Shown: positions 1-64,000 of the stretch, piece by piece
How the letters are laid out: each line of letters opens with the position of its first letter
Numbering within the stretch: position 1 is the first letter of the stretch
Source: an uncultured Lutimaribacter sp.
GTDB lineage: Bacteria; Pseudomonadota; Alphaproteobacteria; Rhodobacterales; Rhodobacteraceae
Reading direction: 5' to 3'
NCBI GenBank assembly: GCA_913061505.1
Contig: CAJXSO010000001.1
Location: forward strand, 62,001-126,000
Length of the DNA: 64,000 nt
Notes under the pieces: generated by a model
Seen by the model: the letters and a program-made list of their open reading frames with translations, nothing else
Told to the model about the DNA's origin: nothing
Database searches by the model: none
Position numbers and translations under genes: made by a program

Positions 1-177
1 GAGGGCGTTGTGGCCGCGGTGAAAGAAGTGGGCCTGCAAGTGCCGCTGGTCGTGCGCCTTGAGGGCACGAATGTGGAACAGGGCAAGGAAATCATCAACA
101 CTTCTGGCCTGAACGTGATCGCAGCCGACAACCTGTCGGATGGCGCCGAGAAAATTGTGAAAGCGGTAAAGGGCTAA
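1..177 (+). CDS. sucC: Succinyl-CoA synthetase beta subunit, C-terminal fragment (5' end outside window)
   Basis: The window opens inside this gene; frame 1 reads 58 residues to a TAA at 175-177. The fragment ([20 protein letters not shown], then EGTNVEQGK and a C-terminal [15 protein letters not shown]) matches the end of the ADP/GDP-forming succinyl-CoA ligase beta subunit, including the RLEGTNVE stretch typical of the CoA-ligase domain. The enzyme converts succinyl-CoA to succinate with substrate-level phosphorylation in the TCA cycle. Only 4 bases separate it from sucD, so the two are co-translated subunits. The start, ATP-grasp domain and promoter cannot be seen. Confidence 0.9.
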
Positions 178-181
178 GACA

Positions 182-1069
182 ATGGCAGTTTTGATCGACG
201 AAAACACCCGCGTTATCTGTCAGGGCTTTACCGGCAGCCAAGGCACCTTTCACTCGGAACAGGCCATCGCCTATGGCACCAAAATGGTGGGCGGCGTCAC
301 CCCCGGCAAGGGCGGCAGCACCCATCTGGACCTGCCCGTGTTCAACAGCGTGCACGAAGCCCGGGCCAAAACCGAGGCCAATGCCACGGTCATCTACGTG
401 CCCCCGCCCTTTGCGGCCGATTCCATCCTGGAAGCGATCGACGCCGAAATGGAGCTGATCGTCTGCATCACCGAAGGCATCCCCGTGCTGGACATGATGC
501 GCGTAAAGCGCGCGCTGATCGATAGCAGCTCGCGCCTGATCGGGCCAAACTGCCCCGGTGTGATTACGCCTGATGCCTGCAAAATCGGCATTATGCCCGG
601 CCATATCCACAAACGTGGGTCGGTGGGTGTTGTATCGCGCTCGGGCACGCTGACCTATGAGGCCGTGAAACAGACATCAGACATCGGCTTGGGCCAATCC
701 ACTGCCGTGGGTATTGGTGGCGACCCGATCAAGGGCACCGAACATATCGATGTGCTGGATATGTTCCTGGACGACGATGAAACCCAATCGATCATCATGA
801 TCGGCGAAATTGGCGGCTCGGCCGAAGAAGAAGCAGCAGAGTTTCTGGCAGAGCAAAAGAAAAAAGGCCGCTGGAAGCCGGTTGCCGGCTTTATCGCCGG
901 GCGCACCGCCCCTCCGGGCCGCCGCATGGGCCATGCCGGTGCCATCGTGGCCGGCGGCAAGGGCGGCGCCGAAGACAAGATCGAGGCAATGCGCAGCGCC
1001 GGTATCGTAGTGGCAGACAGCCCCGCCACCCTGGGCGAGGCCGTGCTGAAAGCCATCAAAGGCGCCTAA
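182..1069 (+). CDS. sucD: Succinyl-CoA synthetase alpha subunit
   Basis: A 295-residue protein of the usual length for SucD. The N-terminal CoA-binding Rossmann domain shows [14 protein letters not shown] near residues 16-29 and [11 protein letters not shown]. The C-terminal ligase domain carries the phosphohistidine region [17 protein letters not shown] near residues 251-267, with His252 the expected phosphorylated residue. SRSGTLTYE is also conserved. It pairs with SucC to form the TCA-cycle succinyl-CoA ligase. The ATG lies 4 bases after the sucC stop, indicating translational coupling. The next gene, sucA, starts 127 bases downstream after a hairpin. Confidence 0.95.
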
Positions 1070-1077
1070 GCATTTCG

Positions 1078-1099
1078 GGGTGGGCGAAAACGCCCACCC
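1078..1099 (+). other. Perfect hairpin between sucD and sucA
   Basis: Nine-base perfect arms (GGGTGGGCG at 1078-1086 and CGCCCACCC at 1091-1099) flank an AAAA loop. There is no following T-run, so it does not look like an intrinsic terminator. It lies 8 bases after the sucD stop and 98 bases before the sucA start. It could be an mRNA-processing or stability element, or a short dispersed repeat. Whether it recurs elsewhere in the genome cannot be told from this window. Confidence 0.6.
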
Positions 1100-1196
1100 T
1101 ACCCATCCCAGCACGTCGCGCGAGCATCACGAAAGACACCCGGCCAATGGATGCCTTTCCTGCTGCTCAAACGATCGGTCAGAAAGGACGCGCACA

Positions 1197-4157
1197 ATGA
1201 CGGATCAAAGCCCGAACAACCTGCTTCACGCTTCCAGCTTTATGCAGGGGCATAATGCCGAGTATCTGGAACAGATGTATGCCCGCTATGCCAACGATCC
1301 GGCATCGGTGGATGCCTCGTGGGCCCAGTTTTTTGCCTCGCTTGGCGATGCGCAAAGCGATGTCAAACGCGAAGCCGCCGGCGCCAGCTGGGCACGCGCC
1401 GATTGGCCGCCCGCCCCCACCGATGATTTGACATTCGCCCTCACCGGCGAATGGCCCGTGGCCGAGGCCAAGGGCGCAGGCGACAAGATCAAGGCAAAGG
1501 CGCAGGAAAAGGGCGTAGAAGTGTCTGACGAGGCGGTGAAACGCGCCGTTCTAGACAGCATTCGCGCGCTGATGCTGATCCGCGCCTATCGTATCCGTGG
1601 CCACCTGATTGCCGATATCGACCCGCTGGGGATGCGCGACGAAACCATGCACCCCGAACTGGACCCGCGCACATACGGGTTTAGCGACGCCGATATGGAC
1701 CGCCCGATTTTCATCGACAACGTGCTGGGGCTGCAAATTGCCTCGCTGCGCCAGATTATTGATGTGCTCAAGCGCACCTATTGCGGCACATTCGCGCTGC
1801 AATACATGCATATTTCCAACCCCGAAGAGGCCGGTTGGTTGAAAGAGCGCATCGAAGGCTATGGCAAGGAAATCACCTTTACCCGCGAAGGGCGCCGCGC
1901 CATTTTGAACAAGCTGGTCGAGGCCGAAGGCTTTGAGAAATTCCTGCATGTCAAATACATGGGCACCAAGCGTTTCGGCCTTGATGGCGGCGAGGCGCTG
2001 ATCCCCGCGATGGAGCAGATCATCAAGCGCGGCGGCAATCTGGGCGTGCGCGAAATCGTGATCGGCATGCCACACCGCGGGCGCCTGAATATTTTGGCCA
2101 ATGTGATGGGCAAACCCTATCGCGCCATTTTCAACGAGTTTCAGGGCGGCAGCTTTAAGCCAGAAGATGTAGATGGCTCGGGCGATGTGAAATACCACCT
2201 TGGCGCCTCTAGCGACCGCGAATTTGACGGCAATACCGTGCACCTGTCACTTACGGCAAACCCCAGCCACCTCGAGGCGGTGAACCCCGTTGTGCTGGGC
2301 AAGGCCCGGGCCAAGCAAGATCAGCTGAACGACCCCCAGCGCACCGCCGTTTTGCCCGTGCTGTTGCATGGCGATGCGGCCTTTGCAGGCCAAGGTGTTG
2401 TGGCAGAATGTTTCGCCCTGTCAGGCCTGCGCGGCCACCGCACCGGCGGCACTATTCATATCGTGGTGAACAACCAAATCGGCTTTACCACCGCGCCGCA
2501 TTTCTCGCGCAGCTCGCCCTACCCCACCGATAACGCGCTGGTGGTCGAGGCACCGATTTTCCACGTCAACGGCGACGATCCCGAAGCCGTGGTTCATGCC
2601 GCCAAGGTGGCCACCGAATACCGCCAGAAATTCCACAAAGACGTTGTGATCGATATCTTCTGCTATCGCCGCTTTGGCCATAACGAAGGCGACGAGCCGA
2701 TGTTCACCAACCCGGCGATGTATAAGCGCATCAAAAGCCACAAAACCACCCTTGCGCTTTATACCGACCGGCTGGTTGCCGATGGGCTGATACCGGAAGG
2801 CGAAATCGAGGATATGAAAGCCGCGTTTCAGGCCCATCTGAACGAGGAATTCGAGGCTGGCAAAGATTACAAGCCCAACAAGGCCGATTGGCTAGATGGG
2901 CGCTGGTCGCATCTTGATCGCCAAAAGCAGGGCAAATACCAGCGCGGCAAAACCGCCATTGCCCCCGAAACCTTTGCCGAAGTGGGCAAAGCGCTGTGCG
3001 CGGCACCTGCAGGGTTTAACCTGCATAAAACCGTCGAACGCCTGCTGGACACCAAGAAAACCATGTTTGAAACCGGCCAGGGCTTTGACTGGGCCACAGC
3101 CGAGGCACTGGCCTTTGGCAGCCTGCTGACCGAAGGCTACCCCGTGCGCCTGGCTGGCCAAGACAGCACGCGCGGCACCTTTAGCCAGCGCCATTCCGGC
3201 CTGATCGATCAAGAAACCGAAGAGCGTTACTACCCGCTGAACAACATCCGCGAGGGGCAGGCCCGCTACGAGGTGATCGACTCGATGCTATCGGAATATG
3301 CGGTGCTGGGTTTTGAATACGGCTATTCGCTGGCCGAACCCAACGCATTGACCATGTGGGAAGCGCAATTTGGCGATTTCGCCAATGGCGCGCAGATCAT
3401 GTTTGACCAGTTTGTTAACTCGGGCGAGCGTAAATGGCTGCGCATGTCGGGCCTGGTGTGCCTGCTGCCCCATGGGTTCGAGGGCCAAGGCCCCGAGCAC
3501 AGCTCGGCCCGCTTGGAACGCTTTTTGCAGATGTCGGCAGAAGATAACTGGATCGTGGCCAATTGCACCACACCGGCCAACTATTTCCATATTCTGCGCC
3601 GCCAGCTGCACCGCTCGTTCCGCAAACCGCTGATCTTGATGACCCCGAAATCGCTGCTGCGCCACAAGCTGGCCATCAGCCGCGCCGAGGAATTCACCAC
3701 CGGTTCTAGCTTCCACCGGGTGCTGTGGGATGACGCGCAATACGGCAATTCCGACACCCAGCTGGTGGCCGATGACAAGATCAAGCGCGTCGTCATGTGC
3801 TCGGGCAAGGTGTATTACGACCTGTTGGAAGAACGCGACGCCCGCGGCATCGACGATATCTATCTGCTGCGCATCGAACAGTTCTATCCGTTCCCGGCAC
3901 AATCGCTGGTGCGCGAGCTGGAACGTTTCTCGCAGGCTGAAATGGTATGGTGCCAGGAAGAGCCCAAGAACCAGGGCGCCTGGAGCTTTATCGAACCCAA
4001 TATCGAATGGGTGCTTGGCCGGATCAAAGCCAAACATGGCCGCCCAGCCTATGCCGGCCGCGCCGCCAGCGCCAGCCCGGCCACAGGCCTGGCCAGCACC
4101 CACAAGGCACAACAACAAGCGCTGATCGATGAAGCGCTGACCATCGAAGGGAAATAA
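1197..4157 (+). CDS. sucA: 2-oxoglutarate dehydrogenase E1 component
   Basis: A 986-residue ThDP-dependent E1o of normal length. The N-terminal segment (NNLLHASSFMQGHNAEYLEQ) is the short E2-binding helix region of E1o. The catalytic core carries GMPHRGRLNIL near residue 290, LHGDAAFAGQG (ThDP/Mg site) near residue 395 and CYRRFGHNEGDEP near residue 490. The C-terminal half carries LLPHGFEGQGPEHSSARLERFLQ. It decarboxylates 2-oxoglutarate and transfers the succinyl group to the lipoyl groups of SucB. I chose ATG 1197, preceded by AGAAAGGA; an in-frame upstream ATG at 1080 would add 39 unrelated residues spanning the hairpin region. Three bases separate it from sucB. Confidence 0.95.
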   Translation: MTDQSPNNLLHASSFMQGHNAEYLEQMYARYANDPASVDASWAQFFASLGDAQSDVKREAAGASWARADWPPAPTDDLTFALTGEWPVAEAKGAGDKIKAKAQEKGVEVSDEAVKRAVLDSIRALMLIRAYRIRGHLIADIDPLGMRDETMHPELDPRTYGFSDADMDRPIFIDNVLGLQIASLRQIIDVLKRTYCGTFALQYMHISNPEEAGWLKERIEGYGKEITFTREGRRAILNKLVEAEGFEKFLHVKYMGTKRFGLDGGEALIPAMEQIIKRGGNLGVREIVIGMPHRGRLNILANVMGKPYRAIFNEFQGGSFKPEDVDGSGDVKYHLGASSDREFDGNTVHLSLTANPSHLEAVNPVVLGKARAKQDQLNDPQRTAVLPVLLHGDAAFAGQGVVAECFALSGLRGHRTGGTIHIVVNNQIGFTTAPHFSRSSPYPTDNALVVEAPIFHVNGDDPEAVVHAAKVATEYRQKFHKDVVIDIFCYRRFGHNEGDEPMFTNPAMYKRIKSHKTTLALYTDRLVADGLIPEGEIEDMKAAFQAHLNEEFEAGKDYKPNKADWLDGRWSHLDRQKQGKYQRGKTAIAPETFAEVGKALCAAPAGFNLHKTVERLLDTKKTMFETGQGFDWATAEALAFGSLLTEGYPVRLAGQDSTRGTFSQRHSGLIDQETEERYYPLNNIREGQARYEVIDSMLSEYAVLGFEYGYSLAEPNALTMWEAQFGDFANGAQIMFDQFVNSGERKWLRMSGLVCLLPHGFEGQGPEHSSARLERFLQMSAEDNWIVANCTTPANYFHILRRQLHRSFRKPLILMTPKSLLRHKLAISRAEEFTTGSSFHRVLWDDAQYGNSDTQLVADDKIKRVVMCSGKVYYDLLEERDARGIDDIYLLRIEQFYPFPAQSLVRELERFSQAEMVWCQEEPKNQGAWSFIEPNIEWVLGRIKAKHGRPAYAGRAASASPATGLASTHKAQQQALIDEALTIEGK

Positions 4158-4160
4158 CCC

Positions 4161-5663
4161 ATGACCACAGAAGTTCGTGTTCCTACCTTGGGTGAATCGG
4201 TCACCGAGGCCACGGTTGCAACATGGTTCAAAAAGCCCGGCGATGCCGTGGCCGTAGACGAAATGCTGTGCGAGCTGGAGACAGACAAAGTCACCGTCGA
4301 AGTGCCAAGCCCTGCCGCTGGCACATTGGCCGAAATCGTGGCAGCCGAAGGCGCCACCGTGGGTGTCGATGCGCTGCTGGCCAGCATCAGCGAAGGTGCC
4401 GCGGCCCCTGCCCCCAAGGCCGATGCGCCCGCCAAAGCCGCCCCCGCAGCCGCTGCGGCAGCAGAGGTGGCTGTGATGGTGCCCAGCCTGGGCGAATCTG
4501 TGTCCGAGGCCACGGTTTCGACATGGTTCAAAAAAGAGGGCGACGCGGTTGCCCAAGATGAAATGCTGTGCGAGCTGGAAACCGACAAAGTCTCGGTCGA
4601 GGTGCCAAGCCCTGCCGCCGGTGTGCTGGCCAAAATCACCGCACCTGAGGGCACAACTGTGGCCGCCAGCGCGCAGCTGGCCGTGATCGCCGGCGGTGCC
4701 GCAGCCGCAGCCGGCCCTGTGGCCGCAGCCCCCGCAGCCGCCACGGCCCCCGCAACCACCGCGCGCGATATCGAGGATGCACCGGCTGCGAAAAAAGCCA
4801 TGGCCGAGGCCGGGCTATCGCCCAGCCAAGTCACGGGCACAGGCCGCGATGGCCGCATCATGAAAGACGATGTGGCCCGCGCCGTGGCCGGGGCCGCCAG
4901 CGCCGCTGCTGCCGCCCCTGCCCCCGCTGCCGCACCGCGCGCCCCGGTGCCTGCCGATGATGCCGCGCGCGAAGAGCGGGTGAAAATGACCCGCCTGCGC
5001 GCCACCATCGCCCGTCGCCTGAAAGACGCGCAAAACACCGCCGCCATGCTGACCACCTATAACGAGGTGGATATGTCGGGCATCATGGAGCTGCGCAACG
5101 CCTATAAAGACCAGTTCGAAAAGAAGCATGGCGTGAAAATGGGCTTTATGTCGTTTTTCGTAAAAGCCTGCTGTCACGCGTTGAAAGAAGTGCCCGAGGT
5201 GAATGCCGAAATCGACGGGCAGGACATTGTTTACAAAAACTATGTTCACATGGGTGTCGCCGTGGGCACCCCCACCGGGCTGGTTGTGCCTGTGGTGCGC
5301 GACGCCGATCAAATGGGCTTTGCCGCGATCGAAAAGAAAATTGGCGAACTGGGCCTGCGCGCCCGCGATGGCAAGCTGAGCATGGCAGAAATGCAAGGCG
5401 GCAGCTTTACCATCTCGAACGGGGGCGTTTACGGCTCGCTGATGTCCTCGCCTATTTTGAACCCCCCGCAATCGGGCATTTTGGGCATGCATAAAATCCA
5501 GGATCGCCCCGTTGTGGTGAATGGCCAGATTGTGATCCGCCCGATGATGTATCTGGCGCTGTCTTATGACCACCGCATCGTCGATGGCAAAGGCGCGGTG
5601 ACATTCCTTGTGCGCGTCAAAGAGGCGCTGGAAGACCCCCGCCGCCTGCTGATGGATATCTAA
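4161..5663 (+). CDS. sucB: 2-oxoglutarate dehydrogenase E2 (dihydrolipoyl succinyltransferase) with two lipoyl domains
   Basis: 500 residues. Two N-terminal lipoyl domains are visible, each with an ETDKV lysine (Lys43 and Lys143), exactly 100 residues apart and nearly identical in sequence. An Ala/Pro-rich linker follows, then a peripheral-subunit-binding domain (approx. 205-245, [19 protein letters not shown]), another Ala/Pro linker, and the catalytic domain from about 270 with C-terminal [12 protein letters not shown] containing the catalytic His and Asp. E. coli SucB has a single lipoyl domain and about 405 residues; the extra length here is the duplicated domain. It accepts succinyl groups from SucA and passes reducing equivalents to Lpd. 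It is the last gene before a strong terminator. Confidence 0.95.
4217..4620 (+). repeat. Tandem duplication encoding two lipoyl domains of SucB
   Basis: A stretch of about 100 bases starting at 4217 recurs from 4517, offset by exactly 300 bases. Both copies encode WFKK(P/E)GDAVA, then [12 protein letters not shown](T/S)VEVPSPAAG. Identity is high at the DNA level too, with most changes at third positions, suggesting either fairly recent duplication or continuing homogenisation between copies. Confidence 0.8.
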
Positions 5664-5673
5664 CCATCCACTC

Positions 5674-5702
5674 AAAAGGGGCGCGGCCTGCGCCCCTTTT
5701 TT
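5674..5702 (+). terminator. Rho-independent terminator after sucB
   Basis: Arms GGGGCGC (5678-5684) and GCGCCCC (5690-5696) enclose a 5-base loop, preceded by AAAA and followed by a six-T run. It begins 10 bases after the sucB stop and closes the sucCDAB unit, so lpd further downstream probably needs another promoter. Confidence 0.9.
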
Positions 5703-5720
5703 GCAACCAACCGGCCTGTT

Positions 5721-6692
5721 ATGACCCAGCACAGCACCGCCCTTGCCGCCTGTATGCGCAACGAAGGGATCTTCGTGCTAGAATGGCTGGCCCATCATTG
5801 CAGCCTTGGCTTTGATCAGATCATCATTGTTACAAATGCCTGCAGCGATGGTTCTGATCTGCTGCTGGATCGCGCCGCAGACATGGGGCTGGTGCAGCAT
5901 ATCCGCCAAACAGTGCCCCCCGGCACCGCCCCCCAAGACAGCGGCATGGATGCCGTTCTGGCCCAGTGCCGCGCCCGGGGCATAAGCCATGTTTTGCATA
6001 TCGACAGCGATGAATTTCTTGTGCTTGACGTGCCGCTGGCACAGCTGATGCAGCAAACCGCTGCCGCCGATGTTGTGCCCATACCCTGGCGCATGTTTGG
6101 CGATGCCGGGGTGGTGCAATGGGTGCCGGGTGATCTGGTGACAGCCCAAAACACCCGCGCCGAACCCGGCCCAACGCCCGGCACCACCAAGTTTAAATGC
6201 CTCTTTCGCGTGGCCAGTTTCGCCGCGGCAACCGATCATGCACCGCGCCAGCCCTTGGTGGCAGATCCCGTGGTGCAAACCCCCGATGGCACGGGCCTGT
6301 CAAACGCCACGCTGTATCAGGCACGCAGCAGCCGCTTTCGCCCCCATGATCTGGCTTGCGCGGCGCGCAGTGCACGCCTGCATCACTATGCCGTGCGCGC
6401 CCAAGATGTGTTCTTGATGAAAAACGATCGCGGCGATGGGCAGGGCAAAGAGGGGCATGGCAAATACCAGCTGGGTTCGGCCTGGCACCGCCAGGCCAAT
6501 CGCAACGATGTGGAAGACACCAGCTTTGCCCGCTATCTGCCGGCTGTGCGCCAAATATTGGCCCAATGGCGCAGCGACCCGGTGTTAAGCCGCCTGGAAC
6601 GCGACTGCCAAAACTGGTTTCTCGCCCGCCGCACCGCGGTGCTAACCCCCGAAAACCGCGCCGCTTGGCGCACAGGAAAGGCCCAAACATGA
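5721..6692 (+). CDS. Family-2-like glycosyltransferase
   Basis: A 323-residue protein. The N-terminus (AACMRNEGIFVLEWLAHHCSL, quoted in part: MRNEGIFVLEW) is the start typical of the Glyco_tranf_2_4/GT92-like group. A DSDEF motif near residue 98 provides the DxD-type metal and nucleotide-sugar ligands (ISHVLHIDSDEFLVL). No signal peptide or membrane segment is seen, so it is probably cytoplasmic or peripheral. The acceptor and sugar are unknown. It follows the sucB terminator and overlaps the next gene by 4 bases (ATGA), so the two are translationally coupled. The pair interrupts the expected sucAB-lpd order. No strong Shine-Dalgarno site precedes the ATG. Confidence 0.75.
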   Translation: MTQHSTALAACMRNEGIFVLEWLAHHCSLGFDQIIIVTNACSDGSDLLLDRAADMGLVQHIRQTVPPGTAPQDSGMDAVLAQCRARGISHVLHIDSDEFLVLDVPLAQLMQQTAAADVVPIPWRMFGDAGVVQWVPGDLVTAQNTRAEPGPTPGTTKFKCLFRVASFAAATDHAPRQPLVADPVVQTPDGTGLSNATLYQARSSRFRPHDLACAARSARLHHYAVRAQDVFLMKNDRGDGQGKEGHGKYQLGSAWHRQANRNDVEDTSFARYLPAVRQILAQWRSDPVLSRLERDCQNWFLARRTAVLTPENRAAWRTGKAQT

Positions 6693-7078
6693 CGCCCGAG
6701 TTAACTGTTCTGGCGCTGGCCGCGCTGCTGCAGATTGTGCAATTTCTGGCCTATTCCGTGGCGGCAAACCTGCAGGTTGGGCCACGCTATGCGATGGGCC
6801 CCCGCGACACGCCCCGCAGCCTGACAGGGCTGGCAGGCCGCCTGCAGCGGGCCTTGAACAACCATTTCGAGGGGCTGGTCCTGTTCACCATCGCGGTTTT
6901 GGTGGTGCATTTGTCAGGCAGCGCCAACAGCGCCAGCGCATGGGCCGCATGGGCCTATTTGGGCGCGCGCGTGGCCTATGTGCCAGCCTATGCCTTTGGC
7001 CTGTCGCCTTGGCGCAGCCTGATCTGGATGGTTGGGCTTTTTGCCACCATCGCCCTGCTTTTGATACCCTTCTTCTGA
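6689..7078 (+). CDS. MAPEG-family integral membrane protein
   Basis: 129 residues with about four hydrophobic segments (approx. 5-22, 60-77, 85-102 and 108-127). The sequence resembles small bacterial MAPEG proteins (membrane-associated eicosanoid/glutathione metabolism family): GLAGRLQRALNNHFEGLVLF near residues 47-66 contains the RxxxNxxE-like pattern of the glutathione-binding loop region. The start ATG at 6689 overlaps the stop of the glycosyltransferase gene. An alternative much longer reading from 6356 lies inside the upstream gene and is rejected. The substrate is unknown. Confidence 0.75.
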   Translation: MTPELTVLALAALLQIVQFLAYSVAANLQVGPRYAMGPRDTPRSLTGLAGRLQRALNNHFEGLVLFTIAVLVVHLSGSANSASAWAAWAYLGARVAYVPAYAFGLSPWRSLIWMVGLFATIALLLIPFF

Positions 7079-7143
7079 TAACCACTCTATGGCGGGCTGC
7101 GCCGGGCCACCCCCACGCCCCGCCCCATGAAAGGACATGATCC

Positions 7144-8532
7144 ATGGCAAACTATGACGTGATCGTAATTGGCGCGGGCCCGGGCGGCTATGTGGCCGCC
7201 ATTCGCTGTGCACAATTGGGGCTGAAAACCGCCTGTGTCGAGGGGCGTGAAACGCTGGGCGGCACCTGTTTGAACGTGGGCTGTATCCCGTCCAAGGCGT
7301 TGCTGCACGCCAGCCACCAGCTGCACGAGGCCGAACATAACTTTGCCACCATGGGCCTAAAGGGCAAAGCGCCCTCGGTGGATTGGAAACAAATGTTGGC
7401 CTACAAAGACAGCGTGATCGAGGGCAACACCAAGGGCATCGAGTTTTTGTTCAAAAAGAACAAGGTTGACTGGATCAAGGGCTGGGCCAGCGTTCCGGCG
7501 GCCGGTCAGGTACAGGTGGGCGACGAGGTGCACACCGCCGCCAATATCATCATCGCCACCGGATCCGAGCCATCGGCCCTGCCCGGTATCGATGTCGACG
7601 AGAAAACGGTTGTCACCTCGACCGGGGCGCTAGAGCTGGGCAAGATACCGAAATCGATGGTGGTTATTGGCGCCGGTGTCATCGGGCTTGAGCTGGGCAG
7701 CGTCTACAAGCGCCTTGGCACCGATGTGACCGTGGTGGAATATTTGGACGTGATCACCCCCGGCATGGATGGCGAGGTGCAAAAAACCTTCCAGCGCATG
7801 CTGAAAAAGCAGGGTTTGAATTTTGTCATGGGGGCGGCTGTGCAAGGCGTGGCCAAGGCACGCGGCAAAAACACCGTCACCTACCAGCTGCGCAAAGACG
7901 ACAGCCAGCACAGCATCGATGCCGAGGTGGTGCTGGTGGCCACCGGGCGGCGCCCCTTTACCGATGGGCTGGGGCTGCAGGCGCTGGGCGTTGAATTTAC
8001 CGCGCGTGGGCAGATCAAAACCAATGCGCAGTGGCAAACCAATGTGGCCGGGCTTTATGCCATCGGCGATGTGATCGAAGGCCCGATGTTGGCCCACAAG
8101 GCCGAAGACGAGGGCATGGCCGCAGCCGAGGTGATTGCCGGCAAACATGGCCATGTGAATTACGGCGTTATTCCCGGGGTGATCTACACCCACCCCGAGG
8201 TGGCCAGCGTTGGGGCCACCGAAGAGCAGCTGAAAGCCGAGGGGCGCGCCTATAAGGTGGGCAAGTTCTCGTTCATGGGCAATGGCCGCGCCAAGGCGGT
8301 TTTTGCCGGCGACGGGTTTGTGAAACTGCTGGCCGACAAAGACACCGACCGCATTTTGGGCTGCCATGTGATTGGCCCGGCAGCGGGCGATCTGATTCAC
8401 GAGGTCTGCGTGGCCATGGAATTTGGCGCATCGGCACAAGATCTGGCGATGACCTGCCACGCCCACCCCACCTTTTCCGAGGCCATGCGCGAAGCTGCCT
8501 TGGCCTGTGGCGATGGGGCCATCCACGCCTAA
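7144..8532 (+). CDS. lpd: Dihydrolipoyl dehydrogenase (E3)
   Basis: 462 residues, normal for E3. The FAD-binding GAGPGGY lies at residues 10-16, the redox-active disulfide GGTCLNVGC is Cys42/Cys47, and the NAD-binding [13 protein letters not shown] is near residues 177-189. The C-terminal interface domain carries the catalytic HAHPTFSEA (His plus Glu). It reoxidises dihydrolipoyl groups of 2-oxo-acid dehydrogenases such as SucAB, passing electrons to NAD+. It has a Shine-Dalgarno AAAGGA just upstream. A perfect bidirectional terminator follows. Confidence 0.95.
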
Positions 8533-8553
8533 GACGCCTAAGCGTGCCACCAC

Positions 8554-8582
8554 GAAAAAGGCGCCCCATGGGGCGCCTTTTT
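8554..8582 (+). terminator. Bidirectional terminator between lpd and plsC
   Basis: Self-complementary arms GGCGCCCC (8560-8567) and GGGGCGCC (8570-8577) are flanked by AAAAA on the left and TTTTT on the right. It can end both the plus-strand lpd transcript and the minus-strand plsC transcript arriving from the right. Confidence 0.9.
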
Positions 8583-8604
8583 GCAAAGCGGCAAGGCGTT
8601 TGGC

Positions 8605-9339
8605 CTAGGCAGGCAGGGCAAACCCCGCCTCGCGCATCAGCGCGTTCGAGCGGGTTTCGATACTGCTTTCCAGCTGCTGCATAAACGCCTCGCGCCCCAG
8701 GCCCGGGGCGATGGGCGGCAAAAATTCCACCACCGCCAAACCCGGCTTGCGGTAAATGCCCGTGCGCGGCCAGAACACCCCCACATTGGTGGCAGCGGGC
8801 ACACAGGGCTGGCCCATTTGCTCGTATAAAACCCCGGTGCCAACCTTATAGGGCGCTTTTACCCCCGGTGCCACGCGTGTGCCTTGGGAATAGATAATCA
8901 GCTGGCCCGCATCAGCGCGGCCCTTTTTGACATCTTCGCTCATCTTGCGAATGGCTGCGCCACGCTTGCCCCGGTCTACCGCCACACAGCCCAGGCGCAC
9001 GGCATAAAGCCCGATAATGGGTGTCCATAGAATTTCACGTTTCATGATGAATTTGCCCGATGGCACCGCATTAAAGATAATCAGAATATCCAAAAAGCTT
9101 TGATGCTTGGCCGCCAGCAATACCTCGCCCGTAGGCACTGGGCCGCGCACCTCGCTATGCAGGCCCACCATCCAGCGCGCGGTCCACAGCACCCAGCGGC
9201 AATAGGCCTTGCACGCCGCGCGCGCGCCATTTCGCGAGGCCAGCGCATAGGGCAGATAAACCAAGCCAATCACCAGCATCATCAGATACATTTGCCCCAC
9301 AAACACCAATGACTTTATCCAACGCCATGCATAGGCCAT
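8605..9339 (-). CDS. plsC: 1-acyl-sn-glycerol-3-phosphate acyltransferase
   Basis: 244 residues with an N-terminal membrane segment (approx. 9-32) and the acyltransferase motifs in order: HQSFLD (HX4D, near residue 79), a GCVAVDRG block near 120, and YSQGTRVAPG near 150, where many homologues have EGTR. The E-to-Q change is, to my knowledge, common in alphaproteobacterial family members. It makes phosphatidic acid from lysophosphatidic acid at the inner membrane. The start lies 1 base after the ftsX stop, so it is probably the last gene of an ftsE-ftsX-plsC operon. Confidence 0.88.
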   Translation of the reverse strand: MAYAWRWIKSLVFVGQMYLMMLVIGLVYLPYALASRNGARAACKAYCRWVLWTARWMVGLHSEVRGPVPTGEVLLAAKHQSFLDILIIFNAVPSGKFIMKREILWTPIIGLYAVRLGCVAVDRGKRGAAIRKMSEDVKKGRADAGQLIIYSQGTRVAPGVKAPYKVGTGVLYEQMGQPCVPAATNVGVFWPRTGIYRKPGLAVVEFLPPIAPGLGREAFMQQLESSIETRSNALMREAGFALPA

Positions 9340-9340
9340 G

Positions 9341-10249
9341 TTACGGCAGCTCCTTTAATGTTGTGCGCGCGGCAAATTGTGTGGCGCCAAAGGCCACAGC
9401 GCCTGCCAGCGGCGGGATCACAAGCAGCCACAGCCAGCCCAACCCCTGAAACCCAAGCCCGGTGAGAAAGCCGCCCTCGTCTTGGGCGGCGGGCAGCAGG
9501 GCAACGGCCAGGCCGCCCAACACACTGCCCACAAATGCGCCCGAAATGGCGCGCAGCGTAAATCGGCGCACAAAGGCTTGCGCGATATAGCCATCGCGCG
9601 CGCCCACAAGACGCAGCACAGCAATCACCTGTGCATTGGCCGCCAGTGCGGCATTGGCGGCCAGGGTGATCATGGCAGCCATGGTGCCAAAGATCAGCAC
9701 AATCGCCACGCCCCCCAGCAAACGCAGGCTGTTGGCGGCATGCACCAATGGTTTGCGCCAGCGGCTGTGATCATCAAGCACCGCGCCGGGCACCTCGGCC
9801 GACAGGCGCAGGCGCAGGCCCTGGGCATCAAAACCGGCGCGTGTTTCCACGATTTCGATCAGCTGGGGGATGGGCAGCGCCTCGAGCGGCAGATCCGGGC
9901 CAAACCACGGCGCCAGCAGCGCGCGCTGCTCGTCCGGGCCCAGGGCGCGGGCGGTGGCCACGCCCGGGGTTTGGCTAAGCACGCGCAGGGCCGCGGCTGT
10001 TTGTGCGGCGATCTGATCGGTTGGGGCGGAAATGCGCAGCGTGGCGGTGCGGGCCAATTCATCGCCCCAGCGCACGGCCATCCGGCCTGTAGCCAGCGCC
10101 AAGGCCAAGGCAAAAACCGCCAAAAATGCCATGGCAGCGGCGCTAAACAGGGTAAGCCGCGCGGTATAGCCTGTGGGCGGCACCATGCGGTCGGCCTGCG
10201 GATCGCCGGTGAAAAACCGTGTCAATTGGGCCAGATCGGGGCGCTTCAC
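9341..10249 (-). CDS. ftsX: Cell-division ABC-type permease FtsX
   Basis: 302 residues. An N-terminal membrane segment is near 30-52, then a periplasmic domain of about 120 residues, and three C-terminal membrane segments (approx. 178-202, 230-250, 265-290), the classical FtsX topology. I chose the GTG at 10249 because it overlaps the ftsE stop as GTGA; a longer ATG-started reading would run deep into ftsE. FtsEX links the divisome to septal peptidoglycan hydrolysis. Confidence 0.85.
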   Translation of the reverse strand: MKRPDLAQLTRFFTGDPQADRMVPPTGYTARLTLFSAAAMAFLAVFALALALATGRMAVRWGDELARTATLRISAPTDQIAAQTAAALRVLSQTPGVATARALGPDEQRALLAPWFGPDLPLEALPIPQLIEIVETRAGFDAQGLRLRLSAEVPGAVLDDHSRWRKPLVHAANSLRLLGGVAIVLIFGTMAAMITLAANAALAANAQVIAVLRLVGARDGYIAQAFVRRFTLRAISGAFVGSVLGGLAVALLPAAQDEGGFLTGLGFQGLGWLWLLVIPPLAGAVAFGATQFAARTTLKELP

Positions 10250-10923
10250 AGGTCTGCCCCCGCAAGATGCAACCGCCGGTTCGAGATGCGCAACACCCGC
10301 GCCTGCACCTGGCCCTTGGCGGCGCGGATCAAATTCAGGTCGTGGGTGGCCACCATGATGGTTTTTCCCATGCGGTTCAGTTCCACCAACAATTGCAGCA
10401 GCCGCTGCGACATTTCCCAATCGATATTGCCTGTGGGCTCGTCGGCCAAAATCACCTCGGGCGACATGATGACCGCGCGCGCCAAAGCGGCGCGCTGGCG
10501 TTCACCGCCCGACAATTGCGGCGGCAGCGCATCGGCCCGTGCCTTTAGCCCCACCCAGCCCAGCAATTCGCGCAAATTCACCTCTTGGTCCAGCGTATCG
10601 CGCCCCGATACCGCCAGCGGCAGGGCCACGTTTTCTGCCACGCTGAGATGATCGAGAAACTGCACGTCTTGGTGCACCACGCCAATTTTGCGGCGCGCCA
10701 GGGCGATATCGTCGCGCCCCATCTGCCGCAGATCGGTGCCAAACAGCTGCACCTGCCCGGCGCTGGGCAGCAATGCACCATAGCAAAGCTTTAAGAACGT
10801 GGTTTTGCCCGCGCCCGACGGGCCCGTCAGGAAATGGAAAGACCCGGGCGCAAGACGCAACGAGATATCGCTGAGCAACTCGCCACCGCCATAACTCATG
10901 GCTACATTTTCCAACTCGATCAC
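10246..10923 (-). CDS. ftsE: Cell-division ATP-binding protein FtsE
   Basis: 225 residues with Walker A GPSGAGKT (residues 34-41), signature LSGGERQRAALARA and Walker B VILADEPTGN, followed by the H-loop ATHD. GTG at 10923 is the chosen start because an AGGAGG sits 8 bases upstream and the family begins with (M/V)IELENV; an ATG-started extension adds 20 residues without similarity. It is the ATPase partner of FtsX. The promoter lies in the 161-base divergent gap shared with the zinc-ribbon gene. Confidence 0.92.
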   Translation of the reverse strand: MIELENVAMSYGGGELLSDISLRLAPGSFHFLTGPSGAGKTTFLKLCYGALLPSAGQVQLFGTDLRQMGRDDIALARRKIGVVHQDVQFLDHLSVAENVALPLAVSGRDTLDQEVNLRELLGWVGLKARADALPPQLSGGERQRAALARAVIMSPEVILADEPTGNIDWEMSQRLLQLLVELNRMGKTIMVATHDLNLIRAAKGQVQARVLRISNRRLHLAGADL

Positions 10924-11084
10924 GCGACAGGCCTCCTGCTTGCGTTCTTGTGCCATGATGGCTGGCGGCGATGCAATCATCATAGATTGGGAATGGCGGG
11001 GTTGTTTACACTTTTCCCGCCGAAGACAAGCACATATAGTTCGGCTGTAACGGTGACGGATGTGTTCCTATGTCAGGGGGTCTG

Positions 11085-12110
11085 ATGAGACTGGTTTGCC
11101 CAAATTGCGGCGCACAATACGAGGTGCCCGAGGATGTGATCCCGGCCGCAGGGCGCGATGTGCAATGCTCGAATTGCGGGCATACATGGTTTGTGGCGCA
11201 TCCCGACAGCGCTGACACCACGGCGGTGGCGGCTGAAATTGCACCAGAATGGGAAACGCCCAGCCCCGCGCCGCAGCCCGCCTCTGCAGGCGACACCGCC
11301 GCCTATGATGGCGATTTGGGCGAATGGGAAGAACCCGAAGACAGCGGCCAGCACCCCAACGCCCCAAGCGCGCCCAGCGCCCGGCGCCCGCTAGACCCAA
11401 ATATCGCCGAATTGCTGCGCCAAGAGGCCGAGCGCGAGCAACGCCAGCGCGAAGCCGCCCGCAGCCCGTTGGAAAGCCAGCCAGATCTGGGGCTGCAACC
11501 GCCCGAGGAAACCCCCGAAATACGCCGCCAGCGCGAAGCAACCGAGCGCATGGCCCGCCTGCGCGGTGAAGACCCGCAAAAGCCCGCGCAAAGCAGCGCA
11601 GACACTGCAGAAGACGCGCAAGCCGCGGCCGGTGCGGTGCCGCCACGGCCCACCCATCCACGTGCGCGCGGCGCCAGCGCGCCCACGCCCCAGCGCAGCC
11701 AGCGCCCTGCCCCCGCGCCCCAAACCAGCGACAGCGACAGCACGGGCGAGATGGCCGCAACCCTGGCCTCGCGCAAGGCGCTGCTGCCAGATGTCGAGCA
11801 GATCAATTCCACCCTGCGCGCCAATTCCGAACGCCGCCCTGCATCCGCCGATGATTTTGAAACCCCGCAATCTGTGGGCGCATATGACGCCCCCCCCAGC
11901 AGCGGCTTTCGCCAAGGCCTGACATTTGCAGTGTTTGTGGCGCTGATTTTGGCCGCGATTTACATTTACGCACCGCTTTTGGGCGAACAGGTGGCCGCGC
12001 TGCAGGCGCCATTGGCGCAATATACCGCCTTGGTTGATCAGGCCCGCAACTGGCTGGATCTGCAGGTGCAGGCGGTGCAGGCCATGCTGGCTGCCAGCGG
12101 CGGCGCGTAA
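11085..12110 (+). CDS. Zinc-ribbon (MJ0042-type) membrane protein
   Basis: 341 residues. The N-terminus MRLVCPNCGAQYEVPED, followed by a second CSNCGHTW, forms a four-Cys zinc ribbon of the MJ0042/zinc_ribbon_5 type. A long low-complexity Arg/Pro/Glu/Gln-rich region follows (approx. 65-260), then one membrane segment (approx. 283-305, FAVFVALILAAIYIY) and a short C-terminal tail. I prefer ATG 11085, with a CAGGGGG just upstream, over 11070 because the family begins MRL(V/I)CPNC. The gene is divergent from ftsE and convergent with the DUF4175 gene. The role is not established. Confidence 0.8.
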   Translation: MRLVCPNCGAQYEVPEDVIPAAGRDVQCSNCGHTWFVAHPDSADTTAVAAEIAPEWETPSPAPQPASAGDTAAYDGDLGEWEEPEDSGQHPNAPSAPSARRPLDPNIAELLRQEAEREQRQREAARSPLESQPDLGLQPPEETPEIRRQREATERMARLRGEDPQKPAQSSADTAEDAQAAAGAVPPRPTHPRARGASAPTPQRSQRPAPAPQTSDSDSTGEMAATLASRKALLPDVEQINSTLRANSERRPASADDFETPQSVGAYDAPPSSGFRQGLTFAVFVALILAAIYIYAPLLGEQVAALQAPLAQYTALVDQARNWLDLQVQAVQAMLAASGGA

Positions 12111-12115
12111 CGGCG

Positions 12116-14677
12116 CTAGAATTTATCCAGCAAGCGCTGCAGATAGTCGCGTTCTGTATCGCTGCGCTCGGCCTCGCCGGTGCGGCGGCGGATTTCATCC
12201 AGCAAATCGCGGGCGCGGCGATACACATCTTCGCCCTTTAGCATTTCATCGCCGGTATCCAGCCGCTCGCCCTGGCGGCCCGGGTCGCGGCCCAGCGGGT
12301 CGCGCTGGCTGCCCATGGTGTCGCCGGCCTGCTGGTTGTCGCCGCCGGGCTGTTGCTGGCGCTCGCGCGCCATGGCCTCGCCCATGTTGCGGATCCCTTC
12401 GCGCAGGGCCTCCATGGCATCAGATTGGCGATCGATCGCGCCGGGCAGGTCATCTTGGCGCAGGGCGTTTTCGGCCTGGTCCATCGCCCGGCCCGCCCGA
12501 TCTAGCGCATCGCGCGCATCCTGGCCCGCCTGCCCCGACATATTGGGCAAGCGCCCCCGCTGGCGATCCAGCTCTTGGCGCAGGGCGCGCTGGCGATCGG
12601 CCAGCGACTGGCCCAGATCTGGGTTTTGGCCCTCGGCATCATCGCCTTGGCCTTGGCCCCCGGGTTGCTGCCCGCGCTGCTGGCCCTGCCCCTGCTGCTG
12701 GCCCTGGTTTTGGCCCTGCGGGGTATTGCCGGGGTTGAATTGCTCTTGCAGGTCACGAAAGGCCTGATCTGACAGGCCCTGCTGTTGGCGCAACGTATCG
12801 GCCAGCCCCTCCATCGCCTGTTCGCCCGGCGATTGCTGGCCTTGGCCCTGGCCCTGTTGCACCTGCATGTTTTCCAACATGCGCTGCAATTCCTCTAGGG
12901 CTTGCTGCGCCTCGGCCATGCGGCCCTGCTGCATCAGCTCTTGGATGCGATCCATCATCTTTTGCAAATCGTCTTGCGACATGGTGATGGCATCTTCGCT
13001 GTCAAACTCGCCATTTTCGCGGGCCTGCTCGTTTTGACGCTCGGCTTGGCGGGCCATCTGGCGCAGGTAATCTTGGGTGGCATCGCGCAATTCTTGCATC
13101 AGGCGCGCGATTTCTTGATCAGAGGCGCCGTTTTTCATGGCTTGTTGCAGCTTGTCCTGGGCTTGGCGCATGCGCTCTAATGCGCTGTCCAGATCGCCCT
13201 CTTCGATCTTTAGCGCCAGATCCCACAGCGCGGCGGCCAGCTCGTCTTGCTGGGCGGTGCCAAGGCCCACCTTTAGGTTCCGTTCAAGCTGGCGGATGAT
13301 GGTGCGCAGGCGCAGATAATCGGTTTCGCGATCTAGCAGCTTTTCGCCCGGGCGGTGCGACAGCGTGCGCAGCATTTGCGCCACGCGGGGGCCATTTTCG
13401 CGGCTCCACAGCAGATCGCGGCGTTGCTCGATCAGGGCTGCGGCCACCGGATCAAAAAACCGCCGGGCCGGTAGGGCAATGGCCAAGGGCTGCGCCTGCG
13501 CCTGTTGATCTGCCGCGTCTTGCACCGATAGCGTGATCAACACGGGCAGATGCGCCCAAGGATGGGTTGAAAAATCTTCGATCAATGTCTCGGCAAAGCT
13601 GTCGCGCTTGCCCGTTAGCGGCATGGGCAGCGGCACCTCGATCAGCGGGCGCGGCTCGGGCGGGGTGGCCAGCCCATACCGGCGCGGCACCGCGGCCAGA
13701 TCCAGCGTGATCTGCGCAATACCTTGTGTGATGCCGTAATCATCGCTGGCCACAAAGGGCAGCCGCATTTGCCCATCAACCGAGGTTTCAACCTGCCCCT
13801 CGGTGCTGATCTGCGGCGGCTGATCGGCGCGCAGCGCCACTTGCCAGCTGCGCCCACCGGCCCCGGAAATGGCCAAAGCGCCGGGCTGCGCCACGCTAAA
13901 GCGATGTTCTGCCGCCGAGGCAGGCGGCAGATCGCCGATGCGCCCGCTGACCGTTTCGGCCAGGGCCAGGGCGCCAACCTGCCCATAAAAGCGCAAGATC
14001 ACCACCGAGTTTTGGGGCACTTCCAGCCGGTCGGCGGTTTGATCGGCCAAATACAGCGTGGGCAGGCCGGTATAGGCGGGCGGCTCGATCCAGCCCTCCC
14101 AACTGGCGGCATTGGCCAGATCAGTGCCGCCACCGGGCAAGGCCTGGCCTACCGTGCCAAGCCGCCAGACCGAGCCGAACAGCACCGCCACCAATAACGC
14201 CAGCAAGGCCACGTAGCGCAGGGCGAATGGGTCGTATTTCGCCACGCGCAAATCTGGCGCCACCGCACGCGCGCGGGCCGCCATTTCGGCCATGCGGCGC
14301 TGATGCGCCTGCCACAGGGCCTGCGCCGCCGGGTCGGCCTGGCCGGTGGCCTGGGTGTCGGCCAGGGCTTGCAAGGGGCGGTTTGGCATCTGCATATCCA
14401 AACGCGCCAGCACATCGCCACGCCGCGGCAGGCGAAAACTGCGCAGCCCCCACCACAGGGCTGCAAAAAGGGCCAGCACCGCCAAAACAGCGCTGCCCCA
14501 AACCAGCTCGACCGGGGCGGTGCTGTGGATATCTAGCATCGGCAGGGCAACGCTGGCGCATAGCACCGCCCAAAGCGGCCAAAAGGCCCGCGTCAGGCGT
14601 TCGGCCCATAGCCCCGCCCAGGTGGCCCAAATGGCCCGGCGCAGCTGTGGCATGCTGATGGTTTCGCGTTGCGTCAT
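12116..14677 (-). CDS. DUF4175/TIGR02302-family large membrane protein
   Basis: 853 residues. Two N-terminal membrane segments (approx. 28-48 and 58-78) and a third near 158-172 precede a large extracytoplasmic region. From about residue 480 it is helical and very rich in Gln, Arg, Glu and Asp; residues roughly 600-680 are a Gly/Gln low-complexity stretch. The C-terminal 150 residues (DALDRAGRAMDQAENALRQD, then GEDVYRRARDLLDEIRRR) look coiled-coil. This matches the uncharacterised alphaproteobacterial TIGR02302/DUF4175 family. The start is 34 bases after the lysA stop with AAAGGG upstream, so it is co-transcribed with lysA. Confidence 0.8.
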   Translation of the reverse strand: MTQRETISMPQLRRAIWATWAGLWAERLTRAFWPLWAVLCASVALPMLDIHSTAPVELVWGSAVLAVLALFAALWWGLRSFRLPRRGDVLARLDMQMPNRPLQALADTQATGQADPAAQALWQAHQRRMAEMAARARAVAPDLRVAKYDPFALRYVALLALLVAVLFGSVWRLGTVGQALPGGGTDLANAASWEGWIEPPAYTGLPTLYLADQTADRLEVPQNSVVILRFYGQVGALALAETVSGRIGDLPPASAAEHRFSVAQPGALAISGAGGRSWQVALRADQPPQISTEGQVETSVDGQMRLPFVASDDYGITQGIAQITLDLAAVPRRYGLATPPEPRPLIEVPLPMPLTGKRDSFAETLIEDFSTHPWAHLPVLITLSVQDAADQQAQAQPLAIALPARRFFDPVAAALIEQRRDLLWSRENGPRVAQMLRTLSHRPGEKLLDRETDYLRLRTIIRQLERNLKVGLGTAQQDELAAALWDLALKIEEGDLDSALERMRQAQDKLQQAMKNGASDQEIARLMQELRDATQDYLRQMARQAERQNEQARENGEFDSEDAITMSQDDLQKMMDRIQELMQQGRMAEAQQALEELQRMLENMQVQQGQGQGQQSPGEQAMEGLADTLRQQQGLSDQAFRDLQEQFNPGNTPQGQNQGQQQGQGQQRGQQPGGQGQGDDAEGQNPDLGQSLADRQRALRQELDRQRGRLPNMSGQAGQDARDALDRAGRAMDQAENALRQDDLPGAIDRQSDAMEALREGIRNMGEAMARERQQQPGGDNQQAGDTMGSQRDPLGRDPGRQGERLDTGDEMLKGEDVYRRARDLLDEIRRRTGEAERSDTERDYLQRLLDKF

Positions 14678-14711
14678 AGTGCCCTTTCAGGGCCACAGCG
14701 CGCCAACCGCG

Positions 14712-15977
14712 CTATAGCCATTCAGGAATGGTATCTCGGTTTATGATTTCGTCAAAGCTTGGTCGCGCCCGGATGACAGCGAATTGATCGCCATGCACCA
14801 AAACTTCGGGGATCAGGGGGCGCGTGTTATATTCGCTGGCCATCACCGCGCCATAGGCGCCGGCACTGCGAAAGGCCACCAAATCGCCCGCATTCAGCGG
14901 TGCCATGGGGCGCTGACGGGCGAAAGTATCGCCGCTTTCACAGACCGGGCCGACAATGTCGTAGGGTTGTTGCGCCACACCCACGGGCGGCTGCGCCACG
15001 GGCACGATATCGTGATGGGCATCATACATGGCGGGGCGGATCAGGTCATTCATGGCGCCATCGATGATCAAGAAATCACGCCCCTCGCCGGATTTCACGT
15101 AAATCACCTGGCTGACCATGATGCCCGCATTGCCCACAATCAGGCGGCCCGGCTCGATCTCGATTTCGCAGCCCAGGTGGCCCAGCTCTTCGCGGATCAT
15201 CGCGCCATATTCCATGGGCAAGGGCGGGGCGCTGTTGCCCTGCTGATAGGGGATGCCCAAACCGCCCCCCAGATCGAGGCGGCGAATATCATGGCCATCG
15301 GCGCGCAAGGCCTGCGTCAGCTCGGCCACTTTGCGATAAGCTAGGCGAAAGGGCTGCAGATCGGTCAGCTGGCTGCCGATATGCACATCGATCCCCACCA
15401 CCTGCAGCCCCGGCAAGGCTGCGGCATGGGCATAGACCTGCCGCGCACGGCCGATGGGGATGCCAAATTTATTCTCGCTTTTGCCGGTGGCAATTTTGGC
15501 ATGGGTTTTGGCATCGACATCGGGGTTGACGCGCACGGTGATGGGCGCCACCACGCCCAAGGACAGCGCCACCTCGTTTAGCACATCCATCTCGGGCTCG
15601 GATTCGACGTTGAATTGGCGAATGCCACCTTGCAAGGCTGCGCGCATTTCATCGCGGGTTTTGCCCACGCCGGAAAACACAATACGCGCGCCCGGCACGC
15701 CGGCGGCACGGGCGCGGGCATATTCCCCCCCCGAGACCACATCCATACCAGCGCCAAGCCCCGCCAAGGTTTTCAAAATGGCCTGGTTGCTGGCCGCTTT
15801 CATGGCGTAGCACACCAGATGGTCCATGCCCTGCAGCGCCTCGTCAAAGAGGTGAAAATGGCGCGTCAGCGTGGCGGTGGAATAGCAATAAAACGGTGTG
15901 CCAACTGCAGCCGCAATTTCGCTTAGCGGCACGTCTTCGGCGTGCAGCACCCCATCGCGGTAAAGGAAATGATCCAT
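14712..15977 (-). CDS. lysA: Diaminopimelate decarboxylase
   Basis: 421 residues, a fold-type III PLP enzyme. Lys60 in CYAMKAASN is the PLP-binding lysine, GGGLGIPY is the phosphate-binding loop, EPGRLIVGNAG is conserved near residue 275, and PVCESGDTF with the catalytic Cys is near residue 343. It catalyses the last step of lysine synthesis, meso-diaminopimelate to L-lysine. A Shine-Dalgarno AGGACG precedes the ATG. It heads a two-gene unit with the DUF4175 gene. Confidence 0.95.
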   Translation of the reverse strand: MDHFLYRDGVLHAEDVPLSEIAAAVGTPFYCYSTATLTRHFHLFDEALQGMDHLVCYAMKAASNQAILKTLAGLGAGMDVVSGGEYARARAAGVPGARIVFSGVGKTRDEMRAALQGGIRQFNVESEPEMDVLNEVALSLGVVAPITVRVNPDVDAKTHAKIATGKSENKFGIPIGRARQVYAHAAALPGLQVVGIDVHIGSQLTDLQPFRLAYRKVAELTQALRADGHDIRRLDLGGGLGIPYQQGNSAPPLPMEYGAMIREELGHLGCEIEIEPGRLIVGNAGIMVSQVIYVKSGEGRDFLIIDGAMNDLIRPAMYDAHHDIVPVAQPPVGVAQQPYDIVGPVCESGDTFARQRPMAPLNAGDLVAFRSAGAYGAVMASEYNTRPLIPEVLVHGDQFAVIRARPSFDEIINRDTIPEWL

Positions 15978-16052
15978 GGCGTCGTCCTGTTTTGCTTTGT
16001 CGCTACATAGGGCCTTGGGCGGGGCGCGAAAACCCGAAAAAATCGGTGCGCC

Positions 16053-16613
16053 TCAGGGGCGGCAGGTGATCACACCCGCCTCGGTGACGATCATATCCAG
16101 AGGCTGATCGGTGGGCTCTAGCGGCAGGTGGGCTGCCTCTTGGGCGGCAAAGGCAAACCCGATGGCCAAAGTGCCCCGCGCGGCACGCAGCTGTTCAAGG
16201 CTGCGGTCATAAAACCCGCCCCCATAGCCCAGCCGCCCGCCTGCCGCGCTGAAAGCCACCAAGGGCACAATCACGATTTCGGGCACGATCCAATCATCAA
16301 CCGCGGGCACCTGCGCACCAAAAGGGCCCTCGCGCAGGGGGCAACCGGGCTGCCAGCGCGAAAACCGCAAGGGCAGGCCTGCCCCCATGATGACGGGCAC
16401 CGCCACCGGGCCATGGGCTGCCGCCTCGGCCATGGCGGGCAGCGGATCAATTTCTGTGCGGATGGGCATGTAACCTGCCAGGGGCACACCGCGATAGCCC
16501 GCCAAGACGGCGCTTAAATTGGCAGATTGCGCAGCTGTCGCCGCGGCATGGGCAGCTTTGCGCCGGGCAAAGGCTGCTTTGCGCGCGGCGGCTTTTTCAT
16601 CATCCAAACTCAT
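16053..16613 (-). CDS. 5-formyltetrahydrofolate cyclo-ligase
   Basis: 186 residues. An N-terminal helix rich in Lys, Arg and Ala precedes the substrate-binding region PLAGYMPIRTEIDP, and the C-terminal half contains LGYGGGFYDRSL, the family's characteristic ATP/substrate loop (GxGxGYYDR type). It converts 5-formyl-THF to 5,10-methenyl-THF with ATP. The true start is ATG 16613, overlapping the mgtE stop as ATGA; the upstream in-frame extension is mgtE coding sequence read in another frame. Often called ygfA or fthC. Confidence 0.88.
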   Translation of the reverse strand: MSLDDEKAAARKAAFARRKAAHAAATAAQSANLSAVLAGYRGVPLAGYMPIRTEIDPLPAMAEAAAHGPVAVPVIMGAGLPLRFSRWQPGCPLREGPFGAQVPAVDDWIVPEIVIVPLVAFSAAGGRLGYGGGFYDRSLEQLRAARGTLAIGFAFAAQEAAHLPLEPTDQPLDMIVTEAGVITCRP

Positions 16614-18013
16614 AGCAGCACCGCCGAGGCAAGGCCCAAAAAGGCAAAAAAACCAACAACATCTGTCACTGTTGTCACGAATGGCCCCGAGGCCAGCGCC
16701 GGATCTATTTTCACCCGGTCCAGCGCCATGGGGATCACAATACCGCCCAAAGCCGCAGAGATTTGGGTGCAGATCATGGCCAGCCCGATAACGGCCGATA
16801 GCATGGGCACGCCAAACCACAGCCCCGCCACCAGCGCCATGATCAAGCCAAAAAGCAGCCCGTTTATGGCGCCCACGGCCACTTCGCGCCAGACCACGCG
16901 CAGGGCGTTTTGCGCGGTTAGGTCGCGGGTGGCAATGGCACGCACGGCCACGGTCATGGTTTGGGTGCCCGCATTGCCCCCCATCGAGGCCACGATGGGC
17001 ATCAGCACCGCCAAGGCCACCATTTGATCGATCGAGCTTGCGAAAAGCTCAATAACGAACGAGGCCAGAATGGCGGTGAGAAGGTTCACAAAAAGCCAAG
17101 TGGCCCGGCCCTTTGCCGCCTCGATAATGGTATCGGACAGCGAGCTTTCCTCGCTGACGCCCGCCATGCGCAAGATGTCTTCTTCGTGCTCTTCATCCAG
17201 CACCGCCATGGCATCATCGATGGTGATCTGCCCCACCAACCGCCCGTCATCATCGACAACGGGCGCCGAAATCAGGTGATACTGGTTAAAGGCATAGGCC
17301 ACATCACCCTCGTACTGATCGACGGGAATCACCTTGAAAATATCTTCGGTGATCTCTTGCAGGCGCACATCGCGGCGCGAGCGCATGATTTTGCCCAAGG
17401 TCACATTGCCCACGGGGTGCATGCGCGGATCGACCAGCACGACGTGGTAAAACTGGTCGGGCAGGTCTTCGTGGCTGCGCAAAAAATCGATCGCATCGCC
17501 CACGGTCCAATGTTCGGGGGCGGCCACCACCTCGCGTTGCATCAGGCGGCCTGCGGAATATTCCGGATAGGTCAGCGCCTGTTCAACGGCCACGCGGTCT
17601 GGCTCTTCCAGGGCGCCCAGAATCGCCTCTTGCTGGGGCTCATCGAGATCTTCCAGCAGGTCGACCACATCGTCGCTGTCCAGCTCGCGCACAGCATCGG
17701 CCAGCACATCGGGGCGCAAAAGGGCGATCACCTCTTCGCGCACGCCCTCTTCCAGCTCCGACAGGATATCGCCATCGAATTCGTGGCCATAAAGCTCGAT
17801 CAGGCGGCGCCGGTCATAGGTGTTGAGCTGTTCCAGCAAGTCGGCGATATCGGCTGCATGCAGCGGCTCCATCAGGCCGGTCAGCGCCTCTGGGTCGCCT
17901 GCATCGACCGCATAAAGAATGGCGGCAATGGTTTTGCGTTCCAGCATATAGGTGTCGGCCTCGCCCTCGACCGCGTCGATAGTCTCTTCGATCTGGTCGT
18001 TGGTGTCGCTCAT
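16610..18013 (-). CDS. mgtE: Magnesium transporter MgtE
   Basis: 467 residues with the full MgtE layout. The N-terminal superhelical domain (approx. 25-150, DIADLLEQL and VDLLEDLDEPQQEAIL) is followed by two CBS domains (approx. 155-275) and a membrane domain from about 305 with five hydrophobic segments, including LMPIVASMGGNAGTQ, which contains the GGNAGxQ pore motif. It is an Mg2+-gated channel of the inner membrane. ATG 18013 is chosen; the longer reading to 18070 adds 19 unrelated residues. The gene overlaps the cyclo-ligase gene by 4 bases. No Mg riboswitch is evident in the short 5' region. Confidence 0.93.
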   Translation of the reverse strand: MSDTNDQIEETIDAVEGEADTYMLERKTIAAILYAVDAGDPEALTGLMEPLHAADIADLLEQLNTYDRRRLIELYGHEFDGDILSELEEGVREEVIALLRPDVLADAVRELDSDDVVDLLEDLDEPQQEAILGALEEPDRVAVEQALTYPEYSAGRLMQREVVAAPEHWTVGDAIDFLRSHEDLPDQFYHVVLVDPRMHPVGNVTLGKIMRSRRDVRLQEITEDIFKVIPVDQYEGDVAYAFNQYHLISAPVVDDDGRLVGQITIDDAMAVLDEEHEEDILRMAGVSEESSLSDTIIEAAKGRATWLFVNLLTAILASFVIELFASSIDQMVALAVLMPIVASMGGNAGTQTMTVAVRAIATRDLTAQNALRVVWREVAVGAINGLLFGLIMALVAGLWFGVPMLSAVIGLAMICTQISAALGGIVIPMALDRVKIDPALASGPFVTTVTDVVGFFAFLGLASAVLL

Positions 18014-18138
18014 CACCGGCCCCCGTTTCTGCGCTGCCCCTTCATACCCGATCCGCCCCAGATGAAACAATGGCGCACGGCGATTTACCTTGCATTTGCG
18101 GCAGGGTAATCTGCCACGGTTTGCAGCAAGGGCATATC

Positions 18139-19446
18139 ATGAGCGAGACCACCATTTTACTGGGCCAAATGTTGGAATTTACGGCCAACCCGTTTGAGGC
18201 AGGCGCCGATGCCGCACGCCATACGCGCCATGGTGCCATCGCGCTGCGGGGGGGCAAGATCATTGCCACCGGCCAGGCAGATCAGCTGCGCATGGCCCAC
18301 CCCGGGGCGCGCCTGATCGATCATGGCAGTGCCTTGCTGTTGCCGGGGTTTGTGGATGCGCATGTGCATTACCCCCAAACCGCCATTATCGCCAGCTGGG
18401 GCAAACGCCTGATCGACTGGCTGAACACCTATACCTTTCCCGAAGAGGCGCGTTTTGGCGATGCCGCCTATGCCACCGAAATCGCCGGGCGCTATTTAGA
18501 TCTGGCGCTGGCGCATGGCACCACCACCATGGCCAGCTATTGCACCATCCACCCAGAAAGCGTGGATGCGTTTTTCACCGCGGCACAGGCCCGTGGCATG
18601 CGCGCCTTGGCGGGGAAAACCTGTATGGATCGCAATGCCCCCGACACGCTGCGCGACAGCGCGCAATCGGCCTATGATGACAGCCGGGCCTTGTTGCAGC
18701 GCTGGCATGGTGTGGGGCGGCTGGGCTATGTGATTACGCCACGGTTTTCGCCCACATCCACACCAGCACAGCTGCAGGCCCTGGGCGCGCTCTGGGCCGA
18801 GCACCCCGATTGCCTGATGCAAACCCACCTCAGCGAGCAAACCGATGAAATCGAATGGGTGATGCAGCTGTTTCCAAAGGCGCGCGATTATCTGGATACA
18901 TACGAGGCCTTTGGCCTGTTGGGCGAAAACGGCCTTTATGGCCATGCCATCCACCTGACACCCCGCGAAAAGGCGCGCCTGGCCGAAACGGGCGCCGCAC
19001 TGGTGCATTGCCCCACATCCAACAGTTTCATCGGCTCGGGCCTGTTTGACATGCAGGGGCTGGCACAGGCCGGGCTGCGGGTGGGGCTGGCCACCGATAC
19101 CGGGGGGGGATCATCGTTTTCGATGCTGCGCACCATGGCCGCGGCCTATGAGGTGGCGCAGCTGCGGGGGGTGGCGCTGCACCCGGCGCAGCTGATCTGG
19201 CTGGCCACCGAAGGCTCGGCCCGGGCGCTGCGGCTGCAGGGGCAGATCGGCACATTGGCCGTGGGCAGCGAGGCCGATATCGTGGCGCTGGATCTGGCCT
19301 CAACCCCCGCCATCGCCCAGCGCGCGGATCGCGCAGGCGATATCTGGGAGGCGCTGTTTCCCACGATTATGATGGGTGATGATCGCGCGATAGAGGCCAC
19401 CTATGTGGCCGGCACCCTGAAAGCGGGGCGCATGGCCGCAGCTTAG
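18139..19446 (+). CDS. guaD: Guanine deaminase
   Basis: 435 residues, amidohydrolase superfamily. Metal ligands are HVHYPQ (near residues 75-80), QTHLSEQ (near 234), GHAIHL (near 273) and the catalytic Asp in ATDTGGGSS (near 323). SFIGSGLFD is the guanine-deaminase region. It hydrolyses guanine to xanthine in purine salvage or catabolism. ATG 18139 is chosen; an upstream ATG at 18070 would add 23 residues of unrelated sequence. The last 4 bases overlap tail-to-tail with the acyltransferase gene. Confidence 0.9.
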   Translation: MSETTILLGQMLEFTANPFEAGADAARHTRHGAIALRGGKIIATGQADQLRMAHPGARLIDHGSALLLPGFVDAHVHYPQTAIIASWGKRLIDWLNTYTFPEEARFGDAAYATEIAGRYLDLALAHGTTTMASYCTIHPESVDAFFTAAQARGMRALAGKTCMDRNAPDTLRDSAQSAYDDSRALLQRWHGVGRLGYVITPRFSPTSTPAQLQALGALWAEHPDCLMQTHLSEQTDEIEWVMQLFPKARDYLDTYEAFGLLGENGLYGHAIHLTPREKARLAETGAALVHCPTSNSFIGSGLFDMQGLAQAGLRVGLATDTGGGSSFSMLRTMAAAYEVAQLRGVALHPAQLIWLATEGSARALRLQGQIGTLAVGSEADIVALDLASTPAIAQRADRAGDIWEALFPTIMMGDDRAIEATYVAGTLKAGRMAAA

Positions 19447-20351
19447 GATGCGTTGCGCAGGTTCAGCGTATGCTGGCGCAGCCAGGCCATAAAGGCGCGC
19501 GGGTCTTGGCTGCGTTCGGCGCATTCCTCGGGGCTGATCGCATGGCCGATCACAGGTTTTTGGGCCTTGTCAAAGGCATGCACCACCTCGTGCAGCAACA
19601 GGCCCTGGCGCAGCACTGGTGAGATACGGTTGGCCACCTGATACCAGCGCGAATTGGCACCGGGGAAAAACAGCGGCACCACCGTTGCCCCCGAGCGGCG
19701 TATCATCTTGGCGGTAAACACGTTCCATTCGGCCTCTTTCACCGGGCCAAACATGCTGTCTGATGTCGCCACCACGCCGGAAGGAAACAGCGCAATCAAC
19801 CCACCTTCGGCCAAATGCCCCATGGCGCGGCTGCGCATTTCAAGCATTTTTTCCTGGGCGTCGGGCTGGTGGGGGAAAGGCACAGGTATCATGTAGCTGG
19901 CCGCGCTTTCATCGATCCCGGTCAAAAGCGAGCGGGTCAAAATGCGGTAATCATTGCGCACACGCCCAATGAGATCGGCCAAAATCATACCATCCACCAA
20001 ACCATGCGGATGATTGGCCACCAACACAACCGGGCCGGTTTTGGGAATGCGGGCCAATTCTTGGGCCGGGGTTTGCAGGCGAATGCCCATCACATCCATC
20101 GTAGCGGGCCAAAACGCCTGCCCCGTGGGGGCGCCGCGGCGCTCGAATTCGCGAATGCGGCGCACAATGGTCCATTTGCCAGTCAGCCATTCGAGGGTGC
20201 GAATGATGCTGGCCGTTAGGGGCGCATCAAAGCTATTGGCATAGGTCAGACTGCGGCGGTCATATTTCGTATATACCACCCCGGCCCCATCCCGGGGCTT
20301 GGCACCATTATTCACACCGTCTACCACGTGGTTCTGCATTCCTGTTGGCAT
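19443..20351 (-). CDS. Lysophospholipid acyltransferase-family protein
   Basis: About 302 residues. The central region shows VANHPHGLVDGMIL (an HX4D-like NHPHGxxDG block near residue 133) and a later LFPSGVVATS (equivalent of the FPEGTR block), placing it in the PlsC-like/hemolysin-type acyltransferase group. The substrate is uncertain: it could acylate lysolipids or ornithine-type lipids. The start is ambiguous: ATG 20351 or 20339 (MQNHVVDG); neither has an ideal Shine-Dalgarno site. It lies 22 bases after the HPr gene on the same strand, so it may be read with the PTS block. Confidence 0.72.
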   Translation of the reverse strand: MPTGMQNHVVDGVNNGAKPRDGAGVVYTKYDRRSLTYANSFDAPLTASIIRTLEWLTGKWTIVRRIREFERRGAPTGQAFWPATMDVMGIRLQTPAQELARIPKTGPVVLVANHPHGLVDGMILADLIGRVRNDYRILTRSLLTGIDESAASYMIPVPFPHQPDAQEKMLEMRSRAMGHLAEGGLIALFPSGVVATSDSMFGPVKEAEWNVFTAKMIRRSGATVVPLFFPGANSRWYQVANRISPVLRQGLLLHEVVHAFDKAQKPVIGHAISPEECAERSQDPRAFMAWLRQHTLNLRNAS

Positions 20352-20373
20352 GGGGCGCACAGGCCCCTTGCTT

Positions 20374-20652
20374 TTACATGTCTTCGCCGAACCTGTCTGC
20401 CACCAGCGCCTCGATCGCATCGGCCAGGGCCAAGGCATCTGGGCCCGACGTTTGCACGTCAATAGTGGTTCCTTTGGATGCTGCCAACATCAAAAGCCCC
20501 ATGATACTGTCGCCACAGGCCGATAGCCCATCGCGCGCCACATCTGCGCGCGCATCGAACCCTTCAACAACCTCAACCAGCTTGGCCGAGGCGCGGGCGT
20601 GCAGCCCCTTTTCATTGATGATGCGCAAACTGCGCTGCACCGTCTCGGACAT
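20374..20652 (-). CDS. ptsH: HPr-family phosphocarrier protein
   Basis: 92 residues, the size of HPr. The active histidine is His18 in KGLHARASAK, and the regulatory Ser49 lies in CGDSIMGLLML, the site an HPr kinase would phosphorylate. No sugar-specific EIIBC genes are nearby, which fits a regulatory rather than transport PTS. It sits 6 bases after the EIIA gene on the minus strand, at the end of the chvI-chvG-hprK-rapZ-EIIA-HPr run. Confidence 0.92.
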   Translation of the reverse strand: MSETVQRSLRIINEKGLHARASAKLVEVVEGFDARADVARDGLSACGDSIMGLLMLAASKGTTIDVQTSGPDALALADAIEALVADRFGEDM

Positions 20653-20658
20653 TGCGGG

Positions 20659-21051
20659 CTATTCCTTGCTAAAGCTTTGACTATCAATATATTTTCTACC
20701 CGCCTCGGTGGCGGCGCGCACTGCATCTGCCAGCGGCATGTGACGGGATTTGGCCAATTTGATCAACATCGGCAGATTGGCCCCATATAAAAACCGCCGC
20801 CCCGATACCTCGCAGGCGCGCATCGACAGGTTCGAGGGCGAGCCGCCGAACATATCTGTCACCAACACCACACCGTCGCCTTGGTCAACCATATCGGCTG
20901 CGGCCTGAATTTCGGCCTGCTTGGCCTCGCGGTCGTGATTTGCCTCGATCGCAATAGCGCGCATGCCAGCCTGAACGCCGACCACATGCTCGACTGCTGC
21001 CAGATATTCACGTGCCAACCCGCCATGAGCGACGATCACGATCCCGATCAA
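20659..21051 (-). CDS. PTS EIIA component, mannose-family (regulatory)
   Basis: 130 residues. IGIVIVAHGGLAREYL near the start holds the phosphorylatable His9, and VTDMFGGSPSNLSM is the hallmark of EIIA-Man domains. I start it at TTG 21051 because the stop of rapZ overlaps it as TTGA, an AAGGA lies 9 bases upstream and the family begins MIGIVIVAHG; no ATG fits. It probably receives phosphate from the neighbouring HPr and acts in signalling, since no EIIB/C/D genes are present here. A TTG start with stop overlap suggests strict translational coupling to rapZ. Confidence 0.87.
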   Translation of the reverse strand: MIGIVIVAHGGLAREYLAAVEHVVGVQAGMRAIAIEANHDREAKQAEIQAAADMVDQGDGVVLVTDMFGGSPSNLSMRACEVSGRRFLYGANLPMLIKLAKSRHMPLADAVRAATEAGRKYIDSQSFSKE

Positions 21052-21980
21052 ACCTGTGCGTCCTTGTTCTGCAGGCCTGCATCTGCCCCGCTGGGTGCGT
21101 GGTCGGTGCGGCGTTCCATTTCCCGATGCCTTATTGACACTGGCCAGCCCATATCTGCAAGCTTTTTGCCCAGCATTTCGCATATCGCCACCGAACGGTG
21201 CTGGCCACCCGAGCAGCCAAAGCCAATGGCCAAATGCGCCTTGCCCTCGTCGGCATAGGCGGGCAGCAAAATGCCAGCCAGCCCCAAAACATGCTGAAAT
21301 ACCGCATCAAACCTTGGGTCTTGGGCCACATAATCGGCCACGCGTGCATCGCGCCCATCCAGCGCGCGCAGATCAGCCACCCAATAGGGGTTGCGCAAAA
21401 ACCGCACATCCAAAACCACGTCTAGCCCCCGGGGCAGGCCGCGCTTGTAGGAAAACGAGTTCAACGTCACCGCCAGACTGCGCCCCAGTTCACGGCCCAA
21501 CAGGCGGTGCACCTCGTCGCGCAGCTGGTGGGGCGACAGATCTGAGGTATCAATCAAGATATCTGCGCGCCCGCGGATGGGCACCAACAGGTCTTTTTCG
21601 CGGGCGATGCCGGTTTCAGGGTCTTCGGCCGGGGCCAAGGGGTGGCGGCGGCGGGTGGCGGAAAAGCGGTGGCCCAGCACATCATCGCGGCAATCAAGAT
21701 AGACGATTTCCGCTGTGATACCGGGCCATTTCCCCAGCTGATCGATGGTTTCGATCAGCGCGTTGGTGGAAAAATCGCGGTTGCGCACATCCAGCCCCAA
21801 GGCCAGCGGGCGGGCGCTGGCCGGCCCCTGCAAAAGCCGTGGCAACAGCGACAGGGGCAGGTTGTCGATGGCCTCAAAGCCCATATCCTCGAGCACGTTA
21901 ATCGCGGTCGATCGCCCCGCCCCCGAAGGGCCGGTTACCAAAATCACCCGGCTGGTTTGCTCTGCGGGGGCCAATGCCAT
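21048..21980 (-). CDS. rapZ: RapZ-family nucleotide-binding protein (RNase adapter-like)
   Basis: 310 residues. Walker A GPSGAGRS is at residues 17-24, followed by INVLEDMGFEAIDNLP. The C-terminal domain carries GCSGGQHRSV and HREMERR, both family hallmarks. RapZ controls GlmS through small RNAs in enterobacteria; in alphaproteobacteria it sits in the hprK-PTS block and its targets are less clear. ATG 21980 has an AGGAG upstream and begins 1 base after the hprK stop. Longer in-frame readings run into hprK and are rejected. Confidence 0.9.
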   Translation of the reverse strand: MALAPAEQTSRVILVTGPSGAGRSTAINVLEDMGFEAIDNLPLSLLPRLLQGPASARPLALGLDVRNRDFSTNALIETIDQLGKWPGITAEIVYLDCRDDVLGHRFSATRRRHPLAPAEDPETGIAREKDLLVPIRGRADILIDTSDLSPHQLRDEVHRLLGRELGRSLAVTLNSFSYKRGLPRGLDVVLDVRFLRNPYWVADLRALDGRDARVADYVAQDPRFDAVFQHVLGLAGILLPAYADEGKAHLAIGFGCSGGQHRSVAICEMLGKKLADMGWPVSIRHREMERRTDHAPSGADAGLQNKDAQV

Positions 21981-21981
21981 G

Positions 21982-22416
21982 TTATTCACTCCTGCCCACA
22001 GCCAGATATTGCAGAATCGCTGCAGGAAAATACGCGCTGTCAACATTGTGAAGCACGGGCCGGCTAAGGCCAAGGCAATGGCACTGGCGCATTGGGGGTA
22101 GGCGCTGGGTTTCTTTTTGCGCCAGATCCACCCACAAGCGCAGGGGCGCAGGCCCATTGGCGCGTGCGTTCAAAATACCCACGCCGCGCGCCTCGATGCG
22201 CCCACGCAAGGGCGCGGGGGCATCGGCCATCAGCTGGCCATCTTGGCGCCACAGGCATGTGCGGTCATCGGCCACCAAAGCGCCCCCTAGCGCCATCAAT
22301 TGCAGCGCCAAGCCAGATTTGCCCTGCCCCGATGGGCCCAATATGCCCACCGCAGCGCCGCCAAACGCCACGCAGCTGGCGTGAATGATCAGGGGCGCAT
22401 CTGGCCCATGGCCCAA
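21982..22416 (-). CDS. hprK: Short HPr kinase/phosphorylase, catalytic domain only
   Basis: About 144 residues. ILGPSGQGKSGLALQLMALG contains the Walker A loop (residues 27-34 with my start), followed by LVADDRTCL and GRIEARGVGILN, the HprK/P signature region. Firmicute HprK is about 310 residues; this is the C-terminal kinase domain alone, as is usual in alphaproteobacteria. No ATG exists between the chvG stop and the conserved HASCVAFGG, so a non-ATG start is required; TTG 22416 is my best guess. It should phosphorylate Ser49 of the HPr encoded downstream. Confidence 0.82.
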   Translation of the reverse strand: MGHGPDAPLIIHASCVAFGGAAVGILGPSGQGKSGLALQLMALGGALVADDRTCLWRQDGQLMADAPAPLRGRIEARGVGILNARANGPAPLRLWVDLAQKETQRLPPMRQCHCLGLSRPVLHNVDSAYFPAAILQYLAVGRSE

Positions 22417-22462
22417 CTGCCCCGGTTCTGGTGCCCCTGTGGCATGGGCGAAATAAGCGGTT

Positions 22463-24157
22463 TCACAGCGGCAATCCAACGACAAAGCGGGCACCCAAAG
22501 GTTCAGAGCTGATATCGGCATCGGTCGGGCGAATATTTTCCGCCCAGATGACACCGCCATGAGCCTCGACAATTTGCTTGGAAATTGCCAGCCCCAAGCC
22601 CGAATTATTGCCAAACTGGCCTTCCGGGCGCTCTGAGTAAAAGCGCTTGAATATTTTTTCCAACGCCCCTTCGGGAATGCCGGGCCCGGTGTCTTCGACC
22701 ACCACCAAAATGCGGTTTTCGCGCTGGCGGGCCCAAACGCGGATGGCGTCGCCCTCTTCGCAAAAGGAAATCGCATTGGTGATCAGGTTCACAAACACCT
22801 GGGCCAAACGTGCCTCTAGCCCGTGGATCTGTATCGCATTTGGCGGCAGATCTGTAATGAAATCAATGCCCTGCTGCCCGGCCTGCTGGCCCAGGTATTC
22901 GCCCAGATTGCCCAACATGCGGATCAGGTCAAAGGGCTCTTGTTCTTCTTTCACCAATTCACTGTCCAAACGGCTGGCATTCGAAATATCGCTAACCAGG
23001 CGATCCAGCCGGCGCACATCATGTTCGATGACATCCAGCAAGCGCAGGCGCTGTTCGTCGCGTTTCACCATGCGCAGGCTGCCCACCGCCGAACGCAGCG
23101 AGGCCAGCGGGTTTTTCAGCTCGTGCGCCACGTCTGCGGCGAATTGTTCGTTGCCATCGATGCGGTCGTAAAGGGCGGCCACCATCCCCCGCAAGGCCCC
23201 CGACAGGCGGCCAATTTCATCGGGGCGGGCGGTTAGATCAGGAATGCGGATACGCCCGCCGGCGTTTTTGCGGCGATCACGGTCGCGGCCCAATTCTGCG
23301 GCTTCGGCCAAATCGGAAATGGGGTTGGCGATGGTCGAGGCCAAGACCAAACTGAGCACCACAGATACCACGATGGCGATCAAGAACATGCGCAATACGC
23401 GCTCGCGTTCCAGCTTGACCAGCGCGTCGATCCCATGGCCCGCGCTGGCCAGCACAAGCACGCCAACCGCCTGCTGGCCTTGCATGATGGGGGCCGCCGC
23501 GGCCAATTGCGGGCCTGTGGTATCCAGCTGCACCTGCCCGCCCAGCGCCGCGCGCACCAGCGCCTGCGCCTGTGCCTGCGTATCCAGGGGCAGGCCAGGC
23601 TGTGGGCTGCCCACCCATTGCGCCACGCCCGCCCAGACCAGCGCCAAAGCATCCACAATCGGTGTGGCGGGCTGTGGGCTGGCATCGGGGCCTGCATCGG
23701 CGCTGGGCTGCATGGCCAAAAGGCTGGCACGCGGATCGAAAACATAGGCGGCAATGCCCGGGCGCAGCGGCAATGCCGCCAGGGTTTGGCCCACATCCAG
23801 CCCATCGCCCGCAGCCAGGCTGACGGGCACCGCACGGGGCAATTGCACGGCAAAGCTGCTGGCCGCCAATGCCGCCTCGCTTGCCAGCAAATCGGCGCGC
23901 TGCAGCGACACCGATTGCCGCGATGCATTGACAAACAAAATGCCCGCCACCAGCACGTTCAACGCGATCAGGTTGAACATGATAATCTTGCGCGCCAGGG
24001 GCGAGCGTTTGAGCGCAAACAAACCGCGCCGCGCCCGCCTGTCGCGCATTTCGCGCCCAAGGCCGGTATCGGGGGAAACAAAATCCTCGCCCAGCACCAC
24101 ATCGCCATCACGCGCGGGGGGGGCAACCCCTGTATCCGCCCGTTCAACAAGCGCCAT
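22463..24157 (-). CDS. chvG: Sensor histidine kinase ChvG
   Basis: 564 residues. Membrane segments at about 57-78 and 256-278 enclose a periplasmic sensor region of about 175 residues. A HAMP segment follows, then the dimerisation box VAHELKNPL with phospho-acceptor His345. The catalytic domain shows NLITNAISF (N box), VEDTGPGIP (G1) and NNSGLGLAISKQIVEAHGG (G2). ChvG responds to envelope or acid signals in Rhizobiales, where it is repressed by ExoR; no exoR is in this window. It follows chvI after 2 bases. Confidence 0.92.
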   Translation of the reverse strand: MALVERADTGVAPPARDGDVVLGEDFVSPDTGLGREMRDRRARRGLFALKRSPLARKIIMFNLIALNVLVAGILFVNASRQSVSLQRADLLASEAALAASSFAVQLPRAVPVSLAAGDGLDVGQTLAALPLRPGIAAYVFDPRASLLAMQPSADAGPDASPQPATPIVDALALVWAGVAQWVGSPQPGLPLDTQAQAQALVRAALGGQVQLDTTGPQLAAAAPIMQGQQAVGVLVLASAGHGIDALVKLERERVLRMFLIAIVVSVVLSLVLASTIANPISDLAEAAELGRDRDRRKNAGGRIRIPDLTARPDEIGRLSGALRGMVAALYDRIDGNEQFAADVAHELKNPLASLRSAVGSLRMVKRDEQRLRLLDVIEHDVRRLDRLVSDISNASRLDSELVKEEQEPFDLIRMLGNLGEYLGQQAGQQGIDFITDLPPNAIQIHGLEARLAQVFVNLITNAISFCEEGDAIRVWARQRENRILVVVEDTGPGIPEGALEKIFKRFYSERPEGQFGNNSGLGLAISKQIVEAHGGVIWAENIRPTDADISSEPLGARFVVGLPL

Positions 24158-24159
24158 GG

Positions 24160-24861
24160 TTATTCTTCGTTATAGCGATAGCCAATGCCATACAGCGTTT
24201 CGATGGCCGAGAAATCATTATCAACGCTGCGCAGTTTTTTGCGTAACCGTTTGATATGGCTATCGATTGTGCGATCATCGACATAAACTTGATCGTCATA
24301 GGCCACATCCATCAGCTGATCGCGCGATTTCACAAAGCCCGGGCGTTGGGCCAAGGCCTGCAGCAGCAAAAATTCGGTCACGGTCAGTGACACGTCTTTG
24401 CCCTTCCAGGCCACGGCATGGCGCAGCGGATCCATCCGCAGGTTGCCGCGTTCGATCACTTTGGTTTCTTCGGTTTCGGCCACCAAATTACCCGCCACCG
24501 CATCTTGGCGGCGCAAAAGCGCGCGGATACGTTCCACCAGCAGGCGCTGGCTGAAGGGCTTTTTGACGTAATCATCCGCCCCCATGCGCAGGCCCAGCAC
24601 CTCGTCGATCTCGTCATCTTTCGAGGTCAGGAAAATCACCGGCATCGTGGTTTTCTGGCGCAGCCGCTGCAGCAGGTCCATGCCATCCATGCGGGGCATT
24701 TTAATATCTAGAACCGCCATATCGGGCAGTTTTTTGTTGAACGCATCCAAGGCCGATTGACCATCGGTGAATGTTTCAACCTCGAACCCCTCGGCTTCGA
24801 GCGTCATGGAAACCGACGTCAGGATGTTGCGGTCATCATCCACAAGCGCAATTCGCGACAT
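24160..24861 (-). CDS. chvI: Response regulator ChvI (OmpR family)
   Basis: 233 residues. The receiver domain has the acidic pocket Asp8-Asp10, phospho-acceptor Asp52 in [11 protein letters not shown], conserved Thr/Ser in [10 protein letters not shown] and Lys in [10 protein letters not shown]-terminal winged-helix domain follows ([12 protein letters not shown], then [17 protein letters not shown]). I start at ATG 24861 ([10 protein letters not shown]); an ATG two codons upstream is less likely. It is the first gene of the block leading through chvG and hprK to the PTS genes and is divergent from pckA, a known target of ChvI in some relatives. Confidence 0.93.
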
Positions 24862-25230
24862 GCACACACCTCATTACTCTTTAACACGAAACCGAATTCC
24901 TTAATTATTCCTTAATTTTCGTTTCCCAGGCAATGGCTAACTGACATTTTCAGGTGATTCTGCGCATAGGCGCGGCAAAACCCCTTGCCCGGGCCATATT
25001 TTGCCGCCACCGCCCCATGCGTTGGCCGGATGCTTTGGTGAAAATCCGCCACCCACCGGCGCCGTTTGCGCTAACCTGCGACTGGTTGCGCTAACTGCGC
25101 AAATGCGCCTGTTCCTTCATGGAAACGTCATGTTAAGAGGCAGCCATCGGGTGAGGCGCCCGATCAGGGCAGGCCGGTGGCCCGCCCCGTTGCACAGAAC
25201 CGCCGCATTGCGGCTACAGGAGCTTGGCAT
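24862..25230. other. Divergent chvI-pckA intergenic region (369 bases)
   Basis: No convincing gene. The chvI side is AT-rich (24893-24930, with AATTCCTTAATTATTCCTTAA), a likely promoter area for chvI. The pckA side contains the repeated TTGCGCTAAC element described separately. A short reading at 25001-25249 runs into pckA and has no family features. Confidence 0.6.
25066..25102 (+). promoter_or_regulatory. Direct repeats/palindrome upstream of pckA (candidate operator)
   Basis: TTGCGCTAAC occurs at 25066-25075 and again at 25086-25095, exactly 20 bases (two helical turns) apart. The second copy is also half of a perfect palindrome TTGCGC-TAACT-GCGCAA (25086-25102). The elements lie 129-165 bases before the pckA start. 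This geometry fits a dimeric regulator bound on one DNA face; the regulator is not identified. Confidence 0.5.
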
Positions 25231-26829
25231 ATGGCATTTGGACGGGTGAACCCGCAATTCCGGCTTGAGGATCAGGGGATCGATGGGCTGGGCAATGTCT
25301 ATTACAATCTTATGGAGCCCGCGCTGATCCAAGCCGCGCTCGAAAAAGGCGAAGGCACCTTGGGCCAAGGCGGCACATTCTTGGTGACCACCGGCAAATT
25401 TACCGGCCGCTCGCCCAAAGATAAGCATGTGGTCAAAACCGCCAGCGTGGCCGACACGATTTGGTGGGAAAACAACCGCGCCATGAGCCCCGAGGGCTTT
25501 GACGCGCTCTACGCCGACATGCTGGCCCATATGAAGGGCCGCGATTATTTCGTGCAAGATCTGGTTGGCGGCGCCGACCCGGCCTATGCGATCAACATGC
25601 GCATGGTTACAGAACTGGCCTGGCATAACCTGTTTATCCGCCACCTGCTGCGCCGCCCCGAACGCAGCGCGCTAGACAGCTTTACCGCCGATTTCACCGT
25701 CATCAATTGCCCCAGCTTCAAGGCCGACCCCGAGCGCCACAATTGCCGTTCGGAAACCGTGATTGCGATGAATTTCGACAAAAAGCTGATCTTGATCGGC
25801 GGCACCGAATATGCCGGCGAAAACAAGAAATCGGTGTTCACGCTGCTGAACTACCTGCTGCCGGAAAAAGGCGTGATGCCGATGCATTGCTCGGCCAACC
25901 ACGCCATCGGCAACCCGGTGGATGCGGCTGTGTTCTTTGGCCTGTCGGGCACCGGCAAAACCACCCTGTCGGCAGACCCGTCGCGCACCTTGATTGGCGA
26001 TGACGAACATGGTTGGTCTGATCGCGGCACCTTTAACTTTGAAGGGGGCTGCTACGCCAAAACCATCAACCTGTCGGCCGAGGCCGAGCCGGAAATTTAC
26101 GCCACAACCAGCAAGTTTGGCACCGTGATTGAAAACATGGTTTTCGATCCCGAAACCTTTGAGCTGGATTTCGAAGATTCCTCGCTGACCGAGAACATGC
26201 GCTGCGCTTACCCGCTAGACTATATCTCGAACGCGTCGGAAACCGCCCAAGGTGGCCACCCGAAAAACATCATTCTGCTGACCTGCGATGCCTATGGTGT
26301 GCTGCCGCCGATCTCGCGGTTGACGCCCGCGCAGGCGATGTATCACTTCTTGTCGGGCTTTACATCGAAAACCCCGGGCACCGAGCGCGGTGTGGTGGAA
26401 CCCGAGCCCACATTCTCGACCTGCTTTGGCGCCCCCTTCATGCCCCGCCGCCCCGAGGCCTATGGCAACCTGCTGCGCGAAAAAATCGCCAAGCATGGCG
26501 CCACATGCTGGCTGGTCAACACCGGCTGGACCGGCGGCGCCTTTGGCACCGGCAAACGCATGCCCATCAAAGCCACACGCGCCCTGCTGACGGCGGCGCT
26601 GGATGGCTCGCTGAACGATGCAGAGTTCCGCAAAGACGCCAACTTTGGCTTTGACGTGCCGGTTGCCGTGGCGGGGGTTGATACCACCCTGCTGGATCCG
26701 CGCGCAACCTGGGCAGATGCTGCGGCTTATGACGCGCAGGCACAGAAATTGGTGAAAATGTTTGCCGCCAATTTCGAGCAATACCTGCCCTATATCGACG
26801 AAGACGTGAAAGCCGCCGCAATCGGCTAA
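25231..26829 (+). CDS. pckA: Phosphoenolpyruvate carboxykinase (ATP)
   Basis: 532 residues, ATP-dependent type. [12 protein letters not shown] near residue 62 binds substrate, the P-loop is [11 protein letters not shown] near residue 235, and the metal-binding DDEHGW is near residue 255. Start ATG 25231 has ACAGGAG 8 bases upstream; the longer reading from 25177 is rejected. It makes PEP from oxaloacetate, the committed gluconeogenic step needed for growth on organic acids, consistent with the taurine and aromatic pathways here. A strong terminator follows. Confidence 0.96.
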
Positions 26830-26851
26830 GCCACTGTTTCGCAGATTTTGG

Positions 26852-26883
26852 AAACGCCCCGCCAAACGCGGGGCGTTTTTTTT
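26852..26883 (+). terminator. Rho-independent terminator after pckA
   Basis: Arms ACGCCCCGC (26854-26862) and GCGGGGCGT (26868-26876) with a 5-base loop are followed by eight T residues. The run ends on the stop codon of the convergent GNAT-like gene. Confidence 0.9.
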
Positions 26884-27593
26884 CAGGCCGCCAGGTCTTG
26901 GGCCGGGATCGACAAGAAATAGGTCAGATCCTCGCGGCGCATATACACCAAAAACCCTTCGATCACCCCGGCAGCATCGCCTTGGCGTTGCCAGCGCACC
27001 GCCCCCGGTTCGGCATGCATATAGCCCTGCCGCGCGGCAAAGCCTTTGCATGCCACAGCATTGGGCATAAACCCAAAAACGCAATCGGGCGACAGCCGCG
27101 ACAGCGCCACCATAAAGGCAAAGCGCGCCAAGGCCCCAGACAGGCCCGTGCCGTGCAGCTGTGCGCGGGTGCGATCAAGCCAGAATTCGCCATGGTAACA
27201 GATTTTACCAGTGATCTGGCGTGGGCCCGGCCCCGCGCGAAACCGCGAGCGCGCCAAATCCAGCGCCACGCCTGCGGGCGGATACCGCCGGAAATTGCCC
27301 AGCATATATTCGCCCAGTGACCTGGCGCCATTGTCGATAACCCGCATGGCCTGGGTGTGGGCCAGCACCCCATCGGGGGTGTGGCCGACCAGCCAAAACC
27401 CCTGCCCCGCCTCTATCGGGCTGTGGCCTGGGTCAAAGGGCAGGCCAACAGGCTGCTGGGCCCGGCCTTTGGCAATAATTGCGCTATACTGGCGAAAATC
27501 ATCGCCCAGGGTGACATGAAAATCAAAGCGGCGCTGCAAATCGATCTGGGCCGCCATCAGATGTGGCTCGTTTAAAATTTCGTGGACTGACAT
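26883..27593 (-). CDS. GNAT-like acyltransferase of unknown substrate
   Basis: 236 residues. No exact family is recognised. Residues about 130-205 look like a GNAT fold: KICYHGEFWLDR, then HGTGLSGALARFAFMVALSR (an acyl-CoA-binding-like GxGxxxAL helix) and CVFGFMPNAVACKGFAARQG (beta strand followed by a helix, as in GNAT C-termini). The N-terminus begins MSVHEILNEPHLMAAQIDLQ. Start ATG 27593 has CAGGAGT upstream. The 60-base gap to the LysR-like gene suggests co-transcription. An autoinducer-synthase-like or acetyltransferase role is possible but unsupported. Confidence 0.55.
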   Translation of the reverse strand: MSVHEILNEPHLMAAQIDLQRRFDFHVTLGDDFRQYSAIIAKGRAQQPVGLPFDPGHSPIEAGQGFWLVGHTPDGVLAHTQAMRVIDNGARSLGEYMLGNFRRYPPAGVALDLARSRFRAGPGPRQITGKICYHGEFWLDRTRAQLHGTGLSGALARFAFMVALSRLSPDCVFGFMPNAVACKGFAARQGYMHAEPGAVRWQRQGDAAGVIEGFLVYMRREDLTYFLSIPAQDLAA

Positions 27594-27653
27594 ACCAAAC
27601 ACTCCTGTCCAAACTCTCACCCAGACAGAATAGCGGATCAGGGGGCAACTGAC

Positions 27654-28565
27654 CTAAGGGAATGCGCGCGCTGTGACATCCCATGCATGGGGCAGGTCGA
27701 TTTGCACATTCATCACCAGATCTGGCGGCATCGCACAGCGCTTTTCCTTGGGCACGCCGGGGATATCGATATCATGCGTCCGCTCAACCACCGAAACCAG
27801 CGCAAAAGACCTGTCTGGAAACTGGCACCCCATCATAAGCCTTTGATAACTTAGGGGAATGCGCCCCTTATGGGTGCCATCGGTGATTTGGGTATGCACA
27901 TGGTCATAGCGCAGGCCATGGGTGCTGGCCACATCGGTAAACGCGTCAGACAGCAACGCCGCAAAAGGCGAGCCGCCGGGCAGCTGATCGACAATCGCGC
28001 CCACGCTGCTTTTGGCCTTGGCCCAGCCATACCAGCTGGCAAACGACGATTTTTCGCCAATTTCGCTGCATAACCACGAATCACCCATAGGACGGTAGAC
28101 CAGAATATAGGGGCGCAGCGGCTGAAATGCGGGCGCCTCGATCATGCCAGCGGACTGCACCCAACACTGTAGCGCCGCACGCATCAGGCTGGAATGGCCC
28201 TGCATCACCCGCGAAATGGGGTGCTGTTGCATGGCGTAATCAAACACACCTTTCTCAGCATAATTGGCCGAGAACAGACCGCCCTGGGTAGACAAATGGC
28301 CACTGGCCCAGGCGTGGGCACGGGCCAACAGTTTTTGCGCCTCGGGCAGGGCGCGCTGGCCGGCCTCGGTGAGCTGATATTGGCGGTCGATCAGGTGAAA
28401 CAGGGGGGTGCCGCGCATCTCTTCTAGCTGGGCGATGTGGCGGCGCACGGTTTGGCGGGTGCTGCGCAATTCCTTGACCGCATGCGACAGGTTCAAGGTG
28501 CGCGCAAGCGTGGTGAAGGAACGCAGCATTTCAAACAAAATGGCATGAGAGGGATGCTCAACCAT
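27654..28565 (-). CDS. LysR-like transcriptional regulator with non-canonical C-terminal half
   Basis: 303 residues. The first 75 residues form a LysR-type winged helix (MLRSFTTLARTLNLSHAVKE, then TRQTVRRHIAQLEEMRGTPLF and YQLTEAGQRALP). The remainder lacks the usual LysR effector-domain signatures; it is rich in Trp, Tyr and His (YILVYRPMGDSWLCSEIGEK, FASWYGWAKAK) and includes a charged stretch VSVVERTHDIDIPGVPKEKR. The ligand is unknown. It is divergent from the small XRE gene and upstream of the GNAT-like gene on the same strand. Confidence 0.6.
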   Translation of the reverse strand: MVEHPSHAILFEMLRSFTTLARTLNLSHAVKELRSTRQTVRRHIAQLEEMRGTPLFHLIDRQYQLTEAGQRALPEAQKLLARAHAWASGHLSTQGGLFSANYAEKGVFDYAMQQHPISRVMQGHSSLMRAALQCWVQSAGMIEAPAFQPLRPYILVYRPMGDSWLCSEIGEKSSFASWYGWAKAKSSVGAIVDQLPGGSPFAALLSDAFTDVASTHGLRYDHVHTQITDGTHKGRIPLSYQRLMMGCQFPDRSFALVSVVERTHDIDIPGVPKEKRCAMPPDLVMNVQIDLPHAWDVTARAFP

Positions 28566-28808
28566 AGCTGGGCTTTCACATATACAAGGTGCCTGCGGCC
28601 AGTCGTGGGTGGTGTTTCACACGATACCAGCGACAGGCTGGCACCGGCAAACTGGCCTTGGCGCTTACGGGTTACAATTCATCCAACACTGGATGAGAAA
28701 TAATACATCGAAGGGTGCCCCATGCAAGCCATGGGTGTGCAAGTAGTTAATTGATTGGTCAATATCTTTGGGCACACTCGCCTTGGTAGTAAACAAGGAG
28801 GGCCCGTT

Positions 28809-29165
28809 ATGCCGCATTCCGTTGATATTCATGTTGGGCAGCGCCTGAAACACCTGCGCGTCTTGCGCGGCCTAACCCAAACCGATGTGGCCGATGGCTT
28901 GGGTATTTCGTTTCAACAGGTGCAAAAATACGAGCTGGGGCGCAATCGCATCTCGGCCAGCAAACTATACGAATTGGGGCGCATTCTGGCGGTGCAACCG
29001 GGCTATTTCTTTGAAGGGATCGACGAAGAGATATGCCCCGAAACCGCCCAGCTAGACGAGGAAGGCGCGCGCATTGCCAGTATGCTGGCGCGCATCAAAG
29101 ACGAAAGGCTGCGCAGCCAGATCCGCAGTTTTATCTCGGAACTGGCCAATGATCAGGCGGCCTAG
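28809..29165 (+). CDS. XRE-family helix-turn-helix regulator
   Basis: 118 residues. The HTH domain (approx. 10-64) shows LKHLRVLRGLTQTDVADGLG, then SFQQVQKYELGRNRISASKL, typical of the small Rhodobacterales XRE group. An acidic C-terminal helix region follows. ATG 28809 is preceded by AAGGAGGG; a longer reading from 28755 is rejected. Short inverted repeats lie in the 243-base upstream gap (TCATCCA/TGGATGA at 28679-28696, CCCATG/CATGGG at 28719-28735 and ATTGA/TCAAT at 28750-28763) and could be autoregulatory sites, but this is speculative. Confidence 0.78.
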   Translation: MPHSVDIHVGQRLKHLRVLRGLTQTDVADGLGISFQQVQKYELGRNRISASKLYELGRILAVQPGYFFEGIDEEICPETAQLDEEGARIASMLARIKDERLRSQIRSFISELANDQAA

Positions 29166-29932
29166 CCCAGCAGCCCGCGCCGCACCAAATTCAGCGAAAC
29201 CAAAACCAAAACCGCCAATGTGGCCCGGCGAAACATATGTTGCTCGAACCGGTCCGACACCATCACCCCCAGCCGCATGCCCAGCAGCGCCGACGGCACC
29301 AAAAGGGCAGAAAACTGCGCTGTTTGCCATGTCAGCACCCCCGATCCGATATGCGCCACAACCAGCGCAACGGCGCCCAGGCCATAAATCACGCCTTGGG
29401 TGCGCATATGGGTGGCTTTGGGCGTATCAAGGGCGGTTAGCAACATCACCGTGGGCGGGCCCCATACCCCTGACATACCGCCGATAAACCCTGCCACCAG
29501 CCCGGTGGCGGCCTCGATCGGGGTGCGGCGCGCGGGGTTTGGGCGGGGGGCCCAACCGGCCAGTTGCACCAGGGCAAACACCAGCACAGGCACGCCGATC
29601 AACAACAGCAGCGTGTCTTGCGCAACCAATGCCGTCACCTGCGCCCCCAGCAAAAGCGCCACCAGCCCCACCGCCATAAACACCCGAAACGCCAGCACCG
29701 CCTGCAGCGCCGCGCGCGGGCCTTGGCGCAGCGCCTGAAAGCCATTTGTGGCCACCGTGGGCAAGATCAGCCCGGCCAAGGCCAAGGTGGGCGACACAAT
29801 GCTGCTAAGCAGCGAGATCATAATCATCGGCATGGCAAAACCGACAATCCCCTTTACCACACCGGCCACAAAGGCCACGGCAAGGGCGATTCCCAAAGTG
29901 GTGGGATCAAATGTGGTGAAAACCTGCTCCAT
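29162..29932 (-). CDS. TauE/SafE-family membrane permease
   Basis: 256 residues with about eight hydrophobic segments. The first repeat has GVVKGIVGFAMPMIMISLLS and the second has GLVAGFIGGMSGVWGPP, the duplicated GxxxGxxG motifs of TauE/SafE (DUF81) sulfite/sulfonate exporters. Substrates in this family vary. It is 14 kb from the taurine genes, so a role in exporting sulfite or sulfate made there is conceivable but not shown. It overlaps the XRE gene tail-to-tail by 4 bases. Confidence 0.8.
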   Translation of the reverse strand: MEQVFTTFDPTTLGIALAVAFVAGVVKGIVGFAMPMIMISLLSSIVSPTLALAGLILPTVATNGFQALRQGPRAALQAVLAFRVFMAVGLVALLLGAQVTALVAQDTLLLLIGVPVLVFALVQLAGWAPRPNPARRTPIEAATGLVAGFIGGMSGVWGPPTVMLLTALDTPKATHMRTQGVIYGLGAVALVVAHIGSGVLTWQTAQFSALLVPSALLGMRLGVMVSDRFEQHMFRRATLAVLVLVSLNLVRRGLLG

Positions 29933-30088
29933 CCCTTGTGCCTATACCGCGGCCCAAGCCGGCGCTAGGCCTTTGATCACAAAAATCAACGCGAAATATT
30001 CAGATATGCCGCAGCAGGCAAAAAGTATTTTTGTTGCGCTGCAGGTGCGAAATAGGTAGGACAGGTGCAGCAAAAAGAGGATGATACC

Positions 30089-31777
30089 ATGGCCCATGAT
30101 GGACAGGATATTGCACTGGGGCAAACCGCGTTGCTGCCCGATCTTCTGGAATTGACCGGCGCAGTTGTGGCCCCGGCCGCAGCCCTGCTGGAAACCGCCA
30201 CCGCGCGCGTGCGTGCGCTGGTCAGCGTGGATGGCAAAGTGTCGAACGCATTGGTGGAAAGCAACCAAACCGCCACCCATGGGCTGGCCTGGCTGGCTAC
30301 CTATGTCGAATCGCTGCGCCAGATGGATAAATGGGCCCGCGCGCTGGCCGCTGATGGCAAATTGGGCGAATTGGAACAGCTGCTGCTGCAAATCGGCTTT
30401 GGGGAATATCTGGCGCAGCTGCGCGGCGGCATTCAGATGAACCAGGGCGAAATTCTGCGCCCCCAGGATCTGGGCCTTGGCGAGGGCGATATGGCGCCTT
30501 TCACCACCGGCCCCGCCGCTGTTTTGGCGCTGCAGGGCAATACCCAGGCCGCGCGCACCCGTTTGGTAGAGCTGATGCAGGAACAGGCTGGCGCCACCCT
30601 GTTTGGCGCCTCGGGCCTTGATGAAGAGCTAGAGATGATCCGCGACCAGTTCCGCCGCTACGCGGTAGAGCGGGTCGAACCCCATGCCCATGAATGGCAC
30701 CTGAAAGACGAGCTGATCCCGATGGAAATCATCGAGGAGCTGGCCGAAATGGGTGTGTTTGGCCTGACCATCCCCGAGGAATTTGGCGGCTTTGGCCTGT
30801 CGAAAGCATCCATGTGCGTTGTGTCGGAAGAGCTGAGCCGCGGCTATATCGGTGTGGGCTCGCTTGGCACGCGCTCGGAAATTGCGGCCGAGCTGATTAT
30901 CGCCGGCGGCACGGATGAACAAAAGGCGCATTGGTTGCCGAAAATTGCCAGCGCCGAAATTCTGCCCACCGCCGTGTTCACCGAGCCGAACACCGGCTCG
31001 GATCTTGGCAGCCTGCGCACCCGCGCTGTGCAAGACGAAAACGGCGACTGGAAAGTCACCGGCAACAAAACCTGGATCACCCATGCCGCGCGCACCCATG
31101 TGATGACGCTGCTGGCCCGCACAGACCCGGAAACAACCGATCACCGTGGCCTGTCGATGTTCCTGGCCGAGAAAACCCCCGGCACCGACGAAGCCCCCTT
31201 CCCCACCCCGGGCATGACCGGCGGCGAGATCGAGGTGCTGGGCTATCGCGGCATGAAGGAATACGAGCTGGGCTTTGATAATTTCCACGTCAAAGGCGAA
31301 AACCTGCTGGGCGGCAAAACCGGCCAGGGCTTTAAGCAGCTGATGCAAACCTTTGAATCGGCCCGTATCCAAACCGCCGCACGCGCCATTGGCGTGGCAC
31401 AGGCGGCGCTGGATGTGGCCATGCAATACGCCATCGACCGCAAGCAATTTGGCAAATCGCTCATCGCCTTCCCCCGCGTTTCGGGCAAGCTGGCGATGAT
31501 GGCGGTGGAGATCATGATCGCGCGTCAGCTGACCTATTTCTCGGCCTTCGAGAAAGACAATGACCGCCGCTGCGACCTAGAGGCCGGCATGGCCAAGCTG
31601 CTGGGCGCACGCGTGGCATGGGCGGCTGCTGATAACGGGTTGCAAATCCACGGCGGCAACGGCTTTGCGCTGGAATATAAGATCAGCCGCATTCTGTGCG
31701 ATGCCCGTATTTTGAACATCTTCGAAGGGGCTGCAGAAATTCAGGCGCAGGTGATCGCGCGCCGCCTGCTGGCCTAA
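30089..31777 (+). CDS. mcd: (2S)-methylsuccinyl-CoA dehydrogenase (ethylmalonyl-CoA pathway)
   Basis: 562 residues: an acyl-CoA dehydrogenase with an N-terminal extension of about 170 residues (VRALVSVDGKVSNALVESNQ, HGLAWLATYVESLRQM), which is the distinguishing feature of Mcd. The dehydrogenase part contains TEPNTGSDLGSLRTRA (FAD site), GNKTWITHAA, IQIHGG-like LQIHGGNGFA and the C-terminal IFEGAAEIQ with the likely catalytic Glu. It oxidises methylsuccinyl-CoA to mesaconyl-CoA during acetyl-CoA assimilation. ATG 30089 follows AAAAGAGGA. Assignment rests on the extension plus lineage; other acyl-CoA dehydrogenases are less likely. Confidence 0.83.
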   Translation: MAHDGQDIALGQTALLPDLLELTGAVVAPAAALLETATARVRALVSVDGKVSNALVESNQTATHGLAWLATYVESLRQMDKWARALAADGKLGELEQLLLQIGFGEYLAQLRGGIQMNQGEILRPQDLGLGEGDMAPFTTGPAAVLALQGNTQAARTRLVELMQEQAGATLFGASGLDEELEMIRDQFRRYAVERVEPHAHEWHLKDELIPMEIIEELAEMGVFGLTIPEEFGGFGLSKASMCVVSEELSRGYIGVGSLGTRSEIAAELIIAGGTDEQKAHWLPKIASAEILPTAVFTEPNTGSDLGSLRTRAVQDENGDWKVTGNKTWITHAARTHVMTLLARTDPETTDHRGLSMFLAEKTPGTDEAPFPTPGMTGGEIEVLGYRGMKEYELGFDNFHVKGENLLGGKTGQGFKQLMQTFESARIQTAARAIGVAQAALDVAMQYAIDRKQFGKSLIAFPRVSGKLAMMAVEIMIARQLTYFSAFEKDNDRRCDLEAGMAKLLGARVAWAAADNGLQIHGGNGFALEYKISRILCDARILNIFEGAAEIQAQVIARRLLA

Positions 31778-31798
31778 GGGGGCAGGCATTGCATTTCA

Positions 31799-31830
31799 GG
31801 CCGGGCAGCCCTTGCCCGGCCTTTTCTTTT
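31799..31830 (+). terminator. Rho-independent terminator after mcd
   Basis: Arms GGCCGGGCA (31799-31807) and TGCCCGGCC (31813-31821) with a 5-base loop are followed by TTTTCTTTT. It separates mcd from the downstream cleavage-enzyme gene. Confidence 0.85.
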
Positions 31831-31916
31831 GCCAAACTGGCGGCGCAATTGCCCAGCCCCCTTGCCCATGATCGAATATATGTGGCAACGTCAACTAATA
31901 CGCGCGAGGAGGGACC

Positions 31917-32747
31917 ATGACGAAACCTTGTATCATTTGTGTGGCCATCACTGGATCTGTGCCGCAAAAATCTGACAACCCGGCAGTGCCGATCACCGTA
32001 TCAGAGCAGCTGGAAAGCACCCATGCCGCATTCGAGGCCGGCGCCAGCATATGCCACGCCCATGTGCGCAACGACGATGGCAGCCCCTCGTCTGACCCTG
32101 ATAAATTCGCCCTGCTGAAAGAAGGGCTGGAAAAACATTGCCCCGGCATGATTATCCAGTTTTCCACCGGCGGGCGCTCGGGGGCGGGGCAGGCGCGCGG
32201 CGGCATGCTGCCTTTGCGCCCTGATATGGCCTCGCTGTCGGTGGGCTCGAATAACTTTCCCACCCGGGTCTATGAAAACCCGCCAGATCTGGTGGATTGG
32301 CTGGCCTCGGAAATGCGCACATATCAGGTAAAGCCCGAGATCGAATGTTTCGATCTCAGCCATATTCACCAGGCTGCAAAGATGAACAAGGATGGCCGCA
32401 TTCCGGGCCAGCTTTATGTGCAATTCGTGATGGGCGTGAAAAACGCAATGCCCGTCGATCGGCCAACGTTTGATTTCTATATCGAAACGGTCAAGCGCCT
32501 GCTGCCCGATGCCGAATGGTGTGCCGCGGGCATTGGGGCGGGCCAGCTGACCATCAATGAATGGACGGTTGCCGCAGGTGGGCATGCGCGCGCCGGGCTG
32601 GAAGATAACGTGCGCCTTGACCGCGATACGCTGGCGCCCTCGAACGCAGCCCTGGTGCAGCGCGTGGTGGATCTATGCGCCAAGCATGACCGCCCCGTTG
32701 CCACCCCCGCACAAGCGCGCGAAATTTTGGGCCTGCGCCCAGCCTGA
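31917..32747 (+). CDS. Beta-keto acid cleavage enzyme (BKACE family)
   Basis: 276 residues. CHAHVRND places His47 and His49 as zinc ligands, FSTGGRSG binds substrate, and GVKNAMP plus AGIGAGQLTINEWTVAAGGH are family blocks. BKACE proteins condense a beta-keto acid with acetyl-CoA to give acetoacetate and a new acyl-CoA; substrate identity (3-keto-5-aminohexanoate, dehydrocarnitine and others) cannot be read from sequence alone. A GAGGAGGGA Shine-Dalgarno site precedes the ATG. It stands between two terminators as a single-gene unit next to mcd. Confidence 0.85.
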   Translation: MTKPCIICVAITGSVPQKSDNPAVPITVSEQLESTHAAFEAGASICHAHVRNDDGSPSSDPDKFALLKEGLEKHCPGMIIQFSTGGRSGAGQARGGMLPLRPDMASLSVGSNNFPTRVYENPPDLVDWLASEMRTYQVKPEIECFDLSHIHQAAKMNKDGRIPGQLYVQFVMGVKNAMPVDRPTFDFYIETVKRLLPDAEWCAAGIGAGQLTINEWTVAAGGHARAGLEDNVRLDRDTLAPSNAALVQRVVDLCAKHDRPVATPAQAREILGLRPA

Positions 32748-32765
32748 GCTCAGGCGAAATGGCAC

Positions 32766-32798
32766 AAAAAAGGGCCGCCCGTTGGTGGCCCTTTTTTT
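32766..32798 (+). terminator. Terminator between the BKACE and TDT-family genes
   Basis: AAAAAAGGGCC and GGCCCTTTTTTT arms surround a short inner stem (GCC/GGT) and loop. It is nearly symmetric and can serve the minus-strand transporter gene that ends at 32821 as well. Confidence 0.85.
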
Positions 32799-32820
32799 AT
32801 TTCAAACCCTGCGGGAAAGC

Positions 32821-33807
32821 CTATTCAGGCACACAGATTTCGCCCGCCCGTATGGCACGCAACGTGCGCCACACCAGCCCTGCAATCACCACCAGCAACA
32901 CCGCCATCAGCCCTGCGCCAATCCATATATGCGCCGCACTGCCGGCCATTTTGGCATAACGAAAGCTGGCAATCGTGACCGCCGCAAAGGGAAAACTGAG
33001 CGCCCAGAACGACAAGGCAAAAGGCAGCTGCAAGATGCGCGGCAGGTTCACCGCCACAATCAGCGTAAAGAAATATGCCCCGCTAAGCAGCAGATGGGCA
33101 AAGGCATCGACCTGCCCCACCAGCTGCACCCAGGCCACAAACCCCACAGCAGGCGGGGCGATCAGGATAACCAGGGTTGGCTGTAATTTACCCGGCATCG
33201 GATCGTGAAAGATCAGGCGGTTCATCACCAGCGTCAGCAACACAATCCAAAACAGCAGCCCAACCGCCATGAAATACCAGCTGATTTCGATATAGCCCAG
33301 CTGCACCCCTGCAATCGGCACCAGCACATTGCCAACAGCCGGAATAAACCAAGCCGGCGTCAAATGCCCAGTTTGGAAAGCGCGCGCTGAAATCCAGCCA
33401 GATATGACCGCAATGGTCAGCACCCCCTGCCCCAGCATGCCCGCCAGCCACAGCATATGCGCCACACCCGGGGCATGCGGCAGGGTGGCCGTGGCGATGA
33501 GCAGCAGCGAGATTGAGATGGCGGGAAAAAATGCCAGCCGCACCGGGTGGTGCCACTCATGCGCCACCGCATCTGGGTGGCGCAGCGCCTTGGCCAGATA
33601 AAGCACACCGATCACCGCAGCGGCCGCCAGCGTGGCAGCATAGGCCGCCAAGGTAAACCCACGCGGCAGGCCAAGCGCGCTTTCTGCCGCGTGCAGCGCC
33701 AGGGTGAGCCCAGACAGCCCCATGACCACCGCAAAAAACGGCACCGGGAAATGCTGCAACCACCCGTCTTGGGCAGCCATCCCCTGCGCCTGTGCCTTGT
33801 TACTCAT
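32821..33807 (-). CDS. SLAC1/TehA-type (TDT family) anion channel or transporter
   Basis: 328 residues with about ten hydrophobic segments. PFFAVVMGLSGLTLAL near residue 22 and HHPVRLAFFPAISISLLLIA (H-P-x-x-x-x-F-F motif) are typical of TDT/SLAC1 proteins. LTPAWFIPAVGNVLVP is the conserved central helix. Family members conduct anions or export tellurite and dicarboxylates. Start ATG 33807 with AAAGGG upstream is chosen over a further upstream ATG. A palindromic TTTG-N8-CAAA site lies about 95 bases upstream. Confidence 0.8.
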   Translation of the reverse strand: MSNKAQAQGMAAQDGWLQHFPVPFFAVVMGLSGLTLALHAAESALGLPRGFTLAAYAATLAAAAVIGVLYLAKALRHPDAVAHEWHHPVRLAFFPAISISLLLIATATLPHAPGVAHMLWLAGMLGQGVLTIAVISGWISARAFQTGHLTPAWFIPAVGNVLVPIAGVQLGYIEISWYFMAVGLLFWIVLLTLVMNRLIFHDPMPGKLQPTLVILIAPPAVGFVAWVQLVGQVDAFAHLLLSGAYFFTLIVAVNLPRILQLPFALSFWALSFPFAAVTIASFRYAKMAGSAAHIWIGAGLMAVLLVVIAGLVWRTLRAIRAGEICVPE

Positions 33808-33902
33808 TTTATTGACCCTTTGCTTGCCGGTATGCTGCGCCCCCAACAGCAGGGGCCGCAGCATACATATCTGCCTTTTGGCATATAAATGGCAAGGGCG
33901 CT

Positions 33903-33916
33903 TTGCCCTAGATCAA
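33903..33916. promoter_or_regulatory. FNR/Crp-like palindrome upstream of the TDT gene
   Basis: TTGCC-CTAG-ATCAA fits the FNR-type pattern TTGAT-N4-ATCAA with one perfect half (ATCAA) and one 3/5 half. It lies 96-109 bases upstream of the TDT-family start and just beyond the end of the amidohydrolase gene. It suggests possible oxygen control, with low confidence. Confidence 0.3.
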
Positions 33917-33947
33917 ATTCCAAAAGCCCCAGCAGGCAGCAGGGGTG

Positions 33948-34820
33948 TTACATCAGGCCCAACAGGCGTGCTGCGTTGTTTTTGATAATATCTGGGCGCA
34001 GCTCGTCTTTGATGTCGATTTTCTCGAAATCAGACAGCCAGCGCTCGGGCGAGATCATCGGCCAATCGGAACCAAACAGAACCTTTTTACGCAGGATCGA
34101 ATTGCAGTAACGCACCAAAATCGGGGGGAAATATTTGGGCGACCAGCCCGACAGGTCGATATAGACATTGGGCTTGTGTTGCGCCACGGCCAGCGCCTCT
34201 TCCTGCCAGGGAAACGAGGGGTGGGCCATAACGATTTTCATATCGGGAAAATCCACAGCCACATCATCGAGATACATGGGGTTGGAATATTTCAGCCGCA
34301 TCCCATTGCCCCCCGCCATGCCCGAGCCTACGCCGGTTTGGCCCGTGTGAAACAGCCCGATCGCACCATGTTCGGCCAGCAATTCGTAAAACGGATAGGC
34401 CATGCGATCATTGGGGAAAAACCCCTGCATCGTGGGGTGGAATTTGAACCCTTTGATGCCGTGTTCCTCGATCAGGCGGCGCGCCTCGCGCACAGCCATT
34501 TTGCCCTTCCACGGGTCGATCGACGCAAAGGGGATCAAAACATCAGAGTTTTGTTTCACCAGCTCGATCACCTCGTCGTTGGAATACCGGCGATAGCCTG
34601 TTTCGCGTTCGGCATCGACGGGGAAAATAACGGCAGCAATATTGGCCGCACGGTAATGCGCTGCGGTTTCGGGAATGGTGGGCGGGTGTTTCCAAGGCGC
34701 GCCAAAATAGCTGGCCATGGTGGATTGCAAATCATCATAGCCATCGTCTTCGTGGCAGCCGCAGGGCTCTTCGGCGTGGGTGTGAATATCGATGGCGCGG
34801 ATTTTATCTAGATCAATCAT
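33948..34820 (-). CDS. Amidohydrolase-2 family metal hydrolase/decarboxylase
   Basis: 290 residues. DIHTH near the N-terminus supplies His13 and His15 as metal ligands; FKFHPTMQGF, MAHPSFPW and FGSDWPMI (catalytic Asp) follow in the order of the ACMSD/amidohydrolase-2 family. In Agrobacterium a protein of this superfamily next to a CoA ligase, hydratase and MarR regulator acts on hydroxyphenyl beta-ketoacyl-CoA; a similar role here is inference. I prefer ATG 34820, preceded by AAGAAAGA, over 34847. It is the last gene of the crotonase-MarR-ligase operon. Confidence 0.75.
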   Translation of the reverse strand: MIDLDKIRAIDIHTHAEEPCGCHEDDGYDDLQSTMASYFGAPWKHPPTIPETAAHYRAANIAAVIFPVDAERETGYRRYSNDEVIELVKQNSDVLIPFASIDPWKGKMAVREARRLIEEHGIKGFKFHPTMQGFFPNDRMAYPFYELLAEHGAIGLFHTGQTGVGSGMAGGNGMRLKYSNPMYLDDVAVDFPDMKIVMAHPSFPWQEEALAVAQHKPNVYIDLSGWSPKYFPPILVRYCNSILRKKVLFGSDWPMISPERWLSDFEKIDIKDELRPDIIKNNAARLLGLM

Positions 34821-34874
34821 CTGCAGTCTTTCTTGTGGTGCAGCCATGCGGCGGCGTGGTGTGTCGTGGGGGCG

Positions 34875-36662
34875 CTACAGGCGCACCACCGCGGCATCGG
34901 GGGTATCGCGGTAAAGCCGTTCCACCAATTCTGCGCGGCGCGTCAGCACCTTGCGCAGGTTCAGGTTGCCCTTTGCGGTCATTTCCTGATCGACCAGGCT
35001 GGGCGCCTCGCTGAGCACCAGGGCGCGGCCTACGCGGGTGGACGAGCCTGTGGCACTGGCCGCCAGCGGCGCAAGACGGGCGCGGATATCGGCCAGCAGG
35101 GCGGCATCGGTGCAGGCCCCGTCGGCCCCCGCAACCGGGCTGGCGGGAAAGATCATTACCCCCAGATCGGCGCGGTCATGGCCGGTGATCACAATATCTG
35201 CAGCCACCCCTTGCAGCGCGGTCATCAGCTGCCCGCGCAGTGCTGCCACGCGCACCCATGTGCCCGATGTCAGTTTGAAATCTTCCGAAATACGCCCATC
35301 GAACGCTAGGCCACGATCGGGGTTTTGCGGATCGACAAAGCGCATTGCGTCGCCAGTGATCAAAAAACCATCGGCATCAAAGGTTTCAGCGGTTTTTTCC
35401 GGCTCGTCCAGATAGCCGGGCATGATATTTGGCCCCTTCACCCGGCACTCATAACGCCCTTCGTCATCGGGGATCAGTTTCACCACTGTGCCATTCATCG
35501 GCGCCCCAACAATGCCAGATCGGGTCACCCGCTCGTGTGTCAGCAGCACAGCGGGCGCGGTTTCTGTCATGCCCCAGCTTGATACCATCAACGGCACGCT
35601 GCCTGTGACCTCGGTTGCCATCTCGCCCAGTGCCGCCCAGGTTTCTTGCGGCAACGAGGCACCGGCGTAAAAGGTAAAATCAAGCCCGGTGAAAAAGCGC
35701 CGGCGCAGATCATCGTCGGTGCGCAGCGCGGCCACCAAGCGGGCAAAGCCCACCGGCACGTTAAAGGCCAGCGTGCCAGTATGCATCGACAGGTTTTCCA
35801 GCGTGCGCCCAAACAGCGCCTCGATCGGCTTGCCATCGTCGATATAAAGCGCGCCACCATTGGCCAGCATCATGTTGAAATTATGCGAGCCACCAAAGAC
35901 GTGGTTCCACGGCAGCCAATCCACAATTTTCGGCGGGCTTTGGCGCAGAAAGGGGAAAGCATCGGCGATTTGGGTTTGGTTCACACACATCATGCGATGG
36001 GTGGTGATCACGCCCTTGGGGTTGGCGGTGGACCCAGAGGTAAACAAGATTTTGCCCACCGTATCGGGGCCAACGGCGGCATGGGCCTGATCAACATCGC
36101 CACGCCCCTGTGCCAGCGCCTGCGCCATGGTGCACAGCGGGCGGGGCGCGCCCGCATCGGTGCTGGCCAATACCGCGATGCCGGCCAGTTGCGGCAACAT
36201 CAGCGCATCGCCATAGCGGGCTGGATCATCCACAAACAACAGCGCAGGCTTTACCTTTTCGGCGATATAAACCAGCCGGTCATGGGCGCCACTGATCAGC
36301 GAATATTGCTCGGCCACGGGCACGCTGGCGCGGCCCACATATTGCGTGGCCAAAGCCACCAGCGCATGATCTACCGAATTGCCAGACAGCACCAGCACCG
36401 GGCCATCGCCAGGCTGGTCCAGCAGCCAAGCCCCCAGCGCGCGCACGGTTTGCAAGGTTTCACGGTAGCTAAGCTCGCGCCACCCCGCCCCCGAACGTTC
36501 GGCAATGAACACGGCATCTGGGGTGGCATCGGCCCAATGGTGCAGCCAAGCGCCGGTGCTGGTGGCCACCGGGCCCAGCGTGTGGCGCGATGTCAGGATC
36601 AGGCTGCCATCAGCCTGCGGCTGGCAATTTACAGATTGCGGGGTGTAGCGGGCATCGGTCAT
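34875..36662 (-). CDS. Feruloyl-CoA synthase-like aryl-CoA ligase
   Basis: 595 residues, an adenylate-forming enzyme. The P-loop ILFTSGSTANPKGV is near residue 206, SWGMTETAP near 363, GDAMRFVD near 440 and the catalytic C-terminal lysine region MTAKGNLNLRKVL near 565. Length and the DWLPWNHVFGG block match the feruloyl-CoA synthase group rather than acetyl-CoA ligases. It likely activates a hydroxycinnamate or related aromatic acid. It starts 10 bases after the MarR gene. Confidence 0.8.
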   Translation of the reverse strand: MTDARYTPQSVNCQPQADGSLILTSRHTLGPVATSTGAWLHHWADATPDAVFIAERSGAGWRELSYRETLQTVRALGAWLLDQPGDGPVLVLSGNSVDHALVALATQYVGRASVPVAEQYSLISGAHDRLVYIAEKVKPALLFVDDPARYGDALMLPQLAGIAVLASTDAGAPRPLCTMAQALAQGRGDVDQAHAAVGPDTVGKILFTSGSTANPKGVITTHRMMCVNQTQIADAFPFLRQSPPKIVDWLPWNHVFGGSHNFNMMLANGGALYIDDGKPIEALFGRTLENLSMHTGTLAFNVPVGFARLVAALRTDDDLRRRFFTGLDFTFYAGASLPQETWAALGEMATEVTGSVPLMVSSWGMTETAPAVLLTHERVTRSGIVGAPMNGTVVKLIPDDEGRYECRVKGPNIMPGYLDEPEKTAETFDADGFLITGDAMRFVDPQNPDRGLAFDGRISEDFKLTSGTWVRVAALRGQLMTALQGVAADIVITGHDRADLGVMIFPASPVAGADGACTDAALLADIRARLAPLAASATGSSTRVGRALVLSEAPSLVDQEMTAKGNLNLRKVLTRRAELVERLYRDTPDAAVVRL

Positions 36663-36672
36663 GGGCGGTCCC

Positions 36673-37125
36673 TTACTGGTGAATGCGGGTTAAAAGGCGG
36701 ATCAGCGTTTGCCGCTCGTCTTTAGACAGGGCGGCAAAGGTGGTGTTTTCATAGGCCAGCAGCGCGTCGCTGGCCTGTTGCATCAGGCGATGACCTGCCG
36801 CCAAAGGGTGCAGATCGAAAACCCGGCGGTCTTGGGTGCTGCGGCGGCGCTCGATACAGCCGGTCTTTTGCAGCTGGTCCAAAATCGCCACGGTGTTCGA
36901 GCGCTCCATCGCCAGGGCCGCGGCCAGCTGGGTTTGCGTAACGCCCGGGTTTTGGCAAATGACGCAGAGCACAGAATAAGATGTCACCCGCAGGCCAAAC
37001 GGCTCGAGCACGCGCGCGGCATCGCCCGTTGCCACGGCCGAGGCACGTTTCAACGCATAGCCCAAAAGCTGCCTTAGCCCGTGGTCAAGGGCGCTGTTCG
37101 CCAGATCTGTGCTGTGCTCGGCCAT
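36673..37125 (-). CDS. MarR-family regulator of the aromatic-acid operon
   Basis: 150 residues with a MarR winged helix: TQTQLAAALAMERSNTVAIL is the recognition region and GCIERRRSTQDRRVFDLHPL is the DxR wing. It lies between the crotonase and CoA-ligase genes, 9 and 10 bases from each, as CouR/FerR/HcaR regulators do. A 25-base palindrome upstream of the crotonase start is the obvious candidate operator, with aryl-CoA the likely inducer by family precedent. Confidence 0.88.
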   Translation of the reverse strand: MAEHSTDLANSALDHGLRQLLGYALKRASAVATGDAARVLEPFGLRVTSYSVLCVICQNPGVTQTQLAAALAMERSNTVAILDQLQKTGCIERRRSTQDRRVFDLHPLAAGHRLMQQASDALLAYENTTFAALSKDERQTLIRLLTRIHQ

Positions 37126-37134
37126 TGCCCCCCC

Positions 37135-37899
37135 TTAGCGAAATACGGGCTGACGTTTTTGCAAAAACGCCTGCAGCCCTTCCACAGCATCGGGGCTGGT
37201 TTGCGCCAGCGCGGCGCATAGGCTTTCGGTAAATAGACCGTCGGCCTTGGCCATATCCTCGATACGGCTGATGGCGTGGATCATGATGTAATTCGACAGG
37301 CTGGCATTTTTCGCAATCTTTCCCGCCAGCTCCATCGCCAGCGGCAGGGCCGCACCTTCGGCCACGCTATAATGGCACAGCCCCAGCGCTAGCCCCTCGT
37401 CGGCGCCATATTTGCGCCCCGTCAGCATCATCTCGATCATGCGGTCAGCGCCCAAGATGCGCCCCACCCGCACCGAGGCCCCACCGCCCACATAAATGCC
37501 GCGCCGCCCCTCGGGCAGCTGGAAAATGGTGCTGGGTTCGGCAATGCGCACATGGGTCGAGGTGGCCAGCTCGAGCCCACCACCGATGACCGCGCCAAAC
37601 ATGGCCGATACCACCGGCAGCCCTGAAAACTGAATACGGTCCATCACCGCATGCCAGCCGCGCGAATGGCGCATCGTGCCTTCGGCATCGCGCTGCACCT
37701 GTTCCGACAGGTCCAACCCCGAGCAGTAATGCCCCGCTGTGCCCGTCAGCACCACCACCTTTACCCCTTCGGGCGGGGCAGAGAAAAACGCATCCAGCTC
37801 GGCCAAAAGCGTATCGTTCATGGCGTTACGCTTGTCGGGGCGGCTCATAGTCAGTACCGCGATGGCACCATCTATCTCGATCTTCAGGGTATTGGTCAT
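37135..37899 (-). CDS. Crotonase-family enoyl-CoA hydratase (hydroxycinnamoyl-CoA hydratase/lyase candidate)
   Basis: 254 residues. The oxyanion-hole segments are HYCSGLDLSE (near residue 57) and AMFGAVIGGGLELA (near 100), and QLPEGRRGIYVGGGASVRV contains the position of the catalytic Glu. Position in an operon with an aryl-CoA ligase and a MarR regulator suggests action on aryl enoyl-CoA, either hydration or retro-aldol cleavage. It is first in the operon and is preceded at 17-41 bases by a large palindrome. It could instead be a generic enoyl-CoA hydratase. Confidence 0.78.
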   Translation of the reverse strand: MTNTLKIEIDGAIAVLTMSRPDKRNAMNDTLLAELDAFFSAPPEGVKVVVLTGTAGHYCSGLDLSEQVQRDAEGTMRHSRGWHAVMDRIQFSGLPVVSAMFGAVIGGGLELATSTHVRIAEPSTIFQLPEGRRGIYVGGGASVRVGRILGADRMIEMMLTGRKYGADEGLALGLCHYSVAEGAALPLAMELAGKIAKNASLSNYIMIHAISRIEDMAKADGLFTESLCAALAQTSPDAVEGLQAFLQKRQPVFR

Positions 37900-37915
37900 T
37901 TTGCTACCTTCAACA

Positions 37916-37940
37916 ATATAGTTATATCATATAACTATAT
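37916..37940. promoter_or_regulatory. 25-base palindrome upstream of the crotonase operon (candidate MarR operator)
   Basis: Perfect 11-base arms ATATAGTTATA (37916-37926) and TATAACTATAT (37930-37940) are separated by TCA. It lies 17-41 bases before the crotonase start, where binding would block transcription or translation initiation. The core 19-mer (37919-37937) matches 15 of 19 positions at 42681-42699, upstream of the gentisate dioxygenase gene. Confidence 0.7.
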
Positions 37941-37957
37941 CTGCTTAAATGCCAGCC

Positions 37958-37988
37958 AAAAAAAAGGCGCGCCACGGCGCGCCTTTTT
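37958..37988 (-). terminator. Terminator after dctM
   Basis: Thirteen-base perfect arms (37961-37973 and 37976-37988) are separated by AC. Read on the minus strand it ends in a run of eight T, 6 bases past the dctM stop, separating the TRAP unit from the crotonase operon. Confidence 0.9.
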
Positions 37989-37993
37989 GGGTA

Positions 37994-39316
37994 TCAGTGC
38001 AAAACCCGCAGCAAGAACAAGGTGATGCCCGGGAAAACCACCAACAAGATCACGCGGAAAATATCAGAGGCCACAAAATACATGACCGCCTTATAGGTTT
38101 CCACCATGGGCGTTTGCCGATCCATCGAATTGATCACAAACAGGTTCATCCCCACGGGTGGCGTAATAAGCCCCACCTCGACCACGATCAGCACCAAAAT
38201 ACCAAACCAGATCGCGGTTTCCTCGGCCGACAGGCCAAAATCTAGCACCGAAACGATGGGAAAGAAGATCGGGATGGTCAGCAAGATCATCGATAGGCTG
38301 TCCATAAAGCAGCCAAAGACCAGATAAAGCGCCAAGATCAACGCCAGCACAAACCAGGGGCTATAGCCCTGCGCGCCCACCCACGAGGCCAGCTCTTGTG
38401 GCACCTGCGTCAGCGCCAAAAAGCCGTTGTAAAACCCTGCACCCAACACAATGAAAAAGATCATCGCCGTTGAACGCCCGGTGGCCAAAATACTGTCGGC
38501 AAAGGTTTTGCGGGTTAACCCACCATTTACCAGCGCGATCAAACCGGTGCCCAAAGCGCCCACAGCCGCGCCTTCGGTGGGGGTGAACCAGCCCAGATAA
38601 ATGCCCAGCACCACGGTCAGGAAGACCAGCAACACCGGCCACACCCGAAACAGCGCGGCAAAGCGTTCGCTATAGGGCACGGGCGGGCGCACGCCTGCGC
38701 TGGCAGGGTTCAGCCGCACATAGATCGAGATTGTCGCCATATAGCCCAACGCCGCCAGAATACCGGGGATGAATGCCGCCAGAAACAGCTTGGCGATGTT
38801 TTGTTCGGTCAAAATCGCATAGATCACCAGAACCACCGAGGGCGGTATCAAAATGCCCAGCGTGCCGCCCGCCGCCAGCGTTGCGGTGGAAAACCCGCCC
38901 GAATAGCCATAGCGGCGCAATTCAGGCAGCGCCACTTGGCCCATGGTGGCAGCCGTGGCCAAAGACGAGCCACAAATCGCCCCAAAGCCCGCACAAGCCC
39001 CCACCGCCGACATGGCCACACCCCCACGCCGGTGGCCAAGCCAGCTTTCGGCGGCTTTAAACAGCGCTTGGCTCATCCCCCCCAAGGTGGCGAACTGGCC
39101 CATCAGCAAAAACATTGGCACAATCGACAAAGAGTAGCTGGAAAAGGTGGAATAGGTTTCGCTTTTCAGCTTGGCCAAGGCCACGTTCATACCGCCCGTG
39201 ACAAAATACAGCCCCCCCAAGCCCACGACAAACATCGACAGGCCAATGGGCACGCGCAAAAAGATCAGCAGCAGCAACAGCGGAAAGGACATCAGCCCGA
39301 TTTCAAAACTACTCAA
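37994..39316 (-). CDS. dctM: TRAP transporter large permease subunit
   Basis: 440 residues with about 12 hydrophobic segments. FLRVPIGLSMFVVGLGGL near the start, GAICGSSLATAATMGQVALPE and GGTLGILIPPSVVLVIYAIL are typical DctM blocks, as is the late LITPPVGMNLFVINS. It forms the Na+-driven translocation channel with DctQ. It overlaps dctQ by 4 bases (ATGA). Context suggests uptake of an aromatic acid, but a DctP binding protein is not present in the window. Confidence 0.92.
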   Translation of the reverse strand: MSSFEIGLMSFPLLLLLIFLRVPIGLSMFVVGLGGLYFVTGGMNVALAKLKSETYSTFSSYSLSIVPMFLLMGQFATLGGMSQALFKAAESWLGHRRGGVAMSAVGACAGFGAICGSSLATAATMGQVALPELRRYGYSGGFSTATLAAGGTLGILIPPSVVLVIYAILTEQNIAKLFLAAFIPGILAALGYMATISIYVRLNPASAGVRPPVPYSERFAALFRVWPVLLVFLTVVLGIYLGWFTPTEGAAVGALGTGLIALVNGGLTRKTFADSILATGRSTAMIFFIVLGAGFYNGFLALTQVPQELASWVGAQGYSPWFVLALILALYLVFGCFMDSLSMILLTIPIFFPIVSVLDFGLSAEETAIWFGILVLIVVEVGLITPPVGMNLFVINSMDRQTPMVETYKAVMYFVASDIFRVILLVVFPGITLFLLRVLH

Positions 39317-39900
39317 TGGTCTGCCCCCCCAGCTGTGGCAATCAGGGCCCGGCCCAAGATCATTTCAAAGATACGCACCACCGCCATATAACAGCCCACA
39401 ACCGCGCCCACCACGGCCGCGAAAAGCGAGGCCGCATAGGCCCACCAAATGGGAAACTGCAACAAAAACGTGGTTTCATTATAGCTCATCTTGCTCAGCA
39501 TCCCTTCATAGAGACGCCATGCGATCAGCACCAAAACAAGGGCAAAGACCAGCTCGACAACGGCCTGGATAACCCGGTTCACCGCCGGCGGCAAAAAGCC
39601 TGTGAACACATCAACCGTGGCATGGCTGGCGCTGATCTGGCAAATGGGAATAAAGGCGAAAATGGCAAAGGCAATGCCCGCCTCGACCACTTCGAAATCG
39701 CCCAAAATCGGGCCAACGCCCGTATCCAACAGCGTTTGGGCAAACCCGCCCAGCAGGGCCTCGCCCAGACCACTGTGCAAAAACGTGTTCATTCCACGCC
39801 CCAACACAGAGACACACACCAGAAAGATCAGCGCCGTCAGCACCGCCCCCCCAGCCAAGGCCATTGCGCGGGCCAGCCCATTCATCAACCGGTACACCAA
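39313..39900 (-). CDS. dctQ: TRAP transporter small permease subunit
   Basis: 195 residues with four hydrophobic segments (approx. 10-30, 62-80, 107-125, 150-172). ASHATVDVFTGFLP near residue 88 and VLVLIAWRLYEGM match the DctQ family's central loop and helix. It is the small membrane partner of DctM and starts the two-gene unit. The 298-base upstream gap holds no binding-protein gene. Confidence 0.85.
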   Translation of the reverse strand: MVYRLMNGLARAMALAGGAVLTALIFLVCVSVLGRGMNTFLHSGLGEALLGGFAQTLLDTGVGPILGDFEVVEAGIAFAIFAFIPICQISASHATVDVFTGFLPPAVNRVIQAVVELVFALVLVLIAWRLYEGMLSKMSYNETTFLLQFPIWWAYAASLFAAVVGAVVGCYMAVVRIFEMILGRALIATAGGADH

Positions 39901-40198
39901 AGCTGTTCCTTTCGGTCGTTTCCCTGTTGCATAAGCCGGGCAAGCCCGACGTTTTGCAGTTTATCGTTTTTTGATTTGCAAGTGCAGCCCAGGGTGCCCC
40001 CCTTGGCCAGTGCACAGCACCGCAGCCCTTGGGGCGATACTGTGCTTTTCCTCCCAAATCAAAGTTGCGCTGTGCCTTTTGCGGCATCTTTTAGCAACTC
40101 TTACATTCTCTTGCCGCAGACCGGCCTAACATTCGCGTCAGCAGGCCAGGTTTGCAAGTGCACCGGGGCGCGGTATGCCACCGCGCCCCAGGGCTGAT
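39901..40198. other. dctQ-maleylpyruvate isomerase intergenic region
   Basis: No gene is seen. It contains an exact 12-base direct repeat TTTGCAAGTGCA at 39975-39986 and 40151-40162, and a strong hairpin near the isomerase end. It should hold the promoter of dctQM. A reading at 39611-40087 on the minus strand is mostly dctQ shadow. Confidence 0.5.
40165..40189 (-). other. Strong hairpin after the gentisate operon
   Basis: Ten-base arms GGGGCGCGGT (40165-40174) and ACCGCGCCCC (40180-40189) enclose a 5-base loop, 10 bases past the maleylpyruvate isomerase stop. No T-run follows on the minus strand, so it may act as a 3' stabiliser or a Rho-assisted terminator. Confidence 0.55.
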
Positions 40199-40846
40199 TT
40201 ACGCCTCGAAATCGGGCTGTTTGGCCGGATGGGCCGCCGCAAATTCGGGCAGGGCCTGACAGGCCGCATTGATCGCGCTTACGCGCGTCAGATCTGTGAT
40301 ATCCACGCCGAAACGCTGGGCAGAAAACACCTGTGGCACCAGGCAGATATCGGCCAGGCCCGGGGCGTCGCCAAAACAATAGGGCCCATCATGCGCGGCT
40401 TTTGCCAAATGCCCCTCGCAGGCCTCTAGCCCCTCGCGCAGCCAGCGCGCCAGCCATGCGTTCACCGCCGCCTCGTCTAGCCCCAGATCTTTGCGCAGAT
40501 AAGACAGCACACGCAGGTTTTGCAGCGGATGGATCTCGCAGGCGATAATTTGCGAAAACGCCCGCACCTGGGCCCGCGCCACCGGATCGCTGGGCAGCAG
40601 CGGGGGCGTGGGGTGGGTTTCATCCAGCCATTCCAAAATGGCCAGCGATTGATACAGCGCCTCGCCCTGATCGGTGATCAAAACCGGCAGCAAACGCTGC
40701 GGGTTCAATTCGGTGAATTCAGGCGATTTTTGCGCACCGTTTTTCAGATGCACCGACTGAAACTGATAGGCCACGCCTTTCAGGTTGAACGCAATGCGGC
40801 ACCGATAGCTGGACGAGCTGCGAAAATAGCCCAGAAACTGCATCAT
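40199..40846 (-). CDS. Maleylpyruvate isomerase (glutathione S-transferase, zeta class)
   Basis: 215 residues. FRSSSSYRCRIAFNLKG near residue 8 is the SS(A/S)SYR glutathione-site hallmark of maleylpyruvate/maleylacetoacetate isomerases; LPVLITDQGEALYQSLAILE and GDAPGLADICLVPQ follow as expected. It isomerises maleylpyruvate to fumarylpyruvate using glutathione. It overlaps the hydrolase gene by ATGA. With neighbours encoding gentisate dioxygenase and an FAH-family hydrolase, a maleylpyruvate role (nagL-like) is better supported than maleylacetoacetate. Confidence 0.87.
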   Translation of the reverse strand: MMQFLGYFRSSSSYRCRIAFNLKGVAYQFQSVHLKNGAQKSPEFTELNPQRLLPVLITDQGEALYQSLAILEWLDETHPTPPLLPSDPVARAQVRAFSQIIACEIHPLQNLRVLSYLRKDLGLDEAAVNAWLARWLREGLEACEGHLAKAAHDGPYCFGDAPGLADICLVPQVFSAQRFGVDITDLTRVSAINAACQALPEFAAAHPAKQPDFEA

Positions 40847-41535
40847 TCCGCCTCGGTCAGCGACAAAACCACAGGCGCCAGCCCGTCGATTTCCCCAACA
40901 ATCGTGTCGCCTGCCACCACAGGCCCCACACCCGCAGGCGTGCCGGTATAAATCAGATCACCCGGCTGCAGATGATAAAAGCGCGACAGATGTGCGATCA
41001 GTTCGGGCACCGACCAGATCAGATCGGCCAGCGTGGCATCTTGCTTGGTCTCGCCATTCACCGCCAGCGCAATGCGCTGCGTGCCAATGGCGAAATCTGT
41101 CGCAGGTGTCAGCGCCGCGATCACGGCCGAGTTTTCAACGTCTTTACCCAAATCCCAGGGGCGCTGTTTGGCGCGTGCGGCCAGCTGCAAATCGCGGCGG
41201 GTCATATCCAGGCCGCAGGCATAGCCAAACACCACATCCATGGCATCGGCCTCGGCCACGCGAAAGGCCGGCTTGCCGATGGCCACCACGAATTCCATTT
41301 CGTAGTGATAGTTTTCAGTTTCCAGCGGGTAGGGAATGCTGGCACCGCTGTGGCAAATGGCCCAAGGGGTTTTGGTGAAATAAAACGGCGCTTCGCGGTC
41401 TACCTCGACCCCCATTTCAGCCGCATGGGCAGCATAGTTGCGCCCCACGCAAAAGATCCGGCGCACCGGGTAGGTGGCATCGCTGCCTGCCACGGGCACC
41501 TCGGGCAATGGGGGCAGATCAAATAGGGCTGTCAT
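40843..41535 (-). CDS. Fumarylpyruvate hydrolase (FAH family)
   Basis: 230 residues of the fumarylacetoacetate hydrolase family. FCVGRNYAAHAAEMG near residue 29, HYEMEFVVAIGKP (metal-binding Glu residues) and YACGLDMTRRDLQ are conserved, with PGDLIYTGTPAGVGPV near the end. It cleaves fumarylpyruvate to fumarate and pyruvate (nagK-like), completing the gentisate pathway. Both ends overlap neighbours by 4 bases (ATGA), indicating tight coupling. Confidence 0.87.
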   Translation of the reverse strand: MTALFDLPPLPEVPVAGSDATYPVRRIFCVGRNYAAHAAEMGVEVDREAPFYFTKTPWAICHSGASIPYPLETENYHYEMEFVVAIGKPAFRVAEADAMDVVFGYACGLDMTRRDLQLAARAKQRPWDLGKDVENSAVIAALTPATDFAIGTQRIALAVNGETKQDATLADLIWSVPELIAHLSRFYHLQPGDLIYTGTPAGVGPVVAGDTIVGEIDGLAPVVLSLTEAE

Positions 41536-42569
41536 CGTGCGCGTTCCTCGTAATATCCAAGTTTTTCCTGCAAAGGCCGGTCTGATACGCGGATCAAAAA
41601 GGCCGGCTCGTCGGATGTGTTTGTATGATCGATTTCGGCAAAAACGGGGGCGGTGAATGTATCACGCTCGGCCCAGTCGATGCGGCTGCCCTCGACAACA
41701 GATTGGCCCTTGCCGCCGATCACATGAAACACGGCACTTTCCGAGGAAAGCGGCGGGCGCAGGGTTTCGCCTGGGCGCAGCATCATGGCGGTAAAGCCCA
41801 TCACCGGCAGCACATCTTGGCCGGTTTCGGGGTTTACATAATCCAGCTCTACCGCGCCCTCGCCCCATTTTGCCATTTCGCGCAAGGCAGCTTCGGTGCG
41901 ATCCCAAGGGAAACGCATCATCGGGTAGCGGCGCGCTGCAGCCCCACGGCGCGAGGGTTTAAGACCCGATGCCAAATATTCCACCATCGAGGCATCGGGG
42001 CGGTTGCGCTGCGCCTGCAAGGGCGCCTCTTCGGCGTAAGACCCTTCGAGATATACAAAAAGCGGCAAATCCAGCACATCCAGCCAAACCACAGGTTCGC
42101 TGCCTTCGTGGCCATGATCGTGCCATTCGCCGCCCGGTGTTAGCACCACATCGCCGCGCTTCATGGGCAGTTTTTCACCATCAACCACCGTGTAGCCACC
42201 CTCGCCCTCGACGATGATACGTGCAGCCGAGGGCGTGTGTTTATGGGCCGGGGCCACCTCGCCTGGCAGCAGCAGCTGCATGCCGATATAAAGCGTGCTG
42301 GTGGCCTGCATAGCGCCGGTGCCGCGCCCCTGATCAGACATCACCAGAACCCGGCGCTCGGCTTTTTCAACCGGGGTCAATTCGCCCGCGCGCAGCAACA
42401 AGGGCCGCAGCTGGCTATATTGGAAATAGGTGGCGCTGGTTTGGGGCATCGGGCGGCCATGGGGCAGCACCTTGCGCATCATTGGCCATAATGGCGCCAC
42501 GCCCGCCTGATCCATCGCATCGCGATAGTCTTGTGGCAATTCTTCTAACGTGCCCAGTTGTTCGGCCAT
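41532..42569 (-). CDS. Gentisate 1,2-dioxygenase
   Basis: About 345 residues, a bicupin. The first cupin shows PAHKHTPSAARIIVEG with the His-x-His iron ligands and the following GGEWHDHGHEG supplies the distal His. It opens the gentisate ring to maleylpyruvate. I start at ATG 42569 because GGGAGG then sits 5 bases upstream; ATG 42572 is directly adjacent. It heads a three-gene operon. The pathway enzymes that make gentisate (for example a 3-hydroxybenzoate or salicylate hydroxylase) are not in the window. Confidence 0.9.
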   Translation of the reverse strand: MAEQLGTLEELPQDYRDAMDQAGVAPLWPMMRKVLPHGRPMPQTSATYFQYSQLRPLLLRAGELTPVEKAERRVLVMSDQGRGTGAMQATSTLYIGMQLLLPGEVAPAHKHTPSAARIIVEGEGGYTVVDGEKLPMKRGDVVLTPGGEWHDHGHEGSEPVVWLDVLDLPLFVYLEGSYAEEAPLQAQRNRPDASMVEYLASGLKPSRRGAAARRYPMMRFPWDRTEAALREMAKWGEGAVELDYVNPETGQDVLPVMGFTAMMLRPGETLRPPLSSESAVFHVIGGKGQSVVEGSRIDWAERDTFTAPVFAEIDHTNTSDEPAFLIRVSDRPLQEKLGYYEERAR

Positions 42570-42615
42570 CATGTCCTCCCTTTAGGTTGGCGATTTGCGC
42601 ATCGTCCAATAGAAC

Positions 42616-42660
42616 GTATACTTATCAAACCGCCCCCTGACAATGATAAGTATGCTTATC
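42616..42660. promoter_or_regulatory. Repeated ATACTTATC/GATAAGTAT elements upstream of gentisate dioxygenase
   Basis: ATACTTATCA (42618-42627) and its reverse complement TGATAAGTAT (42644-42653) form a spaced inverted repeat. The right copy also forms GATAAG-TATG-CTTATC (42645-42660). The elements lie 49-91 bases before the dioxygenase start. They differ from the MarR-like palindrome further upstream, so a second regulator may act here. Confidence 0.5.
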
Positions 42661-42680
42661 TATTGCCAGACCCCCTATAA

Positions 42681-42699
42681 TTGTTATATATCATAACTA
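42681..42699. promoter_or_regulatory. Second copy of the crotonase-operon palindrome, upstream of gentisate dioxygenase
   Basis: TTGTTATATATCATAACTA matches the 19-base core at 37919-37937 at 15 of 19 positions; three of the four differences fall in the central spacer. It lies 112-130 bases upstream of the dioxygenase start. It is a candidate second site for the MarR regulator encoded at 36673-37125. Confidence 0.5.
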
Positions 42700-42791
42700 A
42701 ACCCGAGCAAGAAAAAGATCAGCCCTAGCTAAATTTCCTGATATGCCCCTCGGTTTGATCCGGCGCGCACAAGCGCAGGCAGGCGCCCGGC

Positions 42792-44054
42792 CTAGCGCAG
42801 CAATATTGCGCGAAAATCATTCACATTCGTGCCTGTGGGCCCCGTTTCGAACAGATCCCCAATTGCCGCAAAGGCGCCATAGGCATCATGCGCGGCCAGC
42901 ATCGCCCCCGGGTCGACCCCCGCGGCGCGCATGCGGGCCACGCTGGTGCCATCGGCAAAGGCGCCCGCATTGGTTTCACTGCCATCGATCCCATCGGTAT
43001 CAGCGGCCAAGGCGGCAATGCCGCCCAGCCCATCAATCGCCAAGGCAAAGGCCAGCAAAAATTCGCTATTGCGCCCACCGCGCCCGCCCTGGCTGCGCAA
43101 TGTCACCGTGGTTTCGCCCCCCGACAGCATCAATGCGGGGCGCGAAAAGGGGCGCCCGCGCGTGGCAATTTCGCGGGCCAGCGCGGCGTGCACCCGGCCC
43201 ACATCGCGGGCTTCGCCCTCGATCGAATCAGACAAGATATGCACCCCCAGCCCAGCCGATTGGGCAAGGCGGCCAGCCGCCTCTAGTGACTGCGCCGCCG
43301 AGGCAATCACCCTGACGTGATGGCCCGCAAAGGCTGCATCGCTGGGGTGGGGCGCATCTTCGGGCGCGCTGTGCAAAAACTGCGCCACCGGCTGCGGCAG
43401 CTCTATGCCATAGGCCGCCACCAACCGCAGCGCCAAGGCGCGATCGGCGGCATCTGGCACGGTGGGCCCGCTGGCCACCTGCGCCGGGTCATCGCCTGGC
43501 ACATCTGACACAACCAATGTGTGCACAGGGGCCGGCGCGGCCAGGGCCGCCAGCCGCCCGCCCTTTATCGCGCTGAACTGTTTGCGAATGGCATTCATCG
43601 CCCCAATGGGCGCCCCCGAGGCCAAAAGCGCCGCGTTCAGCGCCGCCTCATCGGCCAGGGAAAAGCCAGAAGGGGGCGCCGGCAACAGGGCCGAACCGCC
43701 GCCACAAATCAGCGCCACAACCAGATCATCAGGCCCAAGCCCCTGCACCGCAGCACATAGCGCCTGGGTGGCCTGCAGCCCCGCGGCATCGGGCACGGGG
43801 TGGGCGGCCTCGAGCACGCGGATAAACCGGGTGTCGCAGCCATAGCCATAGCGCGTTACAACCACCCCCTCGCAGGGGCCCCAAAGCTGCTCAAAAGCTG
43901 CGGCCATCTGCGCCGCCCCCTTGCCCGCGCCCACCACCACCGTGCGCCCCTTTGGGCGGGGGGGCAAATGCGGGCGCAGCGCCGCCAGCGGTGCCGCGGC
44001 ATGCACCGCCTCATGAAACAGCCCAGCCAGAAAATCCTTGGTTTCAGGTGTCAT
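42792..44054 (-). CDS. Glycerate 2-kinase (MOFRL/GckA family)
   Basis: 420 residues. [15 protein letters not shown] near residue 40, [11 protein letters not shown] near 117, [16 protein letters not shown] near 154 and the C-terminal MOFRL domain with [10 protein letters not shown] and [12 protein letters not shown], followed by [11 protein letters not shown], define the family (also annotated as hydroxypyruvate reductase TtuD). It phosphorylates glycerate to 2-phosphoglycerate. It lies between the taurine transporter operon and the gentisate operon, 88 bases after the tauC stop and beyond a hairpin, so it probably has its own promoter. Confidence 0.88.
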
Positions 44055-44083
44055 CCGATGCCCCCTTGCACTGCGCCAAAGAT

Positions 44084-44113
44084 AAAGGGCGGCGCATCAC
44101 TGCGCCACCCTTT
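44084..44113 (-). terminator. Terminator after tauC
   Basis: Thirteen-base arms (44084-44096 and 44101-44113) contain one mismatch around a TCAC loop. Read on the minus strand it ends CCCTTTATCTTT, a moderate T-rich tail, 30 bases past the tauC stop. Confidence 0.6.
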
Positions 44114-44142
44114 GCAAGCAAAGCCATCAACGCCTACGCGGA

Positions 44143-45408
44143 TCAGCCCTTGCCCTTCCATGGCACCAACCAGCGTTCGGCGATCCGGAACAAAATATCA
44201 ATCCCGTAGCCGATGATCCCGATCAAGATGATCCCCATAATCACGATGTCGGTCAGCTGGAATTTCGCGGCCACCATAATCATCATGCCGGCGCCTTTTT
44301 CTGCCGCAACCAATTCAGCCGCCACAACCGTGCCCCAGCACACCCCCATGGCCACGCGCGCACCGGTAAAGATTTCGGGCAGCGAGTTTGGAATGATCAC
44401 ATGGCGCAGCACCTGCCATTTGCTGGCGCCCAGCGAATAGGCCGCGTGCACCTTCGAGATGCGCACCCCCGACACGCCCGAGCGCGCGGCGATCGCCATG
44501 ATCCACAGCGCCGCCAGGAACAACAAGATGATCTTGCCACTTTCGCCGATGCCAGCCCAGATAATCACCAGCGGGATCAGCGCCAAAGGCGGCACCGGGC
44601 GCATAAATTCAACGATCGGGTCAAACCAGCCGCGAAACCAGTTTGACAGCCCCATCGCATAGCCCAGCGGAATGCCCACCAAGGCCCCCAGCATAAAGCC
44701 CACCACAACACGGTAAAGCGACCAGCCAAGGTGCTCCCATAGGGTAAAGTTCTGATACCCCTCGCGGGCGATTTCCAGCACACGGCTGGCCACGGCTTCG
44801 GGCGGGGGCAGCCAGATCGGCTCCATCTGCATGCCCTTGGGCGGCTCGTAATTCAACGAGCCTTTGGGCGTTACCACCACACGGCCTGCGGTGGTTTGCA
44901 CCGCGCCACCGCTGGTGACAGGGATACCATCAATCGCAATCACCTGCGCCCCGTCCTTGCGGGTGATTTCATCGTTTTTGTCAAACAAAATCAGCTGCGA
45001 ACGCCACGCGCCCACAGTGATACTGTCGTTTTTGGCAAACCCCGGCCCAGGCTCGGTGGCGCGCTGTTCGACATCTTCACCAATGGGAAACACGCGCACA
45101 AAAATGGTGGCATCATCGGTGCTGCCATCGGGGGCCTGCAGGGTGTAGGTGAATTCGGTATCGCCCACAAAGGGGCCAGGCACATGCACCGGCACCAATT
45201 TCGAGCCGGTAAACGCCCCCCACAGCAAAAAGATTGTCAGCAATGAAATCACGCTGGCCCAACGATCGGGGCGCACGGCGCTTTCATCGCCAAATGTTAC
45301 CGTTTTCAGCGAGGTGAAATCATGGCGCGCCGAAAGCCGGCTGGCCAGTATACGCACCACAATAAAGGCTGCTACAAAGATCAGAACATAAATGACCAAA
45401 GGTATCAT
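44143..45408 (-). CDS. tauC: Taurine ABC transporter permease with extended N-terminus
   Basis: 421 residues, compared with about 275 for E. coli TauC. Residues 1-22 and about 51-70 are hydrophobic, followed by a soluble region of about 130 residues (FTYTLQAPDGSTDDATIFVR, QVIAIDGIPVTSGGAVQTTA) that is probably periplasmic. The canonical permease domain starts near 215 and contains the EAA-like loop SLGASKWQVLRHVIIPNSLP. It forms the channel with TauB. It overlaps tauB by ATGA. Assignment to taurine rests on the cluster. Confidence 0.87.
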   Translation of the reverse strand: MIPLVIYVLIFVAAFIVVRILASRLSARHDFTSLKTVTFGDESAVRPDRWASVISLLTIFLLWGAFTGSKLVPVHVPGPFVGDTEFTYTLQAPDGSTDDATIFVRVFPIGEDVEQRATEPGPGFAKNDSITVGAWRSQLILFDKNDEITRKDGAQVIAIDGIPVTSGGAVQTTAGRVVVTPKGSLNYEPPKGMQMEPIWLPPPEAVASRVLEIAREGYQNFTLWEHLGWSLYRVVVGFMLGALVGIPLGYAMGLSNWFRGWFDPIVEFMRPVPPLALIPLVIIWAGIGESGKIILLFLAALWIMAIAARSGVSGVRISKVHAAYSLGASKWQVLRHVIIPNSLPEIFTGARVAMGVCWGTVVAAELVAAEKGAGMMIMVAAKFQLTDIVIMGIILIGIIGYGIDILFRIAERWLVPWKGKG

Positions 45409-46217
45409 GCGCCTGCCCCCGCTTCGGCCCGGCCCATGATTTCTTCTTCCATGTCCCAGATCATCGACAGAATTTCTTCGCGTTTCTCGGCGAATTCAGG
45501 GTGTTTTTTGACCATGCGCAGATCTTGGCCCACCCCCATATCGGCAAAGGGCAGTCGGTATTCTTTATGAATGCGCCCGGGCCTTGGCGCCATAACCAAC
45601 AGCCGTTCGCCCAATAGCAGCGCCTCTTCGACCGAGTGGGTAATCAAGATGATCGTCTTGCCGGTTTCTTTCCACAGCTTCAGCACCAGCCCCTGCATTT
45701 TCTCGCGCGTCAGTGCATCCAGCGCGCCCAGCGGCTCGTCCATCAAGATCACATCAGGGTCATTGGCCAGGCACCGGGCCAGCGCCACGCGCTGCTGCAT
45801 GCCCCCGGACAATTCGTAAATGGCCTTATCTTTGAAATCTTTCAGCCCCACCACATCAAGCAGATGCTCGACATTGGGCATATAATCAGCGGCGCTGACC
45901 CCTTTCATGCGGGGGCCAAAGCTGACGTTGTCGCGCACATTCATCCACTCAAACAGCGCGCCTTGCTGAAACACCATGCCCCGCTCGGCATCGGGGCCGG
46001 TTACGCGGTGCCCGTTGAGCATGATTTGCCCCGCCGTGGGCGCCAAAAACCCTGCCAAAATGTTCAAAAGCGTGGTCTTGCCACAGCCCGATGGCCCCAG
46101 CACCGACAGCAATTCGCCGGGTTTGAGATGCAGTGATACATCTTTCAGCGCCTGCACCGCCCCGCCATTGGGCAGATCAAAGCGCATAGATATATTTTCG
46201 ATAGATAGTCCTGTCAT
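45405..46217 (-). CDS. tauB: Taurine ABC transporter ATP-binding protein
   Basis: 270 residues. Walker A GPSGCGKTT near residue 42, Q-loop MVFQQGALF, signature LSGGMQQRVALARCLA and Walker B VILMDEPLGALD with a later ITHSVEEA (H-loop) are all intact. It powers TauC. A short C-terminal extension (PEFAEKREEILSMIWDMEEE) follows the ATPase core. It lies 79 bases after tauA, with a stable hairpin in the gap. Confidence 0.92.
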   Translation of the reverse strand: MTGLSIENISMRFDLPNGGAVQALKDVSLHLKPGELLSVLGPSGCGKTTLLNILAGFLAPTAGQIMLNGHRVTGPDAERGMVFQQGALFEWMNVRDNVSFGPRMKGVSAADYMPNVEHLLDVVGLKDFKDKAIYELSGGMQQRVALARCLANDPDVILMDEPLGALDALTREKMQGLVLKLWKETGKTIILITHSVEEALLLGERLLVMAPRPGRIHKEYRLPFADMGVGQDLRMVKKHPEFAEKREEILSMIWDMEEEIMGRAEAGAGA

Positions 46218-46254
46218 GGCCTGCCCTTACCGGGGTTTTCCCCTGTCTTGCATG

Positions 46255-46283
46255 CCAAGGGCGCAGCCAGGCCGCGCCCTTGG
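46255..46283 (-). other. Hairpin between tauA and tauB
   Basis: Ten-base perfect arms CCAAGGGCGC (46255-46264) and GCGCCCTTGG (46274-46283) enclose a 9-base loop directly after the binding-protein gene. Such hairpins commonly protect the upstream mRNA so that the binding protein is made in excess over the permease subunits. On the minus strand there is no T-run. Confidence 0.65.
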
Positions 46284-46296
46284 TTTTATGCAGCTT

Positions 46297-47298
46297 TTAT
46301 TCGGCAGCCGCAGCCAGTGGGCCAGTATTTACGTTGTTGGCATAGGTATCCAACGCCTTGTCGATCGCACCGGCAGACACAAACACATCGGCCACGCCTT
46401 TCATGAACTCTTGCGCGCCGCCGCCCAGCCATTTGGCCGACAGCTGATCTGCCACGGTGGGGAACACAAAGGTTGCCAGCGTCGATGCTGTCGCGTCGTT
46501 ATCCATGCCGCTGTCTTTGGCAATGACGGGCAGCATTTCCGCGTGGTTGGCGCTATCGGCCCATTTGGCATTGGCCTCGGCGGTGACTTTCAGGAATTTG
46601 GCCACCATATCGGGGTTTTCAGCAACAAAGCTGGCCGGGCCCGAGGTAACATCGAACACCAGAATGCCCAGGTCTTCTTTCTCGGCGCCGGTCAGCAGCA
46701 CATTGCCGTGCTCTTTGGCGCGGCGCAGCGCACCACCCCAGCCGCAGAACATATCAACCGCGCCCTGCGCAATGGCCGCGGCGCCCTCGGGCGGGGCCAT
46801 GTTGACCACTTCCATGCTGCCCACATCCACGCCAAAATGGTTCATCTGCTTCAAGAAACCATAATGCGCGGCGGTGCCCAATGGCACGGCCACTTTCTTG
46901 CCTGCCAATTCGCCGGCGCTGGTTTTATCGATTTCCAGATCGGCGCGCACCACGCAGTTGTCGTTGTCGGAATAGCTGACCGCCACATCGACAATCGCCA
47001 GATCCTGGCCTGCGCTGGTGGCTACAACAAAGGGCGGCACGCCCTGGCTGACCGACAGCTGCACATCGCCGCTGGCCATCGCAGCCGACATGGCGGTGCC
47101 GGTATCAAAGGCGCGCCAGTTCACCTTGACGCCCAACGCCTCGTCATAGGTGCCCATGACTTTGGCATATTGGAAAGGCATCGGCCATTCCAGGAAATAG
47201 CCAACCGTGATCTCGTCCATCGCTTGGGCCGCGCCACCTGCGAAGATTGCCACACCGGCCGCGGCCGATAGCATCTTGGATTTTAGTGTCATTTTCAT
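46297..47298 (-). CDS. tauA: Taurine ABC transporter periplasmic binding protein
   Basis: 333 residues with a clear signal peptide (MKMTLKSKMLSAAAGVAIFA, cleavage after AQA near residue 26). The mature protein begins DEITVGYFLEWPMPFQYAKV, and GDVQLSVSQGVPPFVVATSAG, AGKKVAVPLGTAAHYGFLKQ are typical of the TauA/SsuA substrate-binding fold. It captures taurine in the periplasm. It is the first gene of a minus-strand tauABC operon divergent from tpa. Confidence 0.92.
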   Translation of the reverse strand: MKMTLKSKMLSAAAGVAIFAGGAAQAMDEITVGYFLEWPMPFQYAKVMGTYDEALGVKVNWRAFDTGTAMSAAMASGDVQLSVSQGVPPFVVATSAGQDLAIVDVAVSYSDNDNCVVRADLEIDKTSAGELAGKKVAVPLGTAAHYGFLKQMNHFGVDVGSMEVVNMAPPEGAAAIAQGAVDMFCGWGGALRRAKEHGNVLLTGAEKEDLGILVFDVTSGPASFVAENPDMVAKFLKVTAEANAKWADSANHAEMLPVIAKDSGMDNDATASTLATFVFPTVADQLSAKWLGGGAQEFMKGVADVFVSAGAIDKALDTYANNVNTGPLAAAAE

Positions 47299-47703
47299 AA
47301 CTCCCGTTCATTTTGACGGCCCGCTCGCACGGCAGGCCCTGGGTTCGACCACCCTTATTCTGGGCGATTCTGGTTATCATCCGGCCAGCCCCCGCGTGAC
47401 AGGGGCAGCACACAGCGCCCATCCGACCGGAAAACCTGATTCCGTTCAATGACCGATTTGGGATTTTATCAGGAAAAAGCACAAAGCCGCCGTCGTTTTA
47501 AGCGTTTCACAACGGCTTTTTCGGTTATCCTGCAACAGTTTCGCGACAGCTGGGTGAAATTTCAGCACATCAGCTGTAAAATTCTGGCTATACGCACTTG
47601 GGGTATCTGGCCCTATTTATTTCTGCGGTGCAAGGGTGTGATATGATCAGATCTGCGCCGCATCGCCGGCGCCATTGCTGTTTCCTGAAAACCGAGGCCC
47701 GAT
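47299..47703. other. Divergent tauA-tpa regulatory region (405 bases)
   Basis: No convincing gene. It holds the tpa-proximal pair of CTGG boxes (listed separately), and on the tauA side two ATTCTGG copies 10 bases apart (47357-47363 and 47367-47373) and CTGG...CCAG ends at 47370-47388. An AAAGCCG...CGGCTTTTT imperfect stem spans about 47491-47522. A 65-codon reading at 47449-47646 has no family features. Confidence 0.55.
47584..47616 (+). promoter_or_regulatory. Candidate TauR boxes upstream of tpa
   Basis: CTGGCTATAC (47584-47593) and CTGGCCCTAT (47607-47616) are direct repeats with a 23-base start-to-start spacing, ending 87 bases before the tpa ATG. The same arrangement occurs before xsc. 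As I recall, TauR of Rhodobacter capsulatus recognises direct repeats of the form CTGGACYTAA, close to these. Confidence 0.65.
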
Positions 47704-49092
47704 ATGGACGGAACATTCGAAAACGACATCAACAAGATTGTAGACATGGACCGCGCCCATGTGTGGCACCACCTTGTGCAGCACAAGCCGTTCGAAACCG
47801 GCCAGCCCCGCATTATCGTCGAGGGTAAGGGCATCCATGTATGGGACCAGCACGGCAAAAAGCACCTCGATGCGGTGTCGGGCGGCGTGTGGACGGTAAA
47901 CGTGGGCTATGGCCGCGAACGCATTGCCAATGCGGTGCGCGATCAGCTGATCAAGCTGAACTATTTCGCAGGCTCGGCAGGCTCGATCCCGGGGGCGATT
48001 TTCTCGGAAATGCTGATCGACAAAATGCCCGGCATGAGCCGCGTGTATTTCACCAACTCGGGCTCTGAGGCCAACGAGAAAGCCTTTAAGATGATCCGGC
48101 AGATCGCGCACAAGCGCTATGGCGGCAAGAAAAACAAAATTCTCTACCGCGATCGCGATTATCACGGCTCGACCATCGGCGCTATGAGCTGTGGCGGCCA
48201 AGACGAGCGTAACGCCCAATATGGCCCCTTCTCGCCCGATTTCGTGCGCGTGCCCCATTGCATGGAATATCGCCGCCACGAACAAGAGGGCGCGCCCGAG
48301 CAAAACTATGGCGAATGGGCCGCTGAACAGATCGAAAAGGTGATCTTGGCAGAAGGGCCCGAAACCGTGGGGGGCCTGTGCCTGGAACCCGTGACCGCCG
48401 GTGGTGGCGTGATCACCCCACCCGAAGGCTATTGGCAAAAAGTGCAAGAGATTTGCCGCAAATACGATATTTTGCTGCATATCGACGAGGTGGTCTGCGG
48501 TGTTGGGCGCACGGGCACATGGTTTGGCTACCAGCATTACGGCATCGAACCGGATTTCGTGACAATGGCCAAGGGCGTTGCCTCGGGCTATGCGGCCATC
48601 GCCTGCTGCGTTACCACCGAGCGCGTGTTTGATATGTTCAAAGACGATGCCGAAGACCCGATGAACTATTTCCGCGATATTTCCACCTTTGGTGGCTGCA
48701 CCGCAGGCCCCGCTGCGGCGATCGAAAACATGCATATCATCGAGGAAGAGGGCCTGTTGGCCAATACCACCGCGATGGGCGATTACATGCTGGATCAGCT
48801 GCATGCCTTGCAAGACAAACACGCCGTCATTGGTGATGTGCGCGGCAAGGGGCTGTTTTTGGGCGCCGAGCTGGTGGCCGACCGCGACAGCAAACAGCCC
48901 GTCGATGAAAAACTGGCCCAGCGCGTGGTGGCGGAATGCAACGCGCAAGCCGTGATCATCGGCGTGACCAACCGCTCGATCCCGGGGCGCAATAACACGC
49001 TGTGCTATAGCCCGGCGCTGATTGCCACCAAAGACGATATCGACCAGATCATCGCCGCCACCGACGAGGCGCTGACCCGCGTTTTCGGCTAA
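47704..49092 (+). CDS. tpa: Taurine-pyruvate aminotransferase
   Basis: 462 residues, class III PLP aminotransferase. FTNSGSEANEKAFKMIRQ binds the cofactor phosphate, DEVVCGVGRTGTWFG contains the PLP-ring Asp, and VTMAKGVASGY carries the Schiff-base Lys. DAVSGGVWTVNVGYGRERIA near residue 58 and the C-terminus RNNTLCYSPALIATKDDID are typical of Tpa. It converts taurine and pyruvate to sulfoacetaldehyde and alanine. No alanine dehydrogenase gene is in the window to recycle alanine. A terminator follows. Confidence 0.93.
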   Translation: MDGTFENDINKIVDMDRAHVWHHLVQHKPFETGQPRIIVEGKGIHVWDQHGKKHLDAVSGGVWTVNVGYGRERIANAVRDQLIKLNYFAGSAGSIPGAIFSEMLIDKMPGMSRVYFTNSGSEANEKAFKMIRQIAHKRYGGKKNKILYRDRDYHGSTIGAMSCGGQDERNAQYGPFSPDFVRVPHCMEYRRHEQEGAPEQNYGEWAAEQIEKVILAEGPETVGGLCLEPVTAGGGVITPPEGYWQKVQEICRKYDILLHIDEVVCGVGRTGTWFGYQHYGIEPDFVTMAKGVASGYAAIACCVTTERVFDMFKDDAEDPMNYFRDISTFGGCTAGPAAAIENMHIIEEEGLLANTTAMGDYMLDQLHALQDKHAVIGDVRGKGLFLGAELVADRDSKQPVDEKLAQRVVAECNAQAVIIGVTNRSIPGRNNTLCYSPALIATKDDIDQIIAATDEALTRVFG

Positions 49093-49111
49093 TTCGGAAC
49101 GATCCAAACCT

Positions 49112-49142
49112 AGGCCCCCGGTGCAGATCGGGGGCCTTTTTT
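49112..49142 (+). terminator. Rho-independent terminator after tpa
   Basis: Arms AGGCCCCCG (49112-49120) and CGGGGGCCT (49129-49137) with an 8-base loop are followed by six T. It separates tpa from tauR, so tauR and xsc need their own promoters or read-through. Confidence 0.9.
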
Positions 49143-49176
49143 ATGCGCAAAGCGGCCCCAGGCATCGGGCGCCCGC

Positions 49177-49208
49177 ATCATACCAGTTTACCAGCGCCAT
49201 AAGGCCAG
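49177..49208 (-). promoter_or_regulatory. Inverted-orientation CTGG boxes just upstream of tauR
   Basis: On the minus strand CTGGCCTTAT (49208 to 49199) and CTGGTATGAT (49186 to 49177) lie 22 bases apart, ending 13 bases before the tauR ATG. They resemble the tpa and xsc boxes but in the opposite direction, a placement that would suit autorepression of tauR. Confidence 0.45.
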
Positions 49209-49221
49209 TTAATCTGCCCCC

Positions 49222-50700
49222 ATGGCGATACCTGTTGAAACCTTTTTTCTAGATCCGCACGCGCAAGCCACCTTGCAGGCGCGCATTCAGCAGATGATTG
49301 CCCAAGGCATTTTATCGGGCCGCTTTCGCCCGGGCGAAAAGCTGCCATCGTCGCGAAAACTGGCCACACATTTGGGCGTCAGCCGCATCACCGTAACCTT
49401 GGCCTATACCGAATTGGTGGCCTCGGATTATCTGACAGCGCAGGGGCGCTCGGGGTATTTCGTGTCGGAAAATGCGCCCGAACCCATGCCAAAGCCCAGC
49501 GCGCCCCCCGCCCAAGACCGGGTGGATTGGGCCCGTGCTATCGGCCAGCGCTTTACCGGCGGGGTAGCGCCCGAAAAGCCCCAAGACTGGGCGCGCTATC
49601 GCTATCCTTTCATCTATGGGCAGGCAGACCCAACATTGTTTGATCATGCCAATTGGCGGCTATGCGCGCTGCAGGCGCTGGGGCAAAAAGATTTCGCAGC
49701 CCTGACCACCGATTACTACGATCAAGACGATCCGCAATTGGTGGAATTCATCGCGCGCCACACCCTGCCCCGGCGTGGGATTGTGGCCGATACCTCGCAA
49801 ATACTGGTCACATTGGGCGCGCAAAACGCGCTGTGGCTGGCGGCCCAAGTGCTGCTGACCCAGCGCCGCACCGCCGCCGTAGAAGACCCGTGCTACCCCG
49901 CCCTGCGCGATATTTTAACCCAATCGCGCTGCCATTTGCGCCCCATATCGGTAGATGCCCACGGCCTGCCCCCCGACGCGCTGGGCGATGCGGTGGATGT
50001 AATCTTTACCACCCCGTCGCACCAATGCCCCAGCTCGGCCACCATGCCACTGGCGCGCCGCCATGCCTTGCTGGACCGCGCCCGCCAGTTGGATGCGCTG
50101 ATTGTCGAGGATGATTACGAATTCGAAATGTCGTTTCTGCAATCGCCGTCCCCGGCGCTGAAATCGCTCGATCAGGATGGGCGCGTGATCTATGTGGGCA
50201 GCTTTTCCAAATCGCTGTTTCCAGGGTTGCGGCTGGGCTATCTGGTGGGCTCGGCCCCGTTTATCCGCGAGGCGCGCGCCCTGCGCGCCAGCGTTTTGCG
50301 CCACCCGCCGGGCCATATCCAGCGCACCGCCGCCTATTTCCTGTCGCTGGGCCATTACGATGCGTTGATCCGCAAAACCGGGCGTGTTTATGCCCAACGC
50401 CGGCAGGTGATGGAAAGCGCGATCCATCAATATGGCCTGGAAATTGCCGGCAGCGGCGCGCATGGCGGCTCGTCTTTTTGGATGCGCGCGCCCGATGGGG
50501 TGGATACTGGCCAATTGGCCCAAGATCTGCGCGCCAAAGGGGTGCTGATCGAACCGGGCAGTTCGTTTTTTCATGGCGAGGCCCCGCCGCAAAATTTCTA
50601 CCGCCTTGCCTATTCCTCGATTCCTGCCGAACGCATCCCCGAGGGCATCGCCCGTATCGCAGGCGCCCTGGGCCAAACTGGCCATAAGGCAGATCGGTAA
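49222..50700 (+). CDS. tauR: MocR/GntR-type taurine regulator
   Basis: 492 residues: an N-terminal GntR winged helix (approx. 12-80, GILSGRFRPGEKLPSSRKLA, then VSRITVTLAYTELVASDYL) joined to an aminotransferase-like PLP domain (from about 130). VEDDYEFEM carries the PLP-ring Asp equivalent and YVGSFSKSLFPGLRLGYLV the PLP-binding Lys. MocR proteins use this domain as a sensor. Position between tpa and xsc matches TauR, the taurine-responsive activator of alphaproteobacteria. The DNA boxes described here are its likely targets. Confidence 0.9.
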   Translation: MAIPVETFFLDPHAQATLQARIQQMIAQGILSGRFRPGEKLPSSRKLATHLGVSRITVTLAYTELVASDYLTAQGRSGYFVSENAPEPMPKPSAPPAQDRVDWARAIGQRFTGGVAPEKPQDWARYRYPFIYGQADPTLFDHANWRLCALQALGQKDFAALTTDYYDQDDPQLVEFIARHTLPRRGIVADTSQILVTLGAQNALWLAAQVLLTQRRTAAVEDPCYPALRDILTQSRCHLRPISVDAHGLPPDALGDAVDVIFTTPSHQCPSSATMPLARRHALLDRARQLDALIVEDDYEFEMSFLQSPSPALKSLDQDGRVIYVGSFSKSLFPGLRLGYLVGSAPFIREARALRASVLRHPPGHIQRTAAYFLSLGHYDALIRKTGRVYAQRRQVMESAIHQYGLEIAGSGAHGGSSFWMRAPDGVDTGQLAQDLRAKGVLIEPGSSFFHGEAPPQNFYRLAYSSIPAERIPEGIARIAGALGQTGHKADR

Positions 50701-50710
50701 CTGGCCCTAT
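50678..50710 (+). promoter_or_regulatory. Candidate TauR boxes upstream of xsc
   Basis: CTGGCCATAA (50678-50687) and CTGGCCCTAT (50701-50710) are direct repeats with a 23-base spacing, ending 93 bases before the xsc ATG. The downstream box extends to an exact 11-base match, CTGGCCCTATT, with the tpa box at 47607-47617. The upstream box lies inside the tauR coding end. Confidence 0.65.
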
Positions 50711-50803
50711 TACCATTCCCCCCACCCTTTAGGTTGGCATCAGCAAAACATCAGGGGCTTTGGCGCCCCGAATCCCCATGCCCGAATGACGGAGACACCC
50801 AGC

Positions 50804-52579
50804 ATGAAAATGACAACCGAAGAAGCCTTTGTAAAAGTCTTGCAGATGCATGGCATTGAACATGCCTTTGGCATCATCGGCTCGGCTTTCATGCCGATTT
50901 CCGATCTATTCCCGCAGGCAGGCATCAGCTTTTGGGATTGTGCGCACGAAGGCTCGGGCGGGATGATGGCCGATGGCTATACCCGTGCCAGCGGCAAGAT
51001 GAGCATGATGATCGCACAAAACGGCCCCGGCATTACCAATTTCGTGACAGCCGTGAAAACCGCCTATTGGAACCACACGCCGCTGCTGCTGGTCACACCG
51101 CAGGCCGCCAATAAAACCATCGGCCAGGGCGGGTTCCAAGAGGTGGAACAAATGGCGCTGTTCAAGGATATGGTCGCCTATCAAGAAGAGGTGCGCGACC
51201 CCTCGCGCATCGCCGAGGTGCTGAACCGCGTCATCATCAACGCACGCCGCGCCAGCGCGCCGGCACAAATCAACGTGCCGCGCGATTACTGGACGCAGGT
51301 GATCGATATCGAGCTGCCCCGCATCGTGGAATTCGAGCGCCCCAATGGCGGCGAAGAGGCCCTGACAGCCGCGGCCGAATTGCTGGGCCAGGCCAAATTC
51401 CCGGTCATTTTGAACGGTGCAGGTGTGGTGCTGGCGGGCGCCATTCCCGCCTCGATGGCCCTGGCCGAGCGGCTGGATGCCCCTGTGTGCGTGGGCTATC
51501 AGCACAACGATGCCTTCCCCGGCTCGCACCCGCTGTTTGCCGGGCCTTTGGGCTATAACGGCTCGAAAGCCGGAATGGAGCTGATTTCCAAAGCCGATGT
51601 TGTGCTGTGCCTTGGCACCCGCCTGAACCCGTTTTCCACCCTGCCGGGCTATGGCATCGATTATTGGCCCAAGGATGCGCAGATCATTCAGGTGGATATC
51701 AACCCAGATCGCATTGGCCTGACCAAAAAAGTATCGGTCGGTATCGTGGGCGATGCGCGCAAAGTGGCCGAAACGCTGCTGGCCCGCCTGCCCGACACCG
51801 CGGGCGACGCTGGCCGCGAGGAACGCCGCGCGCTGATTGGTCAAACCAAATCGGCCTGGGCGCAGCAGCTGTCCAGCATGGATCACGAAGATGATGATCC
51901 GGGCACCACATGGAACCAGCGCGCACGCGCCGACAAACCCGATTGGATGAGCCCCCGCATGGCATGGCGCGCCATTCAAAGCGCGCTGCCGAAAGAGGCG
52001 ATTATTTCCTCGGATATTGGCAATAACTGCGCCATCGGCAACGCCTACCCAACCTTTGAGGCGGGCCGCAAATATCTGGCACCGGGCCTGTTTGGGCCCT
52101 GCGGCTATGGCCTGCCGGCGATTGTTGGCGCCAAAATCGGCTGCCCCGATGTGCCAGTTGTGGGCTTTGCGGGCGATGGTGCCTTTGGCATCGCGGTGAC
52201 CGAACTGACCGCCATTGGCCGCTCGGAATGGCCGCCCATCACCATGGTTGTGTTCCGCAACTATCAATGGGGCGCGGAAAAGCGCAACTCGACCCTGTGG
52301 TATGACGACAATTTTGTGGGCACCGAGCTGGACACGCAAGTGTCTTATGCCGGCATTGCACAGGCCTGTGGCCTGCAAGGCGTTGTGGCCCGCACCATGG
52401 ATGAGCTGAAAGACGCGCTGAACCAAGCCATCAAAGATCAGATGGAAAACGGCAAAACCACGCTGATCGAGGCGCTGATCAACCAAGAGCTGGGCGAGCC
52501 GTTCCGCCGCGACGCGATGAAAAAGCCCGTGGCTGTTGCCGGTATCGACCGCGCCGACATGCGCCCGCAATCGGCCTAA
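50804..52579 (+). CDS. xsc: Sulfoacetaldehyde acetyltransferase
   Basis: 591 residues, ThDP-dependent enzyme of the acetolactate-synthase superfamily. The N-terminal Pyr domain has IIGSAFMPISDLFPQAG and CAHEGSGGMMADGYTRA (catalytic Glu); the C-terminal PP domain has GFAGDGAFGIAVTEL and VFRNYQWGAEKRN, the ThDP/Mg motif. Length and the HEGSGG block match Xsc rather than acetolactate synthase. It converts sulfoacetaldehyde and phosphate to acetyl phosphate and sulfite. ATG 50804 with GGAGAC upstream is chosen; the much longer reading overlaps tauR. A 7-base hairpin without T-run (52580-52602) is all that separates it from convergent pta. Confidence 0.94.
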   Translation: MKMTTEEAFVKVLQMHGIEHAFGIIGSAFMPISDLFPQAGISFWDCAHEGSGGMMADGYTRASGKMSMMIAQNGPGITNFVTAVKTAYWNHTPLLLVTPQAANKTIGQGGFQEVEQMALFKDMVAYQEEVRDPSRIAEVLNRVIINARRASAPAQINVPRDYWTQVIDIELPRIVEFERPNGGEEALTAAAELLGQAKFPVILNGAGVVLAGAIPASMALAERLDAPVCVGYQHNDAFPGSHPLFAGPLGYNGSKAGMELISKADVVLCLGTRLNPFSTLPGYGIDYWPKDAQIIQVDINPDRIGLTKKVSVGIVGDARKVAETLLARLPDTAGDAGREERRALIGQTKSAWAQQLSSMDHEDDDPGTTWNQRARADKPDWMSPRMAWRAIQSALPKEAIISSDIGNNCAIGNAYPTFEAGRKYLAPGLFGPCGYGLPAIVGAKIGCPDVPVVGFAGDGAFGIAVTELTAIGRSEWPPITMVVFRNYQWGAEKRNSTLWYDDNFVGTELDTQVSYAGIAQACGLQGVVARTMDELKDALNQAIKDQMENGKTTLIEALINQELGEPFRRDAMKKPVAVAGIDRADMRPQSA

Positions 52580-52615
52580 TCCGCGGGGGGCTGGGCCGCG
52601 GATGCAGCCCGGCCC

Positions 52616-53476
52616 TTAGCCCCGCGCCAGGGCCAGTGTCACCACGGTTGCGGCCACAATATCGGCCGCCGTGGCGCCGCGGCTTAGGTCGCATACCGGG
52701 CGGCGAAAGCCCTGCAAAATAGGGCCCAGCGCCTGTGCCCCTGCCAGCTCTTGGGCCAGCTTGTATGAAATATTGCCTGCATCCAGGTTAGGAAAGACCA
52801 AAACATTGGCTTGCCCATCGCCCAACCCCTTTTTGGCCGCCACCCGCGCATTCAGCGCGGCATCGGCCTGTATGGGCCCGGCAAAGCCTGTGGCCTGGGC
52901 GGCCTCGCGCACCTTTTCCACGCTGCTGCCCGCCCCGCTGCTGCCTGTGGAATACGACAGCAAGGCCACATCGGCCCGCCCCAACAGGGCCTGCCCCGTG
53001 GCCGCAGAGGCCCGCGCGATATCGGCCAGCTCGGCGGCGGTTGGATCCACGTTCAGCGCGCAATCGGCGAAAACCATCTGCCGCCCGTCGGGAAAGACCA
53101 TCAGGAAAAACGAGCTGGGGGTGGTCACATCTTCGGCCAGGCCAATGGCGATCGAGGCCGCCTCGATCACCTTTTTCGTCGGGGCATCGGCGCCTGCCAC
53201 CATGGCATCGGCCTCGCCCACAGCCACCATCGCCGCCGCCAAATACAACGGGCGCGCCAACATGCGTGCGGCAACCCCCTCTTTCAGGCCGCGCGCCGCA
53301 ACCAGGGCCGCCACATGGGCCGCGCTGGGCGCCTCGGGCAGGCGCAGGGGCTGGCACAGCCCTTGCTTGGCCAATTCGGCCATGGCCTCGGCCACGCGCG
53401 GCTCGTCTGCTTCGGGAAAGACAACGCGGGCGGGGTTGGCCCGTGCCGCGTTAAAAAAATTTTGCAATGCCAACAT
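52616..53476 (-). CDS. pta: Phosphate acetyltransferase, short form
   Basis: 286 residues. ARVVFPEADEPRVAEAM begins the PTA_PTB domain; ADAMVAGADAPTKKVIEAAS, SSFFLMVFPDGRQMVFADCA and ANVLVFPNLDAGNISYKLAQ are canonical blocks. About 35-40 residues normally present in the N-terminal half are absent, against a usual 320-340. Start ATG 53476 has a GGAGG upstream; extending to 53788 would run through the citrate synthase gene. It converts acetyl phosphate from Xsc to acetyl-CoA. It is the only minus-strand gene among plus-strand taurine and sulfite genes, with 33 bases to the divergent citrate synthase start. Confidence 0.88.
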   Translation of the reverse strand: MLALQNFFNAARANPARVVFPEADEPRVAEAMAELAKQGLCQPLRLPEAPSAAHVAALVAARGLKEGVAARMLARPLYLAAAMVAVGEADAMVAGADAPTKKVIEAASIAIGLAEDVTTPSSFFLMVFPDGRQMVFADCALNVDPTAAELADIARASAATGQALLGRADVALLSYSTGSSGAGSSVEKVREAAQATGFAGPIQADAALNARVAAKKGLGDGQANVLVFPNLDAGNISYKLAQELAGAQALGPILQGFRRPVCDLSRGATAADIVAATVVTLALARG

Positions 53477-53509
53477 GTATGCCTCCGTATGCAGTGAAAG
53501 GAGCCAGCT

Positions 53510-54643
53510 ATGACCGACGACGTCAAGATCAACCGTGGCCTGATAGGCGTGTATTTCGACCGATCCAGCGTAAGCCTGATTGATGGCGCGAAAGGCGAGC
53601 TTAGCTACCGTGGCTATTCCATCCATGATCTGGCCACCCATGCCAGCTTTGAAGAGGTGTCTTACCTGCTGATCCATGGCGAATTGCCCACTCCCGCCCA
53701 GCTGCAGGAATTTGACGCAGCCCTGAAAGCGGCCCGTCAGCTGCCAGATCAGATCTACGATATCATTCGCGCCTGCCAAGCGGGCCACCCGATGGATGTG
53801 CTGCGCACCGCCGTGTCTGCACTGGCCGCGCTAGAACCCGACAGCCAAACCGCCACCGCCGAGGGGTTTGTGCGCAACGGCATCCGCCTGACCAGCCAGG
53901 TGCCGATGATCATTGCCGCCCACGAGGCCATGCGCAACAACCGCACGCCCGTGGCCGCAGACCCCGCATTAAGCCATGCCGCCAATTGGCTGTGGATGCT
54001 GAAAGGCGAAAAACCCAGCGAAGATGCGGCGCGGCTGGCTGATGTTGATTTCATTTTGCACGCCGAACATGGATCAAACGCCTCTAGCTTTGCCGCGCGG
54101 GTTACGGTGGGCACGCAAACCAACCTGCATGGTGCCATCGTCACAGCTCTGTCTACGCTGGCCGGCCCCGCCCATGGTGGCGCGGCCGAAGATGTGATGA
54201 AAATGGTGCATGAAATCGGCACGCCGGACAATGCCGCCGCTTATGTCAAGGCCAAGCGCGCCGCGCGCGAACCTGTCACAGGGTTTGGCCACCGGGTGTA
54301 TCGCGCCGAAGATCCGCGCGCGCGCCACATGCGCGAAGGTGTGCGCCGCTTGGGCCAGGAAATGGGCGCGCCGGAATGGTATGAAATTCTGCAAGCCGTG
54401 GTCGAGGCCATGCAGCCCTATGCCCGCCACGGGCTGAACGTGAATGTCGATTTCTATTCCGGTGTGATCTACCAGCTGCATGGCATTCCCATGGATCTTT
54501 ATGTGCCCATCTTTGCCATCGGGCGCATGCCTGGCTGGGTGGTGCAATGCATGGAACAGCAGCAGTCAAATATCTTGCTGCGCCCGCTGACCGCCTACAA
54601 CGGCCCCGATGCGCGGCCTTGGGTTCCGCTGCAGGCGCGCTAA
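53510..54643 (+). CDS. Citrate synthase-family enzyme (citrate or 2-methylcitrate synthase type)
   Basis: 377 residues, shorter than the hexameric GltA type and close to the dimeric citrate/methylcitrate synthase type. Catalytic residues are present: His222 in AGPAHGGAAE, His261 in GFGHRVY and Asp314 in NVDFYSG; HAEHGSNAS (184-192) is also conserved. Start ATG 53510 has AAAGGAG 6 bases upstream. Between pta and soeA, it could condense taurine-derived acetyl-CoA with oxaloacetate. Whether it is the main citrate synthase, a paralogue or a methylcitrate synthase cannot be decided from this window. Confidence 0.82.
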   Translation: MTDDVKINRGLIGVYFDRSSVSLIDGAKGELSYRGYSIHDLATHASFEEVSYLLIHGELPTPAQLQEFDAALKAARQLPDQIYDIIRACQAGHPMDVLRTAVSALAALEPDSQTATAEGFVRNGIRLTSQVPMIIAAHEAMRNNRTPVAADPALSHAANWLWMLKGEKPSEDAARLADVDFILHAEHGSNASSFAARVTVGTQTNLHGAIVTALSTLAGPAHGGAAEDVMKMVHEIGTPDNAAAYVKAKRAAREPVTGFGHRVYRAEDPRARHMREGVRRLGQEMGAPEWYEILQAVVEAMQPYARHGLNVNVDFYSGVIYQLHGIPMDLYVPIFAIGRMPGWVVQCMEQQQSNILLRPLTAYNGPDARPWVPLQAR

Positions 54644-54706
54644 TTTGCCCACCACCGCTTGCCCCACAGCACAAGAGCGGCCACCATGCCGCCAGGGAGA
54701 GACAGG

Positions 54707-57517
54707 ATGAACCAGCCAAAGATAGATACCTCGCCCAAGGTTTCCGACGAGGTGCGCAAAACCACCTGCTATATGTGTGCCTGCCGCTGTGGAATTAACG
54801 TGCATATGAAAGCGGGCAAAATTGCCTATATCGAGGGCAACCGCGACCACCCCGTGAACAAGGGGGTTTTATGCGCCAAGGGCTCGGCCGGTATTATGCA
54901 GGTCAATGCCCCCTCGCGGCTGCGCGCACCGCTCAAGCGGGTGGGCCCAAGGGGCGCGGGCCAATTCGAGGAAATCAGCTGGGACGAGGCGCTGCAGATC
55001 GCCACATCTTGGCTGGCGCCGCTGCGCGAAACCGCCCCGGAAAAGCTGGCGTTTTTCACCGGGCGCGACCAGTCGCAATCGTTCACCGGCTGGTGGGCGC
55101 AGCAGTTTGGCACCCCGAATTTTGCCGCACATGGCGGGTTTTGTTCGGTCAATATGGCGGCTGCGGGCATTTATACCATGGGCGGTGCCTTTTGGGAATT
55201 TGGCCAGCCCGATTGGGACCACAGCAAATTGTTCGTGATTTTCGGCGTGGCCGAAGACCACGACAGCAACCCCATCAAAATGGGTATTGGCAAGCTAAAG
55301 GCGCGCGGTGCGCGGGTGGTGGGGGTGAACCCCATTCGCACCGGCTATAACGCGGTGGCCGATGATTGGTATGGTATCACCCCGGGCACCGATGGGCTGT
55401 TGATTTTGTCGCTGGTGCATCTGCTGCTGAAAGCAGGCCGTGTGGATCTCGATTATTTGGCCCGCTGGACCAACGCACCGGTGCTGGTGAATTGCACCGC
55501 CGGACATGCCGATTACGGCATGCTGCTGCGCGATAGCGAGGGCCGCGAAATGGTGATCGATCGCACCACCGGCCAGCCTGCCCCCTTTACCCAAAAGGGC
55601 CTGCGCCCCGATCTGGCTGCAAGCCACCAGCAAGATGGCATCACCTATCGGCCCGTGTTCCACCTGATGGCCGAGCGCTATCTCGATGACAGCTACGCCC
55701 CCGAGGCCGTGGCCGAGAAAACCGGCATCTCTGCCAGCCGCATCCGCGCATTGGCCGCCGAAATTGCCCGCGTGGCCTTTGACGAGGCGATCACGCTGGA
55801 CCAGCCATGGACGGATTTCCGCGGGGAAACCCATGCCAAAATGGTGGGGCGCCCTGTCAGTTTCCACGCCATGCGCGGTATCTCGGCCCATTCCAACGGG
55901 TTTCAGACCGCACGCGCGCTGCATATGCTGCAAATCTTGCTGGGCACGGTGGAAACACCCGGCGGTTTTCGCTTTAAACCGCCCTACCCAAAGCCCGCCA
56001 CAGCCCACCCAAAACCCCATTGCGGCGTTACCCCCGGGGCGCCGCTGGATGGCCCGCATCTGGGCTATGTGCAGGGCCCCGAAGACCTGTGCCTGCGCCC
56101 CGATGGCAGCCCAGCGCGGATCGACAAGGCCTATACTTGGGAAAACCCGATGTCGGCCCATGGGCTGATGCATATGGTCATTTCCAACGCACATGCGGGC
56201 GATCCCTATAAAATCGACACGCTGTTTATGTATATGGCCAATATGTCGTGGAACTCGTCGATGAACAGCGGTGGCGTGATGCAAATGCTGACCGACACCG
56301 ACGAAAACGGCGATTATGTGATCCCGCGCATCATCTATTCCGATGCCTATTCTTCGGAAATGGTGGCCTATGCAGACCTGATTTTGCCCGATACCACCTA
56401 TCTGGAACGCCACGATTGCATCAGCCTGCTCGACCGCCCGATTTGCGAGGCCGACGCCGCCGCCGATGCCATTCGCTGGCCCGTGGTCACGCCCGACCGC
56501 GATGTGCGCGGCTTTCAATCGGTGTTGCTGGATCTGGGGCACCGCCTGGGCCTGCCGGGCATGGTGGCCCCCGATGGCAGCCCCGCCTATCGCGATTACG
56601 CCGATTACATCGTCAATCACCAGCGCAAGCCCGGCATCGGCCCCCTGGCCGGATGGCGCACAGGCGGCGATGGGCGCGGCGCGCCAAACCCGGATCAGCT
56701 GCAAAACTACATCGACAATGGCGGCTTTTGGCTGGCCCATGTGCCGGCCGAGGCCAGCTATTTCAAACCCTGGAACGCAGATTACCAAAACTGGGCCGTG
56801 GGCATGGGCTTTTACGACAGCCCCCAGCCCTATCTGTTTCAGCTCTATGTCGAACCGCTGCGCAAATTCCAACGCGCAGCCGAAGGGCACGGGCCGCATC
56901 AACCGCCCGATCACCTGCGCCAGCGCATCGCCGAAACGCTAGATCCGCTGCCCATCTGGTACCCTCCCTTTAGCGATGCGCAGGTCGATACCGATGCCTT
57001 CCCCATCCACGCGCTCACCCAGCGCCCGATGGCGATGTATCACAGCTGGGGCAGCCAAAATGCCTGGCTGCGCCAGATCCACGGGATGAACCCGCTTTAT
57101 CTGCCCACCAACCTGTGGCAAAGCCACGGCTTTGGCGCGGGCGATTGGGCGCGTGTCACCTCGCCCCATGGCGAAATTACCGTGCCCGTGGCCCATATGG
57201 GCGCGCTGAACCCCAATACGATCTGGACATGGAACGCCATTGGCAAACGCCGGGGCGCATGGGCATTGGATGAAAAAGCCCCCGAAGCCACGCAGGGTTT
57301 TTTGCTAAACCACCTGATCCACGAATTGTTGCCCCCCAAAGGCGATGGCCTGCGCTGGGCCAATTCCGACCCGGTCACAGGCCAGGCCGCCTGGTTTGAC
57401 CTGCGCGTGCAGATCGAAAAAACCACGCCGCCCGCCCACAGCCTGCCCGCGCACCCCACCCAAGGCGCGCCGGTGCCGCAGGGCCCGCGTGATGTGGCCT
57501 GGAAGGTGGGCCAATGA
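54707..57517 (+). CDS. soeA: Sulfite dehydrogenase (quinone), molybdopterin catalytic subunit
   Basis: 936 residues of the DMSO-reductase superfamily. The N-terminal [4Fe-4S] motif is Cys21, Cys24, Cys28, Cys56, and GGFCSVN suggests Cys146 as molybdenum ligand. There is no twin-arginine signal, so it should work in the cytoplasm, as SoeA does and most relatives (PsrA, DmsA) do not. The order A-B-C beside xsc and pta supports oxidation of the sulfite released by Xsc. ATG 54707 follows AGGGAGAGACAGG. It starts 63 bases after the citrate synthase stop. Confidence 0.88.
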   Translation: MNQPKIDTSPKVSDEVRKTTCYMCACRCGINVHMKAGKIAYIEGNRDHPVNKGVLCAKGSAGIMQVNAPSRLRAPLKRVGPRGAGQFEEISWDEALQIATSWLAPLRETAPEKLAFFTGRDQSQSFTGWWAQQFGTPNFAAHGGFCSVNMAAAGIYTMGGAFWEFGQPDWDHSKLFVIFGVAEDHDSNPIKMGIGKLKARGARVVGVNPIRTGYNAVADDWYGITPGTDGLLILSLVHLLLKAGRVDLDYLARWTNAPVLVNCTAGHADYGMLLRDSEGREMVIDRTTGQPAPFTQKGLRPDLAASHQQDGITYRPVFHLMAERYLDDSYAPEAVAEKTGISASRIRALAAEIARVAFDEAITLDQPWTDFRGETHAKMVGRPVSFHAMRGISAHSNGFQTARALHMLQILLGTVETPGGFRFKPPYPKPATAHPKPHCGVTPGAPLDGPHLGYVQGPEDLCLRPDGSPARIDKAYTWENPMSAHGLMHMVISNAHAGDPYKIDTLFMYMANMSWNSSMNSGGVMQMLTDTDENGDYVIPRIIYSDAYSSEMVAYADLILPDTTYLERHDCISLLDRPICEADAAADAIRWPVVTPDRDVRGFQSVLLDLGHRLGLPGMVAPDGSPAYRDYADYIVNHQRKPGIGPLAGWRTGGDGRGAPNPDQLQNYIDNGGFWLAHVPAEASYFKPWNADYQNWAVGMGFYDSPQPYLFQLYVEPLRKFQRAAEGHGPHQPPDHLRQRIAETLDPLPIWYPPFSDAQVDTDAFPIHALTQRPMAMYHSWGSQNAWLRQIHGMNPLYLPTNLWQSHGFGAGDWARVTSPHGEITVPVAHMGALNPNTIWTWNAIGKRRGAWALDEKAPEATQGFLLNHLIHELLPPKGDGLRWANSDPVTGQAAWFDLRVQIEKTTPPAHSLPAHPTQGAPVPQGPRDVAWKVGQ

Positions 57518-57578
57518 CCCACCGCCCAAGCCGCCGCCGCCACCCCCCGAAAACAGCCGCTTCGCAAAGGTGCCGCAC

Positions 57579-58343
57579 ATGACCCAGCTGCCCACCACCA
57601 CAACCCGCAAATTGGGCCTTGTCATCGATCTGGATACATGCGTGGGTTGCCATGCCTGCGTGATTTCCTGCAAAGGCTGGAACACCGAAAACTATGGCGC
57701 GCCCTTGGCCGATGAAGATGCCTATGGCGCCAACCCGGTGGGCAGTTTCTTGAACCGGGTGCACAGCTTCGAGGTGACACCCGCAGATGATGCCCCGCCC
57801 AGCTTGGTGCATTTTCCAAAATCCTGCCTGCATTGCGACAATGCCCCTTGCGTCACCGTCTGCCCCACTGGTGCCAGCTACAAGCGGGTGGAAGACGGCA
57901 TTGTGCTGGTGAATGAAAGCGCCTGTATCGGCTGCGGGCTATGCGCATGGGCCTGCCCCTATGGCGCGCGCGAATTAGACCCGCGCGAAAAGGTGATGAA
58001 AAAATGCACCCTGTGCGTAGACCGCATTTATAACGAAAACCTGCCCGAGGAAGACAGGGTGCCCGCCTGCGTGCGCACCTGCCCGGCGGGTGCGCGCCAT
58101 TTTGGCGATCTGGGCGACAGCGAAAGCGCCGTCAGCCAGCTGGTGGCCCAGCGCGGTGGCTTTGATCTGATGCCCGAGATGGGCACGCAGCCGGTGAACA
58201 AATACCTGCCCCCGCGCCCCAAAGACCAATTGCAAGAAACCGATATTCTGGCCCCGTTCCTGGCGCCTGTCACCGACACCAGCCAGGGCTTTTTGGGCTG
58301 GCTTGATCGCGCGCTTTCCGCCCTGCCCGGCGCCAAGGAGTAA
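57579..58343 (+). CDS. soeB: Sulfite dehydrogenase iron-sulfur subunit
   Basis: 254 residues with 16 cysteines arranged for four [4Fe-4S] clusters: Cys21/24/27/31, Cys83/86/91/95, Cys116/119/122/126 and Cys143/146/164/168. This DmsB/PsrB-like ferredoxin passes electrons from SoeA to the membrane anchor SoeC. ATG 57579 follows AAAGG. A long in-frame reading back to 57345 overlaps soeA in another frame and is rejected. It ends 3 bases before soeC. Confidence 0.9.
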   Translation: MTQLPTTTTRKLGLVIDLDTCVGCHACVISCKGWNTENYGAPLADEDAYGANPVGSFLNRVHSFEVTPADDAPPSLVHFPKSCLHCDNAPCVTVCPTGASYKRVEDGIVLVNESACIGCGLCAWACPYGARELDPREKVMKKCTLCVDRIYNENLPEEDRVPACVRTCPAGARHFGDLGDSESAVSQLVAQRGGFDLMPEMGTQPVNKYLPPRPKDQLQETDILAPFLAPVTDTSQGFLGWLDRALSALPGAKE

Positions 58344-58346
58344 GCC

Positions 58347-59216
58347 ATGCATCCCGCACCCTCGATTATTGTTTTTACCACGCTTTCGGGCCTTGGCTTT
58401 GGCTTGATGGCATTCTTGGGGCTGGGCCTGCCCGGCTCGACCGGCTGGGTGGCGCTGGCGTTTTACGTGATTGCCTATGCGCTGGCCTGCGGCGGGCTGG
58501 TTGCTTCGGCCTTTCATCTGGGCCACCCCGAACGGGCCTTGCGGGCCTTTAGCCAATGGCGCAGCAGCTGGCTGAGCCGCGAGGCGTGGCTGGCTGTGCT
58601 GACGCTGCTGGTGGTGGGCATTTTTGCTGCAGGCCGGGTGTTTTGGGGCCAGCTCTGGCAGCCCTTGGGCTGGCTGGGGGCGGCGCTGGCACTGGCCACT
58701 GTGTATAGCACCTCGATGATCTATGCCAGTTTGGCCGCCATTCCACGCTGGCATGGGCCCCTGACCCCGCTGCATTTTCTTAGCCTGTCTTTGGCAGGTG
58801 GCGCGCTGCTGGCGGGCCAGGTGGGCGCCGCCCTGCCGCTGCTGGCGCTGGCTGCGGGGGTGCAATTGGTGGTATGGATGCAGGGCGATGGCGCCTTGGC
58901 ACGGTCAGGTACAACCATGGCCAGCGCCACGGGGCTGCAGGGCGGGGCCGTGCGCGCCTTTGAGCCGCCCCATACCGGCACAAACTACCTGCTGCGCGAA
59001 ATGGTGCATATCGTCGGGCGCAAACACGCAGCCCGGCTGCGGGTTTTGACACTGATCTTGGGCTTTGGCCTGCCCATGGTGCTGCTGGTGCTGCCCTTTA
59101 ACCATTGGTTGGGGCTGCTGGCGGTGCTGACCCATGTGCTGGGTATTTTCGCCTCGCGCTGGTTGTTTTTTGCCCAAGCCGAGCATGTTGTGGGCCTGTA
59201 TTACGGCAAGCGCTAG
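58347..59216 (+). CDS. soeC: Sulfite dehydrogenase membrane anchor (DmsC-like)
   Basis: 289 residues with about eight hydrophobic segments. The N-terminus MHPAPSIIVFTTLSGLGFGL and ASAFHLGHPERALRAFSQWR with SSWLSREAW are hallmarks of the DmsC family that docks the iron-sulfur subunit and reduces or oxidises quinone. In SoeABC it delivers sulfite electrons to the quinone pool. It is the last gene of the cluster and is followed by a 13-base tandem repeat and the convergent DUF1523 gene, with no canonical terminator. Confidence 0.88.
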   Translation: MHPAPSIIVFTTLSGLGFGLMAFLGLGLPGSTGWVALAFYVIAYALACGGLVASAFHLGHPERALRAFSQWRSSWLSREAWLAVLTLLVVGIFAAGRVFWGQLWQPLGWLGAALALATVYSTSMIYASLAAIPRWHGPLTPLHFLSLSLAGGALLAGQVGAALPLLALAAGVQLVVWMQGDGALARSGTTMASATGLQGGAVRAFEPPHTGTNYLLREMVHIVGRKHAARLRVLTLILGFGLPMVLLVLPFNHWLGLLAVLTHVLGIFASRWLFFAQAEHVVGLYYGKR

Positions 59217-59220
59217 GCGC

Positions 59221-59259
59221 GCGCCTATTTCCCGCGCTAATTTCCGGCGCCTATTTCCC
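59221..59259. repeat. Three tandem copies of a 13-base unit
   Basis: Units GCGCCTATTTCCC (59221-59233), GCGCTAATTTCCG (59234-59246) and GCGCCTATTTCCC (59247-59259) lie head to tail; first and third are identical. The third copy contains the stop codon of the minus-strand DUF1523 gene (59251-59253), and the first starts 4 bases past the soeC stop. A small expansion of a gene end by slippage is the simplest explanation. Confidence 0.8.
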
Positions 59260-59898
59260 GCGGTTGCGCCCCCACCAACGGCGCAGCCGCCCGCGCCCCT
59301 CGGCCAGGCTGTCGGCCGCCGCATCGAAGCCTTCTTCGATATCGTCCAACACCGGGTCGATCCGCGCCGCACGAAAGCGCAGCCAGCGCACCCGAATGGC
59401 CCAGAATACCGCAAAAAGCACCAATAAGATCAGCCCGCTGACCCAAGGGATGATGCGCACATCTGGCCCGGCCACAGGCCGGATGGCCACGGCATTTGGG
59501 AAAATCGACAGGTATTCGTTGCGCCACCCATAATGCGTAACCGCCACCCATTCAGGCGCGGCCTTGGTAGAGATGGCATCGTTTGCCTCGGTATAAAGCG
59601 TGGCTGTGTCGAATTTGAAATACGGGGGCCAGTTCCAGCCGGTGTCTTCATTGCGATAGACCATGGCGCGGCCGTCTGGGTTGACCGCCTGAATGAACTG
59701 CACATCGCGGCTGGTTTGGGTGGCGGGCTGGCTATCTGGGGTTGTCCAGAAAATCCGCGTCCAATCGCCCAGCTCTTGGCGCTCTTCATAGGTGTTGACG
59801 ATGCGCACAATGTCGTGCTGCGGCAAGGTGTAGTGCAAAAAACCTGCCACCAGCAGCAGCAAAAACGCCCGCAGCCCCCATTTAACCCAACCCATCAC
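59251..59898 (-). CDS. DUF1523-family membrane protein
   Basis: 215 residues. An N-terminal membrane segment (approx. 5-24) is followed by HDIVRIVNTYEERQELGDWT, then DVQFIQAVNPDGRAMVYRNE and GWNWPPYFKFDTATL, the DUF1523 core. A second membrane segment lies near 145-165 and the C-terminus is basic. The family is found mainly in Rhodobacterales and has no known function. ATG at 59898 or the adjacent second Met codon may be used. It is convergent with soeC. Confidence 0.82.
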   Translation of the reverse strand: MMGWVKWGLRAFLLLLVAGFLHYTLPQHDIVRIVNTYEERQELGDWTRIFWTTPDSQPATQTSRDVQFIQAVNPDGRAMVYRNEDTGWNWPPYFKFDTATLYTEANDAISTKAAPEWVAVTHYGWRNEYLSIFPNAVAIRPVAGPDVRIIPWVSGLILLVLFAVFWAIRVRWLRFRAARIDPVLDDIEEGFDAAADSLAEGRGRLRRWWGRNRGK

Positions 59899-60049
59899 AT
59901 GGCTCCTTCGTTATCGGCCAGGCCCCAGGCAGGCCGGCCATGCTGTTCTAGATAATCATCGCAGGATTGACCACAATGCTTTGGCGGCAAATCAACGCGG
60001 CTTGCCCTGCGCGGCACTTGTGCCATCATAGCCCAAAAAGGAGCGCCCC

Positions 60050-61057
60050 ATGACAGCCACCCCCGGCCCATTGAACCTGATCACCGATATCGCCGGCCTA
60101 AAGGTGGGCAACGCCCAAGATGCCGCCATCAAGACCGGCGTCACGGTTTTAACCGCCGATCGCCCCTTTGTGGCCGGGGTGCATGTGATGGGCGGCGCGC
60201 CGGGCAGCCGCGAAACCGAGCTGCTGGCCCCAGATAAAACCGTGGCCGAGGTAGATGCGCTGGTGCTGTCGGGCGGCTCGGCCCTGGGGCTGGATGCAGC
60301 CTCGGGCGTGGCCAATGCGCTGCGCGCCGCCGGGCGCGGCTTTGCCGTGGGGGCGCAGCGCGTGCCAATTGTGCCCGCTGCGATTATTTTCGATCTGATC
60401 AACGGCGGGCGCAAAGACTGGGCCGACAACCCATACCCCGCGCTGGGGGCGGCGGCGCTGGCAAATGCCGGGCCGCGTTTTGACATCGGCAGCTTTGGCG
60501 CCGGCACCGGGGCGACGACGGCCAATTTCAAAGGCGGGCTTGGATCGGCCTCGGTGGTGTTGCCATCGGGGCACCGGGTGGGCGCCTTGGTGGTTGTGAA
60601 TGCTTTGGGCTCGGCCGTGGTGGGCGATGGCCCGCATTTTTGGGCGGCACCTTTTGAACTGGGGGCCGAATTTGGCGGGCATGGGGTGGCGGCAGACTAT
60701 CCCAACACCCATGTGCCCCACACAAAGCTGGCAGCCCACGCCAATACCACCATCGGCATCGTGGCCACCGATGCCGTGCTGGATAAGGCGGGCTGCACCC
60801 GGCTGGCCACGGCCGCCCAAGATGGGCTGGCACGCGCTTTGGTGCCGGCCCATACGCCGATGGATGGCGATCTGGTCTTTGCCCTGTCTACCGCCGCGCA
60901 GCCCCTGCAAAACGGCCTGGCCGATGTGTTAACCCTGGGCCACGCGGCAGCCACCTGCATGGCCCGCGCCATTGCCCGCGCGATCTATGCCGCCAGCCCC
61001 GCGGCGGATGACAGCCAGCCCTGCTGGGCCGCGCGCTATGGCACGCGCGGGGGCTAG
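60050..61057 (+). CDS. P1-family (DmpA/BapA-like) aminopeptidase
   Basis: 335 residues. GLKVGNAQDA near the N-terminus, VDALVLSGGSALGLDAASG and ANTTIGIVATDAVLDKAGC match the P1 family; in DmpA, self-cleavage occurs before a Ser/Thr within the N-T-T-I-type segment, creating the nucleophile. Substrates in the family are beta-peptides or D-/L-amino-acid amides. An AAGGAG precedes the ATG. It is divergent from the DUF1523 gene and overlaps the downstream hydrolase gene tail-to-tail by 4 bases. Confidence 0.82.
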   Translation: MTATPGPLNLITDIAGLKVGNAQDAAIKTGVTVLTADRPFVAGVHVMGGAPGSRETELLAPDKTVAEVDALVLSGGSALGLDAASGVANALRAAGRGFAVGAQRVPIVPAAIIFDLINGGRKDWADNPYPALGAAALANAGPRFDIGSFGAGTGATTANFKGGLGSASVVLPSGHRVGALVVVNALGSAVVGDGPHFWAAPFELGAEFGGHGVAADYPNTHVPHTKLAAHANTTIGIVATDAVLDKAGCTRLATAAQDGLARALVPAHTPMDGDLVFALSTAAQPLQNGLADVLTLGHAAATCMARAIARAIYAASPAADDSQPCWAARYGTRGG

Positions 61058-61851
61058 CGTAAAAGCTGCGCAATCAGCGCGCTGTCGGGGTCTGCCAGCG
61101 CGTCGATCACATCGAAATGGTGCTTTTCGGGCGCAACATGGCAGGGCGCGGCCCAGGCATCGGCCAACCAGCGCGCCTGATCCAAAAACGCCGGGCGCTC
61201 GTCTGCGCCAACCCAAACGGTGCAGGCCAGCCCCGGCGCGGGGTGCATCAACACCGGGCTTTCGGCCGCCGCGGTTTCAGGCGTCAGGCGAAACTGCGCA
61301 TTCATCGAGGTTTCCAGCAGCGGGCGCAGATCGGCCACGGGCGAGATTGGCATCACATGCGCCAAACGCCCCGCAACCTGCGGCGCCAGCACCCCTGGCA
61401 CCGCCATACGCGCCACCAGATGCCCGCCGGCCGAATGGCCCGCCAGCCGAATGGGCCCCGCCACCTGCCCCGCCACATGCCCCAGCATGCGCGCGATCTG
61501 CTGGGTGATCTGGGCAATGCTGACATCGGGGCATAAATCATACGACGGCATCGCCACAGCCCAGCCACGCGCCAGCATTCCATGGGCCAGATGCGACCAA
61601 AACGACTTGTCAAAGCGCAGCCAATAGCCGCCATGCACAAACACAAACAGCCCCTGCGGCGCGGCTTGCTGGGGCAAAAACAAATCAAACACCTGCCGCG
61701 CGCTGGGGCCATAGGGGATATCTAGCTGCGCGCGCCCCTCGGCGCCTAGCTGCTGGCGAAACGCCGCCGCCTGTGCCGCCCAACGCGGGGGATAGGCGTC
61801 AGCACCAGCAATATAGGCCCCATTCGCATAGGCATCATCCAAACGCATCAC
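61054..61851 (-). CDS. Alpha/beta hydrolase, arylformamidase (kynurenine formamidase)-like
   Basis: 265 residues. FVHGGYWLRFDKS contains the HGGYW oxyanion motif of arylformamidases, AGHSAGGHLVAR holds the nucleophilic Ser, and the Asp (ADERPAFLDQ) and His (KHHFDVID) of the triad follow in order. It may hydrolyse N-formylkynurenine or another aryl amide or ester; no tryptophan pathway genes are nearby. Start at 61851 or the adjacent Met codon. Divergent from gabD across 110 bases. Confidence 0.78.
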   Translation of the reverse strand: MMRLDDAYANGAYIAGADAYPPRWAAQAAAFRQQLGAEGRAQLDIPYGPSARQVFDLFLPQQAAPQGLFVFVHGGYWLRFDKSFWSHLAHGMLARGWAVAMPSYDLCPDVSIAQITQQIARMLGHVAGQVAGPIRLAGHSAGGHLVARMAVPGVLAPQVAGRLAHVMPISPVADLRPLLETSMNAQFRLTPETAAAESPVLMHPAPGLACTVWVGADERPAFLDQARWLADAWAAPCHVAPEKHHFDVIDALADPDSALIAQLLR

Positions 61852-61961
61852 AGCCCCTTTTCATTTTCGTTGTTGCGCGCGGCTTTTTTGCGTGCACCGC
61901 TGGACAAGCCTAGCCGAGGATGGTTTCCCTTTGCGAGAGCCAAATTCACGAGGAGGGTGCA

Positions 61962-63443
61962 ATGAGCGTCGAAATAACAGATCTGAAATCGCGGTTGAAA
62001 GATCCAAGCCTGTTGGCCGAATTGGCCTATTGCGCCGGCGAATGGGTGCAAGGCGAGGGTGGGGCCACCTTTGCCGTAACCAACCCGGCCCGGGGCGATG
62101 TGATTGCCAATGTCGCCGATCTCAGCCGTGCCCAAGTGGCCGATACCATTGCAAAGGCAGAAGCTGCCCAAAAAGAATGGGCGCAATGGACCGGCAAAGA
62201 GCGCGCCGCCGTGCTGCGCCGCTGGTTTGACCTGATGATGGCCAACCAAGACGATCTGGGCACGATTTTGACCGCGGAACAGGGCAAACCGCTGGCCGAA
62301 GCCAAGGGTGAGATTGCCTATGGTGCCTCGTTCATCGAATTTTTCGCCGAAGAGGCCAAGCGCATCTATGGCGAAACCATTCCCGGCCATCAGCGCGACA
62401 AGCGTATTATGGTGCTCAAGCAGCCCATCGGCGTGGCAGCCAGCATCACGCCATGGAACTTTCCCAATGCCATGATCACCCGCAAGGCAGGCCCGGCCCT
62501 GGCCGCGGGCTGCGCATTCGTTGGCCGCCCCGCCGCCGAAACGCCGCTTTCGGCGCTGGTGATGGGCGTTCTGGCCGAACGCGCGGGCATTCCAAAGGGT
62601 GTGTTCAGCATCGTCACCTCGTCGCGTTCCAGCGAGATTGGCAAGGAATTTTGCGAAAACCCCGCCGTGCGCAAGCTGACCTTCACAGGCTCGACCGAGG
62701 TGGGGCGCATCTTGCTGCGCCAGGCGGCCGATCAGGTGATGAAATGCAGCATGGAGCTGGGGGGCAATGCGCCCTTTATCGTGTTTGACGATGCCGATCT
62801 GGACGCAGCCGTAGAAGGCGCGATCATGTGCAAGTTCCGCAACAACGGCCAAACCTGCGTCTGCGCCAACCGCATCTATGTGCAAGCGGGCGTTTATGAC
62901 GCGTTTGCCGAAAAACTGGCGGCGCGGGTGGCACAGATGAAAGTGGGCGACGGGCTGGAGGCAGGCACCGACCTGGGGCCGCTGATCAACACCGACGCAA
63001 TCACCAAGGTGCAAGAGCATGTGGCCGATGCCCTGGCCAAAGGCGCCAAAGTTCTGACAGGTGGCGGCGAGCCGCTGCAAGGCCCGGGCAATTTCCTGCC
63101 CCCCACCATTGTGACCGGCGCAACACAAGACATGCTGTTTTCCAAAGACGAAACCTTTGGCCCGCTGGCGCCTTTGTTCAAATTCGACACGGTCGATGAT
63201 GTGATCGCCATGGCCAATGATACGATCTTTGGCCTGGCCAGCTATTTCTACGCCAAAGATCTAAGCCGCGTTTACAAAGTGGCCGAGGCGCTGGAATACG
63301 GGATCGTGGGCGTCAATACCGGCATCATCTCGACCGAGGTTGCACCCTTTGGGGGCGTCAAGCAATCGGGCCTGGGCCGCGAGGGCAGCCACCACGGCAT
63401 CGAGGATTATCTGGAAATGAAATATATCTGCATGTCGGTCTAA
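61962..63443 (+). CDS. gabD: Succinate-semialdehyde dehydrogenase, NAD(P)-dependent
   Basis: 493 residues of the aldehyde dehydrogenase superfamily. ITPWNFPNAMITRKAGPALA is the substrate-channel/NAD region, FTGSTEVGRIL binds cofactor, MELGGNAPFIVFDDADLD has the general-base Glu and NNGQTCVCANRI the catalytic Cys. The C-terminus FGGVKQSGLGREGSHHGIED is typical of GabD. It oxidises succinate semialdehyde to succinate. ATG 61962 is preceded by GAGGAGGG. Other semialdehydes are possible substrates; the partner transaminase gabT is not in the window. Confidence 0.88.
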   Translation: MSVEITDLKSRLKDPSLLAELAYCAGEWVQGEGGATFAVTNPARGDVIANVADLSRAQVADTIAKAEAAQKEWAQWTGKERAAVLRRWFDLMMANQDDLGTILTAEQGKPLAEAKGEIAYGASFIEFFAEEAKRIYGETIPGHQRDKRIMVLKQPIGVAASITPWNFPNAMITRKAGPALAAGCAFVGRPAAETPLSALVMGVLAERAGIPKGVFSIVTSSRSSEIGKEFCENPAVRKLTFTGSTEVGRILLRQAADQVMKCSMELGGNAPFIVFDDADLDAAVEGAIMCKFRNNGQTCVCANRIYVQAGVYDAFAEKLAARVAQMKVGDGLEAGTDLGPLINTDAITKVQEHVADALAKGAKVLTGGGEPLQGPGNFLPPTIVTGATQDMLFSKDETFGPLAPLFKFDTVDDVIAMANDTIFGLASYFYAKDLSRVYKVAEALEYGIVGVNTGIISTEVAPFGGVKQSGLGREGSHHGIEDYLEMKYICMSV

Positions 63444-63464
63444 CCGGGCCAGAACACACAGCGA

Positions 63465-63500
63465 CGGGCGGGGCCAACTGACCCCGCCCGTTTTGTTTTG
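63465..63500 (+). terminator. Rho-independent terminator after gabD
   Basis: Arms ACGGGCGGGG (63465-63474) and CCCCGCCCGT (63483-63492) with an 8-base loop are followed by TTTGTTTT. It lies 22 bases past the gabD stop and between convergent genes. Confidence 0.88.
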
Positions 63501-63541
63501 ACCCCGCTCTTTTTGAGTATTTAGAGCAAGATGAAGGCAGA

Positions 63542-64000
63542 TTAGTTCACAGCCGCCGGTGCCGCCAATTCAGCAGCATCGGCCTGTGCGCTGTGCCCGG
63601 CGCGGCTGATTTCGATTTGGCGCGGTTTGAGCGCCTCGGGCAGGATGCGGGCCAGATCGATATGCAGCATGCCATCGGCATGGGCGGCGGCGGTGACGCG
63701 CATGTGATCGGCTAGGTGAAAGCGGCGCTCGAATGCGCGGGTGGCGATGCCACGATGCAGGAAACTGCGGCTGTCTTCGCCTGTGTCTTGCGGTTTACGC
63801 GCCGAAACGATCAGGGCGTTTTCGCGCAGCTCGACCGACAGATCATCGGCTGAAAAGCCAGCAACGGCGATGGAAATGCGATAGGCGTTTTCATCGGTTT
63901 TTTCGATATTGTAAGGGGGGTAGGTGGACTGGCCAACATCATTGGCAAAGACACGATCCATCAGATCGGCGATTTGGTCGAAACCAACTGTGGCGCGATA
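63542..64000 (-). CDS. Small heat-shock protein Hsp20, N-terminus cut by window edge
   Basis: The open frame runs past the right edge: 13 codons upstream of the first internal ATG read YRATVGFDQIADL, the normal start region of IbpA-type proteins, so the gene is partial here and the start is outside. The alpha-crystallin domain shows YPPYNIEKTDENAYRISIAV, LSVELRENALIVSARK and the conserved RSFLHRGIATRAFERRFHLA, followed by a C-terminal IEISRA tail. It is an ATP-independent holdase chaperone. Confidence 0.9.
   Translation of the reverse strand, partial: YRATVGFDQIADLMDRVFANDVGQSTYPPYNIEKTDENAYRISIAVAGFSADDLSVELRENALIVSARKPQDTGEDSRSFLHRGIATRAFERRFHLADHMRVTAAAHADGMLHIDLARILPEALKPRQIEISRAGHSAQADAAELAAPAAVN

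Follow-up and report, generated by a model that had tools for sequence, protein, structure and literature searches.

The genes for a short phosphate acetyltransferase (pta) and a second citrate synthase (cs) face apart over about 33 nt in the window, the 64,000-nucleotide stretch of DNA analysed here. Acetyl phosphate, the product of Xsc, is converted by Pta into acetyl-CoA, which citrate synthase feeds into the TCA cycle, and the two neighbours are the genes that make and use acetyl-CoA in taurine breakdown. Their head-to-head arrangement is real and conserved, and it is common to dozens of related bacteria rather than peculiar to this genome. The recurrence of the tight gap speaks for a start region shared by both genes, and not for a single long transcript that crosses pta in reverse. 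Probably, at a confidence of about 0.6, the two genes share a compact control region at their junction, where divergent promoters overlap and, in this genome, are controlled in the manner of TCA genes. The readings weighed below overlap in part, and the confidences attached to them do not sum to one.

Organization of the locus

The features considered are listed in Table 1. Their coordinates agree with an earlier note on this DNA, which had placed xsc, cs and the three soeABC-like genes on the plus strand and pta, on the minus strand, between xsc and cs. They agree with it too in that the pta and cs starts lie 33 nt apart with one Shine-Dalgarno (SD) site per gene in the gap (the complement CCTCC at 53482-53486 for pta, AAGGAG at 53498-53503 for cs), and that the 36 nt between xsc and pta hold a hairpin (TCCGCGG/CCGCGGA, 8 bp if one A-T pair is counted) and no T-run.

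Table 1. Positions of genes and predicted control sites in the window
Feature	Position	Strand	Remarks
Predicted TauR operator pair CTGGCCATAA-N13-CTGGCCCTAT	50678..50710	+	Upstream of xsc; 1 mismatch in 20
xsc, sulfoacetaldehyde acetyltransferase	50804..52579	+	TIGR03457 939.6 bits, cut-off 676.4
Convergent xsc/pta gap, 36 nt	52580..52615		Hairpin without T-run
Short Pta, 286 aa	52616..53476	-	ATG begins at 53476; PF01515 252.6 bits
Terminator-like hairpin and T5, antisense to pta	53150..53168	+	Inside pta; hairpin scan
Head-to-head pta/cs gap, 33 nt	53477..53509		SD site of each gene within
GTATGCCTCCGTATGC, predicted TCA-type operator	53477..53492		Overlaps pta SD
cs, second citrate synthase	53510..54643	+	PF00285 386.7 bits
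soeA-like molybdopterin oxidoreductase	54707..57517	+	PF00384, PF04879
soeB-like 4Fe-4S subunit	57579..58343	+	PF13247
soeC-like membrane anchor	58347..59216	+	PF04976 DmsC

The xsc product passes the curated cut-off of its family, and that of cs falls slightly below the one for TIGR01800 (417.9 versus 421.3 bits); a further citrate synthase is encoded on contig 8 of this genome. The three plus-strand genes that follow bear soe names that are taken from synteny. Their sequence goes as far as the architecture of a three-subunit molybdopterin enzyme, and sulfite oxidation is a putative function. The closest titled record is the Rhodobacteraceae MAG WB4_7_009, whose pta is 96% identical. Shimia marina and Marimonas lutisalis are cultured relatives that have the same gene layout. 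A plasmid-borne copy of the pair was considered and rejected, the pta-cs DNA having no match in PLSDB ('distant' mode).

Conservation of the pta-cs pair

In the family, xsc is present in 93 of 149 genomes. The locus set was built from 97 retrieved xsc loci and then 62 loci around short pta; 93 loci, the window included, carry the short gene, and 72 of them, from 72 genomes, have the pta-cs pair. At the remaining loci the gene adjoining the pta start is soeA (10 loci), or another gene or the contig end (11 loci). The gap measures 30-43 nt in 68 of the 72 pairs: 33 nt in 28, 36 nt in 19, 32 nt in 10 and 30 nt in 3, while 31, 34, 35, 37, 38, 39, 41 and 43 nt were seen once each. The outliers are 20 nt (locus L170), 62, 63 and 168 nt, and one gap (L116) is either 39 or 30 nt long according to the start call. 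Start codons were picked with the proteins of the window as a guide, which biases the gaps towards similar lengths, and all counts are inflated by shared ancestry. A quick tree of cs plus pta, with weak support for 24 of its 69 inner branches, calls for at least 29 changes in gap length, so that the narrow band is more than one ancestral length passed down.

So short a gap is unremarkable in one single genome: 30 of 189 other divergent pairs lie at most 40 nt apart according to a crude gene finder, which yields false frames and missed all but 21 of the 46 pta-cs pairs of the first set. For comparison, the gap of another divergent pair, tauA/tpa, ranges from 287 to 643 nt (n=25). The pta-cs gap is a multiple of three in 53 of the 72 pairs. 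A coding reason for this was rejected: the reading frame of pta continues through the gap without a stop in 51 of 72 cases and that of cs in 55 of 72, and shifts of the start codon alter the length by threes without indels.

Where soeA takes the place of cs (7 of the 59 loci of the first set), its spacing from pta is 123-209 nt. At one locus that has lost cs (L091), about the first 17 cs codons, as judged by eye, are still found beside pta, which is an isolated hint that this DNA matters to pta. The literature searched, the coverage of which was partial, yielded no account of the pta-cs pair, so that one may have been published elsewhere.

The short Pta and the genes that precede it

The short Pta forms a subfamily of its own that lacks, in the alignment, about 30 residues of the N-terminal part. 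It scores below the cut-off of the phosphate acetyltransferase equivalog TIGR00651 (230.7 versus 311.2 bits) and is matched by the broader PF01515. The DLSRGA...D motif is kept, and a glutamate occupies the position of the arginine in the TVRTAL of long Pta; catalytic roles are ascribed to these residues. The other PF01515 matches in this genome are two frames of 762 residues and one of 478, and the short enzyme looks like its only stand-alone Pta. In 9 of the 93 loci, xsc has another, longer pta (36-44% identical) behind it on its own strand, with the short gene still on the other strand. The minus-strand pta is thus more than the usual partner of xsc turned round.

A plus-direction xsc lies upstream of the minus-strand pta in 88 of the 93 loci. 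Among the genes that were recognised, the closest one before pta is ackA in 43, xsc in 35, the long pta in 9, tauR in 2 and tauE in 1, with none in 3. Depending on the locus, nothing, ackA, tauE or the second, unlike pta stands between xsc and pta, and the interval goes from overlapping stop codons (L170) up to 2.9 kb with other genes inside. Four pta-cs pairs (L169, L234, L261 and L262) have no xsc in the retrieved sequence, which for two of them ends 3.2 and 4.2 kb away in that direction; their gaps are 36, 43, 38 and 32 nt, respectively. At locus L236, cs has moved directly downstream of xsc, which indicates that expressing the two genes together can be advantageous.

Predicted TauR operators

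In the text of the TauR regulon study covered here, the consensus is CTGGACYTAA, with direct repeats before xsc and tpa (PMC5320631). A search for repeats 12-14 nt apart with at most 4 mismatches in 20, using a consensus refined from xsc regions, found the pair upstream of xsc in 125 of 151 cases (some genomes were entered more than once); in the window, the pair before xsc departs from the consensus at 1 position and the one before tpa at 3. xsc thus has a TauR-type promoter region of its own. At the same stringency, the pair occurs at none of the 72 pta-cs junctions, where mismatches are spread as in shuffled junctions, and in none of 88 soeA upstream regions. Accordingly, a TauR site at the junction was rejected, and pta and cs lack the upstream direct repeats that mark the TauR regulon. 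With TauR sites before xsc and none at the junctions, taurine could induce cs-soeABC only by way of read-through, for which the window has no T-run terminator between xsc and pta, or through a different regulator.

A 16-bp element at the junction

The element GTATRC-N4-GTATRC is present without mismatch at 13 of the 72 junctions, the window included, and always in the same position, directly at the pta start codon and over its SD; in the window it ends 17 nt upstream of the cs start. Two further junctions carry it with 1 or 2 mismatches. At least 3 mismatches are found at the other 57, so the element cannot explain the conserved gap generally; it shows at least 8 changes on the quick tree. There is no further exact match in the 1.13 Mb of the 72 loci. 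Elsewhere in this genome, one exact copy lies 60 nt before the gene for a monomeric isocitrate dehydrogenase and one near a formate dehydrogenase-like gene. A further 18 genomes, picked by hand (12 with an exact or near-exact junction element, 6 without), gave 60 strand matches at 47 places, 10 of which are junctions, as against 9 strand matches for a reversed control pattern. The 23 non-junction sites inspected comprise 21 of the 37 in these genomes and both in this one; by eye, 15 of them precede icd, acnA, acnB or fumC and 8 do not. HMM searches gave matches for five representatives, in part with truncated frames that scored below the cut-off.

Sites with one mismatch precede, in this genome, acnA, a fumarase gene (below its family cut-off), a NuoA-like frame (named by eye, without a family match) and the gene for the ATP synthase delta subunit, although the one-mismatch set is no larger than that of the reversed control (14+6 versus 15+7). 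A site near the main gltA was not counted: it sits inside gltX, about 300 nt before gltA.

We take the 16-bp element to be the operator of a TCA-type regulator. AkgR and CceR reportedly control central carbon metabolism in Rhodobacter sphaeroides, and either is a candidate for binding here; the likeness is that TCA-type genes are regulated in the same bacterial family. A literature search of partial coverage turned up no paper with the word GTATAC.

Possible promoters and leaders in the gap

The pta and cs genes stand head to head over a very short interval, as genes served by a bidirectional promoter do. A sigma-70 consensus scan of positions 50500-55000 returned 0 promoters (1.3 in shuffles), with no consensus match for a shared -10 element at the junction. 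With both SD sites included, non-overlapping starts must sit within about 7-11 nt; otherwise the 5' ends overlap. The earlier note had seen no room for two promoters. This stands for two separate promoters side by side, for which 33 nt are too few, so that promoter elements should enter the opposing coding sequences, as the note had also proposed. It does not stand for the starts themselves: in the part of the E. coli work covered here, five bidirectional promoters have opposite starts 10-23 bp apart (PMC12825309), and a short gap can thus hold both. The view of the note that overlapping antisense transcripts are a necessary consequence is for the same reason unsupported.

Synonymous constraint at the junction is weak and non-specific: cs codons 1-16 stand above the average (1.17-1.19 versus a mean of 0.99, sd 0.09), but so do cs codons 309-324, and the start of pta shows no excess (0.83-0.90). 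A leader switch, in which the long leader of each gene would hide its SD behind the complement of the other SD, was rejected. In 68 loci the leaders behave as shuffled ones do, with mean unpaired SD probabilities of 0.46 versus 0.42 for cs and 0.31 versus 0.35 for pta.

A probable shared control region and its alternatives

The footprint of RNA polymerase on DNA is longer than the gap. If both genes are transcribed from starts in or beside the gap, with core promoter elements extending into the first codons of the opposite gene, the geometry suggests that the two promoters would exclude each other. A regulator bound to the 16-bp element would block both pta and cs, the position of the element, over the pta SD and 17 nt before cs, appearing suited to blocking and less so to activation. 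Upstream, xsc would be driven from its own TauR-type promoter region, with pta converging on it.

This compact shared control region is favoured by the 30-43 nt band kept despite the length changes, by the short gaps of the four pairs without xsc and the varying gene before pta, by TauR pairs that occur at xsc and never at the junctions while the 16-bp element elsewhere mostly precedes TCA genes, and by the plus-strand terminator-like site within the window pta. Against it stand the lack of a sigma-70 consensus, the unraised constraint at the pta start, the restriction of the element to a minority of junctions, a one-mismatch set no larger than its control, the bias in start picking, shared ancestry, and a terminator-like site within chance expectation. 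A metabolic toggle, in which one TCA-type operator and one shared polymerase site choose between Pta and citrate synthase, TauR-dependent read-through adds a taurine layer on cs-soeABC, and the ~33 nt are selected family-wide to enforce exclusion, strikes us as quite improbable.

The earlier note had proposed, as one of two options, that the xsc transcript, TauR-driven in the form considered here, crosses pta in antisense and extends through cs and soeABC, pta RNA being its antisense partner. We judge this noncontiguous operon unlikely, and less likely than the shared control region. Read-through from xsc is compatible with the xsc/pta interval of the window, which has no T-run terminator, and terminator-like sites separate pta from the previous gene in only 3 of about 85 loci with an interval below 260 nt. 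The usual plus-strand xsc upstream of pta, the cs directly behind xsc at L236 and the confinement of TauR sites to xsc, with none at junctions or soeA genes, fit it too, as does the occurrence of bisC, hybA and dmsC, taken as soeABC type, in some TauR regulons within the published text covered here (PMC5320631). However, the short gap persists in the four loci without xsc, and the xsc-pta interval varies in length and content; feeding of cs-soeABC by xsc read-through is thereby left unsupported, and it is not needed to explain the arrangement. The pta of the window also contains the plus-strand hairpin and T5, which the note had passed over; terminator-like sites lie inside pta in 9 of the 93 loci, although the total from the scan is no more than chance allows (7 sites versus 5.0, sd 2.5, in shuffles). 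Finally, Rho would have access to some 0.9 kb of antisense RNA that is not translated. Taken as a whole, the interpretation given in the note is partly supported.

Promoters lying deep inside the opposing genes, with long overlapping 5' ends and excludon-like mutual control, would overlap in part with the favoured explanation, and we consider them very unlikely. The little room that the gap leaves for two leaders, the conservation at cs codons 1-16 and the cs remnant at L091 speak for them; the pta 5' end without raised constraint, the leaders that show no SD masking beyond shuffled ones and the soeA-type loci, spaced as if promoters needed ordinary space, speak against. It is likewise very doubtful that the short gap arose by accident and was simply inherited, the coding sequences putting up with ordinary promoters inside them. 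Many loci are related and, by the crude count, gaps of this size are not rare in a single genome, but the narrow band has outlasted the changes in length, and tauA/tpa is far more variable.

Comparison with known systems

The proposed control region would link the flow of carbon from taurine to a TCA-cycle operator, and not to the taurine regulator alone. The pta-cs pair also provides a naturally replicated test case, in dozens of genomes, of how closely promoters can be packed and why selection keeps them so.

As in the published TauR taurine regulons, the direct repeats precede xsc and tpa in the window; the difference is that the pta-cs junction and soeA carry no TauR site at the stringency used, and citrate synthase is unmentioned in the regulon text covered here (PMC5320631). 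With the S. aureus noncontiguous operon menE-menC-MW1733-ytkD-MW1731, as described in the portion covered (PMC7154746), the locus shares a gene reading against the surrounding run. In contrast to that operon, pta and its divergent cs occur without xsc in the retrieved sequence of four loci. The E. coli bidirectional promoters with a shared -10, again as far as the text covered describes them (PMC12825309), differ in that the pta/cs gap must also accommodate both SD sites, and in that conservation across genera concerns the gap and not promoter elements, a shared -10 not having been found. What the pta/cs junction is proposed to have in common with them is two opposite starts from very short DNA and the exclusive binding of polymerase.

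A candidate operator in the pta-citrate synthase interval

A repeated motif, GTATRC-N4-GTATRC, lies in the interval between the head-to-head start codons of pta and the citrate synthase gene. In several Rhodobacteraceae genomes, TCA-cycle genes are preceded by this motif, which is a candidate operator of a TCA regulon.

Position of the repeated element
Feature	Position in the window	Also found in	Basis
GTATRC-N4-GTATRC element	53477-53492	loci L196 and L265-L291	sequence pattern

The length of the pta-citrate synthase interval is divisible by three in 53 of the 72 pairs, a pattern that start-codon shifts may have produced. One locus, L091, has lost citrate synthase, yet about 17 initial codons of the gene still adjoin pta; at another (L236, genome G544), citrate synthase directly follows xsc, apart from pta.

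The short Pta subfamily and other taurine clusters

In an alignment, the short Pta subfamily (window gene at 52616-53476) is missing about 30 residues from its N-terminal part, and a conserved Arg is replaced by Glu. Nine loci nevertheless contain both a short and a long Pta, and the short form may have a distinct property.

The taurine cluster is laid out differently in the actinobacterial-type contigs (L216-L218, L220, L221), where a Pta gene and tauB read in the same direction, joined in this run by tauA and tpa in most; some of the contigs also have xsc or soe-like genes.
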